A stretch of 64,000 bases of DNA. Source: Microbacterium memoriense. GTDB taxonomy: Bacteria; Actinomycetota; Actinomycetes; Actinomycetales; Microbacteriaceae. This document shows positions 1-64,000 of the stretch, piece after piece; positions within the stretch are counted from its first letter, which is position 1; the number at the start of each line of letters is the position of its first letter. A model generated the notes under the pieces. It worked only from the letters and a program-made list of their open reading frames with translations, did no database searches and was not told where the DNA came from. The position numbers and the translations under genes are program-made. The stretch lies in the NCBI RefSeq assembly GCF_025398275.1, contig NZ_JAODOR010000003.1, positions 124,001 to 188,000 of the forward strand. Direction: 5' to 3'.

Positions 1-797
1 TCTTCTTCTGCATCGAAGAGGCCGGCGGCGTGCCGCAGGACGTGCCACTGCTCGCCTCGGACGACGGCTGGTTGCTCGACCTGGAGGGGATCGAGACGGC
101 GCTGGCGGATGGCGCGCGCGCCGTGTTGTTGTGCAACCCGCACAACCCGACGGGAACCGCGCACGCGAAGGAGAGCCTGGCTGCCCTCGCCGAAATCGCG
201 GCCCGGTACGGCGCGGTCGTCATCAGCGACGAGATCCACGCGCCGCTGGCACAGCCCGGCAGTGGGTTCACGCCGTTCCTCATGGCGTCGGCGACCGCCG
301 CCGAGATCGGCTATGCGGTGACGAGCGCGTCGAAGGCGTTCAATCTTGCGGGTCTGAAGTGCGCGCTGATCGTCACCGGCGCCGACGCGACCACCGCCGT
401 CGTCCGTGGGCTCCCGCGTGAAGTGGAATGGCGCACGGGACTGTTCGGCGCGATCGCGGCGGTCGCCGCCTTCGACGAAGCATCCGATGCGTGGCTGGAT
501 TCGTTGCTGGCGCGTCTCGACGAGAACCGGATGCTGCTGGCCGACCTCGTCGCCGAACACCTGCCGCTCGCGCGTTTCGCGATCCCGGATGCCGGCTTCC
601 TCGCCTGGATCGATCTGTCCGCGTACGGCTGGGGCGATGATCCTGCCCGCGCGATCCTCACCGGCGCCCGTGTCGCGCTCCACCACGGCCCCGAGTTCGG
701 GGCGGGCGGCGCCGGCTACGCGCGGCTCAATTTCGGCTGCTCGCCCGATGTCCTGCGCGAAGCCGTGGCGCGGATCGGCGCCCTCGCCCGGGCGTGA
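1..797 (+). CDS. PatB/MalY-like PLP-dependent aminotransferase (5' end outside window)
   Basis: This is the C-terminal part of a fold-type I pyridoxal-phosphate enzyme of the MalY/PatB class (cystathionine beta-lyase or aminotransferase). The reading frame is already open at base 3 and no start is visible, so the gene begins upstream. About 265 residues remain of a family that is usually near 390. Visible family marks are the CNPHNPTG segment (substrate and cofactor contacts), the SDEIH segment with the PLP-pyridine Asp, and SASKAFNL, whose Lys (codon 333-335) should form the Schiff base. A C-terminal RLNFGCS segment supplies the carboxylate-binding Arg. The likely role is C-S lyase or aminotransferase in sulfur amino acid metabolism; exact substrate cannot be read from sequence. 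It converges on the siderophore operon with an 8-nt gap. Confidence 0.9.
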   Translation, partial: FFCIEEAGGVPQDVPLLASDDGWLLDLEGIETALADGARAVLLCNPHNPTGTAHAKESLAALAEIAARYGAVVISDEIHAPLAQPGSGFTPFLMASATAAEIGYAVTSASKAFNLAGLKCALIVTGADATTAVVRGLPREVEWRTGLFGAIAAVAAFDEASDAWLDSLLARLDENRMLLADLVAEHLPLARFAIPDAGFLAWIDLSAYGWGDDPARAILTGARVALHHGPEFGAGGAGYARLNFGCSPDVLREAVARIGALARA

Positions 798-804
798 CCG
801 GCGC

Positions 805-1713
805 CTAAACCTCGGCCTTCCCCAACCGCCAGTAGCCCATGAATGCGACCGCACGCCGGTCGACACCGAGCGACGACACGAGATGTCGACGCAGGGTCTT
901 GATCGCGCCCGCTTCGCCCGCGAGCCACGCGTAGAGGGGGGCGCGCTTCAGTGCGGCGCCGCCCTTGGCCGTCCGGGGAACCTCCCAAAGGATGTCGTGA
1001 TCGATGTCGATCTCCTCGACGTCCGCGCCTCGGCCGGCGGGAACGAGGATCGCCGCGGCATCCTCGACGGCGCGGACGAGGTGCGCGTGGCGCGCCGAGG
1101 GGTGCCGCGACGACACCCGGTACTCGAAGCCGGGATGGCGGGGGAGGTAGTCGGCGTCGGCGGGCTCGGGGACTTCGAGAACCACGACTCCGCGGGCTTC
1201 GCGGGGGAGTTGCTCGAGGATGACCGCGATCGCGGGTGCCGCCGTCTCGTCCCCGGCGAGGAGGATGTCATCGACCTGGGCCGGCGGTACGAAGTCGATG
1301 CCGTACGACACCCCCGAGTGCGCCGTCGTGGGCGCGAAGATGAGCACTTCGTCGCCGACCCGGGCGTCGGCGATCCATGCGGAAGCGGGGCCCACGACCT
1401 CGTGCGAGACCATGTCGACGTCGACTTCGCCGGCATCCTCGCGAACGTAGCGGGTCGTGTAGGTGCGAAACGGGGGGCGGCGGTCCTCATCCATCTCCCG
1501 CCAGAGCGTCCACCAGTCCTCACCCGTGGGCATGTCGTCGATCGAGGTCGAGGAGGTCGGGAAGACGATCTTGATGCGCTGATCGAGACCAGGGTCACCG
1601 TAGTCGGCGAGGTCGGCGCCACCGAACGTGAAACGGCGGAAGCTCGGGGTGACGTCGGTGATCGCGTTCACGCGGGCGCGGAAGAAGCGACTGGTCGGTC
1701 GTTCATCGCTCAT
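805..1713 (-). CDS. Siderophore-interacting protein (FAD-dependent ferric reductase)
   Basis: This is a SIP-family flavoprotein of about 302 residues. Such proteins reduce Fe3+ from imported siderophores in the cytoplasm using NAD(P)H or ferredoxin. An RTYTTRY segment matches the FAD-binding RxYS/T motif. A GDETAAPAI segment lies in the NAD(P)H-binding half, and the C-terminal GYWRLGK signature is typical of SIPs. A longer frame extends upstream to 1887, but it reads antisense to the ATPase gene. I chose the ATG at 1713 because the preceding ATPase gene stops at 1703, giving an 11-nt overlap and probable translational coupling. It is the last gene of the iron-import operon, so it acts on the iron complex the transporter brings in. 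Confidence 0.92.
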   Translation of the reverse strand: MSDERPTSRFFRARVNAITDVTPSFRRFTFGGADLADYGDPGLDQRIKIVFPTSSTSIDDMPTGEDWWTLWREMDEDRRPPFRTYTTRYVREDAGEVDVDMVSHEVVGPASAWIADARVGDEVLIFAPTTAHSGVSYGIDFVPPAQVDDILLAGDETAAPAIAVILEQLPREARGVVVLEVPEPADADYLPRHPGFEYRVSSRHPSARHAHLVRAVEDAAAILVPAGRGADVEEIDIDHDILWEVPRTAKGGAALKRAPLYAWLAGEAGAIKTLRRHLVSSLGVDRRAVAFMGYWRLGKAEV

Positions 1714-2557
1714 CGGGCTCTCCTGTGTTTTCGAGGGGCTCGGGGGTGGTCGCGGGCGGGAGGACGCGGTGTCGACCTCGAGGAAGCACGAGGGGCGTCC
1801 CCGAGACCGGGTCGGCGATGACGAGGGAGTCGAGGTCGAACACCTGGCGGACCAGCTCGCTCGTGACGACGTCTGCCGGGGGCCCACTCGCCACCAGCCG
1901 TCCGCCCTTCAGCGCGAACAGGTGATCGGCGTAGCGTGCGGCGAGATTGATGTCGTGCAGCACCATCACGATCGTGGTTCCCCGCGACGCATTGAGATCC
2001 GCGAGGAGATCCAGCACCTCGATCTGATGGGAGACGTCGAGGAACGTCGTCGGCTCGTCGAGCAGCAGAATGTCGGTCTCCTGGGCGAGTGCCATCGCGA
2101 TCCACACCCGCTGACGTTGGCCGCCGGAGAGTTCGTCGACCGCTCGGTCGGCGAGGTCGAGGACACCCGTGACGCTGAGAGCATCGGTGACGGCCCGGTC
2201 GTCTTCCGCCGTCCAGGCGCGGAACAGCTTCTGGTGCGGGTGTCGGCCGCGGCCGACGAGGTCGGCGACGACGATGCCCTCCGGAGCGACGGGCTGTTGG
2301 GGGAGCAGGCCGAGAGTGCGGGCAAGCTCCTTCGTCGGGATCTGGCCGATGCCCTTCCCGTCGATCAGAACGGCACCGCTCTGCGCGGGAAGGAGACGAG
2401 CGATCGTCTTCAACAGCGTCGACTTGCCGCACGCGTTGGCTCCGACGATGACGCTGATGCTTCCGGACGGGATGTCCAGGTCGATGCCATCGACGATCGT
2501 GGTGCGTCCGTATCCCGAGACGAGGTTCTCTGTGCGGAGTGAATGCAGGGCGGTCAT
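1703..2557 (-). CDS. Ferric-siderophore ABC transporter ATPase (FepC/FhuC type)
   Basis: This 284-residue cytoplasmic ATPase powers ferric-siderophore import through the two FecCD permeases encoded just upstream. The Walker A motif is GANACGKST, with N and A at positions that are usually variable. The ABC signature is LSGGQRQR and Walker B with catalytic Glu is LLLDEPT. The H-switch is present in MVLHDIN, a segment typical of the FepC/FhuC/BtuD subfamily. The start ATG overlaps the permease stop by 4 nt (ATGA at 2554-2557), as in co-translated import operons. Length and motif order are normal. Confidence 0.95.
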   Translation of the reverse strand: MTALHSLRTENLVSGYGRTTIVDGIDLDIPSGSISVIVGANACGKSTLLKTIARLLPAQSGAVLIDGKGIGQIPTKELARTLGLLPQQPVAPEGIVVADLVGRGRHPHQKLFRAWTAEDDRAVTDALSVTGVLDLADRAVDELSGGQRQRVWIAMALAQETDILLLDEPTTFLDVSHQIEVLDLLADLNASRGTTIVMVLHDINLAARYADHLFALKGGRLVASGPPADVVTSELVRQVFDLDSLVIADPVSGTPLVLPRGRHRVLPPATTPEPLENTGEPDER

Positions 2558-3621
2558 GACGATCCTCCGCGGCGGCTGGTTCGGATGAGCAGGTAGAGGA
2601 GGTGCGGCGCGCCGAGGATGCCAGTGATCACGCCGACCGGGAATTTGGTGTCGAACGCGAACTGACCGAGCAGGTCAGCGGCCAGCACCAGGCACGCGCC
2701 GGTGAGCGCAGCGGGGAGCACGGTGGAGGACCCGGGGCCGACGATCCGCGCGGCGATCGGTCCGGCGAGGAAAGCGACGAACGCGATCGGGCCGGTCGTC
2801 GCCGTGGCGATGCAGGCCAGGGCGACGGCGGAGACGATCAGGACGACCCGCGTGCGGTCGACCGAGACCCCGAGCGCTGTCGCCGAGGCGTCGCCCAGTT
2901 CCAACGCGCCCAGATCCCGCCCGAGCAGCAGCACGAGGGGAACGAGGACCACCACGGCGATCACGAGGGGGAGGAGCTCATCCATCCGTGCGCCGTTGAG
3001 ACTTCCCGTCATCCACCGTGCCGCGGCCGACAGGTCCCAGACGGCGGCGCGGACGAGCAGGTAAGCGACGACCGCATCGAGCATCGCCCCCACTCCGATG
3101 CCGATGAGGATGAGGCGACCGCCGGTGGATTCCCCACCGCGCGCGGCGCCGTAGATGAGGAGAGCGGTCGCGATGCCCGCCGCCAGCGCCAGAGCCATCG
3201 TGGCGCCACTGCTCCAGTGCAGGATGACGAGGGACAGGATCGCGGCCGCACTCGCGCCCGAGGTGATGCCGATGACATCCGGGCTGGCGAGCGGATTCCG
3301 CAACATCGTCTGGAATGTCGTGCCGGCGACGCCGAAGGCGATTCCGGCGAGGATGCCGGTGAGCGCGCGGGGGAGCCTCAATGCCCCGACCGTGAAGGAT
3401 GCACCGGGAACCTGCTGGCCGAGCAAGACGGCGATGACGTCCGAGGCCGGATAGATCGTGTTGCCGAGCATCAGCATCGCGCAGAACAACACGATGACGA
3501 GCGCGCCCATCGCCACGAGTGCGATCCGCCGGCGACGCGACCGGTGACGTCTCCCCGCCCGAACGCGGTCGAGTTCGGCAGAGCGTGGGGGAGCCGTGGC
3601 CACCGTGAGCACCGACATCAC
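2554..3621 (-). CDS. FecCD-family siderophore ABC permease (second)
   Basis: This is a polytopic inner-membrane permease of about 355 residues belonging to the BtuC/FecCD family. It forms half of the translocation channel for ferric siderophores together with the product of the upstream permease gene. The N-terminus is Arg-rich and cytosolic, followed by about nine or ten hydrophobic segments. The segment GTTFQTMLRNPLASPD is the usual FecCD signature (Q-x2-xRNPLA-P-x-xxG). I chose the GTG at 3621, which overlaps the preceding gene's TGA (GTGA, 3618-3621); an ATG follows directly at 3618. It belongs to the iron-regulated operon. Confidence 0.94.
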   Translation of the reverse strand: MMSVLTVATAPPRSAELDRVRAGRRHRSRRRRIALVAMGALVIVLFCAMLMLGNTIYPASDVIAVLLGQQVPGASFTVGALRLPRALTGILAGIAFGVAGTTFQTMLRNPLASPDVIGITSGASAAAILSLVILHWSSGATMALALAAGIATALLIYGAARGGESTGGRLILIGIGVGAMLDAVVAYLLVRAAVWDLSAAARWMTGSLNGARMDELLPLVIAVVVLVPLVLLLGRDLGALELGDASATALGVSVDRTRVVLIVSAVALACIATATTGPIAFVAFLAGPIAARIVGPGSSTVLPAALTGACLVLAADLLGQFAFDTKFPVGVITGILGAPHLLYLLIRTSRRGGSS

Positions 3622-4673
3622 AGGGCCTTCATCCGGGTGCGACGGGCGATGATGATCAGCACGGGTGCGCCGAGGAACGCCGTGATGATGCCGGCTTCGA
3701 CCTCGCCCGGAGAGCCGATCACGCGCCCGAGCGTGTCGGCGAGGGTGAGCAGGATCGCACCGCCGAGGGCGGACAGCGGCAGGAGCCAGCGTTGATCGGA
3801 CCCGGAGACCAGACGCACGGCGTGCGGGATCATGAGGCCCACGAATCCGATCGGACCGGCGAGTGCGGTGACCGCGGCGCAGAGGGCGACGCCGGCGATC
3901 GCGGCGATGATGCGCATGCGTCCGACGTGGACGCCGAGTCCCACTGCAACGTCGTCACCGAGCGCGAGAGCGTTCAACGACGAGGCCGACAGGAATGCGA
4001 TGAGGATGCCGACGATCAGCACCGGGACGATGACGCCCATCGTCTCCCAGTCTGCGCGGGCGACGTTGCCCACCTGCCAGTAGCGGAACTCATCCATCAC
4101 CGCTTGACGGGGGATCAAGATCGCTGACACGAGTGAGGCGAGCGCGGCGGTCGTGGCGGCCCCCGCGAGCGCGAGTTTGATCGGCGTGGTGCCACCGGGA
4201 CCCACGGAGCCCACGAAGTAGACGAAGAACGCGGTGACGAACGCACCGATCAGCGCGAGCCCGAGGAAGCCGAGCGCGCTGGAGACACCGAGGAAGGCGA
4301 TACCGATGACGACGGCCAACGCAGCCCCGGTGTTCACCCCGAGGATGCCGGGATCGGCCAGTGGATTGCGGGTGATCGCTTGCATGAGTGCGCCTGACAG
4401 CGCGAGCGCGGCGCCGGCGAGGAGCGCCAGCGCCGTCCGCGGGATGCGGCTCTGCACGGCGATTGCGCCGATATCGGTGGGTGTCTCGCCGCGCAGCCAG
4501 GACGAGATGCCTTCGATGACCTGCGCACCACTGACCGGACGCGATCCGAACGACAGCGAGATGACGACCGAAACGAGGACGCCGATGATCGCGAACGCGA
4601 GAATCACGCCGTGACGCCGTGCACCCGCCGGGGAGGCGGATGCACGGCGTCGCGTGGCGAGAGCGGAAGTCAC
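3618..4673 (-). CDS. FecCD-family siderophore ABC permease (first)
   Basis: This is the partner FecCD permease, about 351 residues with roughly ten membrane helices. The signature GALMQAITRNPLADPGILG lies in the first third and marks the family. A frame extension to 4727 exists. However, the GTG at 4673 overlaps the stop of the binding-protein gene in a GTGA arrangement (4670-4673) and leaves a short cytosolic Arg/Ala-rich lead before the first helix, so I prefer it. Two distinct permease genes imply a heterodimeric channel, as in FepDG or FecCD. Confidence 0.94.
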   Translation of the reverse strand: MTSALATRRRASASPAGARRHGVILAFAIIGVLVSVVISLSFGSRPVSGAQVIEGISSWLRGETPTDIGAIAVQSRIPRTALALLAGAALALSGALMQAITRNPLADPGILGVNTGAALAVVIGIAFLGVSSALGFLGLALIGAFVTAFFVYFVGSVGPGGTTPIKLALAGAATTAALASLVSAILIPRQAVMDEFRYWQVGNVARADWETMGVIVPVLIVGILIAFLSASSLNALALGDDVAVGLGVHVGRMRIIAAIAGVALCAAVTALAGPIGFVGLMIPHAVRLVSGSDQRWLLPLSALGGAILLTLADTLGRVIGSPGEVEAGIITAFLGAPVLIIIARRTRMKAL

Positions 4674-5698
4674 TGGACCTTCGCTGCTGCTTCCTTGAGC
4701 ACGGTGACGTAGTCCGAGAGCACCCACGGGATCGACAGAGCGGTGGGCGTCACGGCTGCGCTGAACGCGTCGCCTTCGCCGACGGCGACGACGGCGCCGT
4801 TCTTGACGGCGGGCAGCGTGCTCCAGAGCGGGTCGGCCTGCATCGCGGCGAGCAGCGTGTCGTCGCCATACGTGACGATGACGTCGACGTCGGCCAACTG
4901 ATCGGCGTTCTCGGCGCTGAAGTCGAGGTAGAACGACCCCGCGTCGGCGGCATCGATCGCGACCTGCGGGAGGTCGAAGCCGAGGTCCTTCAGGAACGCC
5001 GTCCGCGAGTCGCCGCCGGTGTAGAGCGACACGGTCGACAGGTCGGTGGGGTTGGCGTAGAAGAACGCCGCGGTCTTGCCCTCAAGGCCGGCATCCGTCG
5101 TGGCGTCGGCGATCTGCGTCTCGAGATCGGAAACGAGCGCATCGCCTTCTTCGGTCAGGCCGAGCGCCTGCGCGTTGATCGTGATCTGATCGCGCCACGG
5201 TGTGAACCAGGGGATCTCGGGGTAGGCCACGACCGGAGCGATGTCGCTCAGCGTTGCGTAGTCTTCGGCCGTGAGTCCGGACTGTGCCGCGAGGATGACA
5301 TCGGGGGTGGTGTCGGAGATGGCCTCGAAGTCGAGGCCGTCCGTGACATCGAACAGCACGGGCACGTCTGCGCCGAGCTCGTCGAGCTTCGCGCTCGTCC
5401 ACTCGTAGACACCCTGATCCGCAGCACCCGACCAGGCCCAGACCTGCGAGTCGATGCCGACCGGGACGACTCCGAGGGCGAGGGCCACGTCCTGGTTGCC
5501 CCACGCGATCGTGGCGATGCGTTCGGGCTTGCTGTCGATCGTGGTCTCGCCGAGGGCGTGAGTGATCGTGAGCGGGAAAGCGGCGTCGCCCGCAGCGCCG
5601 GGTGTCGACGATCCGTCCGTTGAGGCGGATGAGGCGCATCCGGAGAGCAGGAGCGCGGCGCCGGCGGCCAGCGCAGCGGCGGTGCGAATTCGGGACAC
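4670..5698 (-). CDS. Ferric-siderophore substrate-binding lipoprotein
   Basis: This 342-residue extracytoplasmic solute-binding protein of the FepB/FhuD/FecB class captures the ferric siderophore at the outer face of the membrane. The N-terminus is a lipoprotein signal: a basic start, an Ala/Leu-rich core and lipobox LLLSGC with Cys about residue 21. A Ser/Thr/Gly-rich linker follows. The mature part has the periplasmic-binding fold pattern, with ERIATIAWGNQDVALALG near the N-lobe and VIVTYGDDTL in the C-lobe. Translation starts at a GTG with a strong GGAGG a few bases upstream (5702-5706, minus strand). It is the first gene of the five-gene operon and lies directly behind the iron box at 5735-5753. 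Confidence 0.95.
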   Translation of the reverse strand: MSRIRTAAALAAGAALLLSGCASSASTDGSSTPGAAGDAAFPLTITHALGETTIDSKPERIATIAWGNQDVALALGVVPVGIDSQVWAWSGAADQGVYEWTSAKLDELGADVPVLFDVTDGLDFEAISDTTPDVILAAQSGLTAEDYATLSDIAPVVAYPEIPWFTPWRDQITINAQALGLTEEGDALVSDLETQIADATTDAGLEGKTAAFFYANPTDLSTVSLYTGGDSRTAFLKDLGFDLPQVAIDAADAGSFYLDFSAENADQLADVDVIVTYGDDTLLAAMQADPLWSTLPAVKNGAVVAVGEGDAFSAAVTPTALSIPWVLSDYVTVLKEAAAKVQ

Positions 5699-5734
5699 GA
5701 GGTTCCTCCGTGGAGTGGGGTGGGGATGCTGAAG

Positions 5735-5753
5735 TAAGGCCAGGCTAACTTTA
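5735..5753 (-). promoter_or_regulatory. DtxR/IdeR-type iron box
   Basis: The 19 bases match the actinobacterial iron-box consensus (TTAGGTTAGGCTAACCTAA) at 14 of 19 positions, including an uninterrupted AGGCTAAC core. It lies 37 nt upstream of the siderophore-binding protein start. By analogy with IdeR/DmdR/DtxR, Fe2+-loaded repressor would shut the operon when iron is plentiful. The match was made by eye; binding is inferred. Confidence 0.8.
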
Positions 5754-5814
5754 GTTCGCCGACGAGCGTGGAGGCCAATTCACTGCAGTGCGACTGAAGG
5801 TTGCCGGACGTGAA

Positions 5815-5858
5815 AAAAGAGCCCTGCCCCTCGTGTCTGCGAGGGGCAGGGCTCTTTT
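5815..5858 (-). terminator. Rho-independent terminator of bioY
   Basis: A perfect 19-bp stem (5815-5833 with 5840-5858) surrounds a 6-nt loop. Read on the minus strand it ends in a run of six T, 12 nt after the bioY stop codon. It also separates bioY from the siderophore operon's promoter region. Confidence 0.93.
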
Positions 5859-5869
5859 CGCTGCGCGGG

Positions 5870-6502
5870 CTACGCGTCTTTGCTGCGGTCGACGGCGCGC
5901 ACTCCGGCCCAGGCGGCCGGAATCAACACCGCGGCGATGGCCGCCTTGACGAAGCCACCGACGACGAACGGCCAGAGGCCGAATGCGAGGATCTCCCCGA
6001 TGCCGAAGGAGCCGCCGCCGACGACGTTCAGGATGAACGCCATGTAGGGGATGCCGAAGAGGAACGGGATCGCGCTGGCCGCGACGAAGCCGACGAAGGC
6101 CAGAAGCGGCTTGCGGTCCCAGGCGCGCTCGGCGAACCACCCGGCGACGAAGGCGGCGAAAACGAAGCCGACGATGAATCCGAAGCTCGGCTTCGCCACG
6201 GCAGCGATCGTGCCGGTGAACCCGGCGAAGACCGGAAGGCCGGCAAGCCCCGCGAGGAGATAGGTGATGAGCGCCGTGGCTCCGCGTCGCGCGCCGAGGG
6301 CGGCGCCGACGACGACGACCGCCAGGGTCTGGCCGGTGATGGGCACGGGCCACAGGGGCACCTCGACCTGGGCGAGTGCGGCAACGAAGATCGCGCCGGC
6401 CACGACGAGCGCGGCGTCGAGGGCAAAGGCTCGGGCCCGATCGGTCGGGCGGGCGATGAGGTCTGCCAGGACAGGGCGGCGGACGGCGGTAGAGAGGGAC
6501 AT
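5870..6502 (-). CDS. bioY: Biotin transporter substrate-binding subunit BioY
   Basis: This 210-residue membrane protein is the S-component of an energy-coupling-factor biotin transporter. About six hydrophobic helices are visible. Family marks are the PLWPVPITGQTLAV segment after helix 1, followed by GARRGA and a Gly-rich GLAGLPVF stretch that lines the biotin site in known BioY proteins. A clear AAGGAG lies 5-10 nt before the ATG. A TAGGCT -10 on the minus strand at 6549-6554 would give a leader of about 40 nt. No bioM/bioN (ATPase and T-component) genes adjoin it, so it either works alone or borrows a shared ECF module. An intrinsic terminator follows. Confidence 0.94.
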   Translation of the reverse strand: MSLSTAVRRPVLADLIARPTDRARAFALDAALVVAGAIFVAALAQVEVPLWPVPITGQTLAVVVVGAALGARRGATALITYLLAGLAGLPVFAGFTGTIAAVAKPSFGFIVGFVFAAFVAGWFAERAWDRKPLLAFVGFVAASAIPFLFGIPYMAFILNVVGGGSFGIGEILAFGLWPFVVGGFVKAAIAAVLIPAAWAGVRAVDRSKDA

Positions 6503-6726
6503 GCATCTCCTTGGGCAGGGCGGCCGGTCGGCCGGGGCGTCGTGGATCAGCCTATGGGCTGGGTGTCGCGAGTTGTTGGACGCCGTCTACCGAAGATCGC
6601 GGGCAGCGCTGTGCCGGCCTGACAATGCCGGACGCCGCCGCACGCCGTGTCTTCACGAACCGACGGGTAGACTGGGTGGCTGGCCATTCGGCCGCATCCC
6701 GCACGACAGCAGAATGGACGTCCGAC

Positions 6727-8325
6727 GTGCTCGCCGTACACGACCTCGAGATCCGCGTGGGCGCCCGCGTCCTCATGTCGGACGTGTCGTTCCGCGTGTC
6801 GGCGGGCGACAAGATCGGCCTCGTCGGGCGCAACGGCGCCGGCAAGACCACCCTGACGAAGGTGCTCGCCGGAGATCTTCCGCCGGCGGACGGCAAAGTC
6901 GAACGGTCGGGTGAGCTCGGCTATCTTCCGCAAGACCCGCGTTCGGGTGATCCCGCCATGCTGGCGCGCACCCGCATCCTCGATGCGCGCGGACTCGGAA
7001 CCCTCGCGATCGAGATGAACGACGCCGCCATGGCGATGGGCGACGACGATGAGAAGGTCGCCGCGAAGGCGATGAAGCGCTATGCGCACCTCACGGAGCG
7101 TTTCGAATCCCTCGGTGGCTACACTGCCGAGGCCGAGGCTGCGACGATCTCGCACAATCTTTCATTGCCCGACCGCCTCCTCGACCAGCCGCTGTCGACT
7201 CTGTCCGGTGGTCAGCGACGTCGCATCGAGCTGGCCCGCATTCTGTTCTCCGACGCCGACTCGATGATCCTCGACGAGCCGACCAACCACCTCGACGCGG
7301 ACAGTGTCGTGTGGTTGCGCGAGTTCCTCAAGAACTACAAGGGTGGGCTGATCGTGATCAGCCACGACGTCGAGCTCGTCGGTGAGACGGTCAACCGCGT
7401 GTTCTACCTCGACGCGAATCGCCAGGTCATCGACACCTACAACATGAACTGGAAGAATTACCTGCGTCAGCGGGTCGCCGACGAAGAACGCCGCAAGAAG
7501 GAACGCGCGGGCGTCGAGAAGAAGGCGACCCAGCTGCAGATGCAGGCAGCTCGCTTCGGTGCGAAGGCATCCAAGGCCGCCGCGGCGCACCAGATGGTGG
7601 CTCGGGCGGAGAAAATGCTCTCCGGCCTCGACGAGGTCCGTCAGGAGGAGCGCGTCGCGAAGCTGCGCTTCCCGAAGCCGGCTCCCTGCGGCAAGACGCC
7701 GCTCATGGCGACCGGGCTGTCGAAGTCCTACGGGTCGCTCGAGATCTTCACCGACGTCGATCTCGCGATCGACCGCGGCTCGAAAGTCGTCATCCTCGGT
7801 TTCAACGGAGCGGGAAAGACCACTCTGTTGCGAATCCTCGCGGGCGTCGATCAGCCCGATACCGGCGAACTCCAACCGGGTCATGGCCTGAAGATCGGCT
7901 ATTACGCCCAAGAGCACGAAAACCTCGATGTGAACCGCTCGGTGCTCGAGAACATGATGTCGGCGGCACCGGATATCACCGCAACCGAGGCCCGCAAGGT
8001 GCTCGGTTCGTTCCTGTTCACGGGTGACGATGTGCTGAAGCCTGCGGGCGTCCTGTCCGGCGGTGAGAAGACCCGATTGTCGCTCGCGACGCTCGTCGTC
8101 TCGTCGGCGAACATGCTGCTGCTCGATGAGCCCACCAACAACCTGGACCCGGCCAGCCGCGAGGAGATTCTCGGAGCACTGGCCCACTACGAGGGTGCCG
8201 TTGTCCTCGTCTCGCACGATGAGGGAGCCGTCGAGGCGCTCAACCCCGAGCGGGTTCTCATCCTCCCGGACGGCGTCGAGGACATCTGGGGTCGCGATTA
8301 CGCGGACCTCATCACCCTGGCATGA
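6727..8325 (+). CDS. ABC-F family ATP-binding cassette protein
   Basis: This soluble protein of about 532 residues has two ABC domains in tandem and no membrane segments, the ABC-F pattern. Members bind the ribosome and act as translation factors or antibiotic-resistance factors. Domain 1 has Walker A GRNGAGKTT, signature LSGGQRRR and ILDEPTNHLD. A charged linker rich in Lys/Arg/Glu with an E-R-R-K-K-E-R run follows. Domain 2 has GFNGAGKTT, LSGGEKTR and LLDEPTNNLD. The start is the GTG at 6727, which opens directly into the first beta-strand; an in-frame extension upstream is not family-like. A TAGACT -10 lies at 6668-6673, giving a leader near 50 nt. Assignment to a specific subfamily is not possible by eye. 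Confidence 0.9.
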   Translation: MLAVHDLEIRVGARVLMSDVSFRVSAGDKIGLVGRNGAGKTTLTKVLAGDLPPADGKVERSGELGYLPQDPRSGDPAMLARTRILDARGLGTLAIEMNDAAMAMGDDDEKVAAKAMKRYAHLTERFESLGGYTAEAEAATISHNLSLPDRLLDQPLSTLSGGQRRRIELARILFSDADSMILDEPTNHLDADSVVWLREFLKNYKGGLIVISHDVELVGETVNRVFYLDANRQVIDTYNMNWKNYLRQRVADEERRKKERAGVEKKATQLQMQAARFGAKASKAAAAHQMVARAEKMLSGLDEVRQEERVAKLRFPKPAPCGKTPLMATGLSKSYGSLEIFTDVDLAIDRGSKVVILGFNGAGKTTLLRILAGVDQPDTGELQPGHGLKIGYYAQEHENLDVNRSVLENMMSAAPDITATEARKVLGSFLFTGDDVLKPAGVLSGGEKTRLSLATLVVSSANMLLLDEPTNNLDPASREEILGALAHYEGAVVLVSHDEGAVEALNPERVLILPDGVEDIWGRDYADLITLA

Positions 8326-8340
8326 TGCGTGTGAGCCCGA

Positions 8341-9195
8341 TCAGCCCGGCGTGAGTTCGTCGACGAGGGCATCCTCGTCTTGCATGTCGCGGTCGCGCCG
8401 AGCGTCGGCACGTCGGCGCCGTGCGGATGCCGCAGATTCGCCGCCGGCTGCTTCTTCGGCATCCTCTCGGCGATAACGGATCTCGGTGCGGATCATGTAC
8501 CAGATGAATGCGAAGCCCATGACGGCGAACAGGATCCACTGGATCGCGTAGGACAGGTACGGACCAGGGTCTTCCGAGGGGGACGAAAGCGCCTGCGGAA
8601 CCGGGGTGACAGCGGGGTCTTCGCTCACCATGAGCCCGTAGGCCTCGTCGATGAACTCCTCGGCGCCGATCGTCTCGCCGATCAGCGGCAGATGGATCGT
8701 GGGGACCTGGCCCTCCGGCGCCGATCGGCCGGACGAGGGGAGTTGTTCTCCTGGGCGCAGGCGCACGATGACGGTGGTCTTGCCGCTCGGGGGAGCGGGT
8801 ACCGCGGCGGGGTCGGGGGAGTCTTCCGCGGGCGGCAACCATCCCCGGTCGACGATCATCACGCGGCCGTCGTCCGTCTGGAACGGCACCAGCACTTCGA
8901 AGGCACTCGTCCCGCCGTGGGCGCGGTTGCGCACCAGGAGCGTCTGCTCGGCGAGATACTCACCCTCGAGGATGATCGGATGCCACTCGTCGCCGGCATC
9001 GAAGGTCCCGCCGATCGGCACCACGTCCGCGAGCGGGACCGGTTCGGCGTCGTAGTTGGCCGCGATCAGGTCGAGCTGGGCATCTCGCCACGCGTTTCGG
9101 TCGAATTGCCAGTTGGACAAGAACGCGCAGGCGACCGCGAAAGCGATCGCGAAGCCCACATAGCCGCTCCACCGCAGCGCTGTGCGGCCGTTCAC
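8341..9195 (-). CDS. SURF1 family cytochrome oxidase assembly protein
   Basis: This membrane protein of about 284 residues is similar to SURF1/Shy1, which helps insert heme a during assembly of aa3-type cytochrome c oxidase. It has an N-terminal helix (about residues 8-25) followed by the NWQFDRN segment, close to the family's G-x-WQ-x-R. A large extracytoplasmic domain contains VDRGWLPP, a hallmark of the family (V-x-RGW-P). A second helix (YAIQWILFAVMGFAFIWY) precedes a charged cytosolic tail. The GTG at 9195 overlaps the upstream gene's TGA (GTGA). Co-location with DUF3099 and fabG recurs in actinobacteria. Confidence 0.92.
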   Translation of the reverse strand: MNGRTALRWSGYVGFAIAFAVACAFLSNWQFDRNAWRDAQLDLIAANYDAEPVPLADVVPIGGTFDAGDEWHPIILEGEYLAEQTLLVRNRAHGGTSAFEVLVPFQTDDGRVMIVDRGWLPPAEDSPDPAAVPAPPSGKTTVIVRLRPGEQLPSSGRSAPEGQVPTIHLPLIGETIGAEEFIDEAYGLMVSEDPAVTPVPQALSSPSEDPGPYLSYAIQWILFAVMGFAFIWYMIRTEIRYRREDAEEAAGGESAASARRRRADARRDRDMQDEDALVDELTPG

Positions 9196-9395
9196 GCGGG
9201 AGCCTCGACGTCGAAGGCGAGGACCTCGACGGGGAAGTCGCGCGCGGCGAGGTAGTCCCGCAGATAGTCGACGTGCTCCGCGCACGCGGCCCAGATCTTT
9301 CTCCGGTCGGCGGCATGGATGCGGGGGTTGCGCCACACCACCTGCCACTCGGCTCCCGCGCGACACCCGGCCCGCGAGCAGACCCGATCGCTCAC
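9192..9395 (-). CDS. Small Cys-containing protein (67 aa)
   Basis: This small soluble protein, placed between DUF3099 and SURF1 with 4-nt overlaps on both sides, is surely translated as part of that operon. Its first residues hold two Cys spaced C-x4-C, with a third Cys near residue 38 (AACAEH). The pattern C-x4-C...C-x2-H suggests a small metal-binding knuckle, but this is inference. I do not recognise a named family. Its coupling with a cytochrome oxidase assembly gene hints at an accessory role there. Confidence 0.75.
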   Translation of the reverse strand: MSDRVCSRAGCRAGAEWQVVWRNPRIHAADRRKIWAACAEHVDYLRDYLAARDFPVEVLAFDVEAPA

Positions 9396-9772
9396 GACGT
9401 CTCCTCGGGTGACTCGGCCGGGTGCTCGGGAGCAACGGCCTTCGTCTCCTGCAGCCGGATGACGCCCGTGGAGTCGGCGGGAGAGAGCAAATCGGTCGGC
9501 GTCACCGGAAGGGCGCGTTCGGGGGCGACAGCACGACTGTCGGTACTCGACGCGGCGACGTTGGCGATCACGACAGCGAAGTACGGCAGGAAGATCGCGC
9601 CTACGGCGAGGACCCAGGTGTACCAGCCGTACGGCGTGATGACGACCATCAGCACGAAGCAGATGACGCGGATGCTCATCATGATGAAGTACTTCCGCAT
9701 GCGCGTCTGCGCTTCGTCGCGCGGTGCGCGCGGGAGCGAGGTCGCCGATTGCGGGGTCACGGGAGTCTTCAC
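9392..9772 (-). CDS. DUF3099 domain-containing membrane protein
   Basis: This 126-residue protein has two close hydrophobic helices (about residues 30-48 and 52-72) joined by the short PYGWYT turn, the pattern of DUF3099, a small actinobacterial membrane family without known function. The C-terminal third is Pro/Glu/Ser-rich and probably disordered. Its ATG-TGA overlap with the next gene (9392-9395) makes it the first gene of a three-gene unit with the Cys protein and SURF1. Confidence 0.88.
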   Translation of the reverse strand: MKTPVTPQSATSLPRAPRDEAQTRMRKYFIMMSIRVICFVLMVVITPYGWYTWVLAVGAIFLPYFAVVIANVAASSTDSRAVAPERALPVTPTDLLSPADSTGVIRLQETKAVAPEHPAESPEETS

Positions 9773-9826
9773 GGTCTTCCCAGGGTACGCCTGCCCCGGG
9801 GCACGCGGATCGTCCTGACTGTGCGA

Positions 9827-10300
9827 TCAGGCGTAGCTCCCGCTGGAGGCGCCGAGGCCGATCACGAGGAAGAAGAAAACCGCGATGAGCACGATGATCC
9901 CGAACCCGATCCAGCCGACGATGACACCGGCCAGGGCCATGCCGCGGCCCTTCTCGCCGGAGGTCTTCAGCTGATTCAGCGAGATGTGACCCATGATCGC
10001 CCCGGCGAGTGACCCGATGAAGGGGAGCACCCAGATGAAGCCGAGAATCGACGCGATCATCGAGATGATCGAAAGCACGTTGGTCTTCTGCGCGGGAGCG
10101 TAGCCGCCGTAGCCGTACGGTGCGGCTCCGTACGTCGGCGCCGCCCCTGGGTACTGCTGGACGGGCTGCTGGCCTGGGAAGGCGGGAGGCTGCACGGGGT
10201 AGGCCGGCGGCTGGTATGTGGGTGCGGTCGCGTAGGGAGGGGCGACGGGCGGAGTCGGCGGTCCGGCGATGGGCGGCTGCGGGGGCGTGGGATCGCTCAC
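9827..10300 (-). CDS. Pro/Tyr-rich DUF4190-type membrane protein
   Basis: This 157-residue protein has a disordered N-terminal half (residues 1-85) made of Pro, Gln, Tyr and Ala. The C-terminal half has two hydrophobic helices around a GAIMGHISLNQLKTSGEKGRG loop, the DUF4190 signature. Such proteins are common in actinobacterial membranes; function unknown. I chose the GTG at 10300 because a GAGAAGGAG Shine-Dalgarno lies just before it. A TAGGCT -10 is visible on the minus strand near 10330-10335, giving a leader of about 25 nt. Confidence 0.88.
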   Translation of the reverse strand: MSDPTPPQPPIAGPPTPPVAPPYATAPTYQPPAYPVQPPAFPGQQPVQQYPGAAPTYGAAPYGYGGYAPAQKTNVLSIISMIASILGFIWVLPFIGSLAGAIMGHISLNQLKTSGEKGRGMALAGVIVGWIGFGIIVLIAVFFFLVIGLGASSGSYA

Positions 10301-10400
10301 GGGATTCTCCTTCTCGAGGGGCGTCCCCAGCCTATCCGGGTGTCCAACACGCCTGCGGACTAGGCTGGTGCGGATCCACTCACGCCTACCCGGGAGCATC

Positions 10401-11111
10401 ATGTCCACCGATCGAGTCGTCCTCGTCACCGGCGGAAACCGCGGCATCGGCCGCGCAATCGCCGAGCGCTTCGTCGCCGCCGGCTATCGCACCGCCGTCA
10501 CCGCGCGCTCCGGAGAGGGCCCGGAAGGCACCCTGACGGTGCGTGCCGATGTGACCGACGCAGCCTCACTGGATGCGGCCTTCACCGAGGTGGAGAAGAC
10601 TCTCGGACCGGTGGAGATCGTCGTCGCGAACGCGGGGATCACGAAGGACACCCTGCTACTGCGCATGACCGAGGACGACTTCGATTCGGTCGTCGCGACG
10701 AACCTCGGCGGCACATTCCGCGTGGTCAAGCGGGCGTCGAAAGGGATGCTGCGAGCCAAATGGGGGCGCGTCATTTTGATCTCGAGCGTCGTGGGCCTCT
10801 ACGGCTCGGCGGGGCAGATCAACTACTCGGCGTCGAAGTCCGCCCTCGTCGGCTTCGCACGCTCCCTGACGCGCGAGCTCGGTGGGCGCAACATCACCGC
10901 CAACGTCGTGGCGCCCGGCTTCATCGAAACCGACATGACCGCAGAGCTTCCGGAAGACACCCAGGCGGAGTACAAGCGCAACATTCCGGCCGGACGATTC
11001 GCGACCGCCGACGAAGTCGCCGGAGTCGTGACATGGCTGGCATCCGATGATGCCGCCTACATTTCGGGAGCCGTCATCCCGGTCGACGGTGGGCTCGGGA
11101 TGGGGCACTGA
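10401..11111 (+). CDS. fabG: 3-oxoacyl-ACP reductase
   Basis: This 236-residue short-chain dehydrogenase reduces 3-oxoacyl-ACP with NADPH in type II fatty acid synthesis. The cofactor motif TGGNRGIG is at residues 11-18 and NAG is in the core. The catalytic Ser is in ISSVVGLYGS and Tyr/Lys in YSASK. The ending GLGMGH is very close to mycobacterial FabG1/MabA, the nearest model I recognise. The ATG at 10401 is preceded by CGGGAG. A TAGGCT -10 lies about 35 nt upstream. No enoyl reductase gene follows, unlike the mabA-inhA pair of mycobacteria. Confidence 0.93.
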   Translation: MSTDRVVLVTGGNRGIGRAIAERFVAAGYRTAVTARSGEGPEGTLTVRADVTDAASLDAAFTEVEKTLGPVEIVVANAGITKDTLLLRMTEDDFDSVVATNLGGTFRVVKRASKGMLRAKWGRVILISSVVGLYGSAGQINYSASKSALVGFARSLTRELGGRNITANVVAPGFIETDMTAELPEDTQAEYKRNIPAGRFATADEVAGVVTWLASDDAAYISGAVIPVDGGLGMGH

Positions 11112-11112
11112 T

Positions 11113-11811
11113 TCAGGGACGTCGGATGGCCGCCACGATCGCGGCGGCCAGGCGCGCGGGTTGCGAGAACTGCGGCCAGTGTCCGGAGTCGAGCTTCACG
11201 ATCTCGGTGCTCTCGATCGCGGTGAACTCGGTCGCGGAGCGTTCCCATTGCGCGAGGGAGCCGCGAAAGGCGTCGTCCTCGAGCTGTCCCGAGAGAACCG
11301 TGACCGGGACCCGGTAGCGTCGCTCATCGCGTAGCGCGATGGGGTCGGTCGGCACTCGCGCCGGCACACTCCGAGTGCGCGGGGCGGTCGCCGCTCGGGT
11401 CGCCGCATCGAGATCGGCGACCTCCTCGTCGTCGAAGAAGTCCCACCCCGGGAAGGGGATCACGCCGTCGACCTTCTCGAACTCGGAGATGATTCCGCCG
11501 TCGGCGGGGACCGCGGTATCGACCAGGATGACGCGCGCGACGCGATCGGGGCGCGCATCGGCCGCACCCCACGCGACATTCCCGCCGCCGCTGTGCCCCA
11601 CGACCACGACGGGCCCTTCGGCCGTGTCGATCGCGGTCACGGCAGCGGTCACCCAGTCGGCGATGCCGATGCCGGAGCTCTCCGAGGCGGGCGTACCGAG
11701 ACCGGGCATGGTCAGCGGTCGCGGGTTCAGCCCCACGTCCCGAAGCGCGGGCATCACCTCTCCCCACGAAGCGGCATCGAGCCAGAGACCGGGGATCAGG
11801 ATGACGTCCAT
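11113..11811 (-). CDS. Alpha/beta hydrolase
   Basis: This 232-residue cytoplasmic alpha/beta-fold hydrolase has its nucleophile elbow at GHSGG (Ser), the oxyanion segment IPGLWLDA near the N-terminus, and a C-terminal SGHWPQ His. The acid is probably an Asp/Glu in SGQLEDD. The likely reaction is hydrolysis of a small ester, epoxide or lactone; the substrate is not predictable. A TAGTCT -10 (11818-11823) ends 6 nt before the ATG, so the mRNA is probably leaderless. It converges on fabG with a 1-nt gap and is not in an operon. Confidence 0.88.
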   Translation of the reverse strand: MDVILIPGLWLDAASWGEVMPALRDVGLNPRPLTMPGLGTPASESSGIGIADWVTAAVTAIDTAEGPVVVVGHSGGGNVAWGAADARPDRVARVILVDTAVPADGGIISEFEKVDGVIPFPGWDFFDDEEVADLDAATRAATAPRTRSVPARVPTDPIALRDERRYRVPVTVLSGQLEDDAFRGSLAQWERSATEFTAIESTEIVKLDSGHWPQFSQPARLAAAIVAAIRRP

Positions 11812-11817
11812 GCGGCG

Positions 11818-11823
11818 AGACTA
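11818..11823 (-). promoter_or_regulatory. -10 element of leaderless hydrolase gene
   Basis: TAGTCT on the minus strand, 6 nt before the ATG at 11811. Transcription would start at the start codon. No clear -35 is seen. Confidence 0.65.
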
Positions 11824-11843
11824 CGCGCCGCCGTCCCGCGCCG

Positions 11844-12479
11844 TCAGGGGAGGAGCGGGATGACGTCGCGCAAGTCGACCGGACCGATGACGAGGTCGGC
11901 CCGAGCGCGCACGGCGGGCTTCGCGTTGAACGCGAGGCCGAGACCGGCGGCATCCATCATCGCGAGATCATTCGCTCCGTCGCCGATCGCGATCGTGTGG
12001 GCGAGGGGCACGCCGTGGGATGCGGCCCATTCCCGCAGCGCAGCCGCTTTCGCCGCAGCATCCACGATGTCACCGTCGACCGTGCCGGCGAGGGCATCGC
12101 CAGCGACGGTGAGACGGTTGGCCCGCCAGACGTCGACACCGAGATCCGGAGCCACCCTGTCGAGGATCTCGTGGAAACCGCCCGAGACCACGCCCGCGAT
12201 CCCGCCTCGACGGTGGATCTCGGCGATCAGTTCGCGCACTCCGGGGGTCGGCTCGATGCGCGAGAGCACACGAGCGAACGCCGACACCGGCACGCCGCGC
12301 AGTGCCTCGACACGCGAGCGCAGACTCGTCGCGAAGTCCACGTCGCCGCGCATCGCCGCCTCGGTGGCCGCTGCCACTTCTGCGCCGCGACCTGCTTCAT
12401 CGGCGATCAGCTCGATGACCTCGTTGCGGATGAGGGTGGAGTCGGCGTCGAATACGACAAGGAACCGGGCATCAGGCAC
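11844..12479 (-). CDS. serB: Phosphoserine phosphatase
   Basis: This 211-residue HAD-superfamily enzyme carries out the last step of serine synthesis, hydrolysing O-phosphoserine. Motif I is FDADSTL (nucleophile and acid Asp, residues about 10-14), motif II is VVSGG, and motif III is GDGANDLAM with the Mg-binding Asp. EVIELIADEAGRG after motif I is the usual SerB substrate-cap segment. It lacks the N-terminal ACT-like extension of longer SerB proteins, so it is the short form. It starts with GTG; TACGGT lies 6 nt before it, so it is probably leaderless. Confidence 0.93.
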   Translation of the reverse strand: MPDARFLVVFDADSTLIRNEVIELIADEAGRGAEVAAATEAAMRGDVDFATSLRSRVEALRGVPVSAFARVLSRIEPTPGVRELIAEIHRRGGIAGVVSGGFHEILDRVAPDLGVDVWRANRLTVAGDALAGTVDGDIVDAAAKAAALREWAASHGVPLAHTIAIGDGANDLAMMDAAGLGLAFNAKPAVRARADLVIGPVDLRDVIPLLP

Positions 12480-12485
12480 CCGTCC

Positions 12486-12491
12486 ACCGTA
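12486..12491 (-). promoter_or_regulatory. -10 element of leaderless serB
   Basis: TACGGT on the minus strand, 6 nt before the GTG start at 12479; fits the TANNNT rule seen at several other genes of this window. Confidence 0.6.
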
Positions 12492-12503
12492 CCGGCCGGT
12501 GGA

Positions 12504-13748
12504 TCAGCCCGTGACGTGGACGTTCTTGCCGACGACCGTGATTCCCGAATCGGTCACGGTGAAGCCACGCGCGAGGTCGCGTTCGCGATCGACGCCGACC
12601 GTCGCTCCCGGATCGAGCACGACGTTCTTGTCGAGGATCGCCCGGTGCACACGGGCGCCCGGCCCGACGCTCACGTGATCGAAGAGGACGGAGTCGGTGA
12701 TCGTCGATCCACCGCCGGCCAGAGTCCACGGGCCGACGACGCTGCGTTCCAGATGGGTACCGGACAGCACCGACCCGAGCGAGACGATCGAATCGATCGC
12801 ATTGCCCATGCGGCCCACGCCGTCGCGGACGAACTTCGCCGGCGGCGAGTTCACCGCTTGCGAATGGATCGGCCAGTCCATGTTGTACAGGTTGAAGACC
12901 GGCAACGTCGAAATCAGATCCATGTGGGCGTCGAAGAACGAATCGAGCGTCCCCACGTCCCGCCAGTAGTCCCTGTCGCGACCCGTGGATCCCGGCACAT
13001 CGTTGCGCTTGAAGTCGTAGACGGCCGCTTCCCCCCGTGAGACGAAGTACGGGATGATGTCGCCGCCCATGTCGTGGTCGGAGCCGGGGAGTTCTCCGTC
13101 CGCCTCGACGGCGGCGATCAGGGCGTCGGTGTCGAAAATGTAGTTCCCCATCGACGCGAGCACCTCATGCGGAGCATCGGAGAGACCCGTCGGGTTCTGC
13201 GGCTTCTCGAGGAAGTCGCGGATCGTGACGTTGTCGGCGGGGTCGAGGTCGATCACGCCGAACTGGTTCGCCAGTTCGATCGGCTGACGGATGCCGGCAA
13301 CCGTCGCCTTCGCGCCCGAGGCGATGTGGGCCTCCAGCATCTGCTCGAAGTCCATGCGGTAGACGTGATCGGCGCCGATCACCATGACGATGTCCGGCTT
13401 CTCATCGTGGATCAGGTTGAGCGACTGCAGGATCGCGTCGGCCGAACCCGAGAACCATCGTTTGCCGAGACGCTGCTGGGCCGGGACCGAGGTGACGTAG
13501 GAGTTCAGCAGAGCTGACATCCGCCAGGTCTGCGAGACGTGGCGGTCGAGGCTGTGCGACTTGTACTGCGTCAAGACCACGATCTGGCGAAGACCCGAAT
13601 TGATGAGGTTCGAGATCGCGAAATCGATCAGCCGGTATTGACCGGCGAACGGAACCGCTGGTTTGGCCCGATCGACGGTGAGGGGCATGAGTCGTTTACC
13701 CTCGCCGCCGGCGAGGATGATTCCGAATACCTTCGGCGCTGCTGGCAT
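12504..13748 (-). CDS. glgC: Glucose-1-phosphate adenylyltransferase
   Basis: This 414-residue enzyme makes ADP-glucose from ATP and glucose-1-phosphate, the committed step of glycogen (and maltose-1-phosphate) synthesis. Near the N-terminus is the nucleotide-binding segment [29 protein letters not shown] and [15 protein letters not shown] are strongly conserved GlgC blocks. The sugar-phosphate site is FLEKP. The C-terminal part folds as a left-handed beta-helix with hexapeptide repeats. It is divergent from glgA with 47 nt between start codons, a shared control region. TAGTGT lies 6 nt before its ATG, so it is probably leaderless. Confidence 0.96.
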
Positions 13749-13754
13749 GGCTCC

Positions 13755-13788
13755 ACACTATGCCCGAGATCGGCGTCTGTACTAGCGT
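13755..13788. promoter_or_regulatory. Divergent glgC/glgA promoters with leaderless geometry
   Basis: Minus strand: TAGTGT (13755-13760), 6 nt before the glgC ATG. Plus strand: TAGCGT (13783-13788), 7 nt before the glgA ATG. The two -10 elements are only 22 nt apart, so the -35 region of glgA falls on the -10 of glgC. Polymerase binding in one direction should exclude the other. Confidence 0.65.
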
Positions 13789-13795
13789 TCACGAC

Positions 13796-14983
13796 ATGCG
13801 CGTTGACATCGTCACGAAGGAATATCCGCCGGAGATCTACGGCGGTGCGGGAGTACACGTCACCGAGTTGGTCACCGCCCTCCGGCGGAGCATCGAGGTG
13901 CAGGTGCGGGCGTTCGGAGCGGAGCGCGACGCGGTCGACACGACCTCGTACGAGGTGCCCGCGGAGCTGGCTACCGCCAACGGCGCGGTCCAGACTCTCG
14001 GCGTCGACCTCGAGATCGTGGGCGACGTCGCGGGCGCCGACGTCGTGCACTCGCACACCTGGTACGCCAACTTCGCAGGTCACCTCGCGTCGCTGCTGCA
14101 TGGCATCCCGCACATCGTCACGGCGCATTCGCTCGAGCCGTTGCGCCCGTGGAAGGCCGAACAGCTCGGCGGTGGCTATGCCGTCTCGAGCTACATCGAG
14201 AAGACCGCCTACGAGAGTGCGGCCGCGGTCGTTGCCGTGAGCGAGGGGATGCGGCGGGACATCCTCCGCAGCTACCCGGCTCTGGATCCCGACAAGGTGC
14301 GGGTGATCTACAACGGCATCGATGTCGAGTCGTGGCGTCCGCAGGAGGATGCCGCGCTGCTCGAGCGCTACGGGATCGACCCGACGAGGCCCTCGGTCGT
14401 CTTCGTCGGGCGCATCACGCGACAGAAGGGCTTGCCCTATTTCTTGCGGGCTGCCGCCCTGCTGCCGCCCGAGGTGCAGGTCGTGCTCTGCGCCGGAGCG
14501 CCGGACACTCCGCAGATCATGGCGGATGTCGAAGACCTCGTGCGCGAGCTCCAGACGCGCCGCGACGGCGTCGTCTGGATCGACGAATTCCTCCAGCGCG
14601 ATCAGTTGTGTGCGCTTCTGACCACCGCCACGACATTCGTCTGTCCTTCGGTGTACGAACCACTCGGCATCGTGAACCTCGAGGCGATGGCATGCGGCGC
14701 TGCGGTCGTCGGCACCGCCACGGGTGGCATTCCCGAAGTCGTCGTCGACGGCGTCACCGGTCGACTCGTCCCGATCGAACAGGCGCAGGACGGCACCGGC
14801 ACGCCCCTCGATCCGGAAAAGTTCGTCGCGGATCTCGCGGCCGTCCTCACCGAGGTCGTGTCCGATCCCGAGCGTGCACGCGCGTATGGCGAGGCCGGAC
14901 GCGTCCGTGCGGCCGAAGAGTTCAGCTGGCAGGCGATCGCCGACGCCACCGAGGCGCTTTACCGCGAGGTGACCGGGAACTGA
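13796..14983 (+). CDS. glgA: Glycogen synthase / maltose-1-phosphate synthase (GT4)
   Basis: This GT4-family glycosyltransferase of about 395 residues uses ADP-glucose. The actinobacterial GlgA/GlgM group, characterised in mycobacteria, mainly makes alpha-maltose-1-phosphate for the GlgE route; which activity dominates here is inference. Visible marks are EYPPEIYGGAGVHV at the N-terminus, GRITRQKG in the donor domain, and EPLGIVNLE, the E-x7-E motif of retaining GT-B enzymes. The ATG at 13796 is chosen because TAGCGT lies 7 nt upstream and the protein then begins directly with its first beta-strand; an earlier in-frame ATG at 13760 lies upstream of that -10. Confidence 0.93.
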   Translation: MRVDIVTKEYPPEIYGGAGVHVTELVTALRRSIEVQVRAFGAERDAVDTTSYEVPAELATANGAVQTLGVDLEIVGDVAGADVVHSHTWYANFAGHLASLLHGIPHIVTAHSLEPLRPWKAEQLGGGYAVSSYIEKTAYESAAAVVAVSEGMRRDILRSYPALDPDKVRVIYNGIDVESWRPQEDAALLERYGIDPTRPSVVFVGRITRQKGLPYFLRAAALLPPEVQVVLCAGAPDTPQIMADVEDLVRELQTRRDGVVWIDEFLQRDQLCALLTTATTFVCPSVYEPLGIVNLEAMACGAAVVGTATGGIPEVVVDGVTGRLVPIEQAQDGTGTPLDPEKFVADLAAVLTEVVSDPERARAYGEAGRVRAAEEFSWQAIADATEALYREVTGN

Positions 14984-14996
14984 AGCGGGCGCCCGT

Positions 14997-15002
14997 TAGG
15001 CT
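14997..15002 (+). promoter_or_regulatory. -10 element of leaderless ABC ATPase gene
   Basis: TAGGCT, 6 nt before the ATG at 15009; the mRNA would begin at or next to the start codon. Confidence 0.65.
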
Positions 15003-15008
15003 GGTCGC

Positions 15009-15800
15009 ATGCCGCAGGTCCTCGAATTCGCCGATGTCGTCGTCCGCCGCAACTCCCGCAACATCGTCGATCATGTGGACTGGACTGTCACCGACGATCA
15101 GCGGTGGGTGATCCTCGGCCCGAACGGTGCGGGGAAGACGACGATTCTGCAGCTCGCTGCAACGCTCCTGCATCCCACCGCAGGTTCGGTGACGATCCTG
15201 GACGAGACGCTGGGCCGCACCGACGTCTTCGAGCTTCGTCCGCGCATCGGTTTCGCCTCTTCGGCGATGGCACGCCGCATACCCGCTGACGAGACGGTGT
15301 TGGACGTCGTGCTCACCGCCGCGTTCTCGGTTCTCGGTCGATGGAATGAAGAGTACGAGGGCATCGACGAGAAGCGCGCCCGCCGCGTTCTGGCCGAGTG
15401 GAAGCTCGAACACCTCGCCGAGCGGACGTTCGGCACGCTGTCGGACGGCGAGAAGAAGCGTGTGCAGATCGCTCGGGCCGTCATGACCGACCCCGAGATG
15501 CTGCTGCTCGACGAGCCCACGGCGAGCCTCGACCTCGGCGCCCGCGAAGAGCTGCTGGGCCTGCTCGGCGGCTACGCACAGGAGCCCACGACGCCGGCCA
15601 TGATCATGGTCACCCATCACGTCGAAGAGATCCCGGTCGGCTTTACGCACGTGTTGCTCCTGCGCGACGGTGAGATCGTCGCCCAAGGCCCGCTGGCCGA
15701 CGCGCTGACGGCGGAGAATCTGTCGGCGACGTTCGGCACGGACATCGTCCTGAACGAGGATGCCGGCCGGTACGCCGCGCGCGCACAGGCAGGTTCGTGA
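15009..15800 (+). CDS. Stand-alone ABC ATPase (YlmA/ModF-like)
   Basis: This single-domain ABC ATPase of 263 residues has no adjacent permease gene. Walker A is GPNGAGKTT. The signature is LSDGEKKR rather than LSGGQ, which is typical of the YlmA/ModF-like group. Walker B is LLLDEPTASLD and the H-switch is MVTHHVEEIP. The catalytic residues are intact. A partner permease must be elsewhere, or the protein has a non-transport role as suspected for this subgroup. It follows glgA after 25 nt but has its own -10, so it need not be in the same transcript. Confidence 0.87.
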   Translation: MPQVLEFADVVVRRNSRNIVDHVDWTVTDDQRWVILGPNGAGKTTILQLAATLLHPTAGSVTILDETLGRTDVFELRPRIGFASSAMARRIPADETVLDVVLTAAFSVLGRWNEEYEGIDEKRARRVLAEWKLEHLAERTFGTLSDGEKKRVQIARAVMTDPEMLLLDEPTASLDLGAREELLGLLGGYAQEPTTPAMIMVTHHVEEIPVGFTHVLLLRDGEIVAQGPLADALTAENLSATFGTDIVLNEDAGRYAARAQAGS

Positions 15801-15925
15801 TCCAGGCCCGTTCCTGATCGGGTCTGCGGGCTGATAGAATCGTTCCTTGGTGTGCGCGCGTCCGCATGCGCACCGCAGACTTCCACCGCCGCTGGCAAAA
15901 TCCAGGGCACTTCGTGAGGAACCCA

Positions 15926-16183
15926 ATGAAGACTGACATCCACCCCACCTACAACGCTGTCGTGTTCCGCGACCTGGGTTCGGGCGAGACCTTCCTGACC
16001 CGTTCGACGGTGTCCAGCGACAAGACGATCGAGCTCGACGGTGTCACGTACCCCGTCATCGACGTCGAGATCTCCTCGGCATCGCACCCGTTCTACACAG
16101 GCAAGCAGCGCATCATGGACTCGGCCGGTCGCGTCGAGAAGTTCAACCAGCGCTTCAAGAACTTCGGTGGTTCGAGCAACTGA
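15926..16183 (+). CDS. rpmE2: 50S ribosomal protein L31 type B
   Basis: This 85-residue ribosomal protein starts with [10 protein letters not shown] and contains the family block [13 protein letters not shown]. It has no Cys, so it is the zinc-independent (type B, C-minus) form. In other bacteria this form replaces the zinc-binding L31 during zinc shortage, often under Zur control; no Zur box was recognised here. TAGAAT at 15835-15840 is a good -10, giving a leader of about 80 nt, and GAGGA precedes the ATG. A strong terminator follows immediately. Confidence 0.96.
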
Positions 16184-16196
16184 GCTCGCCTCCACG

Positions 16197-16224
16197 CGAA
16201 AGCCCCGCTTCGGCGGGGCTTTCG
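16197..16224 (+). terminator. Terminator of rpmE2
   Basis: A perfect 12-bp stem closed by a TTCG tetraloop (16197-16208 with 16213-16224), followed by TTGTTC, 13 nt after the L31 stop. Confidence 0.9.
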
Positions 16225-16253
16225 TTGTTCCTGGGCGCGACGCCTGCGTTCAC

Positions 16254-16301
16254 GGGTCGGTTGGTGCCGCATCCAGCGGCGGATGCGGCACCAACCGACC
16301 C
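16254..16301. repeat. 21-bp perfect inverted repeat
   Basis: Two arms of 21 bases (16254-16274 and 16281-16301) are exact reverse complements around a 6-nt spacer. It lies between the L31 and S20 terminators and has no T-run on either side, so it is not an obvious intrinsic terminator. Could be a remnant of a palindromic interspersed element or an RNA-processing or protein-binding site. Confidence 0.8.
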
Positions 16302-16344
16302 CGCAACCTGTGGGGGAGCCGCGATGGGAGCCGCGCCAACGACG

Positions 16345-16371
16345 AAGGCCCGCCCCAACGGGACGGGCCTT
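16345..16371 (-). terminator. Terminator of rpsT
   Basis: A GC-rich hairpin with about eight perfect outer base pairs (AAGGCCCG with CGGGCCTT) plus inner pairs across one mismatch. It lies 17 nt beyond the S20 stop on the minus strand, with a weak TTCGTCGTT tail. Confidence 0.7.
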
Positions 16372-16387
16372 GCCAGAAAAGCTACGC

Positions 16388-16648
16388 TCAGAGCGCGGCA
16401 ACCTGCTTCGCGATGGAAGACTTGCGGTTCGCGGCCTGGTTCTCGTGAATGACACCCTTGCTCACGGCCTTGTCGAGCTTCTTGGTCGCGCGCGCCAGTG
16501 CCTTCTCGGCAGCGGCCTTGTCGCCACCGGCGATGGCCTCGCGCGTGCGACGCACCTCGGTGCGCAGTTCGCTCTTCACGGACTTGTTGCGCTCGCGCGC
16601 CTTCTCGTTGGTCTTGTTGCGCTTGATCTGCGACTTGATATTCGCCAC
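16388..16648 (-). CDS. rpsT: 30S ribosomal protein S20
   Basis: This 86-residue basic primary 16S rRNA-binding protein begins [22 protein letters not shown], the classical S20 start, and has the conserved [15 protein letters not shown] block near the end. Translation starts at GTG; non-ATG starts are common for rpsT and are linked to autoregulation in E. coli. A TAGACT -10 on the minus strand (16758-16763) implies a leader of about 100 nt. This leader includes a 13-nt palindrome (16730-16742) that could form an RNA hairpin. Confidence 0.97.
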
Positions 16649-16905
16649 GTCGACGTCTTTCGTTCGGAGTTACGGTTGGAAGAGTGTCGCAAGACGGTAG
16701 AGGGGCGCCTCGCGACTGTCGTGTGAGGTGTGGGACTCCCACGCAAGCCAATCACCGAGTCTATCAGGTCAGCGGCCGCTGCCATGCGGCATGATCATCC
16801 TCACCGGCTCCCGACCGGCGATCACGCTCGACGAAGGGCTGACGTGCCAGCTATTCTCCCCGTAGACCTCACTCACCTGCGTCCACCGTTTCGCGAGGCT
16901 CGCGC

Positions 16906-18153
16906 ATGATCCGCGACACGGGTCGCGTCGGCGCGAGATGGTTCGGGCTGTTCACTCTGGCCTGGCTCGCGCTGTGGACCGTTCAGCTCACTCCACTGCA
17001 GCTGTTGATCCCGTTGCAGCTGAACACCCCCGACGACGCCGACGGATGGATCACCGGCGTCGTCTCATCGGGGCTCGTTCTCGCCGTCGGCGGTATCGCC
17101 GGGGTGATCGCGGGTCCGCTCGCGGGTGGCCTGTCGGACCGCACGCGGGGCGCGTTCGGTCGTCGGCGGCCCTGGGCGCTCACCGGCGTCGCGGCGGCCA
17201 CGGCATCCCTCGTCGCCATTTCGTTCGCCGAGGGGCCGTGGGGCGTCGGGCTCGCGTGGGTGGGCGTGTCGGTCGGCACGGCGGTCGCCTCGGCGGCGTT
17301 CACGGCGCTCATCGCCGACCAGCTCACGACGCAGCGCGGCACAGCCTCGGCCGCTGTCTCGTCGTCGCAAGCACTCGGCATCATCGTCGGCGTCGGCGTC
17401 ATCGTGCTGCTCGAACTCGGCACGGTGGCCGGGTATCTCGTGCTTGCGGGGTTCCTCGCCGTGGTCGGCGTGACCGCCGCGCTCCTGCTTCCGGACCCGC
17501 CCGCACCGGTGCAATCGGCGGGAGCCCGCACGCCTCGACGCCTCGGCGAGCGGCTCGCGGCGCTGCGCGATCGGGACTTCGCCTGGCTGCTCGCCGGACG
17601 ACTCGTCGTCAACATCGGCAACGCGCTCGGGACCGGCCTGCTGCTCTTCTTCCTCATGTACGGGCTCGATCGCGACGCGGCGGGAGCCGAAGACGACCTG
17701 TTGCTGCTGATCCTCGTCTACACGGTGTTCGTCGTCGGCTCGTCGATCATCGCGGGCGCCGTCAGCGACCGGACGGGACACCGCGTGGGGATCGTCGTGG
17801 TGTCGGCGATCGTCCAGGGCGTCGCGGCGCTGTTGATCGCGGTGATCCCGTCGTTCGAGATCACGATGGTCGGCGCCGCGCTGCTCGGTACCGGGTACGG
17901 CGCGTACATGGCGGTCGGGCTCGCGCTCGGCACCGATCTCCTGCCGTACGCCGCCGACCATGCGCGTGACCTCGGCTTCGTCAACGTGTCGGCCAGCCTT
18001 GGCCAGCTGCTCGGACCGCTCATCGGGGCGGGGCTCGTGGCCCTCGTCGGCGGCTTTTCGCTCATGTTCGCGGTGGGCGGTGTGCTGTCGATCGTCGGCG
18101 GTCTGATGACCCTCGCGATCCGTCGGCGCACTGCGACGGTCACGCTCGGCTGA
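16906..18153 (+). CDS. MFS transporter
   Basis: This 415-residue membrane protein has about twelve hydrophobic helices arranged as two six-helix halves. The loop between helices 2 and 3 has GGLSDRTRGAFGRRRPW, the MFS motif A (G-x3-D-R-x-G-R-R) in the longer form of GPH/sugar-type carriers. A second copy, GAVSDRTGHRVG, is in the C-terminal half. The GRRRPW segment resembles glycoside-pentoside-hexuronide and sucrose carriers, but substrate and direction of transport cannot be decided. The stop overlaps the convergent hydrolase gene by 14 nt. Confidence 0.87.
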   Translation: MIRDTGRVGARWFGLFTLAWLALWTVQLTPLQLLIPLQLNTPDDADGWITGVVSSGLVLAVGGIAGVIAGPLAGGLSDRTRGAFGRRRPWALTGVAAATASLVAISFAEGPWGVGLAWVGVSVGTAVASAAFTALIADQLTTQRGTASAAVSSSQALGIIVGVGVIVLLELGTVAGYLVLAGFLAVVGVTAALLLPDPPAPVQSAGARTPRRLGERLAALRDRDFAWLLAGRLVVNIGNALGTGLLLFFLMYGLDRDAAGAEDDLLLLILVYTVFVVGSSIIAGAVSDRTGHRVGIVVVSAIVQGVAALLIAVIPSFEITMVGAALLGTGYGAYMAVGLALGTDLLPYAADHARDLGFVNVSASLGQLLGPLIGAGLVALVGGFSLMFAVGGVLSIVGGLMTLAIRRRTATVTLG

Positions 18154-18883
18154 CGCGGCCCGCCGGGAGTGCCTCGAGCGTCGCGATCGCGAGGTCGAGG
18201 ACCGCGTTGAACACCTGGGGGCGCATCGCCGTGACGAGGTGGGTGGTCCTCGGGACGACGATGAGCTCCGCATCCGGAGCGATGCGGGTGAAGAGGCGCT
18301 CGTTGACCCGCAGCTGGTCGTACTGTCCGTTGACGAACCAGAGGGGGATGTCGATGCGGCGGAGCGCCGCCAGGAGATCGAGTACCGACAGGCTCCGCAG
18401 CGCTACATCTTGCGCGTCGTACGCGTAGCCGCCGGCGCCGAAGTCGCGGCGGGTCTCGGGCGGGAGCGTGCGATCGAGCATCTGCTCGGAGAGCCACGCG
18501 CCGCGCCGTGGCAAGCGGTCGACCCCACGCGCCAGCGTGCGATAGGTCCGTAGCGCGACGCCGCGGGGGATCGCGGTGCACGATGCAGCGATGAAGCCCG
18601 CGATCGGCGGCGGGCTCTCGGCGCCGGCGTACTCGATGCACAGCAGTCCGCCCATCGAGTGGCCGACCAAGAGGACGTCCGAGGATTCCGCTGCCGTCCG
18701 CACCGCACGGTCGATCGTGGCGAATGCGCCGTCGAGGGTGAACTCCTCGTCCATGCGCGCCCCGTGCCCGGGGAGGTCGACGGCGGTCGAGGGGATCCCG
18801 CGTGCCCGCAGATGATCGACCTGCGCGCGCCACATCGTGGCAGAGGTGCGGATGCCGTGGACCATCACGACGTGGACAGACAT
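18140..18883 (-). CDS. Alpha/beta hydrolase (lysophospholipase-like)
   Basis: This 247-residue alpha/beta-fold hydrolase has MVHGIRTSATMW at the oxyanion region, DLPGHG after strand 4, GHSMGG as nucleophile elbow, and a late Asp/His pair in NGQYDQLR and TTHLV. This layout is that of monoacylglycerol lipase or peroxidase-type serine hydrolases. Substrate unknown. TAGGCT (18890-18895) lies 6 nt before the ATG, so it is probably leaderless and monocistronic. It is separated from the large nuclease gene by a strong terminator. Confidence 0.87.
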   Translation of the reverse strand: MSVHVVMVHGIRTSATMWRAQVDHLRARGIPSTAVDLPGHGARMDEEFTLDGAFATIDRAVRTAAESSDVLLVGHSMGGLLCIEYAGAESPPPIAGFIAASCTAIPRGVALRTYRTLARGVDRLPRRGAWLSEQMLDRTLPPETRRDFGAGGYAYDAQDVALRSLSVLDLLAALRRIDIPLWFVNGQYDQLRVNERLFTRIAPDAELIVVPRTTHLVTAMRPQVFNAVLDLAIATLEALPAGRVSRA

Positions 18884-18889
18884 GACTTC

Positions 18890-18895
18890 AGCCTA
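18890..18895 (-). promoter_or_regulatory. -10 element of leaderless hydrolase gene
   Basis: TAGGCT on the minus strand, 6 nt before the ATG at 18883; it lies between the upstream nuclease terminator and this gene, supporting an independent promoter. Confidence 0.65.
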
Positions 18896-18899
18896 AACA

Positions 18900-18946
18900 G
18901 GCGAGGTCCGCGAGGGCGCCATCGGCACTCCCTCGCGGACCTCGCC
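18900..18946 (-). terminator. Terminator of the nuclease/nucleotidase gene
   Basis: A perfect 17-bp GC-rich stem (18900-18916 with 18930-18946) with a 13-nt loop begins 5 nt past the stop. On the minus strand it is followed by TGTTTAGG, a weak U-tract. Confidence 0.88.
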
Positions 18947-18951
18947 CTGCG

Positions 18952-21900
18952 TCAGAACAGCACCCGCACCTTCGCCGCATTACTCGTCGACCCGGTGGCG
19001 ACGTCCTGATCAGTCGGCACGAACACCGCTGTGTAGGTATGCGTGCCGCGGCTCAGGCGTCCGAGAGTGTGTGTCGCGAGCCCGCGCCTCACCGGCACCG
19101 TCGCGACGATGGTGTCGCCCTCGCGGAACTCCACCGTGCCTTCCGCTCGGCCGCCGTCCTGCTGCACATATGCGATGAGCGTCGACGGCGCGATCCGGTT
19201 GATGTGCACGGGCAAGACGGCGATCAGACGAGTGGACGTTTTCGCCGCCGGCTCGGCGGCCGCCTCCACCGTCACCGGCACCTGGACGACGGTCCCCGAT
19301 GCCGGCGCGGTGAGAGTGAGCTCGGCAGCCCCGGCCGGAGTGCCGGCGGGAAGCGTCACGGTGACGGTGGCCGCTCCTGCCGCCACAGCGACGTCGCCGA
19401 GCGCCGTCTCGCCGAGGGAGACCTGCAGCGTCGTGTTCTCCGGTGCCCCGCGGCTCGTGAGGTTGAGCCCCGCGACCGAGAAGGTGAAAGCCGTGCCGGC
19501 CGCGACAGTCTCGGGGACGCCGGAGACCTGGACGGCGTGCTTCGCGTAGTCCGGCGCCAGCGGCGATCCGTCGGCGATGTAGTCGACCCACGCTTCGTAG
19601 TCGAGGAGTCCGGTGTCGACGTAGTCCGTGCCTTGCGTGAAGGCGCGGAAGTTGTCGCCACCCGTCGCCAGGAACGAGAACGTGCCGATGCGATACGTGC
19701 CGTCAGGGTCGAGCGGCGTGCCGTCGATCCTCACCGAGGTGATCCGCGATCCCTCGGGGCGCGTGGCGTCGTACGTGTAGGTCACGTTGTCCGAGACACC
19801 CAGCTGCAGGTAGGGCCGCGAGGGCACCGTGCCATCGGCGTTGCGCTGCCATTGCTGCTCCAGCGTGGTCGTGAACTGAGTGCCTGTGAGAGTCACCAGA
19901 GCCAGGGTGTTGTTGAACGGCAGCACGGCGTTCGCCTGCGAGAACGAGACCGTCCCGTCGGCAAGTCCCGGGATCGCGGTCGACCCGAACTCGGCCTGGG
20001 TGTCCCAGAGGTCGGCCCGCAGGCCGCCCGGATTGGTCACGCCGATGTCGGCTCCGCTCGGCAGGGCGCTGAGCGAGTCGCGCAGCATGTTCGCCACGGC
20101 GTTTCCGAGCGTCGATTCGCTCGCCCGGTCATCGCGGGTTCCGCCCGACCACACGCCGTTTTGGAACGAGCCGCCGGCGTAGGCCGTCGTGATGTCACCC
20201 GAGACCTCGCCGACCGCGGTGTTGCCGATCTCCGCGGCGGCCGCCAGGGCAGCATCGACGATCGACTTCACCGCCGCGACCCGGGGGTAGGTCGCCACGA
20301 GATCCGCGGCGGGGGTCGTCGTCCGCGCGACGTTCGTCTCGGTGTGCGCCGACACGTCGCCGGTGGCCGGGTCGATCGTGAGCGTGATCTTGCCGACGTT
20401 GGCGCCGTACGAACCGGTCTGCACGACCGGGCGGGTCCGGTCGGTGCCGGGGATCGGAGCCGACCAGGCGTACTCCTTGTGCGTGTGGCCGGTGAAGATC
20501 GCGTCGACCGTGCTCGAGGTGTCGTTCACGAGCGCCGCGAAGGCGCCGCCGGCGGCGAGTTCCTCCTCGAGGGTCGCGCCATCCGGCGTGCCCGCTCCGG
20601 CGCCCTCGTGGTACAGCGCGACGAGCACATCCGCCTCACCGTTGGCAGGGTCGCCGTCGCTGAGCTCTGCGGCGACGCGGTTGACCGCTGCGACCGGATC
20701 GCCGAAGGCGAGGTCCACGATTCCCGCGGGTGACACGAGCGACGGAGTCTCCTCCGTCACGGCGCCGATCACGCCGACCGTCAGGCCACCGGCATCCAGC
20801 AGTGCGTATTCGTCGAGTGCCGGCGTCTCGGTCCCCGCCAGGTAGACGTTCGCACCGAGCTGCGGGAAGTCCGCGGCCTCGCTCACGCGACCCGCGAGAT
20901 CGGCGAAGCCGCGGTCGAACTCGTGGTTTCCGACGGCGGATGCCTGGAGCCCGAGGACGTTGAGCACATCGATCGTCGGCTGGTCTTTCGCGACCGACGA
21001 GGGGAACAGCGACGCGCCGATGTTGTCTCCCGCGGACAGGAACAGGGTGGGACCGTCGGCCGCGGCGCGCAATTCCTCGACCGTGCCCGCGAAGGCCACG
21101 GTGTTCGAGTCGATGCGACCGTGGAAGTCGTTGATGTCGAGGAGCGTCAGTTCGATCGGCGCGGCGTCGGCGTCGAGCCCGACGATCACCGGATCGTGAT
21201 CGCTCGAACGGTAGGCGTCGCTCTGGTAGAACTCGGTGCCGTGCGAACGGAATCGGCTGTACTCCAGCGCCACCGACTCGCCCGAGTTGATGTTCCAGAT
21301 GTCGGCGCCGGTGGCGCGGCCGAGCGCTGCGTCGTTGAGCAGCACGTGGTCGAGCGAGCCGGACAGTCCCGAGAAGCTGTACGACGACGAGTCGACCTCG
21401 AGAGCCTCCTCGGCGTTGGTGTAGCCCGCCTCGTACAGCACCTGCAGCGGGTCTTCCTGCCCGTACGAGTTGAAGTCACCGACGAGGGCGACGGCCGTGA
21501 CATCCCCCTGGATCGTCGTGACCCAGTCGCGCAGGGCGGTGGACTGACGAACGCGCGATTCGGTCGACGATCCCTGACCATCGCCGGTGTCGGCATCGCC
21601 CGGCCACGGACCCGCCGAGCCCTTCGACTTGAAGTGGTTCACGACGAACAGGAACGGCGCACCGCCGGCATCCGGCGTGAAGACCTGACCGATCGGCTCG
21701 CGGGCGTTCCCGAAGGCTTCCCCGTCCGCGCTCTGGTCGCCGAGGGCCCGCGCCGCACCGACGGTGTCGACGGATGCCGTGCGATAGATGATCGCGTTCG
21801 TGATGACGTCCTGTTCCGTGACGGGCGGGAGGTCACTCGAGGAGGGCACGAAGGCCCAGGTCTCTGCGCCGTCCGCGGCGTTGAGCGCGTCCACGAGCGT

Positions 21901-23697
21901 CGCCGTCGCCTCATCTGCCTGCTCACCGAGCGCGGCAGAGTTCTCGATCTCCATGAGGCCGACGACGTCCGCGTCCAGCGTCGTGATCGCCGCGACGAGC
22001 TTGTCCTGCTGGCGCTCGAGATCGGCGGCATCCCACGCACCACGCTGGTCGCATCCGTCGCGGACGGTGACACCGTCGCCGAAGCGGTCGGTGTACGCCG
22101 TGCACCCAGGGTTGTCGGTCCCGAGAGTCGTGAAGTAGTTCAGGACGTTGAACGATGCCACGCGCACATCGCCACCGACGGACTCGGGGGCAGCGGTCCG
22201 GGGATTCGTGAAGGCCACACCGTCGACGCCGGAGCCGTCGCCGGCGAGCGGCTGCGGCGGGTTCAGCTTCCACGCGTTGTTGCGATAGTCGACGATCAGC
22301 GGCTCGGTGAAGCTCACGCCACCGCCCACGACGATCGGCTCCGCGAGCGAGACATAGGCCGGGGTCAGCGCGGCATTCGCCGGTGACAGATAGTTCGTGC
22401 TGGTGCCGTCGTCGAGCGTGACGGCGCGGGCCGCATTGTCGGCCGAGACCGCCGCCGCTTCCGGAGTACCCGGACGGGCGACATCCGTCGGCTGGCGAAG
22501 GGGCGTCGTGCCCGTGGCGAGCCCCACTTCGCCGTATTGGTTCGTCGAGTACGTGTTCGTGACCGTGAAATCGCCCTGCGGAGCGATCAGCATCGACTCC
22601 AGCGCTTCGCGTTGTGCGGGAGCGGTGGGCCAGGGAAGCGCCGCGGGTACAGGCGGGGTGGCCGCATCGATCTTCACGGCGCCGCCTGCCGCCACCGTGA
22701 TTTGGGTCAGTCCGTTGAACTCGGAGACCGCGCCGGTCACCCGAACGGTGTCGCCGAGCGCGACCTCGCCGGTAGCGGCGGGGGAGTACACGAAGATCGC
22801 GTCGGATGCCGTGTGCGTCGCGAGGTCGAGGTCCCCGCCGGAGCCGGGCGTCTGGATGACGTAGCCGGCGAAACCGCCGGTGGGGTAGTGAGCGGTCACG
22901 ACGCCGGTCGTGGTGACGGTGGACCCGGCCAGTGGCGAGGCATCACCGGTGCCCTGGATTTCGGCGATCGTCGCCGACGTCGGTTCCGCCGGCGCGGTTT
23001 CGGTGGGAGTGGGAGTGGGTGTGGGGGTCGGGGTGGGGTCGACGCCCGTGCCGAGACCCACCGGAGTGGGCGCGCCCGCCGTGAAGTCCGCAGCGTTGTC
23101 GGCCGTGTTCGCGAACGTCGCCGACCGCGAGACGCTCGTGGCGTTCGTGGTGGCCGGTGCCGGCGCGCTGCCGGCGAAGTCACCCGCAGCGCCCCAACCG
23201 ACGAAGTCGACGACCTCGGGGAGGGACGTGAGCCCCGTGGCGCCGGTGAGAGCCGTCGCGCTCGCGACGAGCGCGACCTTGCCCTGTGACCCGCTGAGGG
23301 CGATCGAGCCGTCGATGTCCGCGGTGAAGGCCGGGAGGGCCGCATTCGCACCAGGGGCCTCACCGATCAGCAGCTGGGCCCCCGCGGGGAGCGACCCGCT
23401 GAGCGCTGTCACCTGCCAGTTGGCTCCCGTTGCCGAGGCGTACTGGACGCTGTATCCGCTGAGGTCTACGGCGTCGCCACTCACGTTCGCGAGCTCGATG
23501 AAATCACGGTTGAACGCCGCGCCGTTGTTGCCGCCGCCGCCGTACACCTCCGAAATGACGAGAGCCGCCGTCGGGGTGACGACGGCTGCCGCGGGGAGCG
23601 GCGCCAGCACGAGACCTCCCGCGACCATCGCGGTCGCGGTCAGGGTCGCGGCCAACCGGCGGGAGTTGTGCGGATGGGACAGGGCGTTGTGCGTCAC
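18952..23697 (-). CDS. Secreted multidomain nuclease / 5'-nucleotidase (ExeM/NucH-like)
   Basis: This exported protein of about 1,581 residues probably scavenges phosphate from extracellular DNA and nucleotides. Order: signal peptide (about 1-40); lamin-tail domain (about 45-190); Pro-Thr linker of PT repeats (about 219-235); an OB-like ExeM segment; an endonuclease/exonuclease/phosphatase domain (about 505-840) with FNVLNYF at the start, VVNHFKSKG in the middle and the catalytic SSDHDP at the end; a 5'-nucleotidase (from about 849) with DINDFHG, GDNIGAS and GNHEFDRG metal ligands plus its C-terminal substrate domain; then Ig-like modules (about 1360-1581). No LPxTG or terminal anchor helix is present, so it is likely released or wall-associated. 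I chose the GTG at 23697, just before a classical signal peptide. A much longer open frame upstream is antisense to lepA and rejected. Confidence 0.93.
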   Translation of the reverse strand: MTHNALSHPHNSRRLAATLTATAMVAGGLVLAPLPAAAVVTPTAALVISEVYGGGGNNGAAFNRDFIELANVSGDAVDLSGYSVQYASATGANWQVTALSGSLPAGAQLLIGEAPGANAALPAFTADIDGSIALSGSQGKVALVASATALTGATGLTSLPEVVDFVGWGAAGDFAGSAPAPATTNATSVSRSATFANTADNAADFTAGAPTPVGLGTGVDPTPTPTPTPTPTETAPAEPTSATIAEIQGTGDASPLAGSTVTTTGVVTAHYPTGGFAGYVIQTPGSGGDLDLATHTASDAIFVYSPAATGEVALGDTVRVTGAVSEFNGLTQITVAAGGAVKIDAATPPVPAALPWPTAPAQREALESMLIAPQGDFTVTNTYSTNQYGEVGLATGTTPLRQPTDVARPGTPEAAAVSADNAARAVTLDDGTSTNYLSPANAALTPAYVSLAEPIVVGGGVSFTEPLIVDYRNNAWKLNPPQPLAGDGSGVDGVAFTNPRTAAPESVGGDVRVASFNVLNYFTTLGTDNPGCTAYTDRFGDGVTVRDGCDQRGAWDAADLERQQDKLVAAITTLDADVVGLMEIENSAALGEQADEATATLVDALNAADGAETWAFVPSSSDLPPVTEQDVITNAIIYRTASVDTVGAARALGDQSADGEAFGNAREPIGQVFTPDAGGAPFLFVVNHFKSKGSAGPWPGDADTGDGQGSSTESRVRQSTALRDWVTTIQGDVTAVALVGDFNSYGQEDPLQVLYEAGYTNAEEALEVDSSSYSFSGLSGSLDHVLLNDAALGRATGADIWNINSGESVALEYSRFRSHGTEFYQSDAYRSSDHDPVIVGLDADAAPIELTLLDINDFHGRIDSNTVAFAGTVEELRAAADGPTLFLSAGDNIGASLFPSSVAKDQPTIDVLNVLGLQASAVGNHEFDRGFADLAGRVSEAADFPQLGANVYLAGTETPALDEYALLDAGGLTVGVIGAVTEETPSLVSPAGIVDLAFGDPVAAVNRVAAELSDGDPANGEADVLVALYHEGAGAGTPDGATLEEELAAGGAFAALVNDTSSTVDAIFTGHTHKEYAWSAPIPGTDRTRPVVQTGSYGANVGKITLTIDPATGDVSAHTETNVARTTTPAADLVATYPRVAAVKSIVDAALAAAAEIGNTAVGEVSGDITTAYAGGSFQNGVWSGGTRDDRASESTLGNAVANMLRDSLSALPSGADIGVTNPGGLRADLWDTQAEFGSTAIPGLADGTVSFSQANAVLPFNNTLALVTLTGTQFTTTLEQQWQRNADGTVPSRPYLQLGVSDNVTYTYDATRPEGSRITSVRIDGTPLDPDGTYRIGTFSFLATGGDNFRAFTQGTDYVDTGLLDYEAWVDYIADGSPLAPDYAKHAVQVSGVPETVAAGTAFTFSVAGLNLTSRGAPENTTLQVSLGETALGDVAVAAGAATVTVTLPAGTPAGAAELTLTAPASGTVVQVPVTVEAAAEPAAKTSTRLIAVLPVHINRIAPSTLIAYVQQDGGRAEGTVEFREGDTIVATVPVRRGLATHTLGRLSRGTHTYTAVFVPTDQDVATGSTSNAAKVRVLF

Positions 23698-23907
23698 GTG
23701 TGTCTCCGAGGGGTCCGGGCGCGACAGGGGGTTTCGCGCAGCTTCCGGCCACTGCCTTGAGCATTCTTGGCATCCGTCGACCATGACAAGGGGCAAAACC
23801 GTTAACTCTTTCTCATCAACCGGTTCGCTGGCGTGTCTCTCCCGATGTCGGCTAGTGTGCGGCCCACCCAGGGTGGAGAGTGCCCGGAGCACGGCACACG
23901 CTCCCGG

Positions 23908-23913
23908 TAGACT
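23908..23913 (+). promoter_or_regulatory. -10 element of lepA
   Basis: TAGACT, 9 nt before the ATG at 23923. The mRNA would have no leader or one of 2-3 nt. Confidence 0.6.
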
Positions 23914-23922
23914 TGCCGGAAC

Positions 23923-25773
23923 ATGTCCCCGCGCGCCCTGAAGCCCCTCGAGCCTGCCGCCACCCCGCCCGAGCTCATCCGCAACTTCTGCATCATCGCC
24001 CACATCGACCATGGCAAGTCGACTCTGGCCGATCGGATGCTGCAGATGACCGGCGTCGTCTCCGACCGCGATATGCGGGCGCAGTACCTCGACCGGATGG
24101 ACATCGAGCGCGAGCGTGGCATCACGATCAAGTCGCAGGCGGTGCGGATGCCGTGGGCACTCTCCGACAACGCGTACGCGCTGAACATGATCGACACGCC
24201 CGGCCACGTGGACTTCACGTACGAGGTGTCGCGTTCTCTCGCCGCGTGCGAAGGTGCCGTGCTGCTCGTCGATGCGGCGCAGGGGATCGAGGCGCAGACC
24301 CTCGCGAACCTGTACCTCGCTCTGGAGAACGATCTCCACATCATCCCGGTCCTGAACAAGATCGATCTTCCCGCGGCTGACCCGGAGAAGTTCGCGGCCG
24401 AACTCGCCAACCTCATCGGCGGCAAGCCCGAGGACGTGCTGCGCGTCAGTGGGAAGACGGGTCAGGGCGTCGAAGAGCTGCTCGACCGCATCGTCGAGCA
24501 GATTCCCGCACCGCGGGGCGATGCCGACGCGCCGGCACGCGCGATGATCTTCGACTCCGTCTACGACTCGTACCGCGGCGTCGTGACCTATGTCCGAATG
24601 ATCGACGGGAAGCTCGAGCCTCGCGAGCGCATCCAGATGATGTCGACGCGGGCCACGCACGAGCTTTTGGAGATCGGGGTATCGAGCCCGGAGCCCGTGC
24701 CCACCCAGGGTCTCGGTGTGGGCGAGGTGGGCTACCTGATCACCGGCGTGAAGGATGTGCGCCAGTCCAAGGTCGGCGACACGATCACCCACCATCGCAA
24801 GCCCGCGACCGAGGCGCTCCCCGGATACACCGACCCGAAGCCCATGGTGTTCTCGGGGATCTATCCCATCGACGGGAGCGACTACGGTGACCTGCGCGAG
24901 GCGCTCGACAAGCTCAAGCTGTCCGACGCGTCCCTCCAGTACGAACCCGAGACATCCGTCGCGCTCGGCTTCGGGTTCCGGTGCGGATTCCTCGGGCTCC
25001 TGCATCTCGAGATCATCACCGAGCGGCTGTCGCGAGAGTTCGGTCTCGACCTCATCACGACGGCGCCCTCGGTCACCTACGAGGTCACCACCGATACCGG
25101 CGATCTCGTCACGGTGACGAACCCCAGCGAATACCCCGATGGGCGTGTCGCCGAGGTCGCAGAGCCCGTCGTGAAGGTCGGCATCCTGTTGCCGAAGGAC
25201 TATGTCGGCACGGTCATGGAGCTCTGCCAGTTCCGTCGCGGGACGCTCCTCGGCATGGAGTATCTCAGCGAGGACCGCGTCGAGTTGCGCTACAACATGC
25301 CGCTGGGCGAGATCGTCTTCGACTTCTTCGACCATTTGAAGTCCAAGACCCAGGGCTACGCGAGCCTCGACTACGAACCGGCCGGCACGCAGATCGCGGA
25401 CCTCGTGAAGGTCGACATCCTGTTGCAGGGCGAAAAGGTCGACGCGTTCAGTTCGATCGTGCACCGCGAGAAGGCGTACGCGTACGGAACGATGATGACC
25501 GAGCGCCTGCGCAAACTCATTCCGCGCCAGCAGTTCGAGGTGCCCATCCAGGCAGCGATCGGGGCGCGTATCATCGCCCGCGAGAACATCAGTGCCATCC
25601 GCAAGGACGTCCTCGCCAAGTGCTACGGCGGTGACATCAGCCGCAAGCGCAAGCTTCTCGAGAAGCAAAAAGAGGGCAAGAAGCGCATGAAGATGGTCGG
25701 ACGCGTCGAGGTGCCGCAGGAAGCGTTCATCGCGGCGTTGTCCGGTGACGTGGACGGCAAAGACAAGAAGTAA
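23923..25773 (+). CDS. lepA: Elongation factor 4
   Basis: This 616-residue ribosome-binding GTPase promotes back-translocation or recovery of stalled ribosomes. G1 is [10 protein letters not shown]3 is DTPGH, G4 is NKID. The EF-G-like domains follow, and the LepA-specific C-terminal domain ends [14 protein letters not shown]. Length is normal (about 600). A -10-like TAGACT lies close to the ATG. In actinobacteria lepA commonly sits near rpsT and hemW/hrcA, as here. Confidence 0.97.
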
Positions 25774-25797
25774 CAAGAACGGCGAAGGGTGGAGCGG

Positions 25798-26448
25798 ATG
25801 CGTCGTGGAAACTTCCAGGACGGCACGGTCGACTACGCCGCGGTCGGGGCGACGCAGGCGCACGACCTGATGGGCTACCCGCCCGAGCACAGTGTGCCGG
25901 CGGAAGCGTCGTGGCGGATCGGCAGTGGCGAAGAGCGCTTCACGACGTCCGGCGAGGCGCTCCTGTCGTGGACCGCTCTGCGGGGCGCGGGGCTCGCGGT
26001 CAGCGATGTCCGCCCCGCTGCCGGGCCGATGTACTCGGGCGTGAGCTTCGACGCGGACGGCGCCCCTGTCGTCCCGAGCCGACTCGAAGCCGATCAGCGC
26101 TTCGACGCGGACGGAACCCCCTACGTGAGTGCGGGCACCACGATCCGCGTCCACGGACGGGTCGGGGGACTCAGCGCCGATGCCGAGCTTCGCGTGATCT
26201 TCGTCACGGAAGAACCGCGACGGATCGGATTCGCGCTCGGGACGGTGGGCGATTCAGCCGTGAGCGGTGAAGAGTCCTTCGTCGTCGAGTGGTACGACAA
26301 CGACGAGGTCTGGTTCACGGTGCGCGCGTTCGATCGCCCCGTCTCGGCGCTCTACCGTCTGGTCCCGCCGTTACTGAAGCGTCGCCGCCGCGAACTCTTC
26401 CAGGGGTACCTCCGCGCGATTTCACCGCTGTACACGACACCCGCCTGA
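25798..26448 (+). CDS. DUF1990 family protein
   Basis: This soluble protein of about 216 residues starts with the conserved NFQDGTVDYAAVGATQ block and later has YGTV-type segments (GFALGTV) and WFTVRAFDRP. These features mark DUF1990, a domain of unknown biochemical function in bacteria and plants. I chose the ATG at 25798 because GGAG is positioned just before it. It is 24 nt downstream of lepA, and its TGA overlaps the hemW ATG by one base (26448), so lepA-DUF1990-hemW are probably one transcript. Confidence 0.88.
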   Translation: MRRGNFQDGTVDYAAVGATQAHDLMGYPPEHSVPAEASWRIGSGEERFTTSGEALLSWTALRGAGLAVSDVRPAAGPMYSGVSFDADGAPVVPSRLEADQRFDADGTPYVSAGTTIRVHGRVGGLSADAELRVIFVTEEPRRIGFALGTVGDSAVSGEESFVVEWYDNDEVWFTVRAFDRPVSALYRLVPPLLKRRRRELFQGYLRAISPLYTTPA

Positions 26449-27665
26449 TGGGCGCCGCGGCTCCCCTCGGCGACCCGGTTCCTCGGGACGGCGCACTCCC
26501 GGACGACATCACGGCCGATCCCGACCGCGCATTCGGCGTCTACCTGCACGTCCCCTTCTGCCGGGTGCGGTGCGGGTACTGCGACTTCAACACCTACACC
26601 GCAACCGAGTTGCGCGGAGCCCGTCAGGACACCTATGCCGATGAGGTGCTGCGCGAGATCGCGCTGTCACGACGGGTCCTCTCCGACGCGGGCGCGCTCC
26701 GTCCCGCGCGGACGGTCTTCTTCGGGGGCGGGACCCCGACGCTCCTGCCGCCGGGTGACCTCGCGCGCATGCTCGCGGGCGTCCGTGAGACGTTCGCACT
26801 CGAGCCCGGAGCGGAAGTCACGGTCGAAGCCAATCCCGACACGGTGACGGATGCGGTCGCGCACGAGCTCGCCGCTGCCGGCGTCACGAGGCTCTCGATC
26901 GGGATGCAATCGGCTGTGCCGCACGTGCTGGCCGCGCTCGACCGGACCCACGACCCCGAGCGTGTGACGACGGCTGTCGCCGCGGCGCGTGCGGCCGGGC
27001 TCGCGGTGAGCCTCGATCTCATCTACGGCGCCCCGGGGGAGACGCTGGCCGACTGGCGTGCGTCGCTGGAGACGGCGATCAGACTGCGCCCCGACCACAT
27101 ATCGGCTTACGCGCTCATCATCGAGGAGGGCACGAAGCTCGAACGGCAGATCCGCCGCGGCGAGGTGGCCGCACCGTCGGATGATCTCCAGGCCGATATG
27201 TACGAACTGGCCGACGAGCTGCTGGCGACGGCGGGCTTCCAGTGGTACGAGATCTCCAATTGGGCGACCAGTCCGGCCCAACGATCGCGGCACAATCTCG
27301 CTTACTGGCAGGGCGAGGACTGGTGGGGGTACGGTCCCGGAGCCCATAGCCACGTCGGTGGCCTGCGCTGGTGGAACGTTCGGCATCCTGCTGCGTACGC
27401 CCAGCGTCTCGCAGCCGGCGAATCGCCCGGAGCCGGACGCGAACGACCGGATGACGCCGCGCGGCGGCTGGAGAGTGTGTTGCTCCGGTCGCGGATCGTC
27501 GAGGGACTTCCGGTATCGGAGGTGACGGGGGAGGGTCGGCGCGCCGTCGCCGGGCTCATCGCCGACGGGCTGATCGAGGGGGCTGAAGCCCTCCGCGGCC
27601 GGATCATCCTCACCCGTCGGGGACGCCTGCTGGCCGATGCGGTCGTGCGTGCGCTGACCGTCTGA
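26448..27665 (+). CDS. hemW: Radical SAM heme chaperone HemW
   Basis: This protein of about 405 residues belongs to the radical SAM family related to HemN. Members once annotated as oxygen-independent coproporphyrinogen oxidase are now seen as heme chaperones. The 4Fe-4S ligands are C38, C42 and C45 in the FCRVRCGYCDF segment (C-x3-C-x2-C), preceded by VYLHVPF, which is diagnostic for HemW. FFGGGTPT and GMQSA follow as expected. It lacks the extra N-terminal residues and second SAM contacts of true HemN. Confidence 0.94.
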   Translation: MGAAAPLGDPVPRDGALPDDITADPDRAFGVYLHVPFCRVRCGYCDFNTYTATELRGARQDTYADEVLREIALSRRVLSDAGALRPARTVFFGGGTPTLLPPGDLARMLAGVRETFALEPGAEVTVEANPDTVTDAVAHELAAAGVTRLSIGMQSAVPHVLAALDRTHDPERVTTAVAAARAAGLAVSLDLIYGAPGETLADWRASLETAIRLRPDHISAYALIIEEGTKLERQIRRGEVAAPSDDLQADMYELADELLATAGFQWYEISNWATSPAQRSRHNLAYWQGEDWWGYGPGAHSHVGGLRWWNVRHPAAYAQRLAAGESPGAGRERPDDAARRLESVLLRSRIVEGLPVSEVTGEGRRAVAGLIADGLIEGAEALRGRIILTRRGRLLADAVVRALTV

Positions 27666-27710
27666 GACCCGCGTGGGTTTTGCCGCGCCTCCCAGAGTGG
27701 CGGGATAGGA

Positions 27711-27737
27711 TTGGCACTCGAGGATCGGGAGTGCCAG
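27711..27737 (+). promoter_or_regulatory. CIRCE operator of hrcA-dnaJ
   Basis: TTGGCACTC and GAGTGCCAG are separated by exactly 9 bases, the geometry of CIRCE (consensus TTAGCACTC-N9-GAGTGCTAA). The two substitutions in the arms are largely compensatory, keeping the dyad. It begins on the last base of a TAGGAT -10 (27706-27711), so HrcA bound here would block transcription start. The distance to the hrcA ATG is 26 nt. Confidence 0.9.
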
Positions 27738-27763
27738 AACCCGGCGGGATGGCGAGGAGGATC

Positions 27764-28804
27764 ATGGTCTCGGAACGCGGACTGCAGGTCCTTCGCGCGA
27801 TCGTGCAGGACTATGTCGACACGCACGAACCGGTCGGCAGCAAGGCGATCGTCGAGCGTCACCAGTTCGGCGTGTCGGCGGCCACGATCCGCAACGACAT
27901 GGCGCTGCTGGAAGACGAAGAGCTGATCGCCGCACCGCACACCTCTTCGGGCCGCGTCCCGACCGACAAGGGATATCGCGTCTTCGTCGATCACCTTGCG
28001 GACCTCCGCCCGCTGACGACTGCCCAGCGCTCGGCGATCTCATCGTTCTTGAATGACCCGGTGGACCTCGACGATCTGCTGGTGCGCACCGTCCGCGCGC
28101 TCACGCAGCTGACCGGTCAGGTCGCGATCGTCCAGTATCCGTCTTTCGCCCGCGCGAGCGTGTCGCACGTCGAGGTCGTGCACCTCGGCGGCACACGGGT
28201 CGTGATCATCGTCGTGACCGACACCGGTCGGGTCTCGCAGCGTGTCACTTTCCTTCGCGATGACGTCCTCGACGGCGATATCGATCAGATCAAAGCGGCG
28301 ATGGCCCGCCTCGTCACCGGCTCATCCGTGCGCGACGCCGCGCAGGCGATCGCCGATCTTCTCGCGGACGAGACGCGTCCGCCGTCGAGAGTCGACGAGG
28401 CCGTGCGCACGGTCGCCCGGATCGTCGCGGAAGAGCTCGATGAGTTCCGTCAAGACCGACTCGTCATGGCGGGGAGTGCGACACTCGCGCGACGCGAAGG
28501 CGACTTCCGGGGCAGCATCTACCCGCTCCTGGAAGCGATCGAAGAACAGGTGACGCTGTTGCGCCTCATGGGCGAGATGGTCGCCGATGAGCACGGACTG
28601 GCCGCCAGTATCGGCCGTGAGAACGACCCGTTCGGGTTGGGTGAGGCATCCGTCCTCACGAGCGACTACGACGCGACCGGATCTCGGGCCCGCGTGGGTC
28701 TGCTCGGCCCCACCCGCATGGATTACCCCACCAACCTCGCGACGGTTCGTGCCGTCGCACACTATCTGAGCCGGCTGCTCGACGAGGACGATACGTCCCA
28801 CTGA
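27764..28804 (+). CDS. hrcA: Heat-inducible transcription repressor HrcA
   Basis: This repressor of about 346 residues binds CIRCE and controls chaperone genes with GroEL as co-factor. The N-terminal winged helix contains ERGLQVLRAIVQDYVDTHEPVGSKAIVERH, followed by VSAATIRNDMALLEDEELI, the recognition part. The C-terminal half has the GAF-like HrcA domain with SHVEVVHLG and the ending LARLLD-like segment. The ATG at 27764 has GAGGAGG just upstream. It is presumably autoregulated through the CIRCE site in its own promoter and co-transcribed with dnaJ. Confidence 0.96.
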   Translation: MVSERGLQVLRAIVQDYVDTHEPVGSKAIVERHQFGVSAATIRNDMALLEDEELIAAPHTSSGRVPTDKGYRVFVDHLADLRPLTTAQRSAISSFLNDPVDLDDLLVRTVRALTQLTGQVAIVQYPSFARASVSHVEVVHLGGTRVVIIVVTDTGRVSQRVTFLRDDVLDGDIDQIKAAMARLVTGSSVRDAAQAIADLLADETRPPSRVDEAVRTVARIVAEELDEFRQDRLVMAGSATLARREGDFRGSIYPLLEAIEEQVTLLRLMGEMVADEHGLAASIGRENDPFGLGEASVLTSDYDATGSRARVGLLGPTRMDYPTNLATVRAVAHYLSRLLDEDDTSH

Positions 28805-28853
28805 GCGCACGGTTCGCAAACCCACACCCCCGCAACGGGGCAGGAAGGCGATT

Positions 28854-29960
28854 GTGGCAGACCACTACGAAGTACTCGGTGTTTCGCGCGAGGCGACCCC
28901 GGATGAGATCAAGAAGGCGTACCGCCGACTCGCGCGGGAGCTTCACCCCGATGTGAATCCGGGGGAGGACGCTTCCGAGCGGTTCAAACTCGTGACCCAT
29001 GCGTATGACGTGCTCAGCGACCCTGAACAGCGCCAGCGCTACGACCTCGGCGGCGACGGCGGAGGCTTCGGCGGAGCGGGCTTCGGCGGATTCGGCGACA
29101 TCTTCGAGACCTTCTTCGGCGGAGGAGGCGGTCAGCGCGCGGGCCGGCCCCGCTCGCGGCGCGAACGCGGCCAGGATGCGCTCGTGCGGGTCACCCTCGA
29201 CCTCAAGGACGTCGTCTTCGGCATCCACCGAGACATCGAGGTCGACACCGCGGTGCTGTGCGAGACGTGCGAGGGCTCGTGCTGCCAGCCCGGCACGCGT
29301 GAGGCGACGTGCGACATCTGCCACGGGTCCGGCCAGATTCAGCGCACTGTCCGCAGTCTCCTCGGCAATGTCGTCACGTCGCAGCCGTGCAACGCCTGCC
29401 AGGGCTACGGCACGACGATCCCGTATCCGTGCGCCACATGCCAGGGCCAGGGGCGCGTGCGTGCACGCCGCACCGTCTCGCTCGACATCCCCGCCGGTGT
29501 CGAGACGGGGCTTCGCCTGCAGCTGCCGGGATCCGGTGAAGTCGGACCGGCCGGTGGCCCCAATGGCGATCTGTACCTGGAGATCACCGTCACCCCCGAC
29601 GACGTCTTCAGCCGTGATGCCGATGACCTCCTGGCGACGCTCGAGGTCTCGATGCCGGATGCGATCCTCGGCACCGCAACGACCATCACCTCTCTCGACG
29701 GTGACGTCGACCTGGAGGTGCGGCCCGGCATCCAGTCCGGCGACGTCCTGACGATCAAGGGTCGCGGCATCACTCCGCTGCGCGGCGGCACGCGCGGCGA
29801 TCTCCGCGTGGCCGTGCAGGTCGTCACTCCCACGCGCCTCGATGCCAAGGAACGCGCCCTGATCGAGGACTTCGCGAAGAAGACCAAGGCGCCCGGCCCG
29901 CAACTGTCGCAGTTCCACCAGGGAATGTTCGCGAAGCTCCGCGACCGCTTCCGGGGCTGA
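28854..29960 (+). CDS. dnaJ: Chaperone protein DnaJ
   Basis: This 368-residue Hsp40 stimulates DnaK ATPase and binds unfolded clients. The J-domain is at residues 1-70 with HPD at 31-33. A Gly/Phe-rich stretch follows (about 72-100). The zinc region has four C-x2-C motifs; the first reads CETCEGSC, where the usual C-x2-C-x-G-x-G has Cys in place of the last Gly. Two beta-barrel client-binding domains follow. A GTG start with GGAAGG upstream is used. dnaK and grpE are not adjacent, so this is the HrcA-linked DnaJ copy (often called DnaJ2 in actinobacteria). Confidence 0.95.
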   Translation: MADHYEVLGVSREATPDEIKKAYRRLARELHPDVNPGEDASERFKLVTHAYDVLSDPEQRQRYDLGGDGGGFGGAGFGGFGDIFETFFGGGGGQRAGRPRSRRERGQDALVRVTLDLKDVVFGIHRDIEVDTAVLCETCEGSCCQPGTREATCDICHGSGQIQRTVRSLLGNVVTSQPCNACQGYGTTIPYPCATCQGQGRVRARRTVSLDIPAGVETGLRLQLPGSGEVGPAGGPNGDLYLEITVTPDDVFSRDADDLLATLEVSMPDAILGTATTITSLDGDVDLEVRPGIQSGDVLTIKGRGITPLRGGTRGDLRVAVQVVTPTRLDAKERALIEDFAKKTKAPGPQLSQFHQGMFAKLRDRFRG

Positions 29961-29961
29961 G

Positions 29962-30684
29962 ATGGCACTGCACTTCCTGGTCGACGAGATCACGGCGGCG
30001 GTCGGCGAGGACGTCGTCTTGCGCGGGCCCGAAGCCCATCACGCCGCCGTCGTCCGCCGGCTCCGGGAAGGCGAGGACGTGACGGTCGGCGACGGCGCGG
30101 GCGCCTGGCTCAGCGGTACGGTGACGGCGGTGGCGCCGAAAGAGGTCGTGGTCCGGGTGACGGATGCCGCGGTCCGGCCGGCTCCCGCGCCGCGCCTCGT
30201 GCTGGTGCAGGCACTCGCCAAGGGTGACCGCGATGAGCTTGCCGTGCAGGCGGCGACCGAACTCGGAGTCGACGAGATCGTCCCGTGGCAAGCGACGCGG
30301 AGCGTCTCGCGCTGGAACGCGGAGAAGGCAGCGAAGGGCGTCGCGCGCTGGCAGAGCATCGTGCGGGAAGCCGCGAAGCAAGCCCATCGGGCGTGGGTGC
30401 CCGAAGTGGTGGCACCTGTCTCGACGGCGCAACTCGCTGCGCGGGCGGGCACCCTGCTCGTGCTGGAGCCGACGGCATCCGTCCGTCTCTCGCAGATCGA
30501 ACTGCCGGCCGAGTCGGACATCGTGCTGATCGTGGGACCCGAAGGCGGCATCGCACCGGAAGAACTCGCAAGCCTCGCGTCCGCCGGTGCCACGCTCGTC
30601 CGCCTCGGCGACACCGTCTTGCGCACCTCGACGGCCGGTCCCGCCGCACTCGCGCTCGTGAGCGCGCACCTCGGCCGCTGGTGA
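29962..30684 (+). CDS. rsmE: 16S rRNA (uracil1498-N3)-methyltransferase
   Basis: This 240-residue SPOUT-family enzyme methylates N3 of U1498 in 16S rRNA. The C-terminal SPOUT knot has LIVGPEGGIAPEE and LGDTVLRTSTAGPAAL, both diagnostic for RsmE. The N-terminal PUA-like domain begins HFLVDEI. It starts 1 nt after the dnaJ stop and is clearly co-transcribed; the dnaJ-rsmE pairing is common in actinobacteria. Confidence 0.95.
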   Translation: MALHFLVDEITAAVGEDVVLRGPEAHHAAVVRRLREGEDVTVGDGAGAWLSGTVTAVAPKEVVVRVTDAAVRPAPAPRLVLVQALAKGDRDELAVQAATELGVDEIVPWQATRSVSRWNAEKAAKGVARWQSIVREAAKQAHRAWVPEVVAPVSTAQLAARAGTLLVLEPTASVRLSQIELPAESDIVLIVGPEGGIAPEELASLASAGATLVRLGDTVLRTSTAGPAALALVSAHLGRW

Positions 30685-30695
30685 GCGCCCCCGGA

Positions 30696-30701
30696 TAGAC
30701 T
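30696..30701 (+). promoter_or_regulatory. -10 element for the HIT gene (leaderless)
   Basis: TAGACT, 6 nt before the ATG at 30708. It gives the HIT-phoH-ybeY-CBS-era chain a promoter separate from hrcA-dnaJ-rsmE. Confidence 0.65.
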
Positions 30702-30707
30702 GGGGAC

Positions 30708-31055
30708 ATGAGCGAGCCGTCGATCTTCACACGCATCCTAGCGGGCGAGATCCCGTCCGAGATCGTCGCCGAGACGGAGAACGTCTTCGCCATCCGCGAC
30801 ATCGCGCCGCAGGCGCCGTTGCATCTGCTCGTGATCCCGAAGACGGCCGACTACCGCAACGTGGTCGAGCTCGCCGCTGGCGACCCGGCGCTGCTCACCG
30901 AGATGGTGGGCCTGGCGAACGCGCTCGCGGCCGAGCACGCGGACGGCGACTTCCGCCTGATCTTCAACACTGGCGCCGGCGCCGGGCAGACCGTATTCCA
31001 CGTTCACGCGCACGTCCTCGCCGGGGGACTTGCCGAAGGGAGCCTCGGTGGCTGA
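30708..31055 (+). CDS. HIT family hydrolase (HinT-like)
   Basis: This 115-residue histidine-triad protein is close to HinT, a nucleoside phosphoramidase. The catalytic triad block is HVHAHV near the C-terminus, preceded by FNTGAGAGQTV. The N-terminus SIFTRILAGEIPSEIVAETE is classic. It is followed by an 8-nt overlap with phoH and is the first gene of the phoH-ybeY-era operon. Confidence 0.95.
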   Translation: MSEPSIFTRILAGEIPSEIVAETENVFAIRDIAPQAPLHLLVIPKTADYRNVVELAAGDPALLTEMVGLANALAAEHADGDFRLIFNTGAGAGQTVFHVHAHVLAGGLAEGSLGG

Positions 31056-32130
31056 CGCCGACGAACCGACCGTCGACCGCATCCTCGTCGACGGCATCGC
31101 GATGGTGCAGTTGCTGGGCCCGCAGGATCGCCTGCTCCGGGTCGTCGAGAAAGAGCACCCGGCCGTTGCCGTGCACGTCCGGGGCAACGAGGTCACCCTC
31201 ACCGGCGACGCGGATGCCGTGGCCTCGGCGCGCGTGCTGGTGGACGAGCTCATCGCGATGACCCGTTCCGGCGCGGGCCTGGAACCGGCGGACGTCCGGA
31301 CATCGAGCAAAATCCTTCGCGACGATGCCGGACCACGCCCGTCCGAGGTGCTCGGCGAAGTGATCCTCACCTCGCGCGGCCGCACCATCCGCCCGAAGAC
31401 GGTCGGACAGAAGAACTATGTCGACGCGATCGAAGACCACACGATCGTGTTCGGCATCGGTCCGGCCGGTACCGGAAAGACCTATCTCGCGATGGCGAAG
31501 GCGGTCCAGGCGCTGCAGCGCAAAGAGGTCGACCGCATCATCTTGACGCGGCCCGCGGTCGAAGCCGGCGAGCGGCTCGGCTTCCTGCCCGGGACGCTGA
31601 CGGACAAGATCGATCCGTACCTGCGGCCCCTGTACGACGCGCTCAACGAAATGATGGATCCCGAGTTGGTGCCCAAGCTCATGGCGTCCGGCACGATCGA
31701 GGTCGCGCCCCTGGCGTACATGCGTGGCCGTACGCTCAACAACTCGTTCGTCGTCCTCGATGAGGCCCAGAACACGACGCCCGAGCAGATGAAGATGTTC
31801 CTGACGCGTCTCGGTTTCGGCACGCGGATGGTCGTCACCGGCGACATCACCCAGGTTGATCTGCCGCAGGGCGCCTCGGGCCTGCGCCTCGTGACCCGGG
31901 TGCTGAAAGACATCGACGACATCCACTTCGCCATGCTGACGAGCGACGATGTCGTGCGGCACAACCTCGTCGGCCGGATCGTCGACGCCTACACCGTCTA
32001 CGACGAGCAGCGCCTGGCGTCACGGCGCGAGCGCGACGAGGCATCCGAATTCGCGAACCGCGCCGAGCGGCGCGGACCTGCCCGGCCCAGCGGACCCCGT
32101 GACCACCTTCCCCAGCGAGGACGATCATGA
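31048..32130 (+). CDS. phoH: PhoH family ATPase
   Basis: This cytoplasmic P-loop ATPase of about 360 residues is of the PhoH/YbeZ type, linked to ribosome maturation together with YbeY. It has an N-terminal KH-like segment (about residues 30-80), Walker A GPAGTGKTY, Walker B SFVVLDEAQN and a GDITQVDLP sensor. I prefer the GTG at 31048 (GAAGGGAG lies 5 nt upstream) to a TTG at 31030. The C-terminal tail is basic and probably disordered. It overlaps ybeY by ATGA. Confidence 0.94.
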   Translation: MADADEPTVDRILVDGIAMVQLLGPQDRLLRVVEKEHPAVAVHVRGNEVTLTGDADAVASARVLVDELIAMTRSGAGLEPADVRTSSKILRDDAGPRPSEVLGEVILTSRGRTIRPKTVGQKNYVDAIEDHTIVFGIGPAGTGKTYLAMAKAVQALQRKEVDRIILTRPAVEAGERLGFLPGTLTDKIDPYLRPLYDALNEMMDPELVPKLMASGTIEVAPLAYMRGRTLNNSFVVLDEAQNTTPEQMKMFLTRLGFGTRMVVTGDITQVDLPQGASGLRLVTRVLKDIDDIHFAMLTSDDVVRHNLVGRIVDAYTVYDEQRLASRRERDEASEFANRAERRGPARPSGPRDHLPQRGRS

Positions 32131-32594
32131 CCATCGAGATCACCAACGAGTCCGGCATCACGACCGACGAGACCGTTCTGCTGCGCCTGATGGAGCACAA
32201 CTTCAGCGAGCTGCACGTCTCACCCGACGCCGACGTCGCGATCCTCCTGGTCGATGAGGGCGCGATGGAAGCCCTGCACGTGCAGTGGATGGACGAGCCC
32301 GGACCGACCGATGTGCTGAGCTTCCCGATGGACGAGCTGCGACCGGGAACGGAAGAGCAGCCGACGCCGCCCGGGCTTCTCGGCGACATCGTGCTCTGCC
32401 CGCAGGTCGCGGAGGGCCAGGCCCAGACCGCGGGACACTCGACGCTCGACGAGCTCATCCTGCTCACGACGCACGGGCTCCTCCACCTCCTCGGTTTCGA
32501 CCACGCCGAGCCGGAGGAAGAGCGAGAGATGTTCGGTCTGCAGCGCGAGCTGATCACGACGTTCCAGGCATCGGAGCGTCGACGACGCGCATGA
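32127..32594 (+). CDS. ybeY: Endoribonuclease YbeY
   Basis: This 155-residue metal-dependent RNase is needed for 16S rRNA 3' maturation and ribosome quality control. The zinc site HGLLHLLGFDH (H-x3-H-x5-H) is complete. The upstream block is TDVLSFPMDE. It overlaps phoH and the CBS-domain gene by 4 nt each (ATGA). Confidence 0.96.
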   Translation: MTIEITNESGITTDETVLLRLMEHNFSELHVSPDADVAILLVDEGAMEALHVQWMDEPGPTDVLSFPMDELRPGTEEQPTPPGLLGDIVLCPQVAEGQAQTAGHSTLDELILLTTHGLLHLLGFDHAEPEEEREMFGLQRELITTFQASERRRRA

Positions 32595-33955
32595 CCGAAA
32601 CTCTCTTGCTGATCGCCGCCGTCCTCCTGGTGGCCCTCGGCGGCCTGATGGCCGCGATCGATGCCGCACTCAGCGTCACGTCGCGAGCCGACATCGCCGA
32701 ACTCTCGGTGACCGGACGCAACGAAGCCGCGCTCGCGCGGATTGCTGCCGATCCCGAACCGCACGCCAACGCGGTCGTCTTCATCAGGATCCTGGCTGAG
32801 ACGACCGCCGCCGTGCTCGTCACCGCGGCCTTCTCCGTGCTCTTCGACAGCATCTGGTGGGCGGTCCTGGCGGCGGCGATCCTCATGACGATCGTGTCGT
32901 TCGTGCTCGTGGGCGCGAGCCCGCGCGCCGTCGGACGGCAGCACGCGAAGGGCCTGTTGCGCGCGTGCGCGCCCCTCATCCGTGGTGCGCGTGTCGTGCT
33001 CGGTCCGGTCGCGCATCTCCTCGTCCTCGTCGGCAATCGCTTCACTCCGGGCGTCCAGCGCGGCACGTCGTTCGCCTCGGAGGAGCAGCTGCTGAGCATG
33101 GTCGACGAGGCCGCGTCGCAGGACCTCATCGAGGAAGACGACCGCGAGCTCATCCACTCCGTCTTCGATTTCACCGACACGTTCGTGCGCGCCGTCATGG
33201 TGCCGCGCACCGACATGGTGACGATGGATGCCTCCGACACGACGCAGCAGGCGATGCAGCTGTTCCTCGACAAGGGTGTCTCCCGCATCCCGATCGCCGA
33301 TGACGCCGCCGACGACATCACCGGCGTCGTGTACCTGAAGGACCTCGTGCAGTTCGCGTACCGGGATGAGAGTGCCTGGCGCGACGCGCCGGTGAGCTCG
33401 ATCGCCCGCCCCGCCGTCTTCGTTCCGGAGTCGATGAAGGCGGAGACCCTGCTGCAGCAGATGAAGAAGGATGCCGTCCACGTCTGTCTCGTGGTCGACG
33501 AGTACGGCGGAGTCGCGGGCCTCGTGACCCTCGAGGACCTCATCGAGGAGCTGGTCGGCGAGATCGCCGACGAGTACGACCCGCGTTCGACCGAGGTCGT
33601 CGCACTGGAAGTCGGCCGCTACCGCGTCAGCGCGCGCCTCGGTCTCGACGAAGTCGGTGAGCTGTTCGGCATCGAACTCGAGGACGAGGACGTCGACTCG
33701 ATCGGCGGGCTCTTGGGCAAGCTGCTGGGGCGCGTGCCGCTGCCCGGCGCGACGGCCGAGTACGGTGGGCTCATCATCACCGGCGGAACGTCGCGGGGGC
33801 GCGGCCGGGGCCTTGCCACCGTTTTCGTGGAACGCGGGCCCCATCTGGCCGCCGCAGACGCCGCGTTCGGCGGCCGTGCGTCTCGCACGGGAGAGAACCC
33901 GATCGTGGATACCTCCACGGGGGAAGTCAAGACCCAAAGGAACACCCACCGATGA
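32591..33955 (+). CDS. CNNM/HlyC-type transporter with CBS pair
   Basis: This 454-residue membrane protein is of the CorB/CorC (CNNM, 'hemolysin') family, associated with Mg2+/Co2+ export. It has an N-terminal DUF21/CNNM domain with about four helices (residues 1-130), then two CBS domains (DTFVRAVMVPRTDMVTMDAS opens the first; CLVVDEYGGVAGLVTLEDLIEELVG is in the second). A C-terminal CorC-HlyC domain starts near residue 340. It is the usual partner between ybeY and era in actinobacteria, and the ends overlap both neighbours. Confidence 0.93.
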   Translation: MTETLLLIAAVLLVALGGLMAAIDAALSVTSRADIAELSVTGRNEAALARIAADPEPHANAVVFIRILAETTAAVLVTAAFSVLFDSIWWAVLAAAILMTIVSFVLVGASPRAVGRQHAKGLLRACAPLIRGARVVLGPVAHLLVLVGNRFTPGVQRGTSFASEEQLLSMVDEAASQDLIEEDDRELIHSVFDFTDTFVRAVMVPRTDMVTMDASDTTQQAMQLFLDKGVSRIPIADDAADDITGVVYLKDLVQFAYRDESAWRDAPVSSIARPAVFVPESMKAETLLQQMKKDAVHVCLVVDEYGGVAGLVTLEDLIEELVGEIADEYDPRSTEVVALEVGRYRVSARLGLDEVGELFGIELEDEDVDSIGGLLGKLLGRVPLPGATAEYGGLIITGGTSRGRGRGLATVFVERGPHLAAADAAFGGRASRTGENPIVDTSTGEVKTQRNTHR

Positions 33956-34845
33956 CCGAAACTCGATCGGGGTTCGTGACGTTCGTCGGCCGCCCCAACG
34001 TCGGCAAGTCCACGCTGACCAACGCTCTCGTGGGGGAGAAGGTCGCCATCACGAGCGACAAGCCGCAAACGACCAGACGCGCGATCCGCGGCATGGTGAA
34101 CCGGCCCGCCGGGCAGCTGATCATCGTCGACACCCCCGGCATCCACAAGCCGCGGACCCTCCTCGGCGAGCGGCTCAACCATCTCGTCGACCAGGTGCTG
34201 GGAGATGTCGACGTGATCTGCTTCCTGGTGCCCGCGACCGAGAAGGTCGGCCCGGGTGACCGCCGCATCGCCGAGTCGCTCGACGGCTACCCGCGTGCCA
34301 AGAAGATCGCGCTCGTGACCAAGACCGACATCGCCTCGCGCGACCAGATCACCGAGCGGCTGATGGAGGTCGACAGTCTCCGCGAGGATTGGGTGTCGGT
34401 CATTCCGCTGTCGGCGCTGGCCGGCGAACAGCTCGAGGTGCTCACCGACGAACTGCTCGCGCTCATGCCGTTCGGCCCGCGCCTCTATGAAGAGGGTGTC
34501 GTCACCGACGAATCGATCGAAGACCGCATCGCGGAGATCATCCGTGAAGCCGCGCTCGAGGGTGTGCGCGACGAGCTCCCGCACTCGATCGCCGTGACGA
34601 TCGAGGACATGTCGCGCCGCGAGACCGGCTCGATGACCGACATCTTCGCGAACATCGTCGTCGAGCGTGACAGTCAGAAGGCGATCATCATCGGCCATCG
34701 CGGTTCGCGGCTGGCGGATGTCGGATCGCGGGCGCGCGCCCAGATCGAGCCGCTCGTGGAGACGAAGGTGTTCCTCAAGCTCCACGTGCGGGTCGCGAAG
34801 GAATGGCAACGCGACCCCAAGCAGCTCGGCCGCCTCGGCTTCTGA
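33952..34845 (+). CDS. era: GTPase Era
   Basis: This 297-residue Ras-like GTPase binds 16S rRNA and monitors 30S assembly. G1 is GRPNVGKST, G3 VDTPGIHK, G4 TKTD. The C-terminal KH domain ends VFLKLHVRVAKEWQRDPKQL. Its ATG overlaps the CBS gene's TGA. It is the last gene of the conserved chain. Only 27 nt separate its stop from hsdM, with no terminator visible. Confidence 0.97.
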   Translation: MTETRSGFVTFVGRPNVGKSTLTNALVGEKVAITSDKPQTTRRAIRGMVNRPAGQLIIVDTPGIHKPRTLLGERLNHLVDQVLGDVDVICFLVPATEKVGPGDRRIAESLDGYPRAKKIALVTKTDIASRDQITERLMEVDSLREDWVSVIPLSALAGEQLEVLTDELLALMPFGPRLYEEGVVTDESIEDRIAEIIREAALEGVRDELPHSIAVTIEDMSRRETGSMTDIFANIVVERDSQKAIIIGHRGSRLADVGSRARAQIEPLVETKVFLKLHVRVAKEWQRDPKQLGRLGF

Positions 34846-34872
34846 CGCGTTTCGCAACAAAGGAGTATCCCG

Positions 34873-36459
34873 TTGGTCACAGGTGAACTGCGCCCTCAGG
34901 TCGACAAGGTCTGGGATGCGTTCTGGTCGGGCGGTATCGCGAATCCCGTTGAGGTGATCGAGCAGATCACGTATCTGCTGTTCATTCGGCGGCTCGACGA
35001 GTTGCACACGCTCGCCGAGAAGAAGGCGGCGCGCACCGGACAGCCGATCGAGAATCCGGTGTTCCCGGAGGGGCTCGACGACACGGCGCGGACGCCGCGA
35101 CCGTACAACGATCTGCGCTGGAGCGTGTTCACGAACTACTCGCCGAGCGAGATGTTCGATGTCGTCGCCGAGTACGTCTTCCCGTTCCTGCGCCGCCTGG
35201 GCGCGGAAGGGTCGAGCTACGCGCGCAATATGAAGGATGCCCGGTTCACGATCCCGACGCCGGCGCTGCTGACGAAGGTCGTCGACCTGCTCGCCGACAT
35301 CCCGATGGATGATCGCGACACCAAGGGCGACATCTACGAGTACATGCTGAAGAAGCTCGCGACGAGTGGCACGAACGGGCAGTTCCGCACGGCGCGGCAC
35401 GTCATCCAGCTGATGGTCGATCTCACCGAGCCGCGCATCGACGACCGGATCATCGACCCGGCGGTCGGCACGGCCGGCTTCCTCGTTGCGGCCGAAGAGT
35501 ACCTGCGCGATCATCACGAAGACGCGTGGACGGATGCCACCTTCCGCGCGCACTTCAACAACGAGATGTTCACGGGTTACGACTCCGATGCCGCGATGGC
35601 CCGCATCGCCAGTATGAACATGCTGCTGCACGGCGTCGAGAACCCGACGATCGAGCGCGCCGATTCCCTGTCGGAGGGGCATCCGTCCGAGGGGGTGTAC
35701 TCGCTCGTGCTCGCGAACCCGCCGTTCGCCGGGTCGCTCGACGACGAGACGGTCGCGAAGGATCTGCAGAAGGCCGTCAAGACGCGCAAGACCGAGCTGC
35801 TCTTCCTCGTGCTGATGATCAAGCTGTTGAAGAACGGTGGCCGCGCAGCCGTGATCGTGCCGGAGGGCGTGCTGTTCGGATCGTCGAACGCGCACAAGGC
35901 GGTGCGGAAGATGCTCGTTGAAGATCAGAAGCTGGATGCCGTCATCAAGCTGCCGTCGGGGACTTTCAAGCCCTACACCGGGGTGTCGACCGCGATTCTG
36001 CTGTTCACGAAGACGTCGTCGGGCGGCACCGACAAGGTGTGGTTCTACGACGTGCGCGCTGACGGCTTCACGCTCGACGACAAGCGCACCCCGATCGACG
36101 CGACGGACTACCCCGACATCGTCGCCCGCTGGCGCTCCGTCACCGCCGGCGGATCTGCCGACGCTCACACCCTCGCTGGTGGGGGAGCCGCCGACGCGCA
36201 CCCCTTCGCTGATCGAGTAGCCGCCGACGGCGGCGTACCGAGATCCCCCGAGCACACCCGCCCGCGCACGGCCCAGTCATTCCTCGTTCCGAAACAAGAG
36301 ATCGTCGACAACGCGTACGACCTCTCGCTCAACCGCTACAAGGAACTCGAGATCGAAGAGGTCGAGCACCGCTCACCGACCGAAATTCTGAATGAACTCG
36401 ACGCGTTGGAGGTCGAGATCCAGGCCGGCCTCGCGCGCTTGCGGGAGATGCTCGCGTGA
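34873..36459 (+). CDS. hsdM: Type I restriction-modification DNA methyltransferase, M subunit
   Basis: This protein of about 528 residues is an N6-adenine methyltransferase subunit. The N-terminal helical HsdM domain begins with VDKVWDAFWSGG. The SAM site is DPAVGTAGF, with Ala where GTGGF is usual. The catalytic NPPF motif is at about residue 282. It starts at TTG 34873 with AAAGGAG 5-7 nt upstream. Residues about 427-457 form an insertion of Ala/Gly/Asp-rich low-complexity sequence created by an in-frame repeat (see 36151-36245), between the catalytic domain and the C-terminal helical part. It overlaps hsdS by GTGA. It belongs to the EcoEI-like group. Confidence 0.93.
   Translation: MVTGELRPQVDKVWDAFWSGGIANPVEVIEQITYLLFIRRLDELHTLAEKKAARTGQPIENPVFPEGLDDTARTPRPYNDLRWSVFTNYSPSEMFDVVAEYVFPFLRRLGAEGSSYARNMKDARFTIPTPALLTKVVDLLADIPMDDRDTKGDIYEYMLKKLATSGTNGQFRTARHVIQLMVDLTEPRIDDRIIDPAVGTAGFLVAAEEYLRDHHEDAWTDATFRAHFNNEMFTGYDSDAAMARIASMNMLLHGVENPTIERADSLSEGHPSEGVYSLVLANPPFAGSLDDETVAKDLQKAVKTRKTELLFLVLMIKLLKNGGRAAVIVPEGVLFGSSNAHKAVRKMLVEDQKLDAVIKLPSGTFKPYTGVSTAILLFTKTSSGGTDKVWFYDVRADGFTLDDKRTPIDATDYPDIVARWRSVTAGGSADAHTLAGGGAADAHPFADRVAADGGVPRSPEHTRPRTAQSFLVPKQEIVDNAYDLSLNRYKELEIEEVEHRSPTEILNELDALEVEIQAGLARLREMLA
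36151..36245. repeat. Repeat and palindromic element inside hsdM
   Basis: Two imperfect direct copies of about 29-33 bases (starting near 36154 and 36187, about 22 of 29 aligned positions equal) lead into a palindrome-like unit at 36211-36245. That unit has GATCGAGTAGCCGCC on one side and GGCGGCGTACCGAGATC on the other. It resembles the 'CTGGTCGAGTAG...GTATCGAG' intergenic palindromes I remember from Microbacteriaceae genomes. The region stays in frame and encodes an Ala/Asp/Gly-rich linker. Confidence 0.7.
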
Positions 36460-37562
36460 CCTGGGAGACCGTCCCCCTCGGTGAACTCGTCGAGCTCCGC
36501 TACGGAAAGGCGCTCAAGGCGGAGGATCGTGAGGGGACTTCCTACCCCGTGATTGGCTCCGGTGGCGTTGTTGGGAGTCACGCCGACGCATCGGTTCACG
36601 AACCCACAATTGTCATCGGACGCAAGGGGTCGATCGGGTCGTTGACGTACGCGGCAGATGGTTGCTGGCCCATTGACACCGCATATTTCATCATCTTGCG
36701 GACGGAGGTGGACCTTCGCTGGTTGTACTGGACAATGCAATCGCTGGGCCTCGAGAGCATGAATCGGTCGGCAGCCGTCCCTGGACTCAATCGCAACGAT
36801 GTCTATCGAGCGCGCATCCCCCTCCCACCCCTCACCGAGCAACGCCGCATCGCCGCGATCCTCGACGAGGCCGACGCACTTCGCACCCTTCATCGCGGTT
36901 CGCTCGAAAACCTGGAGCGGCTGCGGGTCGCGCACTTCGAGACAAGCTTCGCGAATGCACGTTTCGCGCCGACCGTGATCGCCGACGTAGTTGCAGAGGT
37001 ACCTAATGCACTCCGCACGGGCCCTTTCGGCAGCGATCTTCTTCACAGCGAGTTCGTCGATGACGGTGTTCCCGTGCTGGGAATCGACAACGTCGTCAGC
37101 AACGAGTTTGTCTGGGCTAAGCCGCGGTTCATTACGCAGGAGAAGTACGAGTCACTCAAGCGCTACACAGTCCGTGGCGGTGACGTGCTCATCACGATCA
37201 TGGGGACGGTTGGCCGATGTGGGGTCGTGCCGGACGATATCGATCAGGCAATCAATACCAAGCATCTTTGCTGCATCACGCTTGACCAGTCGCGATGCCT
37301 GCCGGACTACCTGCACGACTATTTTCTCTACCACCCGACAGCACGCGAGTACCTTCGCAAGACGGCCAAGGGAGCCGTCATGGACGGCCTCAATATGGGG
37401 ATCATCAAGCAGATGCCCATCGTCCTCCCCTCGATCGAAGCGCAACATCACTACGTCAGCCAGATCACCGAGGTGAGCACTCTCGCAGACACCGCGAAGT
37501 CACGCGACGTCGACACTCTCTTCGCTTCCCTCCAGCACCGCGCCTTCCGAGGAGAACTGTGA
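36456..37562 (+). CDS. hsdS: Type I restriction-modification specificity subunit
   Basis: This 368-residue protein recognises the DNA target for the HsdM/HsdR complex. There are two target-recognition domains. The first (about 1-125) is followed by the conserved spacer LPPLTEQRRIAAILDEADALR with its long helix (about 125-165). The second (about 170-330) is followed by a C-terminal helix that is short compared with the middle one. Codon use is visibly less GC-biased than in neighbours between about 36540 and 37450. This is common for HsdS recognition domains, which spread by recombination. The GTG overlaps the hsdM stop, and its own stop overlaps the next gene. Confidence 0.92.
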   Translation: MTWETVPLGELVELRYGKALKAEDREGTSYPVIGSGGVVGSHADASVHEPTIVIGRKGSIGSLTYAADGCWPIDTAYFIILRTEVDLRWLYWTMQSLGLESMNRSAAVPGLNRNDVYRARIPLPPLTEQRRIAAILDEADALRTLHRGSLENLERLRVAHFETSFANARFAPTVIADVVAEVPNALRTGPFGSDLLHSEFVDDGVPVLGIDNVVSNEFVWAKPRFITQEKYESLKRYTVRGGDVLITIMGTVGRCGVVPDDIDQAINTKHLCCITLDQSRCLPDYLHDYFLYHPTAREYLRKTAKGAVMDGLNMGIIKQMPIVLPSIEAQHHYVSQITEVSTLADTAKSRDVDTLFASLQHRAFRGEL

Positions 37563-38452
37563 GCGGCAAGCAGATCAAGCTCTTCCTCGTCGATGGGACT
37601 CCGGGAGGTCTCTCGACCGCGGAGATCACGAACTGGACCGGCCATGTGCTGACGGCTCCGCGGTCTCAGCTCGCGGAGTTGCTCCGACGGCCCGAAGCCG
37701 CCCGCACCGGCGTGTACCTCCTCCTCGGCGACGACGAGTCGGCGATCGGTGACGTGCGCTGCTACATCGGTGAAGCCGACGCGGTGGGGGATCGGTTGCG
37801 TCAGCACCACCGCGAGAAGGATTTCTGGGAACGCGTCGTCGTCATCACGTCGAAGGACACGAACCTCACGAAGTCGCACGGGCGCTACCTGGAGTCTCGT
37901 CTGATCGCGCTCGCAACCCAGGCCGCGCGCTCTTCGGTCGAGAACGGAACGGCTCCAGGGGCACCACCGCTCCCCGAGGCAGACGCCTCCGACATGGACT
38001 ACTTCCTCGATCAGCTGCACATCGTGCTGCCGGTGCTCGGGATCAACGCGTTCCGCTCGCGTGCCACGTCTCTCGAACAGATCGCCGCGACGGACTCGCC
38101 GATCTTCCGGCTGATGAATGCGCGTTCGCGCGTCGACGCATCCGCCCAACAGATTGATGGTGAGTTCACGGTGCTGGCCGGCTCACGCATCGTGGCGGAG
38201 TGGTCGGCGACCGGTACCGCGGCGACGACGATGAAGGCCTACGCCTCGTACCGCGCGCAGCATCAGAAGCTCGTCGCCGACGGCGCGGTCAGCGTGACCG
38301 ACGGTGTCGGCGTGACTACGCGCGACATCGTGTTCTCGTCGCCGTCGACGGCGGGGGCGGTGTCGCTCGGACGGTCGTGCAACGGGCGCGTCGAATGGGT
38401 GTCGAGCGAGGGGACCTTCGGCGCGTGGGAATCGCGCGGGCTCGCGCCCTAG
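37559..38452 (+). CDS. GIY-YIG nuclease family protein with DUF4357 domain
   Basis: This protein of about 297 residues begins with a GIY-YIG-like module: GVYLLLGDD and CYIGEAD, with R in DRLRQHH and the segment FWERVVVIT. Catalytic Tyr/Arg of the fold appear present. The C-terminal part, from about residue 215 (STAGAVSLGRSCNGRVEW), fits DUF4357, a domain often found next to type I and type III restriction genes. GTGA overlap with hsdS shows it is part of the restriction operon. Its role is unproven; it may be an accessory nuclease or control factor. Confidence 0.87.
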   Translation: MSGKQIKLFLVDGTPGGLSTAEITNWTGHVLTAPRSQLAELLRRPEAARTGVYLLLGDDESAIGDVRCYIGEADAVGDRLRQHHREKDFWERVVVITSKDTNLTKSHGRYLESRLIALATQAARSSVENGTAPGAPPLPEADASDMDYFLDQLHIVLPVLGINAFRSRATSLEQIAATDSPIFRLMNARSRVDASAQQIDGEFTVLAGSRIVAEWSATGTAATTMKAYASYRAQHQKLVADGAVSVTDGVGVTTRDIVFSSPSTAGAVSLGRSCNGRVEWVSSEGTFGAWESRGLAP

Positions 38453-39153
38453 AACTCGCGAAGCGCTGCCGTCGCCTCCCAGTCATCGAAGCCAGACGGC
38501 GGCGTGACGACCCACCCGTTCTGTCTGAGCACCTCGGCGACCTCCGCGGGGTAGTCACGCGCGATCGTTCGAACCTGGAACCGGCGACCAAGTTCTCGAC
38601 CGTCCTCCAGAGAGTGGCGCCAGCCCTTCTCTGCGTCGAATCCGCATTCTTGGACGAGGAACTGCACGAAATCCTCGATTCCCGGCCGGAACCGCCGTCC
38701 ACCGGTCGGGAAATGCAAGGCCGAGAGCGACATCGGCGAACTCTCATAGCGCCCGTCTGAACGGGTCCGCGCCAGCATGAACGACAAGGCACCCCGCTCT
38801 GCATGGAATTGCCAGTGCGACACGGGAGGCTTCGTCGAGCGGTTCTCGAACTCGAGCCGCACGACGGGGACTTCTTCGAAAACCGGAGTCATCCACATGC
38901 GGAGTTGGTCGACCTTCAGGAACCCGTCTTGCGATGACTCCGCGAACATGACGAAGGACCACCTAGCGAGTTGTACGCCATGCCCGGTCAACGGGAGGGT
39001 GACCTCTCTCAATGGGTCGTCCGGGTCGATTGGTGAGATCCGGATTCTCCCGTTCGCGGGGTGCCGAAGCGCGCGCACGACAACCGGACCGGGGAGTGAC
39101 CGCCGGATCGTCTCTTCGATGCGGGCGGCAAACTCGCTCGCTTGGCCAAGCAC
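38449..39153 (-). CDS. Unrecognised protein (234 aa), pair with 65-aa protein
   Basis: I do not recognise a named family. The protein is soluble, of mixed alpha/beta character. Its middle (HWQFHAERGALSFMLARTRSDG) and C-terminal parts (LHFPTGGRRFRPGIEDFVQFL) look like structured, conserved blocks. The start is taken as GTG 39153, 5 nt after the stop of the small upstream gene; the frame is open further but would overlap it. Its stop overlaps the GIY-YIG stop tail to tail by 4 nt. Position inside the restriction island on the opposite strand, paired with a small acidic protein, suggests a toxin-antitoxin-like or defence accessory module; this is inference. Confidence 0.6.
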   Translation of the reverse strand: MLGQASEFAARIEETIRRSLPGPVVVRALRHPANGRIRISPIDPDDPLREVTLPLTGHGVQLARWSFVMFAESSQDGFLKVDQLRMWMTPVFEEVPVVRLEFENRSTKPPVSHWQFHAERGALSFMLARTRSDGRYESSPMSLSALHFPTGGRRFRPGIEDFVQFLVQECGFDAEKGWRHSLEDGRELGRRFQVRTIARDYPAEVAEVLRQNGWVVTPPSGFDDWEATAALREF

Positions 39154-39158
39154 GAAGG

Positions 39159-39356
39159 TCAGTCGGTGAGGTCGTCTTCGCCGAGGAGATAGGCGAGGGA
39201 GTCGAGTTCGTTCCGAAGACCCCACTCGCGATCCGTGAGAACGCCGCCTTGGGCGCGACTGCGGAAGTCGCCGTACGTCACCAAGGCAATGCTCTGGAGA
39301 AGTTCGTCTCTGCGCGTAACCAACTGCTCGGTCGTCAACTCGATCACAGGTGCCAT
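39159..39356 (-). CDS. Small acidic protein (65 aa), possible antitoxin-like partner
   Basis: This short protein is rich in Leu, Glu and Asp and is predicted to be mainly helical: an IELTTEQLVTRRDELL helix, then DREWGLRNELDSLAYLLG. No HTH or ribbon-helix-helix motif is obvious. ATG at 39356 is chosen because GGAAGGA precedes it; an in-frame GTG lies at 39371. It is 5 nt upstream of the 234-residue gene and surely co-transcribed. The size and order resemble antitoxin-toxin gene pairs, but no family name can be given. Confidence 0.6.
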   Translation of the reverse strand: MAPVIELTTEQLVTRRDELLQSIALVTYGDFRSRAQGGVLTDREWGLRNELDSLAYLLGEDDLTD

Positions 39357-39466
39357 GGCCGTTCCTTCCACTTGTCTGTCACACTATTCCACCTGGCACC
39401 GACACGGCCGAGGCTCGCGCTGAGGGCGGCCGCTGCTGCACGCGACGACCGCCCCACCGCATCCGG

Positions 39467-40381
39467 TCAGTACCCGACGGCCGCGAGGGCGTGGTTCGCT
39501 TCGTCGGCAGTGAACTGGCCGCCGTAGGCACTGGTGAGCTGATCGAACAGCCCCTGCCGCGAGAACGACGTGAGATTGAGGTACGACTGCGCCGATTCGA
39601 CCGCTTCGGCGTTCCAATCGGCGCCGACGGTGTCGGCGGCCCAGGTCGCCACATCCACGGGGTAGCCGGACCCGTACTCGCTCGACATCTGATCGATGAG
39701 GCCCTGGCGCGAGAAGCCGGTGAGGTCGAGATATGACTGCGCCTGGCTCAGAGCGTTCTGCTGTTCCAGCGAGTACACCGGCTTCGGCGCTTCGGCAGTG
39801 ACCGACACCGCCGTTCCGAGCTCAGCCTTCAGCCCGCCCGTCGGACCCTGCGACGTGATGATCCAGTCCTCACCCACGCCGGCATCGGCGGTCAGAGTGA
39901 AGCCGGCGCCTTCGATGAGCGCTCGTGCTTCACCGATCGTCTTGCCACCGACCTCCGGCACCGCGACGGTCGTGTCGGGTTCTTCCTCAACGGGCTCGGC
40001 CGTCGGCGTCGACACGGCGGCGACGGGTGCATCCGCGCCCGCGAGGTCGTCGGCGTCGCTCCCACTGCTGATCGCCCCACCGATCGCGGCGACCAGCAGC
40101 AGCACGCCGAGAGCGATCAGCGCCCACTGCCACCATCTCAGGGCGCGCAGGCCGGGCTTCGCGGTTGCGAGCACAGCGCCGGTCGGCATCATGGTGGTGC
40201 TCGTGCGCTGCGAGGGGCGGGCGGACCCGTGCGGTGCCGTCGGTGCGGGGCTACCGGAAGCTGCGGTTACCTGCTCCGTCCAGCGGGCGCCGTCCCAATA
40301 GCGCTGCGCGGACGAGTTCTGCGGGTCGGGGTACCAGCCGGCGGGCGGCAGGGACGAGGACGGGGTGACGTTGTCAGACAT
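39467..40381 (-). CDS. Membrane-anchored DUF2510-PASTA-Ltp repeat protein
   Basis: This 304-residue protein starts with a DUF2510 segment (PPAGWYPDPQNSSAQRYWDG, about residues 12-31). A disordered Ser/Thr/Pro stretch and one membrane helix follow (about 85-108), then an acidic linker and one PASTA-like domain (about 135-195). Two C-terminal copies of the Ltp repeat have the core 'AQSYLxLTxFSRQGLxDQ'. The Ltp repeat is known from the TP-J34 phage lipoprotein that blocks superinfection by preventing DNA injection. The N-terminus is cytosolic and the PASTA/Ltp part outside. The gene lies within the restriction island. An exclusion role is possible but unproven; Ltp-type proteins are also widespread in actinobacteria without phage links. 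Confidence 0.87.
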   Translation of the reverse strand: MSDNVTPSSSLPPAGWYPDPQNSSAQRYWDGARWTEQVTAASGSPAPTAPHGSARPSQRTSTTMMPTGAVLATAKPGLRALRWWQWALIALGVLLLVAAIGGAISSGSDADDLAGADAPVAAVSTPTAEPVEEEPDTTVAVPEVGGKTIGEARALIEGAGFTLTADAGVGEDWIITSQGPTGGLKAELGTAVSVTAEAPKPVYSLEQQNALSQAQSYLDLTGFSRQGLIDQMSSEYGSGYPVDVATWAADTVGADWNAEAVESAQSYLNLTSFSRQGLFDQLTSAYGGQFTADEANHALAAVGY

Positions 40382-40482
40382 GACAGAGCCTTCTGTTCGT
40401 GCGAGGCGCATCCCCCAGGGATCGCGCCACCGGCCGTTGGCCAGTAGAGCAGTACACAGGAGACCTCCGACATTGCGCCCCG

Positions 40483-41964
40483 TCAGGTCTGCAGCACGGC
40501 GTTCAGGAGGCGGGTGGGGGACGTGGTCGCAGGCCGCCATCGTTGGAGCGGATCGATCCACGCGGGTGCGAGAAGTTCGGGGACACCGCGGTTCATTCGG
40601 ATGCGCCAACCGCAATGATCGAAGAACCGATGATGAGGCCAACACAAGAGTCCGCCGTTGTCGGTATCGGTCGGCCCGCCTTCGGAATATTCGGTCACGT
40701 GGTGGATTTCGCACCATGCCGGCGGTACTCCGCATCCGGGGATGAGGCAGCCGCCGTCGCGAGCCGCGATCGCCCGCCGCTGGTGCCGGTTGAACACGCG
40801 GTCCTCGGTGCTGATCGACTGGATGCGGCCGGTCTCGCTCAGCACCACCCGTTGGATGACCCCCGCGCACCCGGCGTGGCTCGCGGCGGTGAGCGAGACC
40901 GGGTAGTCCATGCCGTCGAGATAGGCGCTCCCGCGGCCGGCGAGCAGATCTTCTTCGCGCGCGGTGACGACGAGCGTGGGAGCCGCGCCGCCGATCGTCG
41001 GCAACGACTCGGATGCCGCCGCCACACCGAGCACCATCGCCAGCACATCGTGCATCTTCTGCGCACGGGTGCGGGTGTCGACGACGGTCAACGACTCGAG
41101 ATCGCCGTTGTCGGTGCCGGAGGAGGGAGTAGGCGCCTCCTCGACGAACCGCACACCGCCGGGGAGCCCGGCCGGATCGACGCGCGGATGCAGGGTCGCA
41201 TCGGCGATGCGCCGGAACTGTGCGGCAACCTCGGGCATGAGCATGCCGCGCACCGGGACGCCGACATCGGTGGCGACACCGAACGTGAGGCCGCGCTTGC
41301 GCATCGATGTCGACTCACGCGGCTCGCTGCCGTCGGGGTCGAGTGCGACGGCCCATACCTGCGCTTGCACGCGCAGCAGGTCGGCGCAGGCAGGAGGCGC
41401 AGCATCCGGCCCCTCGCCACGCGCCTCGGCAGCGAGCACGGCGTCGGCGACGAGGAGAGCGTCACGCGAGACGCGGGACCCCAGGGTGATCAGGGGCGCG
41501 GCGACCGCGAGCGCACCGTCGAGACCCACGACCCCGTCACCCAGGGCAGCGCGCAGTGCCGGCAGCGTCGGCTCGAGCAGCTCACCGGAAACCAGCGATG
41601 TGTCCTGGTGCACGGCCTTCGCCGCCTTGAGGTAGCGGCCGGCGGTGACCGGCGAGAGGAGAGTGGCGCGTTGGACGAGTTCGGACATGCTGTGGCACCC
41701 GAGCCGGTACGTCATCCGCACCTCGCCCATGGGTGTCTCGTTGCGCTCGACGATCTCACCGATGGCCTCGACGGTCACGGCGTCGATGAGGCGTTGCACC
41801 CGGCTGGCGGCGGAGAGCACCGCGACCAGTTCGTCTTCATCGGCCAGCCGCAAAGCATGGTTGGAAACCACGGCAGCCGCGACGGAACCGGCGAGCTCAT
41901 CGAGCTTCGCGAGTGTCGCAGCTAGTTCGTTCATACGTTCGATTTTACGAGAGGCCTCCGACAT
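40483..41964 (-). CDS. DUF222 / HNH endonuclease (13E12-type repeat protein)
   Basis: This protein of about 493 residues has the DUF222 helical domain in its first 330 residues and an HNH nuclease domain near the C-terminus (AARDGGCLIPGC, then CEIHHVTEYSEGGPTDTDNGGLLCWPHHRFFD), with paired zinc Cys and the catalytic His. Such proteins are multi-copy in actinobacteria (the 13E12 repeat family in mycobacteria). I chose the ATG at 41964, since GATAAC lies 9 nt upstream. In-frame options are an upstream start at 42096 and an ATG at 41934. It is oriented against hsdR and shares the intergenic region with it. Confidence 0.87.
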   Translation of the reverse strand: MSEASRKIERMNELAATLAKLDELAGSVAAAVVSNHALRLADEDELVAVLSAASRVQRLIDAVTVEAIGEIVERNETPMGEVRMTYRLGCHSMSELVQRATLLSPVTAGRYLKAAKAVHQDTSLVSGELLEPTLPALRAALGDGVVGLDGALAVAAPLITLGSRVSRDALLVADAVLAAEARGEGPDAAPPACADLLRVQAQVWAVALDPDGSEPRESTSMRKRGLTFGVATDVGVPVRGMLMPEVAAQFRRIADATLHPRVDPAGLPGGVRFVEEAPTPSSGTDNGDLESLTVVDTRTRAQKMHDVLAMVLGVAAASESLPTIGGAAPTLVVTAREEDLLAGRGSAYLDGMDYPVSLTAASHAGCAGVIQRVVLSETGRIQSISTEDRVFNRHQRRAIAARDGGCLIPGCGVPPAWCEIHHVTEYSEGGPTDTDNGGLLCWPHHRFFDHCGWRIRMNRGVPELLAPAWIDPLQRWRPATTSPTRLLNAVLQT

Positions 41965-42126
41965 TGTGACGGAGTTATCCCCAGATAAGACCCGGAAAAC
42001 GGTGAAACTGCGAGAAGGGCCAGTTCGTGCCGCATCCGCCGCGAAATCAGCCGCTTGCACCCCGCGTCCGGCACCGTCGGCAGGGTTCGCTAGCATCGGG
42101 ACAACGGGCAGGGGCCGGCCTTGCCG

Positions 42127-45100
42127 ATGGGTGGAAAGACGGCGTCAGGCGTGGGGAACTTCGACTTCGCGAAGGAGCGGTGGCCGCAGCTGTGGGATGC
42201 GGCACGTCGCGCCGAGGAATACATCAAGGCCGATCCGCGAACGGCGGCCGCGCAGACACGTCGCGCGGCAGAGCTCTTCACCCAGTACATCTACGACGTG
42301 GAGAGGTTGACCCGTCCCTACGACGCGAACTTCGCCCGACTGATCGAGGACCACGACTTCATCGAGGTCGTGAGCAAGGCGCTCAGTGCCAGGCTCGAGG
42401 TCATCCGCCGCATCGGCAACCGCGCGGTCCACCGCGATGAGGACGTCCCGCACGCGACTGCACGCACTGCGCTCGAGGGTCTGCACGTTGTCTTCCTCTG
42501 GATGGACTTCACCTACGGAGACCCGGAGGCGGCCGAGCCGTCGGCGTTCGACTGGAACGCCGTCCCTCCCGCCCCCGCACTGGTCATCACCCGCACCCGG
42601 GAGCAACTGGCCAAGGCCCAGGACCAACTCGAACAGCGCGATGCCGAGCTCATCGAGGCGCGCGAGCGGGATGCCGTGCTCCGCGCCGAGCTCGAGGCTC
42701 TGCGCGCCGAGCTTGCCGCGAACAAGGCGGCGAACACGATCACCCACGCGGGCACGATCGACCCGGCGACCGCGACCGAAGCCGAGACCCGCGCGGAGTT
42801 GATCGACATCTTGCTCGCTGAGGCGGGCTGGCCGCTCACCGAGGCGCGCGACCGGGAGTGGCCGGTCTCCGGCATCCCCAGTGCGTCCGGCTCGGGACGT
42901 ATCGATTACGTCCTGTGGGGCGATGACGGCAAGGCGCTCGCCGTCGTCGAAGCCAAACGCACCCGCGCGAGCGCGAAGGAAGGTCGCACCCAGGCGAGCC
43001 TCTACGCCGATGCGCTCGAGGCCGACACCGGGCAGCGACCGATCATCTTCTACACCAACGGCTACGAGCACTGGATCTGGGATGACCGGCGCTCCGCACC
43101 GCGCCGCATCTCGGGGTTCTTGACGAAGGACCAGCTCGTCCTCGCCATTCAGCGCCGCACCTCGGTGAAGCCGTTCTCTGCGGTGCAGATCGACCGCGAC
43201 ATCGCCGCGCGCCCCTACCAACTCGCGGCGATCCGCGCCGTGACCGATGCCTTCACCGACGGACGCCGTCGCGCACTGCTCGTCATGGCCACCGGCACCG
43301 GCAAGACCCGCACGGTCATCTCGCTCGTCGACGTGCTGCAGCGGGCGAACTGGGTCAAACGCGTCCTGTTCCTCGCCGACCGCACGGCACTGGTCACGCA
43401 GGCCGTCGGCGCGTTCAAGACGCACTTGCCGGACAGCGCCCCGGTGAACCTCGTCGAGGACAAGACCACGGACGGTCGCGTGTACGTCTCGACCTACCAA
43501 ACGATCATGGGCGTCATCGATGCGGGGGAAGACGACCTCCGCCGGTTCGGGCCCGGCTATTTCGACCTCATCATCGTCGATGAAGCGCACCGGTCGATCT
43601 ATCACCGCTACGGCGAGATCTTCGACTACTTCGACGCGCATCTCGTCGGTCTCACCGCGACACCGCGAGCCGAGGTGGACCACAACACGTATCGCCTCTT
43701 CGAGCTGGAGGACGGCGTCCCCACCGAGGCGTTCGAGCTCGATGACGCGATCGCGGGCGGGTACCTCGTTCCGCCGGTCGCGCGGCCGATCGACCTCGGA
43801 TTCATCCGTCGCGGCATCCGCTACGACCAACTCAGTCCCGCCGAGCAAGAAGAATGGGATGCCCTCGAATGGGAGGGTGGCGAGATCCCCGACGAAGTGG
43901 ATGCCGCGGCCATGAACCGCTGGCTCTTCAACGCCGACACCGTCGACAAGGTGCTCGAGGTGCTGATGGAGCACGGCATCCGCGTCGCCGGAGGCGACCG
44001 CCTCGGCAAGACGATCCTGTTCGCGAAGAGCCAAGCCCACGCCGTGTTCATCGAGGATCGGTTCAACGACAACTACCCGCACCTTCGCGGGCACTTCGCG
44101 AGGATCATCACCCATCACTCGGGTCCCTACGCACATCACCTGATCGGCGAGTTCTCGACCCCCGACAAGGCCCCGCACCTCGCGATCTCGGTCGACATGC
44201 TCGACACCGGCATCGACGTGCCCGACGTCGTCAACCTCGTCTTCTTCAAGCCCGTCCACTCGCAGACCAAGTACTGGCAGATGATCGGCCGTGGCACGCG
44301 TCTGCGCCCCGACCTGCTCGGTCCCGGGCGTGACAAGTCCGAGTTCATCGTCTTCGATGTCTGCGGCAACATCGAGTACTTCAACCAAGAGTTGCCCGAG
44401 GCATCCACGACCCGTCCGCGCGGCGTGAGCGAACGACTGGTGTCGGAACGGTTCGCACTCCTGGGCCGCCTCGGCGAGCCCGACGCGGATCTGCGCGAGT
44501 CGCTCATCACCTGGCTGAGTGCACGCGTTGCGGGGATGAACCGCGACAACTTCCTCGTGCGTCGTCATCTGCGCGCCGTTGATCGGTTCGCCGATGCGGA
44601 AGCGTGGCGGCGACCGTTCACCCCTGACGATGATGCGGCCGTCGATGAGCTTTCGGCTCTGCCGTCGGCAGCAGACACCGACACCGATGAAGCCGCCAAG
44701 CGGTTCGACCTGCTCATCATCGCGGCGCAGCAATCGCGCGCCGCGGGTGAGAGCGTGCCACCCGCGCTCGTCTCGCGGCTACGTCAACTTGCCGGCCTCA
44801 TCGGAGAGCAGCGCGGCGTGCCCGTTGTCGAGACGCAGCGGTGGTTGCTCGACGCTCTCGCCGACCCGGAGTGGTGGACAGCGGCATCCGTCGCTCAGCT
44901 CGAAGACGTGCGGGTGCGCTTGCGCGGACTTCTCGTCCTCATCGATATCCGTCACCAAGCGCCGGTGTACACCGATTTCGAAGACACCCTCGGGGAACAG
45001 CGCGAGCTCGACTTCGCCCGCGTGTCGGTCGGGCTCGACCGGCGTGCGATCCGCGCGCAGCTGCTCGCGTTCCTGCGCGAACACGACCAGGTCGTCGCGC

Positions 45101-45522
45101 TGCACAAACTCCGCACGGGCCGCGCGCTGACCGAGTCCGACCTCGCCGAACTCCACCGCATTCTGGTGGAGACCGGCGGAGTGGATGCCGCGACGCTCAC
45201 CGCGAGCGCACACGAAGCCCAGGGCCTCGGACGGTTCATCCGGTCGATCGTCGGGCTCGAACGCTCCGCCGTCGAAGCGCTCGTCGGCGACTTCATCGCA
45301 GGCCCCGGCTTCACGCGCAGTCAGCAGGCGTTCGTCGATCTCGTCGTGAGCGAGCTCACCGTCGAGGGGCACCTGGACACGAAGCGCCTCTACGAGGACC
45401 CGTTCAGTGGTGTGGCACCGCAGGGGCCGGAAACGATCTTCACCGAGGCGCAGATCACCGATCTGATCGAGCGGATTCAGCTGCTCGACCGCTCCGCCGA
45501 TCCCGTTCCCGCGACGGCGTGA
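42127..45522 (+). CDS. hsdR: Type I restriction enzyme R subunit
   Basis: This protein of about 1,131 residues is the motor and nuclease of the type I system. Residues about 10-150 resemble DUF4145. A coiled coil follows (about 155-200; the EQLAKAQDQLEQRDAE run). The PD-(D/E)xK nuclease has RIDYVLWGDD and VVEAKR (about 258-278). Helicase Walker A is ATGTGKTR (about 388) and the DEAH box is about 484. SF2 motif VI appears in QMIGRGTRLRPD. The C-terminal helical domain binds the methylase. Start candidates are TTG 42121, ATG 42127 and GTG 42151; ATG is taken. A TAGCAT -10 is at 42091-42096. hsdR is about 3.7 kb from its operon partners, separated by four opposite-strand genes. Confidence 0.94.
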   Translation: MGGKTASGVGNFDFAKERWPQLWDAARRAEEYIKADPRTAAAQTRRAAELFTQYIYDVERLTRPYDANFARLIEDHDFIEVVSKALSARLEVIRRIGNRAVHRDEDVPHATARTALEGLHVVFLWMDFTYGDPEAAEPSAFDWNAVPPAPALVITRTREQLAKAQDQLEQRDAELIEARERDAVLRAELEALRAELAANKAANTITHAGTIDPATATEAETRAELIDILLAEAGWPLTEARDREWPVSGIPSASGSGRIDYVLWGDDGKALAVVEAKRTRASAKEGRTQASLYADALEADTGQRPIIFYTNGYEHWIWDDRRSAPRRISGFLTKDQLVLAIQRRTSVKPFSAVQIDRDIAARPYQLAAIRAVTDAFTDGRRRALLVMATGTGKTRTVISLVDVLQRANWVKRVLFLADRTALVTQAVGAFKTHLPDSAPVNLVEDKTTDGRVYVSTYQTIMGVIDAGEDDLRRFGPGYFDLIIVDEAHRSIYHRYGEIFDYFDAHLVGLTATPRAEVDHNTYRLFELEDGVPTEAFELDDAIAGGYLVPPVARPIDLGFIRRGIRYDQLSPAEQEEWDALEWEGGEIPDEVDAAAMNRWLFNADTVDKVLEVLMEHGIRVAGGDRLGKTILFAKSQAHAVFIEDRFNDNYPHLRGHFARIITHHSGPYAHHLIGEFSTPDKAPHLAISVDMLDTGIDVPDVVNLVFFKPVHSQTKYWQMIGRGTRLRPDLLGPGRDKSEFIVFDVCGNIEYFNQELPEASTTRPRGVSERLVSERFALLGRLGEPDADLRESLITWLSARVAGMNRDNFLVRRHLRAVDRFADAEAWRRPFTPDDDAAVDELSALPSAADTDTDEAAKRFDLLIIAAQQSRAAGESVPPALVSRLRQLAGLIGEQRGVPVVETQRWLLDALADPEWWTAASVAQLEDVRVRLRGLLVLIDIRHQAPVYTDFEDTLGEQRELDFARVSVGLDRRAIRAQLLAFLREHDQVVALHKLRTGRALTESDLAELHRILVETGGVDAATLTASAHEAQGLGRFIRSIVGLERSAVEALVGDFIAGPGFTRSQQAFVDLVVSELTVEGHLDTKRLYEDPFSGVAPQGPETIFTEAQITDLIERIQLLDRSADPVPATA

Positions 45523-45592
45523 CACTCGCCAAACGATCGGGGCGCATCCGCGGCTCTGCTGCCTCGCTTGTGATCTTGACGTTGGAGAATCT

Positions 45593-45973
45593 ATGAACGA
45601 GAAACCTCCGCAGACGTATGCGAGGAAAAGAGTGCAGGAACTCCCGGGTGCAGCACTCGAGCGCCCCTTCGGCCCGGAGTGGGACGTCTTCAAGGTTCGC
45701 GGCAAAGTTTTCATGCTGTTGACCGAGGTCACGGGGGAACCGATCGTGATCCTCAAGACGGCACTGGAGGACGGTAAGGCGCTCCGTGAAGAGCATGATG
45801 ACATCACGCCGGGTTATCACATGAACAAACAGCACTGGATCACGCTGCACCCGGGCGGAAATCTGTCACAGTCTCTCGTCGACGAGCTGGTGACCGAGTC
45901 GTACCGGCTCGTCGTGGAGAACCTGCCGAGGGCCAAGCGCCCCGTCGATCCGGCGACCTTCGGTCGGTGGTGA
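45593..45973 (+). CDS. MmcQ/YjbR family DNA-binding-like protein
   Basis: This 126-residue protein has the MmcQ/YjbR fold, related to the CyaY/double-wing DNA-binding proteins. The conserved blocks are WDVFKVRGKVFMLL, PIVILKT, and the ending GYHMNKQHWITL...LVDELVTESYRLVV. Members are small, widespread and of unknown exact function. It follows hsdR after 70 nt; whether it belongs to the island or to the ancestral neighbourhood cannot be told. Confidence 0.9.
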   Translation: MNEKPPQTYARKRVQELPGAALERPFGPEWDVFKVRGKVFMLLTEVTGEPIVILKTALEDGKALREEHDDITPGYHMNKQHWITLHPGGNLSQSLVDELVTESYRLVVENLPRAKRPVDPATFGRW

Positions 45974-46002
45974 GTCCAGCTGTGCACCCGGGCCTGCGGG
46001 GA

Positions 46003-46632
46003 TCACCCGATCGGTCGGAGCGCCGACGTGACGACGACGACGTCCTCGCCGAATTCGGCGTCCGCGGCATCCTGCCACGTGCCGTCGTCCCAGACGACCG
46101 AGATCCAGAGCCGACCGTCGCGGGGACCCGATACGAGGTAGTCCGCACCGAGTCGATCCGGGAGCGTATCTTGAATCGCGACGAGGTCGGCCTCGCTGCC
46201 GCGGCCGGGGCGACCTCCCGTCGGGTCTTCGCTCTGCATCGGGTCGTACAGCGCGAGCAGAACGGGCGGCTGGGTCACGGTGATCGCCGACCCGTCGTAC
46301 GTGCCCTGCACGGCGTAGGCGCCCCAGGTGACGTCGCCCGAGTTCTCCTCTCCGTCGACCGCGTCCCAGCTCCAGTTTTCGAGCGGAACTCCGCTGCACT
46401 GCGGGGGATACGACTCGGCGACACCGCCGAGACACAGCTCCGCACTGCCGGCTCGATCCATCACGGTTCCCTGCCCGATCACCTCGCCCTCCGGGAGAGC
46501 GGGGGCGAGAGCTCCCAGTGCCGCGGTGCGATCCGAGCCGGGAGATCCGGCATCCGCCACCGTCGCGCACGCGGACAGGACCGCGCCGGCAACCACGATC
46601 ACGACGAGGGAAGCGAGACGAGGAAGGGTCAT
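46003..46632 (-). CDS. Putative lipoprotein (209 aa), unrecognised
   Basis: The N-terminus is a lipoprotein signal peptide with lipobox LSAC (Cys about residue 22), so the protein is anchored outside the membrane. The mature domain of about 185 residues is acidic, contains two Cys (LCLGG and QCSG segments) that may form a disulfide, and several Trp. No family is recognised. GGAGG lies just before the ATG. It converges on the MmcQ gene and stands divergent from the leuA leader. Confidence 0.8.
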   Translation of the reverse strand: MTLPRLASLVVIVVAGAVLSACATVADAGSPGSDRTAALGALAPALPEGEVIGQGTVMDRAGSAELCLGGVAESYPPQCSGVPLENWSWDAVDGEENSGDVTWGAYAVQGTYDGSAITVTQPPVLLALYDPMQSEDPTGGRPGRGSEADLVAIQDTLPDRLGADYLVSGPRDGRLWISVVWDDGTWQDAADAEFGEDVVVVTSALRPIG

Positions 46633-46697
46633 ACCTCCACAGTGTCGGCACTGCAGGTATCGTCTCGCCCGGCGCGCGGGAGGACGCCCACCGGGTG

Positions 46698-46703
46698 TAC
46701 GCT
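46698..46703 (+). promoter_or_regulatory. -10 element of the leuA leader
   Basis: TACGCT, 6 nt before the leader-peptide ATG at 46710, so the leuA transcript probably starts at the leader peptide's first codon. Confidence 0.6.
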
Positions 46704-46709
46704 TTTTTC

Positions 46710-46763
46710 ATGCGCTTCAGCGGCACCCTCCTTCTTAGCCGCCGCGACGAGACCTCGGTTTAG
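46710..46763 (+). CDS. leuA leader peptide (17 aa)
   Basis: A short open frame upstream of leuA encodes 17 residues with three consecutive Leu codons (CTC CTT CTT, residues 7-9), then Ser, Arg-Arg and a stop. This is the composition expected of an attenuator peptide: ribosome stalling at Leu codons when charged tRNA-Leu is scarce. Actinobacterial leuA leader peptides of this type have been proposed by comparative genomics. It has no Shine-Dalgarno, but a -10 element directly upstream fits leaderless translation. Confidence 0.8.
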   Translation: MRFSGTLLLSRRDETSV

Positions 46764-46797
46764 GGCCTCCCTCGTCGCGGAGCTTCGTCGTTGGCCC
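46742..46797 (+). promoter_or_regulatory. leuA attenuator RNA structures
   Basis: CCGCGACGAG (46742-46751), within the leader-peptide codons, pairs perfectly with CTCGTCGCGG (46771-46780). A competing pairing is possible between GGGCC (46763-46767) and GGCCC (46793-46797), and a part of the first arm can pair with CTTCGTCG (46783-46790). No T-run follows the hairpins, so control may work on leuA translation rather than transcription termination. Confidence 0.65.
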
Positions 46798-46818
46798 CTA
46801 CGACCAGACGAAAGATAG

Positions 46819-48588
<1,770 letters not shown>

Positions 48589-48620
48589 CCCGGCCTCGCG
48601 GCCCCCGCTCCGGCGCCGAA

Positions 48621-48679
48621 ACACCGGCTGTGCACCGAGACCTCTGATTGCAGCGGGTGTCTCGGTGCACACTCGGTGT
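48621..48679. repeat. Long interrupted inverted repeat after leuA
   Basis: A 13-bp perfect stem (48629-48641 with 48659-48671) is extended, past a 2 x 2 internal loop, by ACACCG/CGGTGT (48621-48626 with 48674-48679). The loop is 17 nt. No T-run follows. It could end leuA and TRIC transcription from both sides, or be a copy of an interspersed palindromic element. Confidence 0.7.
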
Positions 48680-48714
48680 CTCGTGGATGGTCGACGCGCC
48701 GGGCCGCGCCGCGG

Positions 48715-49410
48715 TCAGGGGCGGATGATGGGGATCGCCGACGTCTCCACCGCGACCTTGCGGCGGTAGAGCGCGCGCTGTTCGGGCAGGGAGATGTCGA
48801 AGATCACGGCCAGCAGGCGGATGACGGTGGTCACCACGATGCAGGCGATCGCGGCGGCGGCCAGCGGCGCGCCGAGAGCGTGGGCGCCGACGAGGACAAC
48901 GCAGCCGGCAGCGGCGGCGACCGCGTAGAGCGAACCGACGTGCATGATCGCGACGGGCAGCCCCATGAAGACGTCGCGCAGGATGCCGCCGCCCACCGCC
49001 GCGCACACCCCGACGAACACGGCCGGCACCTCCGGCAGCCCGATGGCGAGCGCCTTGGCCGTTCCGAACGCGCCGAAGAGGCCGATCACGAGGGCGTCGA
49101 GCGCGACGATCACCTGGTTGAGCTTCTGGAACACGTTGGCCAGCAGCATGCCGACCAGGGCCGCCGCCACCGCCGTCAGCAGATACCAGTTGCTCTGCAG
49201 GGTCGCCGGTGTGACGTTCAGCAGCAGGTCACGGATGAGTCCGCCGCCCATCCCCATCACGATCCCGATGATCGTCACGCCGAGGAGATCGAGCCGGCGC
49301 TGGCCGACGAATCCCGACGCGAACAGGGCACCCTGCACGCCGCCGAGTCCGACGGCGACGAGGTCTGCCCACAGGGGGATCATGAAAAGCGGCTCTGTCA
49401 CGCCTCTCAT
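48715..49410 (-). CDS. TRIC channel / UPF0126 membrane protein
   Basis: This 231-residue membrane protein has seven or so helices, built as two similar halves. Each has a Gly-rich motif: [16 protein letters not shown] in the first and [14 protein letters not shown] in the second. This is the UPF0126/TRIC signature (GGG-x-xRD). Prokaryotic TRIC proteins form trimeric monovalent cation channels; some relatives act in amino acid transport. It is divergent from recO with 28 nt between start codons. Confidence 0.92.
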
Positions 49411-49426
49411 TGTCCCCGGTGGCGGC

Positions 49427-49434
49427 GATAATCG
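49427..49434. promoter_or_regulatory. Bidirectional -10 between recO and TRIC gene
   Basis: Plus strand: GATAAT (49427-49432), 6 nt before the recO GTG, leaderless geometry. Minus strand: GATTAT (49429-49434), 18 nt before the TRIC ATG. The two -10-like elements overlap, as in symmetric bidirectional promoters. Confidence 0.5.
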
Positions 49435-49438
49435 TTAC

Positions 49439-50167
49439 GTGCCCACTTACCGCGACGAAGTCGTGGTCCTGCGTACCCACAAACTCGGGGAAGCGGATCG
49501 CATCGTGACGATGCTCAGCCGCCGTCACGGCAAGATCCGCGCCGTTGCCAAGGGTGTCCGCCGGACCTCGTCGCGGTTCGGTGCGCGCCTGGAGCCCTTC
49601 ATGGTCGCCGATGTGCAGCTCTACGAAGGCCGCTCGCTCGATGTCATCCAACAGGCCGAGTCGCTCGGGTCCTACGGGGCCGAGATCGCGGTGCACTACG
49701 ACCGGTACACGGCCGCGCACGCGATGGTCGAAACCGCTGACCGACTCAACGAAGCAGAGTCCACGCCGCAGCAGTATCTGCTGCTCGTCGGGGGCCTGCG
49801 CGCTCTCGCGCAGGGAGCGCACGCGTCGCGTTCGGTCCTCGACTCGTATCTGCTCCGCGCGATGGCGCTCTCGGGCTGGGCGCCGGGGCTCGGCGACTGC
49901 GCTCGCTGCGGCCAGGTCGGTCCTCATGACTTCTTCGTCGCACAGCTCGGTGGCACGGTCTGCCGAAACTGCGCTCCGGCGGGCTCGGCGCGCCTCCGCC
50001 CCGAGACGGGCGACCTTCTGCGGTCGCTGATCGCGGGGGAGTGGGATGCCGTGGATGCCGCCTCGGATCCCACCACCGCGTCGGCCTCCGGACTCATCGC
50101 CGCTTACGCGCAGTTCCACTTGGAACGCGGCATCCGCTCGCTGTCGCACCTGGAGGGTGCTCGATGA
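49439..50167 (+). CDS. recO: DNA repair protein RecO
   Basis: This protein of about 242 residues belongs to the RecFOR pathway and helps load RecA onto gapped DNA. The N-terminal OB fold begins [20 protein letters not shown]. The zinc motif is C-x2-C...C-x2-C (CARCG and CRNC), about residues 155-180. The start is the GTG at 49439, because the conserved block begins two residues later and GATAAT lies 6 nt upstream. It overlaps uppS by ATGA. Confidence 0.94.
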
Positions 50168-50985
50168 TCTTCCCCGGCCGCACGCCGAAGCCCTACACGC
50201 ACCGCGACGCCGTGCCCTACCGCGCGCTCGACTGGACCGGCATCCACCCGCCTGCCTTCCCGAACGGCGGTGTACCCGAACACGTCGCGATCGTCATGGA
50301 CGGCAACGGCCGCTGGGCCAATCGGCGCGGTCTCACCCGCATCGAGGGTCACCGCGCCGGCGAAGAAGTGCTGCTGGATGTCGTCGCGGGTGCGATCCAA
50401 GCGGGTGTGAAGCACCTCAGCGTCTATGCCTTTTCGACCGAGAACTGGAGCCGTTCCCCGGAGGAAGTCCGCTTCCTGATGGGCTACAACCGCGATGTGC
50501 TCCACCGGCGCCGTGATCAGCTCAACGAGTGGGGCGTGCGGATCCGCTGGGCGGGCCGCAAGCCCCGGCTCTGGGGATCGGTCATCAAGGAACTGCAGTT
50601 CGCGCAGCAGCTGACGGCGGGCAACGACACGCTGACCCTCACGATGTGCATCAACTACGGCGGCCGTATCGAGCTCGTCGACGCGATGCGGCGGATCGGC
50701 GAGGACATCGCCGCCGGTCGCCTCAAGCCCTCGGCGATCACCGAGAAGACCATCCGTCGCCATCTCTACATTCCCGACATGCCCGACGTCGACCTGTTCC
50801 TCCGATCCTCCGGAGAGCAGCGCACCTCGAATTTCCTGCTGTGGGAGTCGGCCTACGCCGAGATGGTCTTCCTCGACACGCTCTGGCCGGACTTCTCGCG
50901 CACCGACCTGTGGGGCGCGATCGAGACCTACCTGCGCCGCGACCGTCGCTTCGGCGGCGCGGTGGACACCCCCACCGGGGAATAG
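50164..50985 (+). CDS. uppS: Isoprenyl transferase (undecaprenyl/decaprenyl diphosphate synthase)
   Basis: This cis-prenyltransferase of about 273 residues makes the lipid carrier for peptidoglycan and wall polysaccharides. The [13 protein letters not shown] block holds the catalytic Asp; [10 protein letters not shown] and [20 protein letters not shown] are the other family motifs. Chain length cannot be set from sequence. The recO-uppS order is conserved in actinobacteria, and the genes overlap by 4 nt. Confidence 0.95.
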
Positions 50986-51014
50986 ATCCGGCACCCGCGC
51001 TCGTTACGTCTGTC

Positions 51015-51680
51015 GTGACGGATGCCATCAAGATCGACGTGTGGAGTGACATCGCCTGCCCCTGGTGCTACATCGGGAAGCGCAACCTGGAGAACGGGCT
51101 GGCCGTCGTGGCCGAAGATGCCGATGCTCCGCAGGTGGAGGTGACCTACCACTCGTACGAACTCTCGCCGGATACCCCGGTCGACTTCGACGGCGATGAA
51201 CTCGACTTCCTTGCGGGTCACAAAGGCATGCCGCGCGAAAAGGTGCAGGAGATGCTCAACAACGTCACCGGCGTCGCCGCGGGGTCCGGCTTGGAATACC
51301 GGTTCGACCTCCTGCAGCACACGAACACGGTCAAGGCGCACGAACTGTTGCACTTCGCGAAGGCGCAGGGCGCCCAGCACGCGATGGCGGAGCGACTCAT
51401 GTCCGCCTACTTCACCGAGGGTCGACATGTCGGACGCATCGACGACCTCGTCGCATTGGCGGCCGAGGCCGGCCTCGATGCGGATGCCGCACGCGACGCG
51501 CTCGAATCGGGGCGCCACCTCTCCGACGTCCGCGCCGATCAGGCGCAGGCGCAGGCCTACGGCATCCAGGGCGTGCCGTTCTTCGTGATCGACGGGAAGT
51601 ACGGCGTCAGCGGTGCGCAGCCCGCCGATGCCTTCGCGCAGATCACCCGCCAGGTGTGGTCGGAGCGCCAGCAGGCCTGA
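51015..51680 (+). CDS. DsbA family oxidoreductase (FrnE-like)
   Basis: This soluble thioredoxin-fold protein of about 221 residues has CPWC as active site (C15, C18, in WSDIACPWCYIG). The insertion of helices and the ending GVPFFVIDGKYGVSGAQP fit the FrnE/2-hydroxychromene-2-carboxylate isomerase-like group of cytoplasmic DsbA relatives, with roles in disulfide stress. No signal peptide is present. The GTG at 51015 is chosen as it opens into the first strand. It lies 29 nt after uppS. Confidence 0.9.
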   Translation: MTDAIKIDVWSDIACPWCYIGKRNLENGLAVVAEDADAPQVEVTYHSYELSPDTPVDFDGDELDFLAGHKGMPREKVQEMLNNVTGVAAGSGLEYRFDLLQHTNTVKAHELLHFAKAQGAQHAMAERLMSAYFTEGRHVGRIDDLVALAAEAGLDADAARDALESGRHLSDVRADQAQAQAYGIQGVPFFVIDGKYGVSGAQPADAFAQITRQVWSERQQA

Positions 51681-52184
51681 TCAGGCGGGCAGGCTCGCTT
51701 CGATCGCCGCGACGACCTCGGGCGCGTCGGGTTTGGTCTGCGGACGGAACCGGTGCACGTCACCGGACGGTGTGATGAGGAACTTCTCGAAGTTCCACAT
51801 GATCGGTCCCCGCGAGCCTTCGGCGTTCTTCGCCTTCTTCAACGCCTTGTAGAGCGGCGCGGCGCTTGAGCCGTTGACGCGGACCTTGTCCATCACCGGG
51901 AAACTGACACCCCACGTCATCGAGCAGTACTCGAGGATCTCCTCCATCGAGCCCGGCTCCTGCCCCATGAACTGATTGCAGGGGAATCCGACGACCTGGA
52001 GACCACGGTCACCATACGTCCGCTGCAGCTGCTCGAGCTGCTCGTACTGCGGCGCGAGGCCGCACTTCGAGGCGACGTTGACCACGAGAATCGCCTTCTC
52101 GCCGAAGTCCGCGAGGGTCTTCTCGCCCCCCTCCGCAGTCTGGAACGCGATATCACGGATATCCACGGTCGGTGTCTCAGCCAT
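51681..52184 (-). CDS. Glutathione peroxidase family protein
   Basis: This 167-residue thiol peroxidase has the peroxidatic Cys at C41 (NVASKCGLAPQY), the GFPCNQF block with a second Cys and Gln, and the WNFEKFL Trp/Asn. Because actinobacteria lack glutathione, it most likely uses thioredoxin or mycothiol-linked reductants (inference). ATG 52184 has GGAG upstream, while TATCGT lies 7 nt before it, so leaderless expression is also possible. It converges on the DsbA gene with no gap. Confidence 0.92.
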   Translation of the reverse strand: MAETPTVDIRDIAFQTAEGGEKTLADFGEKAILVVNVASKCGLAPQYEQLEQLQRTYGDRGLQVVGFPCNQFMGQEPGSMEEILEYCSMTWGVSFPVMDKVRVNGSSAAPLYKALKKAKNAEGSRGPIMWNFEKFLITPSGDVHRFRPQTKPDAPEVVAAIEASLPA

Positions 52185-52191
52185 GTTCTCC

Positions 52192-52197
52192 ACGATA
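52192..52197 (-). promoter_or_regulatory. -10 element of the glutathione peroxidase gene
   Basis: TATCGT on the minus strand, 7 nt before the ATG at 52184. Confidence 0.5.
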
Positions 52198-52246
52198 TGC
52201 CTGTGACGGCGCGACGGGCCCGATCTTCTCTGGGAGAATGGACAGG

Positions 52247-53419
52247 ATGTCCACCACTCTCGCTCCTGCTCCGGCCGTTCCTCTGAGGATCGGCCCGATC
52301 ACGCTCGACGCGCCCGTCGTGCTGGCGCCGATGGCCGGGATCACGAACACGGCGTTCCGGCGGCTGTGCCGTGAATACGGTGCGGGTCTGTACGTCAGCG
52401 AGATGATCACGACCCGTGCGCTCGTCGAGGGCAATGCCACGACCCGCCGCCTCATCCGGCATCACGAGTCCGAGACGCCGCGCTCGATCCAGCTGTACGG
52501 GGTGGACCCTGCCACGACCGAGGCTGCGGTGCGCATCCTCGTCGAGGAAGACCACGCCGACCACATCGATCTGAACTTCGGCTGCCCGGTCCCGAAAGTG
52601 ACCCGCAAGGGCGGCGGCGCAGCCCTCCCGTGGAAGCTCGGCCTGTTCCGCGAGATCGTCACGCGCGCCGCGCGCGCAGCCGAGCACATTCCGCTGACGG
52701 TCAAGATGCGCAAGGGCATCGACGCCGATCACCTGACTTATCTCGACGCCGGGCGCATCGCGGAAGATGCCGGGGTCGCCGCCGTCGCCCTCCACGCGCG
52801 GACCGCGTCGGAGTTCTATTCCGGAACGGCGGACTGGGAGGCGATCGCCACGCTCAAGCGTGCGGTGACCGGCATTCCGGTGCTCGGCAACGGCGACATC
52901 TGGTCGGCGGCGGATGCGCAGCGCATGATGGCCGAGACCGGCTGCGACGGCGTCGTCGTCGGGCGTGGATGCCTCGGCCGCCCGTGGTTGTTCGGCGACC
53001 TCGCGCGCGGCCTCGGCGGGCCGGATGCCGCACACGGACAGCCGGTGGATGCGACCCTCGGGTTCGTTGCGGACGCGTTCCGCCGTCACGCCGAACTTCT
53101 CGTCGAGTTCTTCGAAGACGAAGGCCGCGGATGCCGCGACATCCGCAAGCACGTCGCCTGGTATTTCAAGGGGTATCCCGTCGGCGGCGAGACGCGGGCA
53201 GAGTTGGCGACGGCGTCGACCCTCGCCGAGATCGACGACCTGCTCGCGACCCTCGATCTCGGCGCGCCCTACCCCGGTGCCGCAGCCGAAGGTCAGCGCG
53301 GGCGCGCCGGCACCCCCAAGCGGCCGGCGCTGCCGGATCGTTGGTTGGAGTCGCGTGAACTGAATTCCGCCGAGTCCTCCGCGATCGCCGACGCCGAGTT
53401 GGATTCCAGTGGCGGCTGA
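52247..53419 (+). CDS. dusB: tRNA-dihydrouridine synthase
   Basis: This flavoenzyme of about 390 residues reduces uridines in tRNA D-loops. The N-terminal TIM barrel holds LAPMAGITNTAFR. The catalytic Cys is in LNFGCPVPKVTRKGGGAAL. FMN phosphate binding is in GNGDIW and GVVVGRGCLGRPWLF. The C-terminal helical domain follows. A GAGAAT hexamer sits 7 nt before the ATG. dusB-dgt-dnaG is a standing actinobacterial order, and it overlaps dgt by 11 nt. Confidence 0.95.
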   Translation: MSTTLAPAPAVPLRIGPITLDAPVVLAPMAGITNTAFRRLCREYGAGLYVSEMITTRALVEGNATTRRLIRHHESETPRSIQLYGVDPATTEAAVRILVEEDHADHIDLNFGCPVPKVTRKGGGAALPWKLGLFREIVTRAARAAEHIPLTVKMRKGIDADHLTYLDAGRIAEDAGVAAVALHARTASEFYSGTADWEAIATLKRAVTGIPVLGNGDIWSAADAQRMMAETGCDGVVVGRGCLGRPWLFGDLARGLGGPDAAHGQPVDATLGFVADAFRRHAELLVEFFEDEGRGCRDIRKHVAWYFKGYPVGGETRAELATASTLAEIDDLLATLDLGAPYPGAAAEGQRGRAGTPKRPALPDRWLESRELNSAESSAIADAELDSSGG

Positions 53420-54830
53420 CGCGGGCGGCGTGGGGATCTCGGCGGGCCGGCCCTCCGGTTACGACGAGCGAGACGCCGCGCGCTTCCATCCCGAACAGCA
53501 CCGCTCGCGCCGCGATGGGTTCGCGCGGGATCGTGCCCGTGTGCTCCACTCCGCGGCGCTGCGACGGCTGGCGGCCAAGACGCAGGTGCTCAGCCCCGCG
53601 AGTCCCGCCGATTTCGCGCGCAACCGTCTGACCCATTCGCTCGAGGTCGCGCAGGTGGGACGCGAGCTCGCGATCGCGCTCGAACTCTCGCCCGACGTCG
53701 TCGACACGGCATGCCTGAGTCATGATCTGGGTCACCCGCCGTTCGGTCACAACGGCGAGCGTGCGCTCAACGATTGGGCCGAAGACATCGGCGGTTTCGA
53801 GGGGAACGCGCAGTCGCTGCGGATCCTCTCGCGCCTGGAGCCCAAAGTCGTCGACGCCGAGGGGCACAGCGTCGGGCTCAACCTCACGCGCGCGAGCCTC
53901 GACGCGACGTGCAAATACCCCTGGACGGTCGAGCACGCCATTCCCGACCCCGGGGGGCGGCAGAAGTTCGGCGTGTACCCGGAGGACGAAGCGGTGTTCC
54001 GCTGGATGCGCGAGGGTGCGCCCGGGCGACTCCGCTGCATCGAGGCCGAGGTCATGGATCTCTCCGACGACATCGCCTACTCGGTGCACGACTTCGAGGA
54101 TGCGATCCTCAACGGGTATCTCGATCCCCGCCGCCTGTCCGACGCACGCGAGCGGGAGGCGCTGCTGACGGCGATCCAGTCGTGGGTCGGATACGGATTC
54201 TCCCGGGATGAGCTGGGCGATGCGCTGTACCGCCTGACCCGCCTCCCGGAGTGGATCGCCGAGTTCGACGGCTCGCGCGCGGCCGTCGCGCGCCTGAAGA
54301 ACCTGACGAGCGATCTCATCGGTCGATTCGCGCGCGCCGCGACGACCGCGACCCGCGAGCACTACGCCACCCCGGTGCTCACCCGCTTCGGTGGTCGCAT
54401 GATCATCCCGCGCGTCATCGAGGTCGAGATGGCGGTCCTCAAAGGCGTCATCGGGGCGTTCGTCGTCTCGATCGAAGGACGCAAGGGTCTCTACAAAGAG
54501 CAACGACGCGTGCTCAAACGGCTCGCCACGGCTCTCTGGGAGCGTCCGGACGAGCTCGACGGTCTCCACGCCGAGGATTTCGTGGCTGCCCCGACGGATT
54601 CGGCGCGCCGCCGCGTCGTCGTCGACCAGGTCGCGAGCCTCACGGATCGTTTCGCGATCGAATGGCACGCGCGCCTCGTGGGGCCCGTCGACCTGCGTGA
54701 GCTCGGACTGTGGTCCTCGGATGCCCGGGTCACCGCGTCGCACGCCTACGCGCTCCCCGAGCCGATCGAAGGCTTGGGCCACGACATGGTCACCGGCGCG
54801 GGCGAGTCGCCCTCGGCAGCGGGGCACTGA
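53409..54830 (+). CDS. dgt: Deoxyguanosinetriphosphate triphosphohydrolase-like protein
   Basis: This 473-residue HD-domain enzyme hydrolyses dNTPs to deoxynucleoside and triphosphate. Metal ligands are in RNRLTHSLEV (His) and SHDLGHPPFGHNGE (His-Asp and downstream His). A further Asp is in MDLSDDIAYSVHD. It is the dGTPase type 2 form found in actinobacteria. The GTG start lies within the end of dusB, and its TGA shares one base with the dnaG ATG. Confidence 0.95.
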   Translation: MAADAGGVGISAGRPSGYDERDAARFHPEQHRSRRDGFARDRARVLHSAALRRLAAKTQVLSPASPADFARNRLTHSLEVAQVGRELAIALELSPDVVDTACLSHDLGHPPFGHNGERALNDWAEDIGGFEGNAQSLRILSRLEPKVVDAEGHSVGLNLTRASLDATCKYPWTVEHAIPDPGGRQKFGVYPEDEAVFRWMREGAPGRLRCIEAEVMDLSDDIAYSVHDFEDAILNGYLDPRRLSDAREREALLTAIQSWVGYGFSRDELGDALYRLTRLPEWIAEFDGSRAAVARLKNLTSDLIGRFARAATTATREHYATPVLTRFGGRMIIPRVIEVEMAVLKGVIGAFVVSIEGRKGLYKEQRRVLKRLATALWERPDELDGLHAEDFVAAPTDSARRRVVVDQVASLTDRFAIEWHARLVGPVDLRELGLWSSDARVTASHAYALPEPIEGLGHDMVTGAGESPSAAGH

Positions 54831-56683
54831 TGGCCCGCATCCGTCAGGCCGACGTCGACGAAGTCAAGGCTCGCACGAACATCGCTGACATCGTGGGCGA
54901 ACGGGTTGCCCTGAAATCGGCCGGCGTGGGCTCGATGAAGGGCCTGTGCCCGTTTCACGATGAGCGAAGCCCCAGCTTCCACGTGCGTCCGCAGGTCGGC
55001 TACTACCACTGCTTCGGATGCGGCGAATCCGGCGATGTCTATTCCTTCCTCCGCGCGATGGATCACGTCTCGTTCACCGAGGCCGTCGAGCGCCTCGCGG
55101 GGCGGATCGGGTTCGCGCTCCATTACGAAGACGGGGGAGCGGCGCCGGAGACCAGCGGGCGGACGCGGCTCTACCAGGCCAATTCCGCGGCGGCGGAATG
55201 GTTCCGCGGACAGTTGTCCTCACCGGAGGCCGACGCCGCGCGCCGATTCCTCGGGGAGCGGGGTTTCGATGCGGGCGCGGCCGCGCACTTCGGTGTCGGC
55301 TACGCCCCGAAGGGCTGGAACGGCGTCCGCGACGCCATGAAGGCGCAGGGGTTCACCGACGACGAACTGACGACGGCGGGGCTCCTGTCGCAGGGCCAAC
55401 GCGGCGTGTACGACCGCTTCCGCGGTCGGCTCGTCTGGCCGATCCGCGATGTCACGGGTCAGACGATCGGGTTCGGCGCGCGCAAGCTCTACGACGACGA
55501 TCAGGGCCCGAAATACCTCAACACCCCCGAGACGCCGATCTACAAGAAGGCGCAGGTGCTGTACGGGCTCGACCTCGCCAAGAAGGACATCTCACGCTCG
55601 CATCGCGTCGTCGTCGTCGAGGGGTACACCGATGTGATGGCGTGCCATCTGGCCGGAATCACCACCGCGATCGCGAGCTGCGGTACGGCGTTCGGCTCCG
55701 ATCACATCACGGTGCTGCGACGCGTCATGGGCGATGACACGGCATCCGGTGAAGTGATCTTCACGTTCGATCCGGATGCCGCCGGCCAGAAGGCGGCGCT
55801 GCGCGCCTTCGGCGACGAGAAGCGGTTCGCGGCGCAGACCTATGTCGCCGTCGGCCCGGATGGCTTGGATCCGTGCGACCTGCGTCTGCATCGGGGCGAC
55901 GCCGCGGTCCGCGCGATCATGGACGACAAGACCCCGATGTTCGAGTTCGTGATGGACCAGCGTCTCGCCGGCTACGACCTCTCCACGGTGGAAGGGCGCG
56001 TGGGAGCCCTGCGCGCCGCCGCACCGATCGTCGCCGAGATCCGTGACCCGGCGCTGCGACCCGGCTACACGCGAGTGCTCGCTCGCAAGCTCGGCATGGA
56101 CCTCAGCGAAGTCCGTCCCGCCGTCGAACGCGCCACCCGGGCCGCACGTGCGGCATCCGAGGCTCTCACGACGCCCCTCGCCCCTACGGCGGGCGAGGAG
56201 ACACCCGTCGCTCGCGTCACGATTGCGTCGCTTCCGCGGACGGCCGACGTCGCGCTGGAGCGCGACGCGCTCATGGGCGTGCTCCAGTACGGGCACTTGC
56301 TCGATGCAGCCGAGACGGATGCCGCCCTCGCCGTCCCGATGTCGCACCCCGCATTGGATGCCGTGCGGCTCTCGATCGCCGCACAGTCCGACCGCACACG
56401 TATCGGCTGGGCTTCCACCGCCGTCGAAGCCACCCGGGAACCGTTCCGCTCGCTCGCCGTCGAACTGCTCACGGCGACCTTCCCCGCGCTGACCGAAACC
56501 GAGGCGGAAGCCTCGGCGCGCTCGCTCTGCCTGCGGCTGCGGGTCCGCGCCGTCGACCGCGAGAAACTCGATCTTCTCGGCGCCATCCAGCGCGTGCCGC
56601 CCGACTCGGAAGAGGGGCGACGCGTCCGTGTCGCTCTTCGCGAACTCGACCAGCGGCGCCGTGGTCTCAGCGAGGAGAAGTAG
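54830..56683 (+). CDS. dnaG: DNA primase
   Basis: This primase of about 617 residues makes RNA primers at the replication fork. The N-terminal zinc finger is C40-x2-H43...C61-x2-C64 (CPFH and CFGC). The catalytic TOPRIM domain has VVVEGYTDVMA and FDPDAAGQKA. The C-terminal helicase-binding domain is divergent, as usual. The start ATG overlaps the dgt stop. It is the third gene of the dusB-dgt-dnaG operon. Confidence 0.97.
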   Translation: MARIRQADVDEVKARTNIADIVGERVALKSAGVGSMKGLCPFHDERSPSFHVRPQVGYYHCFGCGESGDVYSFLRAMDHVSFTEAVERLAGRIGFALHYEDGGAAPETSGRTRLYQANSAAAEWFRGQLSSPEADAARRFLGERGFDAGAAAHFGVGYAPKGWNGVRDAMKAQGFTDDELTTAGLLSQGQRGVYDRFRGRLVWPIRDVTGQTIGFGARKLYDDDQGPKYLNTPETPIYKKAQVLYGLDLAKKDISRSHRVVVVEGYTDVMACHLAGITTAIASCGTAFGSDHITVLRRVMGDDTASGEVIFTFDPDAAGQKAALRAFGDEKRFAAQTYVAVGPDGLDPCDLRLHRGDAAVRAIMDDKTPMFEFVMDQRLAGYDLSTVEGRVGALRAAAPIVAEIRDPALRPGYTRVLARKLGMDLSEVRPAVERATRAARAASEALTTPLAPTAGEETPVARVTIASLPRTADVALERDALMGVLQYGHLLDAAETDAALAVPMSHPALDAVRLSIAAQSDRTRIGWASTAVEATREPFRSLAVELLTATFPALTETEAEASARSLCLRLRVRAVDREKLDLLGAIQRVPPDSEEGRRVRVALRELDQRRRGLSEEK

Positions 56684-56707
56684 CGCGCGGGGAGCGAACC
56701 GGGCAGG

Positions 56708-57481
56708 ATGAAGCGCATGCCCCGCCTCGCCGATGACGCACCCGTGATCCGCGCGACCGACCTGTCTCTCGCCCGCGGGGGAGTGCGTGTCGTCGACGGC
56801 GCGACGTTCACGCTCCCGCGCGCCGGGGCGCTGGCGCTCATGGGCCCGACCGGAGCCGGCAAATCGAGCCTGGCCGCGATCCTCTCCGGCATCCGGCAAG
56901 ATTCGCTCACCGTCGCCGGCGGCGATGCCACGGTCGAAGGAATCTCGGTGCGCCGCGGTGGTCGCAAACTCCGCGTGCGGGGCTATGTCACGGGTTATCT
57001 CGCCCAGGGCGCCGGGTCGAACCTTCCCGCGCGCTTGACCGTCTCGGAAGTCATCGGCGAGCCCATCACGGCTCGTGATCGCCGGGTCAACTCCCGCGCG
57101 CTCGCGATCCGTGTCGCCGGTCTCCTCGACGAACTGGAACTGCCGCTCGGTGCGGCCGCCAAATACCCCTACGAGCTCAGCTCCGGAATGCGGCAGCGTG
57201 TCGCCCTCGCCCGGGCCCTGGTCTTGCAGCCGCGACTGTTCGTCGGCGACGACCCGTACGCCAACCTCGATCTCGAAGTGCGCCGCGCCGCACGTGACGC
57301 GCTGCTGCGTCGTCGCGATGCCGACGGGATGGCGCTGCTCATCGTCACCAACGATCCCGAAGCGGTACGAGAACTCGACGGCGATGTCCTGGTTCTGCAC
57401 GGCGGGAACACGGTCGGCTACGGACACGGCGCGGGAGAGCTGCTGTGGACGCCGGATGGTCGGGATCGTCTCGCCTCGTGA
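56708..57481 (+). CDS. Lone ABC ATPase with altered Walker B and H-switch
   Basis: This 257-residue ABC domain without a neighbouring permease gene follows dnaG by 24 nt. Walker A GPTGAGKSS is intact and the signature is LSSGMRQR, like peptide-importer ATPases. Walker B reads LFVGDDP: the catalytic Glu is replaced by Asp (D182). The H-switch His is replaced by Asn (N215, IVTNDPE). Both changes usually cripple ATP hydrolysis, so it may be a slow or regulatory ATPase, or may pair with an active ATPase. Partner unknown. Confidence 0.83.
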   Translation: MKRMPRLADDAPVIRATDLSLARGGVRVVDGATFTLPRAGALALMGPTGAGKSSLAAILSGIRQDSLTVAGGDATVEGISVRRGGRKLRVRGYVTGYLAQGAGSNLPARLTVSEVIGEPITARDRRVNSRALAIRVAGLLDELELPLGAAAKYPYELSSGMRQRVALARALVLQPRLFVGDDPYANLDLEVRRAARDALLRRRDADGMALLIVTNDPEAVRELDGDVLVLHGGNTVGYGHGAGELLWTPDGRDRLAS

Positions 57482-57562
57482 CACGCGCGACGTGCGCCTC
57501 GCGTCGCGCGGACCTCTCGAGCTTTGCTAGGATGATCTGGTTGCCCGCTCGCGGGTGACTGA

Positions 57563-57635
57563 TCCTCGGTAGCTCAATTGGCAGAGCAGCCGGCTGTTAA
57601 CCGGCAGGTTCTTGGTTCGAGTCCAAGCCGGGGAG
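57563..57635 (+). tRNA. tRNA-Asn (anticodon GTT)
   Basis: A full cloverleaf is visible. The 7-bp acceptor stem (57563-57569 with 57628-57634) has one T-G wobble. The D-arm is GCTC...GAGC, the anticodon loop CTGTTAA carries GTT, and the T-arm is CTTGG-TTCGAGT-CCAAG. The discriminator is G and the 3' CCA is not encoded. Confidence 0.96.
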
Positions 57636-57636
57636 C

Positions 57637-57668
57637 GAAGGGCCCTGGACTCCACTCCGGGGCCCTTC
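57637..57668 (+). terminator. Terminator after tRNA-Asn
   Basis: A 12-bp stem with one G-T wobble (57637-57648 with 57657-57668) and an 8-nt loop is followed by TTCATTT, directly after the tRNA. Confidence 0.88.
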
Positions 57669-57752
57669 TTCATTTCCCCACCATCGCGTGATCATCGCTT
57701 CGGATTCGCTGACAGAATCGGACCGTGGGCACAGCGAAGCGGCAACGACCGC

Positions 57753-58580
57753 ATGAGTGATGTGATCGCCGCCGTGCACGCGCTCGAGCACCGCGGAGTG
57801 CGCTGGAGCATCCGCGTCACGCCCCTCGACGAGCCCGACGCGGCGATTTTCGAGCATAATCCCGACCGGGTACTGCCGACCGCGAGCGCCGCCAAGATCC
57901 TTGTGCTCGTGGCCGCGGCATCCGCGATGGAAAGCGGTGAGCTGGATCCTGCCGAACCGCTTTCCCGCTCGGTCGTGACGCCCGTGGCTGACTCAGGCAT
58001 CTGGCAGTCGCTCGCCGCAGACACGCTCCCAGCCGCCGACGTGGCTCTTCTTGTCGGCGCAGCATCTGACAATTGGGCGACGAACGTCCTCCTCATGCGG
58101 CTCGGCGGCGTCGAGCGTATCCGCGCGATGGCCGCGGAGCGTGGCGTCTCCGATGTCGACCTCCACGACATCGTTCGCGACGTTCGTACGGCACAGGACC
58201 CGGCGACGCTGAGTTCAGGTTCTGCGCGCGGCTACACCGATGCTCTGGTGCGGTTGTGGACCGACTCGGGCCTTCGCCCCGCGGTTTCGGCGCGCGTTCG
58301 CGGGTGGCTGAGCGAGGGACTCGACCTCAGCATGGTGGGCGGCGCGTTCGGACTCGATCCGCTTTCACACCGCGAATCCGACCGCGGTTACCGTCTGGCC
58401 AACAAGACCGGAACCGACCTCGGGATCCGCGTGGACGTCGGAGTCGTCGCTGGCCCCGCGCGGAGCCTCGCGTATGCGGCGATTGCCAGCTGGACCGACG
58501 AAGCCGATCCCTCGCTGCGCGAGGACGTCCTCGCGGCGATGGGTCTGCTGGGTCAGACGCTGCGAACGCACGTCGACTGA
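57753..58580 (+). CDS. Serine beta-lactamase-fold hydrolase (class A-like)
   Basis: This 275-residue protein has the three elements of penicillin-binding serine hydrolases: S45-x-x-K48 (TASAAKI), S105-D-N107, and K218-T-G220. No signal peptide is seen, so it is probably cytoplasmic, unlike true secreted beta-lactamases. The omega-loop ExxLN deacylation motif of class A enzymes is not recognisable, which argues against efficient lactam hydrolysis. It may act as an esterase or amidase. Start ATG 57753 is chosen since the fold begins soon after. It is a single gene downstream of tRNA-Asn. Confidence 0.82.
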   Translation: MSDVIAAVHALEHRGVRWSIRVTPLDEPDAAIFEHNPDRVLPTASAAKILVLVAAASAMESGELDPAEPLSRSVVTPVADSGIWQSLAADTLPAADVALLVGAASDNWATNVLLMRLGGVERIRAMAAERGVSDVDLHDIVRDVRTAQDPATLSSGSARGYTDALVRLWTDSGLRPAVSARVRGWLSEGLDLSMVGGAFGLDPLSHRESDRGYRLANKTGTDLGIRVDVGVVAGPARSLAYAAIASWTDEADPSLREDVLAAMGLLGQTLRTHVD

Positions 58581-58605
58581 GTGAGCGCCGGCCCGACGGC
58601 GGACG

Positions 58606-59172
58606 CTACGCGTCGAGGTCGTCGATGCCCGGAGTCCAGGCTTGGCCCGGCTTACCCCACCCGCGTTTGCGCGCGAGCTTCTGCACGGTCTTCCAATCGC
58701 TGTCGTCGAGCCGGTCGAGATAAAGGATGCCGTCGAGGTGATCGAACTCGTGCTGCATGATCCGCGCACGCCAGCCGTCCACCTCAATGCGCACCGGATT
58801 GCCGTCGAGGTCGGTCCCGGTCACGAGAACTTCATCGGAGCGGCGCAACGCAAATCGCTCGCCGGGGAAAGACAAGCATCCTTCCGATTCTTCATCGGGA
58901 TCGGGAGCACCCGGCTCGAGAGGCCGCATCCACAGTTCGGGGTTGATGATCACGCCACGCCACGGAGCGCCGTCGTCGTCCGCGTAGGTGTAGGTGAAGA
59001 TCCGCAGCGATACGCCGACCTGGGGGGCCGCCAGGCCCACACCGGGGGCGGCATCCATCGTGTCGAACATGTCGGCGACGAGCTCGCGCACCTCGTCGGT
59101 GATCGCCTCGACGGGTGCAGCGGGGGAGTGAAGGGCGGGGTCGCCCATGATGCGAATCGGAAGAACAGCCAC
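58606..59172 (-). CDS. def: Peptide deformylase
   Basis: This 188-residue metalloenzyme removes the N-formyl group from nascent proteins. All three motifs are present: GVGLAAPQ (residues 44-51), EGCLS with metal ligand C99, and H141-E142-x-x-H145. Length is typical of the actinobacterial form with an extra C-terminal tail (ending near WGKPGQAWTPG). It starts with GTG; TAGGCT lies 6 nt upstream, so a leaderless mRNA is likely. Confidence 0.96.
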   Translation of the reverse strand: MAVLPIRIMGDPALHSPAAPVEAITDEVRELVADMFDTMDAAPGVGLAAPQVGVSLRIFTYTYADDDGAPWRGVIINPELWMRPLEPGAPDPDEESEGCLSFPGERFALRRSDEVLVTGTDLDGNPVRIEVDGWRARIMQHEFDHLDGILYLDRLDDSDWKTVQKLARKRGWGKPGQAWTPGIDDLDA

Positions 59173-59178
59173 GTCCTG

Positions 59179-59208
59179 AGCCTACCGATCGCCTTCGGCC
59201 GTTAGTGT
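59179..59208. promoter_or_regulatory. Back-to-back leaderless promoters of def and the DMT gene
   Basis: Minus strand: TAGGCT (59179-59184), 6 nt before the def GTG. Plus strand: TAGTGT (59203-59208), 6 nt before the GTG at 59215. Only 18 nt separate the two -10 elements, so each gene's expected -35 lies on the other's -10. Confidence 0.65.
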
Positions 59209-59214
59209 CGAGGG

Positions 59215-60282
59215 GTGATGGATGCCGCCTCGACAATCGGAGATGTCACCGATCAACTGGTCGGCGTCTTCGACGATCCCAAGATCCTCATCGGCATCCC
59301 GCTGGCTCTTCTCGGTGCCGTTTTCATGTCGTTCGGTGCGCAGTATCAGCATCGCGGAGTGCAGAAAGTCGAACGCCTCACGCAGGTCAACGGTGGCAAC
59401 GGGCTGACCGGCGCGCAACTCGTCAACCTGTTGCGGCGACCGTCCTGGGTGGCCGGGACCGTCATGCTGGGCCTCGCGATCGTGTGCCAGTTGGCCGCGC
59501 TGTCGTTCGCTCCGCTTATCCTCGTCCAGCCGCTCGGGGCGATCTCGCTCGTGATCACGACGTTGCTGAATGCACGCATCAGCGGTCATACGCCCACGAA
59601 GCGTTCGATCAGCGCGATTGCGCTGTGCGTGGGCGGCATTTTCCTGTTCGTGACGATCGCCGCGATCTATGCCACGGAGACGCCGGTCAGCGACGCGCAA
59701 CTCGTGACGATTCTCGTGATCCTCGCCGTTGTCGTGGTCGCTTTGGGCTCGCTGTGGTTCTGGCTGCGTCGCCGCGCGAACGCCCTGTTCTACATCGTCG
59801 GCGCCGGCATCATCTACGGCTTCGTCGCGACGCTCGCGAAGGTCGTGATCAGCCGCATCCAATCGGGTGACTTCGAGTGGCTCACCGTGGTGTGTGTCGT
59901 CGCCCTCATCGCCGGCACTGCGGTCGGCGCGTACTTCGTTCAGACCGCCTATGCGTCCGGCCCGCCCGACCTCGTCATCGCGGGGCTCACCGTGATCGAT
60001 CCGATCGTGGCGATCATCATCGGGCTCGCCGTTCTGCAGGAGGCCGCCACGGCTCCGTGGGGAGCTTTCGTCGGGTTCGGGTTCGCTGGGCTTCTCGCGA
60101 TCGCGGGCGTCTTTCAGCTCGCGCGCTATCACCCGCAGATCGTCAGCGACAGCCAGGAGATCCCGATTCAGCGCGGTAGCGACGGGCAGCCCTCCACCGG
60201 ATCGATCCGCATCACCGAAGCGGTATCGAGGGTCTGGCCCGATCCGCCGACGCGCGATCGTGACGGTCGTTCACCCCGGTAA
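59215..60282 (+). CDS. DMT/NIPA-like membrane transporter
   Basis: This 355-residue protein has about nine or ten membrane helices and a short soluble C-terminal tail. The segment FAPLILVQPLGAISLVITTLLNARI and the later PPDLVIAGLTVIDPIVAIIIG match the DMT-superfamily group containing NIPA-type magnesium transporters and EamA relatives. Substrate is unknown. Start is GTG 59215, or ATG 59218 directly following; the -10 spacing favours 59215. Confidence 0.85.
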   Translation: MMDAASTIGDVTDQLVGVFDDPKILIGIPLALLGAVFMSFGAQYQHRGVQKVERLTQVNGGNGLTGAQLVNLLRRPSWVAGTVMLGLAIVCQLAALSFAPLILVQPLGAISLVITTLLNARISGHTPTKRSISAIALCVGGIFLFVTIAAIYATETPVSDAQLVTILVILAVVVVALGSLWFWLRRRANALFYIVGAGIIYGFVATLAKVVISRIQSGDFEWLTVVCVVALIAGTAVGAYFVQTAYASGPPDLVIAGLTVIDPIVAIIIGLAVLQEAATAPWGAFVGFGFAGLLAIAGVFQLARYHPQIVSDSQEIPIQRGSDGQPSTGSIRITEAVSRVWPDPPTRDRDGRSPR

Positions 60283-60295
60283 AGTCGAAGGACAG

Positions 60296-60369
60296 GGGGC
60301 GGTGGCCAAGCTGGTCAAGGCAGCGGGCTCATAACCCGACGATCGTGGGTTCAAGTCCCACCCGCCCTA
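60296..60369 (+). tRNA. tRNA with CAT anticodon (Met or Ile2)
   Basis: The acceptor stem GGGGCGG (60296-60302) pairs with CCGCCCT (60362-60368), giving a G1-U72 wobble and discriminator A. The anticodon loop is CTCATAA (CAT). Three G-C pairs flank the loop, with a G27-A43 mismatch below them. The T-arm is GTGGG-TTCAAGT-CCCAC. No CCA is encoded. Initiator-like GGG/CCC pairs are present, but the rest does not look like actinobacterial initiator tRNA. Elongator Met or the Ile2 tRNA (lysidine-modified) remain the best options. Confidence 0.9.
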
Positions 60370-60387
60370 CGAGGATCGCGCTGCTGG

Positions 60388-61710
60388 TCACTCCTGACCG
60401 CGTTGCGCGAGAAGTCGGCGCAAGCCATCGCCGATGTGTGCCGAATCCGCGGTGACAAGAGCGCCATCGCGCACCACGGCTGTGCCGGCCACGAACACGT
60501 CACGGGGGCGGCGCCCGGGCGAGGCCCACAGCAGGCCCGCAACCGGGTCGGCGACGCCCGCGTCGGCGACGCCCGAGACATCCCAGATGCACACGTCAGC
60601 GGCCGCACCGGGGCGCAGGTGTCCGAGTTCGCTCCGGCCGAGGCCTCGGGCAGATTCTTCCGTCGCCATCGCGAGTACCGAGCGCGCCGACAGAGCGGGG
60701 CCGATGAGGCCCGACACCTGCATCGCCAGGCGCGCGTCTGCCCACAGGTGTCCGGCATCGTTGGAGCCGCCTCCGCTCGTGCCGAGCCCGACAGCGACGC
60801 CCGCTGCCTGCAGATCGGCGACGGGCGCGACTCCCCAGCCCATCGGCACATCGCAGCCGGGCGCGTGCGTTGCCGAGGCGCCGCGAGCCGCAATCCGTGC
60901 GATCTCGTCTGCGGTGACCCCGCACAGATGGGCGAGTGTGACGTCGGGGGCAAGCCAACCCCATTCGTCGAGCAGGTCCAAGGGGCGGCGGCCGAAGCGC
61001 TCTTGGGCGACCGTGACATCCACCTGTTCGTTGGCTTGAGTGCGGCGCCGAAGGCCGTGCTGTGCGGCGACCTCGCCGAGCAGAGCAAACGTCTCGGCCG
61101 GATCGGAATGCACGCCAGCGGGGCCAACGGCCAGCTGCAGCATCCCGCCACGGGTCACGCCGCTGACATCCGAATCAGACAACCATGCGCTCGCGATCGC
61201 CTCGGCGCTGGCCGCCGCTTCCTGCGGATCGTCGCGCGCGGCGCCGCGCACGAACACCAGGCGCCCGCCGAGCTGTTCCGCGGCATCCGCGGTCGCGGTC
61301 GCGAGTGCGAGGCTGTCGGCTCCGGCCGGCCACGTGAGGTGATGATCGGCGACGGTCGTCACGCCCGCGAGCAGGCCCTCGGCTACGCCGACGGATGCCG
61401 CGGCCCGCGCGAGCTCTGCGTCGACTCCGATACGCGAATATGCCGCGGCCATTGTCGGCAGCCAGGTGGCCATGGGGACGCTCCGCGTGCCGGGGAGTGT
61501 CCGGAACGCGCTTTGCAGCAAGTGATGGTGCGCGTTGATCAGCCCCGGGGTGAGGACGCAGCCGGTGGCGTCGATCTCGATCTCGTCGCCGCGTGCGTGC
61601 TCGTGGACGACTCCGTCGCGAATAATCAGCTCGGCGCCGGCTGCGAGCTCAACACCCCCGCCGATCACGATGGCGACGGCACCCGTGAATCGATAGCCGG
61701 TCGAGCTCAC
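60388..61710 (-). CDS. TRZ/ATZ-type amidohydrolase with altered active site
   Basis: This 440-residue protein has the subtype III amidohydrolase fold of 8-oxoguanine, hydroxyatrazine and guanine deaminases. LTPGLINAHHHLLQSAFRT holds the H-x-H ligands (H61, H63). H261 (LAHLCGV) is present. However, the third metal ligand His of the usual HLAE is Gln225 (TQANE), and the catalytic/metal Asp in the canonical GTDG is Ser312 (GTSGGGSND). The frame is intact and long. It may be a changed-chemistry enzyme or a pseudoenzyme rather than a canonical deaminase. The GTG overlaps the MetV/MetF-like stop (GTGA). It is the last gene of the four-gene operon. Confidence 0.87.
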   Translation of the reverse strand: MSSTGYRFTGAVAIVIGGGVELAAGAELIIRDGVVHEHARGDEIEIDATGCVLTPGLINAHHHLLQSAFRTLPGTRSVPMATWLPTMAAAYSRIGVDAELARAAASVGVAEGLLAGVTTVADHHLTWPAGADSLALATATADAAEQLGGRLVFVRGAARDDPQEAAASAEAIASAWLSDSDVSGVTRGGMLQLAVGPAGVHSDPAETFALLGEVAAQHGLRRRTQANEQVDVTVAQERFGRRPLDLLDEWGWLAPDVTLAHLCGVTADEIARIAARGASATHAPGCDVPMGWGVAPVADLQAAGVAVGLGTSGGGSNDAGHLWADARLAMQVSGLIGPALSARSVLAMATEESARGLGRSELGHLRPGAAADVCIWDVSGVADAGVADPVAGLLWASPGRRPRDVFVAGTAVVRDGALVTADSAHIGDGLRRLLAQRGQE

Positions 61711-62762
61711 AGTTCCTCCTTCAGACGGTGCGCGATCTCGGCGAGACTCTGCGCATGTTCGGTCTCACGCCCGGGGGCCGCGCCGCCGGACAGATCGACC
61801 CCGACGACCCCCTCGATCTGAAGCATGGCCAGGGAGAGTGAGACGGCGGCGGCGATACCTGCTTCGCGGGGATCCGCCGCGCTGAGAATGCTCTCGAGAT
61901 AGCCGGGTGGCAACACGAGGGTCGTGAAAGTGCGGAGCAGGTGCGCAGACCCCTCGTCGAGCACGACCGGCACGCACGGGAGGAAGCCGGAGGTGCTCCC
62001 CAGCATCCGCGCCTGTGCAATGAAGCGCGCCACGGGTTCGGCGCCGCCGCAGTGATTGACAAAGCACAACTCTGCGCCCGCCTTCTCCTTTTCGCGGAGG
62101 CGAGCAGCCCGTCGATCGACCGGCGGAGTGGTGGGCGATTCCGCAACAGACACAAGATGCCCCGCGGCACGGGCCAGAGCGGTGAGCTCGGTCGCGTCGA
62201 GATCGAACACCGGCATGGCATCGGGACGTGAACCGGTATGGGTGTGGTCGCCCGTGATGCAATGAACGACACCGGCTCCGGCATGCGCGAGCCCGGCAAG
62301 CTCGCCTTCGAGCGCCACCCGGTTGCGGTCTCGACAGTTCAGCCCGATGAAGGGCAGCATGTCCGCGTCGGCGATCAAGCGGGCGCGATAGCTCGGTGCG
62401 AACTGCACGCGCGCGGGCCCCGCATCGCCGGAGAGGACGGCGTCGACTGGCCCAGCCATGGCCGCGACGCACTCCTCGAGCGAGCGCGCGTCGACCGCAC
62501 GCGCCGGAAAGTCCGCGACGACGAGAGGCCGCTCACCGAGCAGTGCGCGGACGCGCTCGGACCCGGCTGACGGTGACTGAACGACCGTCGGGGCGGGTGG
62601 CCTGCGCCACCCCACCGTGTCGATATCGACGAAGGCGCAGCGCGTCGCAGCGTCGATCTCACACGATCCGTCGAACCCGACGCCGCCGCATGGCCCATAG
62701 GTCATGTGCTTCGGGCACGACGAGCTGCTGTCAACCGGCAAGGAAGCGCCTCTCCCAACCAT
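61707..62762 (-). CDS. MetV/MetF-like methylenetetrahydrofolate reductase-family protein
   Basis: This protein of about 351 residues begins with a Cys-rich segment CPKHMTYGPCGGV...GSCE...RC (C16, C25, C34, C42 from the ATG at 62762). It matches the MTHFR C-terminal (MetV-type) domain signature. The rest is a MetF-like TIM barrel with GLNCRDRNRVALEGEL, CITGDHTHTGS, and KEKAGAELCFVNHCGG in the order seen in MTHFR. The catalytic FEFFPP region is diverged to VADFPAR. Possible starts are GTG 62807, ATG 62762 and TTG 62741 (with GGGAGAGG upstream); ATG is used. Likely flavin- and folate-dependent one-carbon chemistry. Confidence 0.82.
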   Translation of the reverse strand: MVGRGASLPVDSSSSCPKHMTYGPCGGVGFDGSCEIDAATRCAFVDIDTVGWRRPPAPTVVQSPSAGSERVRALLGERPLVVADFPARAVDARSLEECVAAMAGPVDAVLSGDAGPARVQFAPSYRARLIADADMLPFIGLNCRDRNRVALEGELAGLAHAGAGVVHCITGDHTHTGSRPDAMPVFDLDATELTALARAAGHLVSVAESPTTPPVDRRAARLREKEKAGAELCFVNHCGGAEPVARFIAQARMLGSTSGFLPCVPVVLDEGSAHLLRTFTTLVLPPGYLESILSAADPREAGIAAAVSLSLAMLQIEGVVGVDLSGGAAPGRETEHAQSLAEIAHRLKEEL

Positions 62763-63354
62763 CGGCGCGACGGGTGTATTCGACGCGCCTGCTCGCGGTG
62801 TCGTCACTGCCGAACCAGAAGGTCAGCCGGTCGGGGCGCACGAGGTAGCCGACCCACGAGGGTGGGGGAACGAAGCTTGCCTCCTGGGCGCTTGCAAAGT
62901 CGGCCCACGCGGCGACCCGCTCCGGCTGGGGAAGGGCCGCGAACTCGGGTGTGTTCTGCCACGCAAGCTGTTGCAGATAGGGCGGGCGTGCCGCGTAGGC
63001 CCGCCGCTGTTCGTCTGCGGATGCCGGTTCAGCGCGCCCTTGCACGACGAGCTGGTGGCGCGAGTCGGGGGTCGGCGTACCGAGAAGCGGAATGCACAGC
63101 GCGACGAGAGCAGACCGCGTGACCTGGGCGACCTTGCGCGATCGTGCGTCGGTGTGCCAGTAGAAGCCCTCGGCATCCCACTCCGACAGCAGCAGCGACC
63201 GGGCATCGGGCGCCCCGTTCTCATCGAGCGTCGCGAGCGTCATGAGTGGGCGCGCGGGGTCGTCGTTCGCGGGTAGCCAGACGGACAGGAGCCGCGACGG
63301 GTCGTCCGGGAGGTCGGCCCATTCGTCGGCAGAGAGTTCACCGTGCATGGTCAT
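62731..63354 (-). CDS. Pyridoxamine 5'-phosphate oxidase family flavoprotein
   Basis: This protein of about 207 residues has the split-barrel FMN-binding fold close to PdxH. PLMTLATLDENGAPDARSLLL and FYWHTDARSRKVAQ are FMN-contact blocks, and PPPSWVGYLVRPDRLTFWFG is near the C-terminus. The terminal R-L-x-P of PdxH is replaced by RRFLAG, so the substrate may differ. ATG 63354 overlaps the creatininase stop (ATGA), and its own stop lies within the next gene's 5' end. A function in a pathway with its operon partners rather than vitamin B6 synthesis is inferred. Confidence 0.87.
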   Translation of the reverse strand: MTMHGELSADEWADLPDDPSRLLSVWLPANDDPARPLMTLATLDENGAPDARSLLLSEWDAEGFYWHTDARSRKVAQVTRSALVALCIPLLGTPTPDSRHQLVVQGRAEPASADEQRRAYAARPPYLQQLAWQNTPEFAALPQPERVAAWADFASAQEASFVPPPSWVGYLVRPDRLTFWFGSDDTASRRVEYTRRADGWERRFLAG

Positions 63355-64000
63355 ACCGCCCTGGGGCCGATCGGCCATCTCGAGATCTCGTCGATTGTGG
63401 CGACGCCGTCCTCGACCAGCCGCGCCGCCAACGCGGCACCTTCCGCTGCGGTCGCCGTCGTCGGGTCGCCGATCACTCCACCCGACGCGAAGTCGTCCGA
63501 GCACCAGCCGAACTGCACGGGGCTCGCGGCGAAGCCGATGCGCTCGAAGCCCGCGAGTGCGTCGGGGACGGCACGAGTCGCAGCGGTCGTATCGACCAGG
63601 TCGGGCCGCAGGTGCATGAGCAGCGACGTCTCACCGTGCCCGCCGTGAATCCCGAAGCCGCGCTCATCGGGGCCAGCCGGGACTCGCACGCCGTCGAGGA
63701 AGGTGTTCAAGCCGAACTGGCGCCGCAACTCACGCAGCGCCACGTTGAGCGGGGCGATATTGCCCCCGTGCCCGTTGTAGAAGAGCACGGTGCGTGCCGG
63801 AGTCGCAGCGATCGAGCGGCCGAGGTCGACGAGGACTCGTGCGAACGTCTCTCCGGAGAGCCACAGGGTCCCGGGCGCCCACGCGTGTTCGTCCGACTTC
63901 GTCACGCCGAGCGCTGGCAGAAGCCACGCGTCGTGACCGGCCTGGGTCGCGGCATCCACGATGCGCGCGGCGATCTCTTCCGCCATCACGAGATCCGTCG
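63351..64000 (-). CDS. Creatininase family amidohydrolase (N-terminus outside window)
   Basis: The frame is open to the window edge; about 216 residues are seen and the usual LPxGxxEQHG metal segment must lie beyond. Visible family marks are the end of that region (TDLVMAEEIA), FYNGHGGN, and HGGHGETS with the metal-binding Glu, followed by LLMHLRPDLVD. Creatininase relatives hydrolyse cyclic amides (creatinine, formamidopyrimidine intermediates) or act in cofactor maturation (MftE). It is the most upstream visible gene of the four-gene operon. Confidence 0.92.
   Translation of the reverse strand, partial: TDLVMAEEIAARIVDAATQAGHDAWLLPALGVTKSDEHAWAPGTLWLSGETFARVLVDLGRSIAATPARTVLFYNGHGGNIAPLNVALRELRRQFGLNTFLDGVRVPAGPDERGFGIHGGHGETSLLMHLRPDLVDTTAATRAVPDALAGFERIGFAASPVQFGWCSDDFASGGVIGDPTTATAAEGAALAARLVEDGVATIDEISRWPIGPRAV

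Follow-up and report, generated by a model that had tools for sequence, protein, structure and literature searches.

Related described systems

Folic acid degradation in Variovorax sp. F1 proceeds through carboxypeptidase G and a pterin deaminase; the demonstrated folic/pteroic acid deaminase of this strain is a protein of 399 aa, its V. paradoxus orthologs were reported to be followed by conserved endoribonuclease genes, and the genes for later steps of folate/pterin breakdown were left open (PMC9513972). A second point of reference is the flavin oxygenase of PDB entries 6v42/6v43, whose title describes it as "involved in folate catabolism"; no paper naming 6v42 together with 6v43 was found. 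Plasmid relatives of 6v42 were found in 141 records, the best at 66% identity. Eight records were opened, and in all seven annotated ones (Rhizobium, 66% identical to 6v42; Agrobacterium, 64%; Sulfitobacter, 52%; Mameliella, 45%; Pseudosulfitobacter, 43%; Pantoea and Klebsiella, 41%) a creatininase, an amidohydrolase, an ABC transporter and RidA are encoded beside the FAD enzyme, here called FADOX. The Pantoea module encodes a 399-aa amidohydrolase with RidA downstream, and the endoribonuclease-type gene downstream in Variovorax F1 can be likened, by description, to this amidohydrolase-RidA arrangement of the Pantoea and Klebsiella modules.

We compared these systems with a gene cluster at the end of the window, i.e. 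the whole stretch of 64,000 nucleotides that was analysed. Unlike Variovorax F1, the cluster has no carboxypeptidase G recognisable by inspection of its gene lists, in which p-aminobenzoyl-glutamate hydrolase was not recognised either. Among titles and opening lines of abstracts in the collection searched, no paper on the cluster was found, and the literature search found none joining creatininase with MTHFR, amidohydrolase or pterin.

Organization of the operon

The preliminary description had reported a four-gene operon. Its four ORFs, their families and their overlaps were confirmed as minus-strand ORFs with Pfam matches and the junctions given below, but the operon had been drawn too short: the window cuts a ten-gene operon, of which these genes are the distal end. 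Further members past position 64000, which that description had proposed to look for, were indeed found, as six more co-directional genes lie upstream of CREAT on the same contig, overlapping by 1-4 nt or spaced 39-58 nt apart. In the following list, the features from FADOX onwards lie outside the window and have inferred starts; positions beyond 64000 are window-equivalents (coordinate of locus L002, on the same contig, plus 60000).

60388-61710, minus: AHY1, COG0402-type amidohydrolase, final operon gene (PF01979)
61707-62807, minus: METF, MTHFR-fold protein whose N-terminal part is a cysteine-rich, MetV-like region (PF12225)
62731-63354, minus: PNPOX, FMN split-barrel protein (PF01243 and PF10590)
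63351-64000, minus: CREAT, creatininase superfamily (PF02633), truncated where the window ends; the complete gene probably reaches 64130 (L002 3351-4130)
64127-65461, minus: FADOX, FAD enzyme
65503-66246, minus: SDR
66286-67461, minus: SBP of the ABC transporter
67520-68332, minus: permease of the ABC transporter
68332-69069, minus: ATPase of the ABC transporter
69066-about 70313, minus: AHY2, cytosine-deaminase-like amidohydrolase
70467-71075, plus, divergent: HTH-cupin regulator
about 71069-72037, plus, divergent: RED, VanB/PaaE-like reductase

CREAT and PNPOX overlap by ATGA (63354-63351) and METF and AHY1 by GTGA (61710-61707), and PNPOX and METF overlap by 77, 32 or 11 nt, depending on whether METF starts at GTG 62807, ATG 62762 or TTG 62741; several METF orthologs begin near the CPK motif. 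From these overlaps, the four genes are probably co-translated. In GC-rich loci, genes were called with a home-made frame-composition caller, whose starts can be misplaced.

Conservation of the gene set

FADOX is present in 51 of 299 genomes of the window's family and in 24 of 394 genomes of its class. In the 19 class loci that were read, AHY2 and the ABC transporter were found in 18, CREAT in 17 and METF in 13. Where a gene is absent from a short contig (e.g. L138, L140, L171-L173), the presence count is a lower bound. FADOX, an amidohydrolase, CREAT and the ABC transporter occur together, the combination that marks a 6v42-type module. The concern that the genes might be adjacent only in this strain therefore does not hold for the gene set, which is conserved far beyond it. 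The set is widespread, but only near relatives have its members in exactly the order creatininase-PNPOx-MetF-AHY1 on a single strand: none of the loci compared showed it except the window, L033 and L038/L036, the last two being contigs that belong to the same record. The remaining loci contain the genes, with METF mostly convergent or elsewhere and AHY1 on the reductase side; copies 65-76% identical to AHY1 lie on that side (20/20 flanks fetched).

In Alphaproteobacteria (this class name and Microbacteriaceae were inferred for the compared genomes from named relatives), FADOX was found in 16 of 337 genomes, accompanied by an amidohydrolase in 13, a strong ABC ATPase match in 13 and CREAT in 10 of the 16. 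CREAT, FADOX, AHY2, ATPase, permease, SBP and RED of the window cluster all match proteobacterial operons. The 6v42-type operons, e.g. that of Rhizobium brockwellii (NZ_CP053440, 66%), share homologous FADOX, amidohydrolase, CREAT, ATPase, permease and SBP with it, and the Pantoea and Klebsiella modules also share the VanB-type reductase; relative to them, the window operon adds METF, PNPOX, SDR and AHY1. The operon core is, on these sequence comparisons, common to soil actinobacteria and proteobacteria. The two groups differ in that neither RidA nor the flavodoxin-like NAD(P)H oxidoreductase of proteobacteria was found in the 57 actinobacterial FADOX loci; RidA gave no hit among all 105 loci tested, the same total in which the oxidoreductase was sought, and was found in 14 of 24 proteobacterial control loci.

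FADOX and its folate-linked structural relative

The best PDB match of FADOX is 6v42 (E 1.7e-38; runner-up 6e-10). Its L033 ortholog matches 6v42 with E 2.1e-39 across residues 14-437, and the model of this ortholog superposes on it with Z 38.0 and rmsd 2.7 over 422 residues at 26% identity, the next entry reaching Z 31.2. A tblastn search of plasmids with the L033 FADOX at 1e-40 gave zero matches. This structural neighbour suggests folate or pterin as the compound degraded; the "folate" label rests on one PDB title and on the text description of the Variovorax locus. FADOX is 26% identical to 6v42 and AHY2 25-33% identical to the proteobacterial module enzymes (about as close to CodA), and therefore the substrate may have shifted. 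We consider it slightly favoured, at a probability of roughly 55%, that the ten-gene operon imports and degrades a folate-derived pterin-type heterocycle, or free pterins, and that it is joined to purine catabolism.

Purine genes near the operon

Uricase was found in 48 of the 51 FADOX genomes of the family, in 47 on the same contig and in 43 within 25 kb, and 46 of the 47 same-contig pairs lie within 50 kb of each other. For the FADOX-uricase association p is 1e-26, a value that ignores phylogeny and overstates independence. The window genome itself gave no uricase match. The surroundings of AHY1 in L107 include a paralog that qualifies as a true 8-oxoguanine deaminase (654.7 bits against a cut-off of 532), together with members of the XDH and XdhC families that score under the equivalog thresholds. 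AHY1 itself scores 242.9 bits with the 8-oxoguanine deaminase model NF006055, below the cut-off of 532, and its best PDB match is TrzN (193.7 bits), 8-oxoguanine deaminase giving 175.5. In L080 and L084, the immediate neighbours of METF are allantoinase and uricase, and FADOX is about 12 and 19 kb away.

These neighbours would suit a purine substrate equally well, and the main rival of the pterin reading is that the operon degrades a modified purine, e.g. N-methylated or oxidised, ahead of the xanthine-urate-allantoin pathway, with the deaminases, CREAT and FADOX acting on purine or hydantoin intermediates. We regard this as rather unlikely, in spite of the uricase linkage, the L107, L080 and L084 arrangements and the PDB neighbours of AHY1, given that the nearest structure to FADOX is a folate-catabolism oxygenase and that uricase was not noticed by eye in the stretches read from Pseudonocardia, Ruania and f25, nor in the annotated proteobacterial stretches. 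The uricase/XDH neighbourhood of most family FADOX genomes is a difference from the 6v42-type operons. Moreover, a pterin route could likewise use XDH and end in xanthine; in an older biochemical idea associated with McNutt and with Rappold and Bacher, lumazines are said to be converted to xanthine-8-carboxylate and xanthine.

METF, an MTHFR-like protein

The AF2 model of METF (pLDDT 82.8) has the MTHFR TIM-barrel fold: each of the top 31 structural hits is an MTHFR or a relative that binds methyl-THF, with T. thermophilus MTHFR as the best match (Z 25.3, rmsd 2.9, 265 residues, 19% identity). By sequence, the close-family profile A1 reached MTHFR with E 4.9e-7 and the wider profile A2, which includes distant MetF rows, with E 7.7e-20, and single-sequence phmmer gave zero PDB matches. 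METF shares with canonical MTHFR the barrel and the G-D motif: T185-G186-D187 is invariant in 35/35 aligned sequences and aligns to R-G-D of MTHFR, the aspartate presumably corresponding to Asp120. The lysine region is also kept. METF differs in having no PF02219 match (Pfam gives PF12225 alone, for the cysteine-rich MetV part), in its location in a catabolic operon, and apparently at two positions. In an alignment made only by eye and by the order of strands, the position of Glu28 (E. coli numbering), which we take to be catalytic in MTHFR, seems to hold D in rows of the Microbacteriaceae type and G in several of the Pseudonocardia type; the Gln183 position is Asn in the window clade, by eye. 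The single PF02219 match of the genome, at C24, is a separate canonical MTHFR. The MetV-like cysteine region, fused in METF, presumably resembles that of acetogen MetF/MetV.

METF-bearing genomes of the family carry FADOX in 32 of 33 cases. We place METF outside the core because it is missing from 19 of the 51 family FADOX genomes and unfound in the proteobacterial modules (no hit in the 16 alphaproteobacterial loci; zero matches in plasmid tblastn at 1e-8).

The preliminary description proposed breakdown of a heterocycle with transfer of an N-methyl or other one-carbon unit to tetrahydrofolate; in this version METF would oxidise the methyl-THF formed. Its first part is supported, in that a conserved, co-directional and apparently catabolic nitrogen-heterocycle set is present. 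The one-carbon transfer is doubtful and, in our view, quite improbable: no methyltransferase family is among those listed for the ten operon proteins, METF is patchy, the positions of the catalytic Glu and of Gln183 appear substituted, and a canonical MTHFR lies elsewhere in the genome. In its favour are the fold, the retained lysine region and T-G-D aspartate, the four or more different arrangements that place METF within the cluster, and a SAM-methyltransferase-like ORF (cluster c35, named by inspection) adjoining METF in L067, L072 and L073. Under the pterin reading, METF may instead act on the folate substrate itself.

Amidohydrolases, CREAT and PNPOX

In AHY2, aligned with CodA, H100, H102, H246, E249 and D343 show at least 95% conservation across 31 orthologs; we take these positions to be the CodA residues with assigned roles. 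CREAT matches the superfamily model PF02633 (202.5 bits, cut-off 31.3), scores 134.1 bits with the MftE model (cut-off 172), and with 69 bits falls far under the cut-off of 235 of the creatininase (EC 3.5.2.10) equivalog TIGR04448. This low score argues against the idea that some other cyclic amide is the substrate of the module, such as creatinine/N-methylhydantoin, a pyrimidine or a triazine-like ring, with the folate title of 6v42 being a side case; so do the two experimentally studied relatives, which point to folate. On the other side, AHY1 resembles TrzN, AHY2 matches CodA about equally with the proteobacterial enzymes, a RutB/biuret-hydrolase-like gene is present in the related cluster L110 (NCBIfam), and AtzE/AtzH-like, acetamidase/formamidase-like and LLM-monooxygenase-like genes were noted, by inspection only, in L131, L142, L128 and L039. 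We judge this idea a little less probable still than one-carbon transfer.

PNPOX was rejected as PdxH, as it scores 79.8 bits with the pdxH model (cut-off 180), the PLP-binding Arg/His positions (presumably Arg197/His199 of PdxH) read T and S, and R-L-H occurs at this site in 0 of 33 orthologs.

Riboflavin/lumichrome degradation was considered because several operon members are flavoproteins, and it resembles the proposed route in that a pyrimidine-fused ring is hydrolysed and oxidised step by step and a xanthine-oxidase-type enzyme takes part, but it was dismissed on the different gene set (rca and lum genes, with a P450, LumH/I/M hydrolases, LumK/L and a Rieske dioxygenase) given in PMC12746152.

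Proposed route and significance

From gene content, conservation, folds and homologies, we infer the following step-by-step roles for a pterin-degrading operon. The NMT1/tauT-like ABC transporter would import the substrate, AHY2 and/or AHY1 would deaminate the ring, taking a pterin to the lumazine type, and FADOX would oxidise or cleave the ring system. Electrons or flavin would be handled by PNPOX, the FMN protein, and by the VanB-like reductase; no Rieske partner for this reductase was seen by eye in the L098, L107 and L110 gene lists. CREAT would hydrolyse a cyclic amide, and SDR would act on a side-chain alcohol or carbonyl. METF would most likely bind a reduced folate substrate, e.g. oxidising 5-methyl-tetrahydrofolate and so opening the pterin to attack; a role in general one-carbon metabolism is less favoured. 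In most family FADOX genomes, the products would meet the nearby xanthine dehydrogenase family, 8-oxoguanine deaminase, uricase and allantoinase, an entry into purine genes that fits the lumazine-to-xanthine idea. More speculatively, and in our opinion unlikely though conceivable, METF could be a catabolic MTHFR for which the vitamin is food and not a carrier: it would demethylate or oxidise environmental 5-methyl-tetrahydrofolate, with the VanB-like reductase and the FMN protein handling electrons. The operon, together with the purine island next to it, would then convert pterin to lumazine, xanthine and urate and so complete a folate-to-urea route in actinobacteria.

These comparisons connect a module conserved in rhizobia, some enterobacteria and soil actinobacteria with an oxygenase of known crystal structure whose title names folate catabolism and, less tightly, with a pterin deaminase of proven activity. 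METF is an example of an MTHFR paralog that has become part of an apparently catabolic operon. In one actinobacterial family the module is strongly linked physically to urate catabolism, and a possible convergence of pterin and purine breakdown is now directly testable with about a dozen purified enzymes.

Extent and organization of the operon

The four open reading frames of the preliminary description were confirmed; their three junctions overlap by 4, by 11 to 77 and by 4 nt. They are listed here together with a neighboring tRNA gene.

60388-64000, minus strand: genes for a creatininase-superfamily protein (CREAT), an FMN split-barrel protein (PNPOX), a protein with a MetV-like cysteine region (METF) and an amidohydrolase (AHY1)
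60296-60370: tRNA-Met gene, 17 bases from AHY1, the last operon gene

The creatininase, PNPOx and amidohydrolase assignments were supported by Pfam, but the MetF assignment was not, as METF matched the MetV cysteine domain (PF12225) alone, without PF02219. The four genes hold as part of an operon but do not make up its length: the creatininase gene is cut by the window end, and the unit runs on in the same contig (locus L002). The complete order is AHY2 (cytosine-deaminase-like amidohydrolase), ABC ATPase, permease, substrate-binding protein (SBP), SDR, FADOX (FAD enzyme), CREAT, PNPOX, METF and AHY1; with inferred starts, neighbors among the six upstream genes either overlap by 1-4 nt or stand 39-58 nt apart. 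Two genes diverge from the operon, one for an HTH-cupin regulator and the other for a PaaE/VanB-like reductase (RED). Because of the adjacent tRNA-Met gene, the cluster may be an island inserted at a tRNA gene, although the operon's GC content (0.687) differs little from the window's (0.677).

Conservation of the gene set

Among 299 Microbacteriaceae-type genomes, METF was found in 33 (E<=1e-10) and FADOX in 51 (E<=1e-80), including 32 of the 33 METF genomes. In the class, FADOX was detected in 24 of 394 genomes (E<=1e-60), and 19 of these loci were examined, omitting the window's own locus and four on other contigs. As scored by bit-score thresholds, AHY2 and the ABC genes were present in 18, CREAT in 17, METF in 13 and PNPOX in five. 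The order is METF-AHY2-ATPase-permease-SBP-FADOX in one group of loci (f25) and CREAT-amidohydrolase-METF in Pseudonocardia and Ruania, and METF is convergent with PNPOX in most family members. AHY1 lies on the reductase side in all 20 fetched flanks, several kb from RED in L099 and L110; L112 had no RED match. Given these varied arrangements, the genes form a module whose order has been shuffled; they are conserved as a set.

The exact four-gene order was observed only in the window, in L033 (proteins 73-93% identical) and in the L036/L038 record (91-100% identical). L036 (JACEFY010000214.1) and L038 (JACEFY010000015.1) are titled Stenotrophomonas maltophilia P13 and carry the operon, and L038 leads to a genome given as 2.7 Mb in size. 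This record seems either to carry a wrong label or to be contaminated by a Microbacterium-like genome.

Additional clusters were also observed. In a second, related cluster of genome G007 (L092, 7257-17261), two MetF-like genes enclose those for an SBP-like protein, a pair of permeases and an ATPase; next come an amidohydrolase gene, one for an HTH-cupin-like regulator and a FADOX with ~44% identity to that of the window operon. Near the main module, L110 (2822-7479) carries a second SBP, an amidohydrolase, a RutB/biuret-hydrolase-like protein, a second creatininase-family protein and a 158-aa protein without NCBIfam match; L099 carries a similar set.

Similarity to proteobacterial operons and a possible link to folate catabolism

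A FADOX model built from the L033 ortholog (pLDDT 84.4) gave as its best structural match 6v42, entitled "Crystal structure of the flavin oxygenase with cofactor bound involved in folate catabolism" (Z 38.0 over 422 residues, 26% identity; second match, Z 31.2), and sequence searches concurred. Relatives of 6v42 occur in 141 plasmid records (best 66% identical), eight of which were opened, one being unannotated. In all seven annotated stretches (Rhizobium, Agrobacterium, Sulfitobacter, Mameliella, Pseudosulfitobacter, Pantoea and Klebsiella; 66 to 41% identical to 6v42), FADOX is accompanied by a creatininase, an amidohydrolase, an ABC transporter and RidA, whose family frequently carries the annotation endoribonuclease. 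Four of the seven additionally have an NAD(P)H-dependent oxidoreductase that may be a flavin reductase; Pantoea and Klebsiella have a PDR/VanB reductase, and in Rhizobium XdhC and PaoABC adjoin the module.

Proteins of the window cluster are homologs of those in these operons, with identities of 31-40% for CREAT, 44-46% for the ATPase, 37-38% for RED, 35-38% for the permease, 27-30% for FADOX, 25-33% for AHY2 and 21-29% for SBP, the last a weak match; AHY1 was 29% identical to an amidohydrolase upstream of the Klebsiella module. FADOX was also found in 16 of 337 genomes, inferred to be Alphaproteobacteria, accompanied by an amidohydrolase in 13, a strong ABC ATPase match in 13, CREAT in 10, the oxidoreductase in 11 and RidA in six; short contigs are among these, and the plasmid of L147 seems to be represented a second time by L158. 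METF had no match of at least 40 bits in these 16 genomes. Conversely, RidA and the oxidoreductase had no match in 105 loci, including 57 actinobacterial FADOX loci, whereas among 24 proteobacterial control loci RidA was found in 14 and the oxidoreductase in 16. PNPOX may substitute for the proteobacterial oxidoreductase.

A second, experimental but looser anchor than 6v42 is Variovorax sp. F1, in which folic acid is degraded by carboxypeptidase G and a pterin deaminase of 399 residues acting on folic and pteroic acid; orthologs of this deaminase in V. paradoxus are reported to be followed by conserved endoribonuclease genes (PMC9513972). The Pantoea module contains a 399-aa amidohydrolase with RidA directly downstream; judged from description, lengths and neighbor gene, this likeness is a lead.

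Conserved residues and the nature of METF

In CREAT, 95% or more of 35 orthologs keep E37, H39, D48 and H123 (numbering of the query), which match the creatininase metal ligands, whereas Gly125 occupies the place of the fifth ligand. AHY2 keeps H100, H102, H246, E249 and D343 across 31 orthologs, and the PLP-binding Arg/His are missing from PNPOX in 33 of 33.

The best matches of the METF model were MTHFR structures (T. thermophilus, Z 25.3, 19% identity). The sequence link is weaker than the structural one: single-sequence phmmer gave no match to MTHFR, a close-family profile reached human MTHFR with E 4.9e-7, a profile including distant MetF rows gave E 7.7e-20, and hhalign against the canonical MTHFR encoded elsewhere in the genome gave E 5e-6. 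Four N-terminal cysteines are nearly invariant in the METF family, which also shows the motifs RDRNR (invariant), T-G-D and K-x-x-A-G-A. By eye, the window clade has Asp at the strand-1 position of the expected catalytic Glu and Asn at that of Gln183; other members have Gly at the former position, and several relatives have Gln at the latter. Both are presumably active-site residues. Because the fold is kept, the sequence link is weaker and these positions appear altered, we call METF an MTHFR-fold paralog, putative in reaction. By inspection, an SAM-methyltransferase-like ORF (cluster c35) adjoins METF in L067, L072 and L073, and a pyruvate/indolepyruvate-decarboxylase-like TPP enzyme (cluster c23) lies next to or near it in L064, L075, L080, L083, L087 and L088.

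Physical association with purine-catabolism genes

In many family genomes the module lies in or beside a purine island comprising uricase (PF01014) and, as named by inspection, allantoinase, hydroxyisourate hydrolase and OHCU decarboxylase. In L107, XdhC-family and XDH-family proteins (below equivalog cut-offs) and an 8-oxoguanine deaminase (above cut-off) lie a few genes from AHY1. Uricase was found in 48 of 51 family FADOX genomes, with ~15 expected by chance in a count that ignores phylogeny, and in 30 of 33 METF genomes. Both genes share a contig in 47 genomes (<=50 kb apart in 46, <=25 kb in 43); the distance is 3 Mb in G123, and separate contigs carry them in G029. METF stands next to allantoinase and uricase in L080 and L084, with FADOX about 12 and 19 kb off. 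The window genome is an exception among FADOX genomes, with no PF01014 match; another contig has a gene over the PF02738 cut-off (xanthine-dehydrogenase family) together with, as named by inspection, XdhC, an ABC transporter and an allantoate-amidohydrolase-like gene, and urate may be handled there by another enzyme.

The main alternative is that the operon acts on a purine substrate, its role being purine catabolism, which would explain this neighborhood equally well. A pterin substrate would accommodate the same link, because classical work is reported to have converted tetrahydroxypteridine to xanthine-8-carboxylate and xanthine. The preliminary description was right to propose a heterocycle pathway, for which, as there, no name was found; the place given there to folate is probably wrong. 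The four-gene set is genuine, conserved as a set and part of a longer unit, which we regard, at odds slightly better than even (about 0.55), as a putative pterin/folate catabolic operon.
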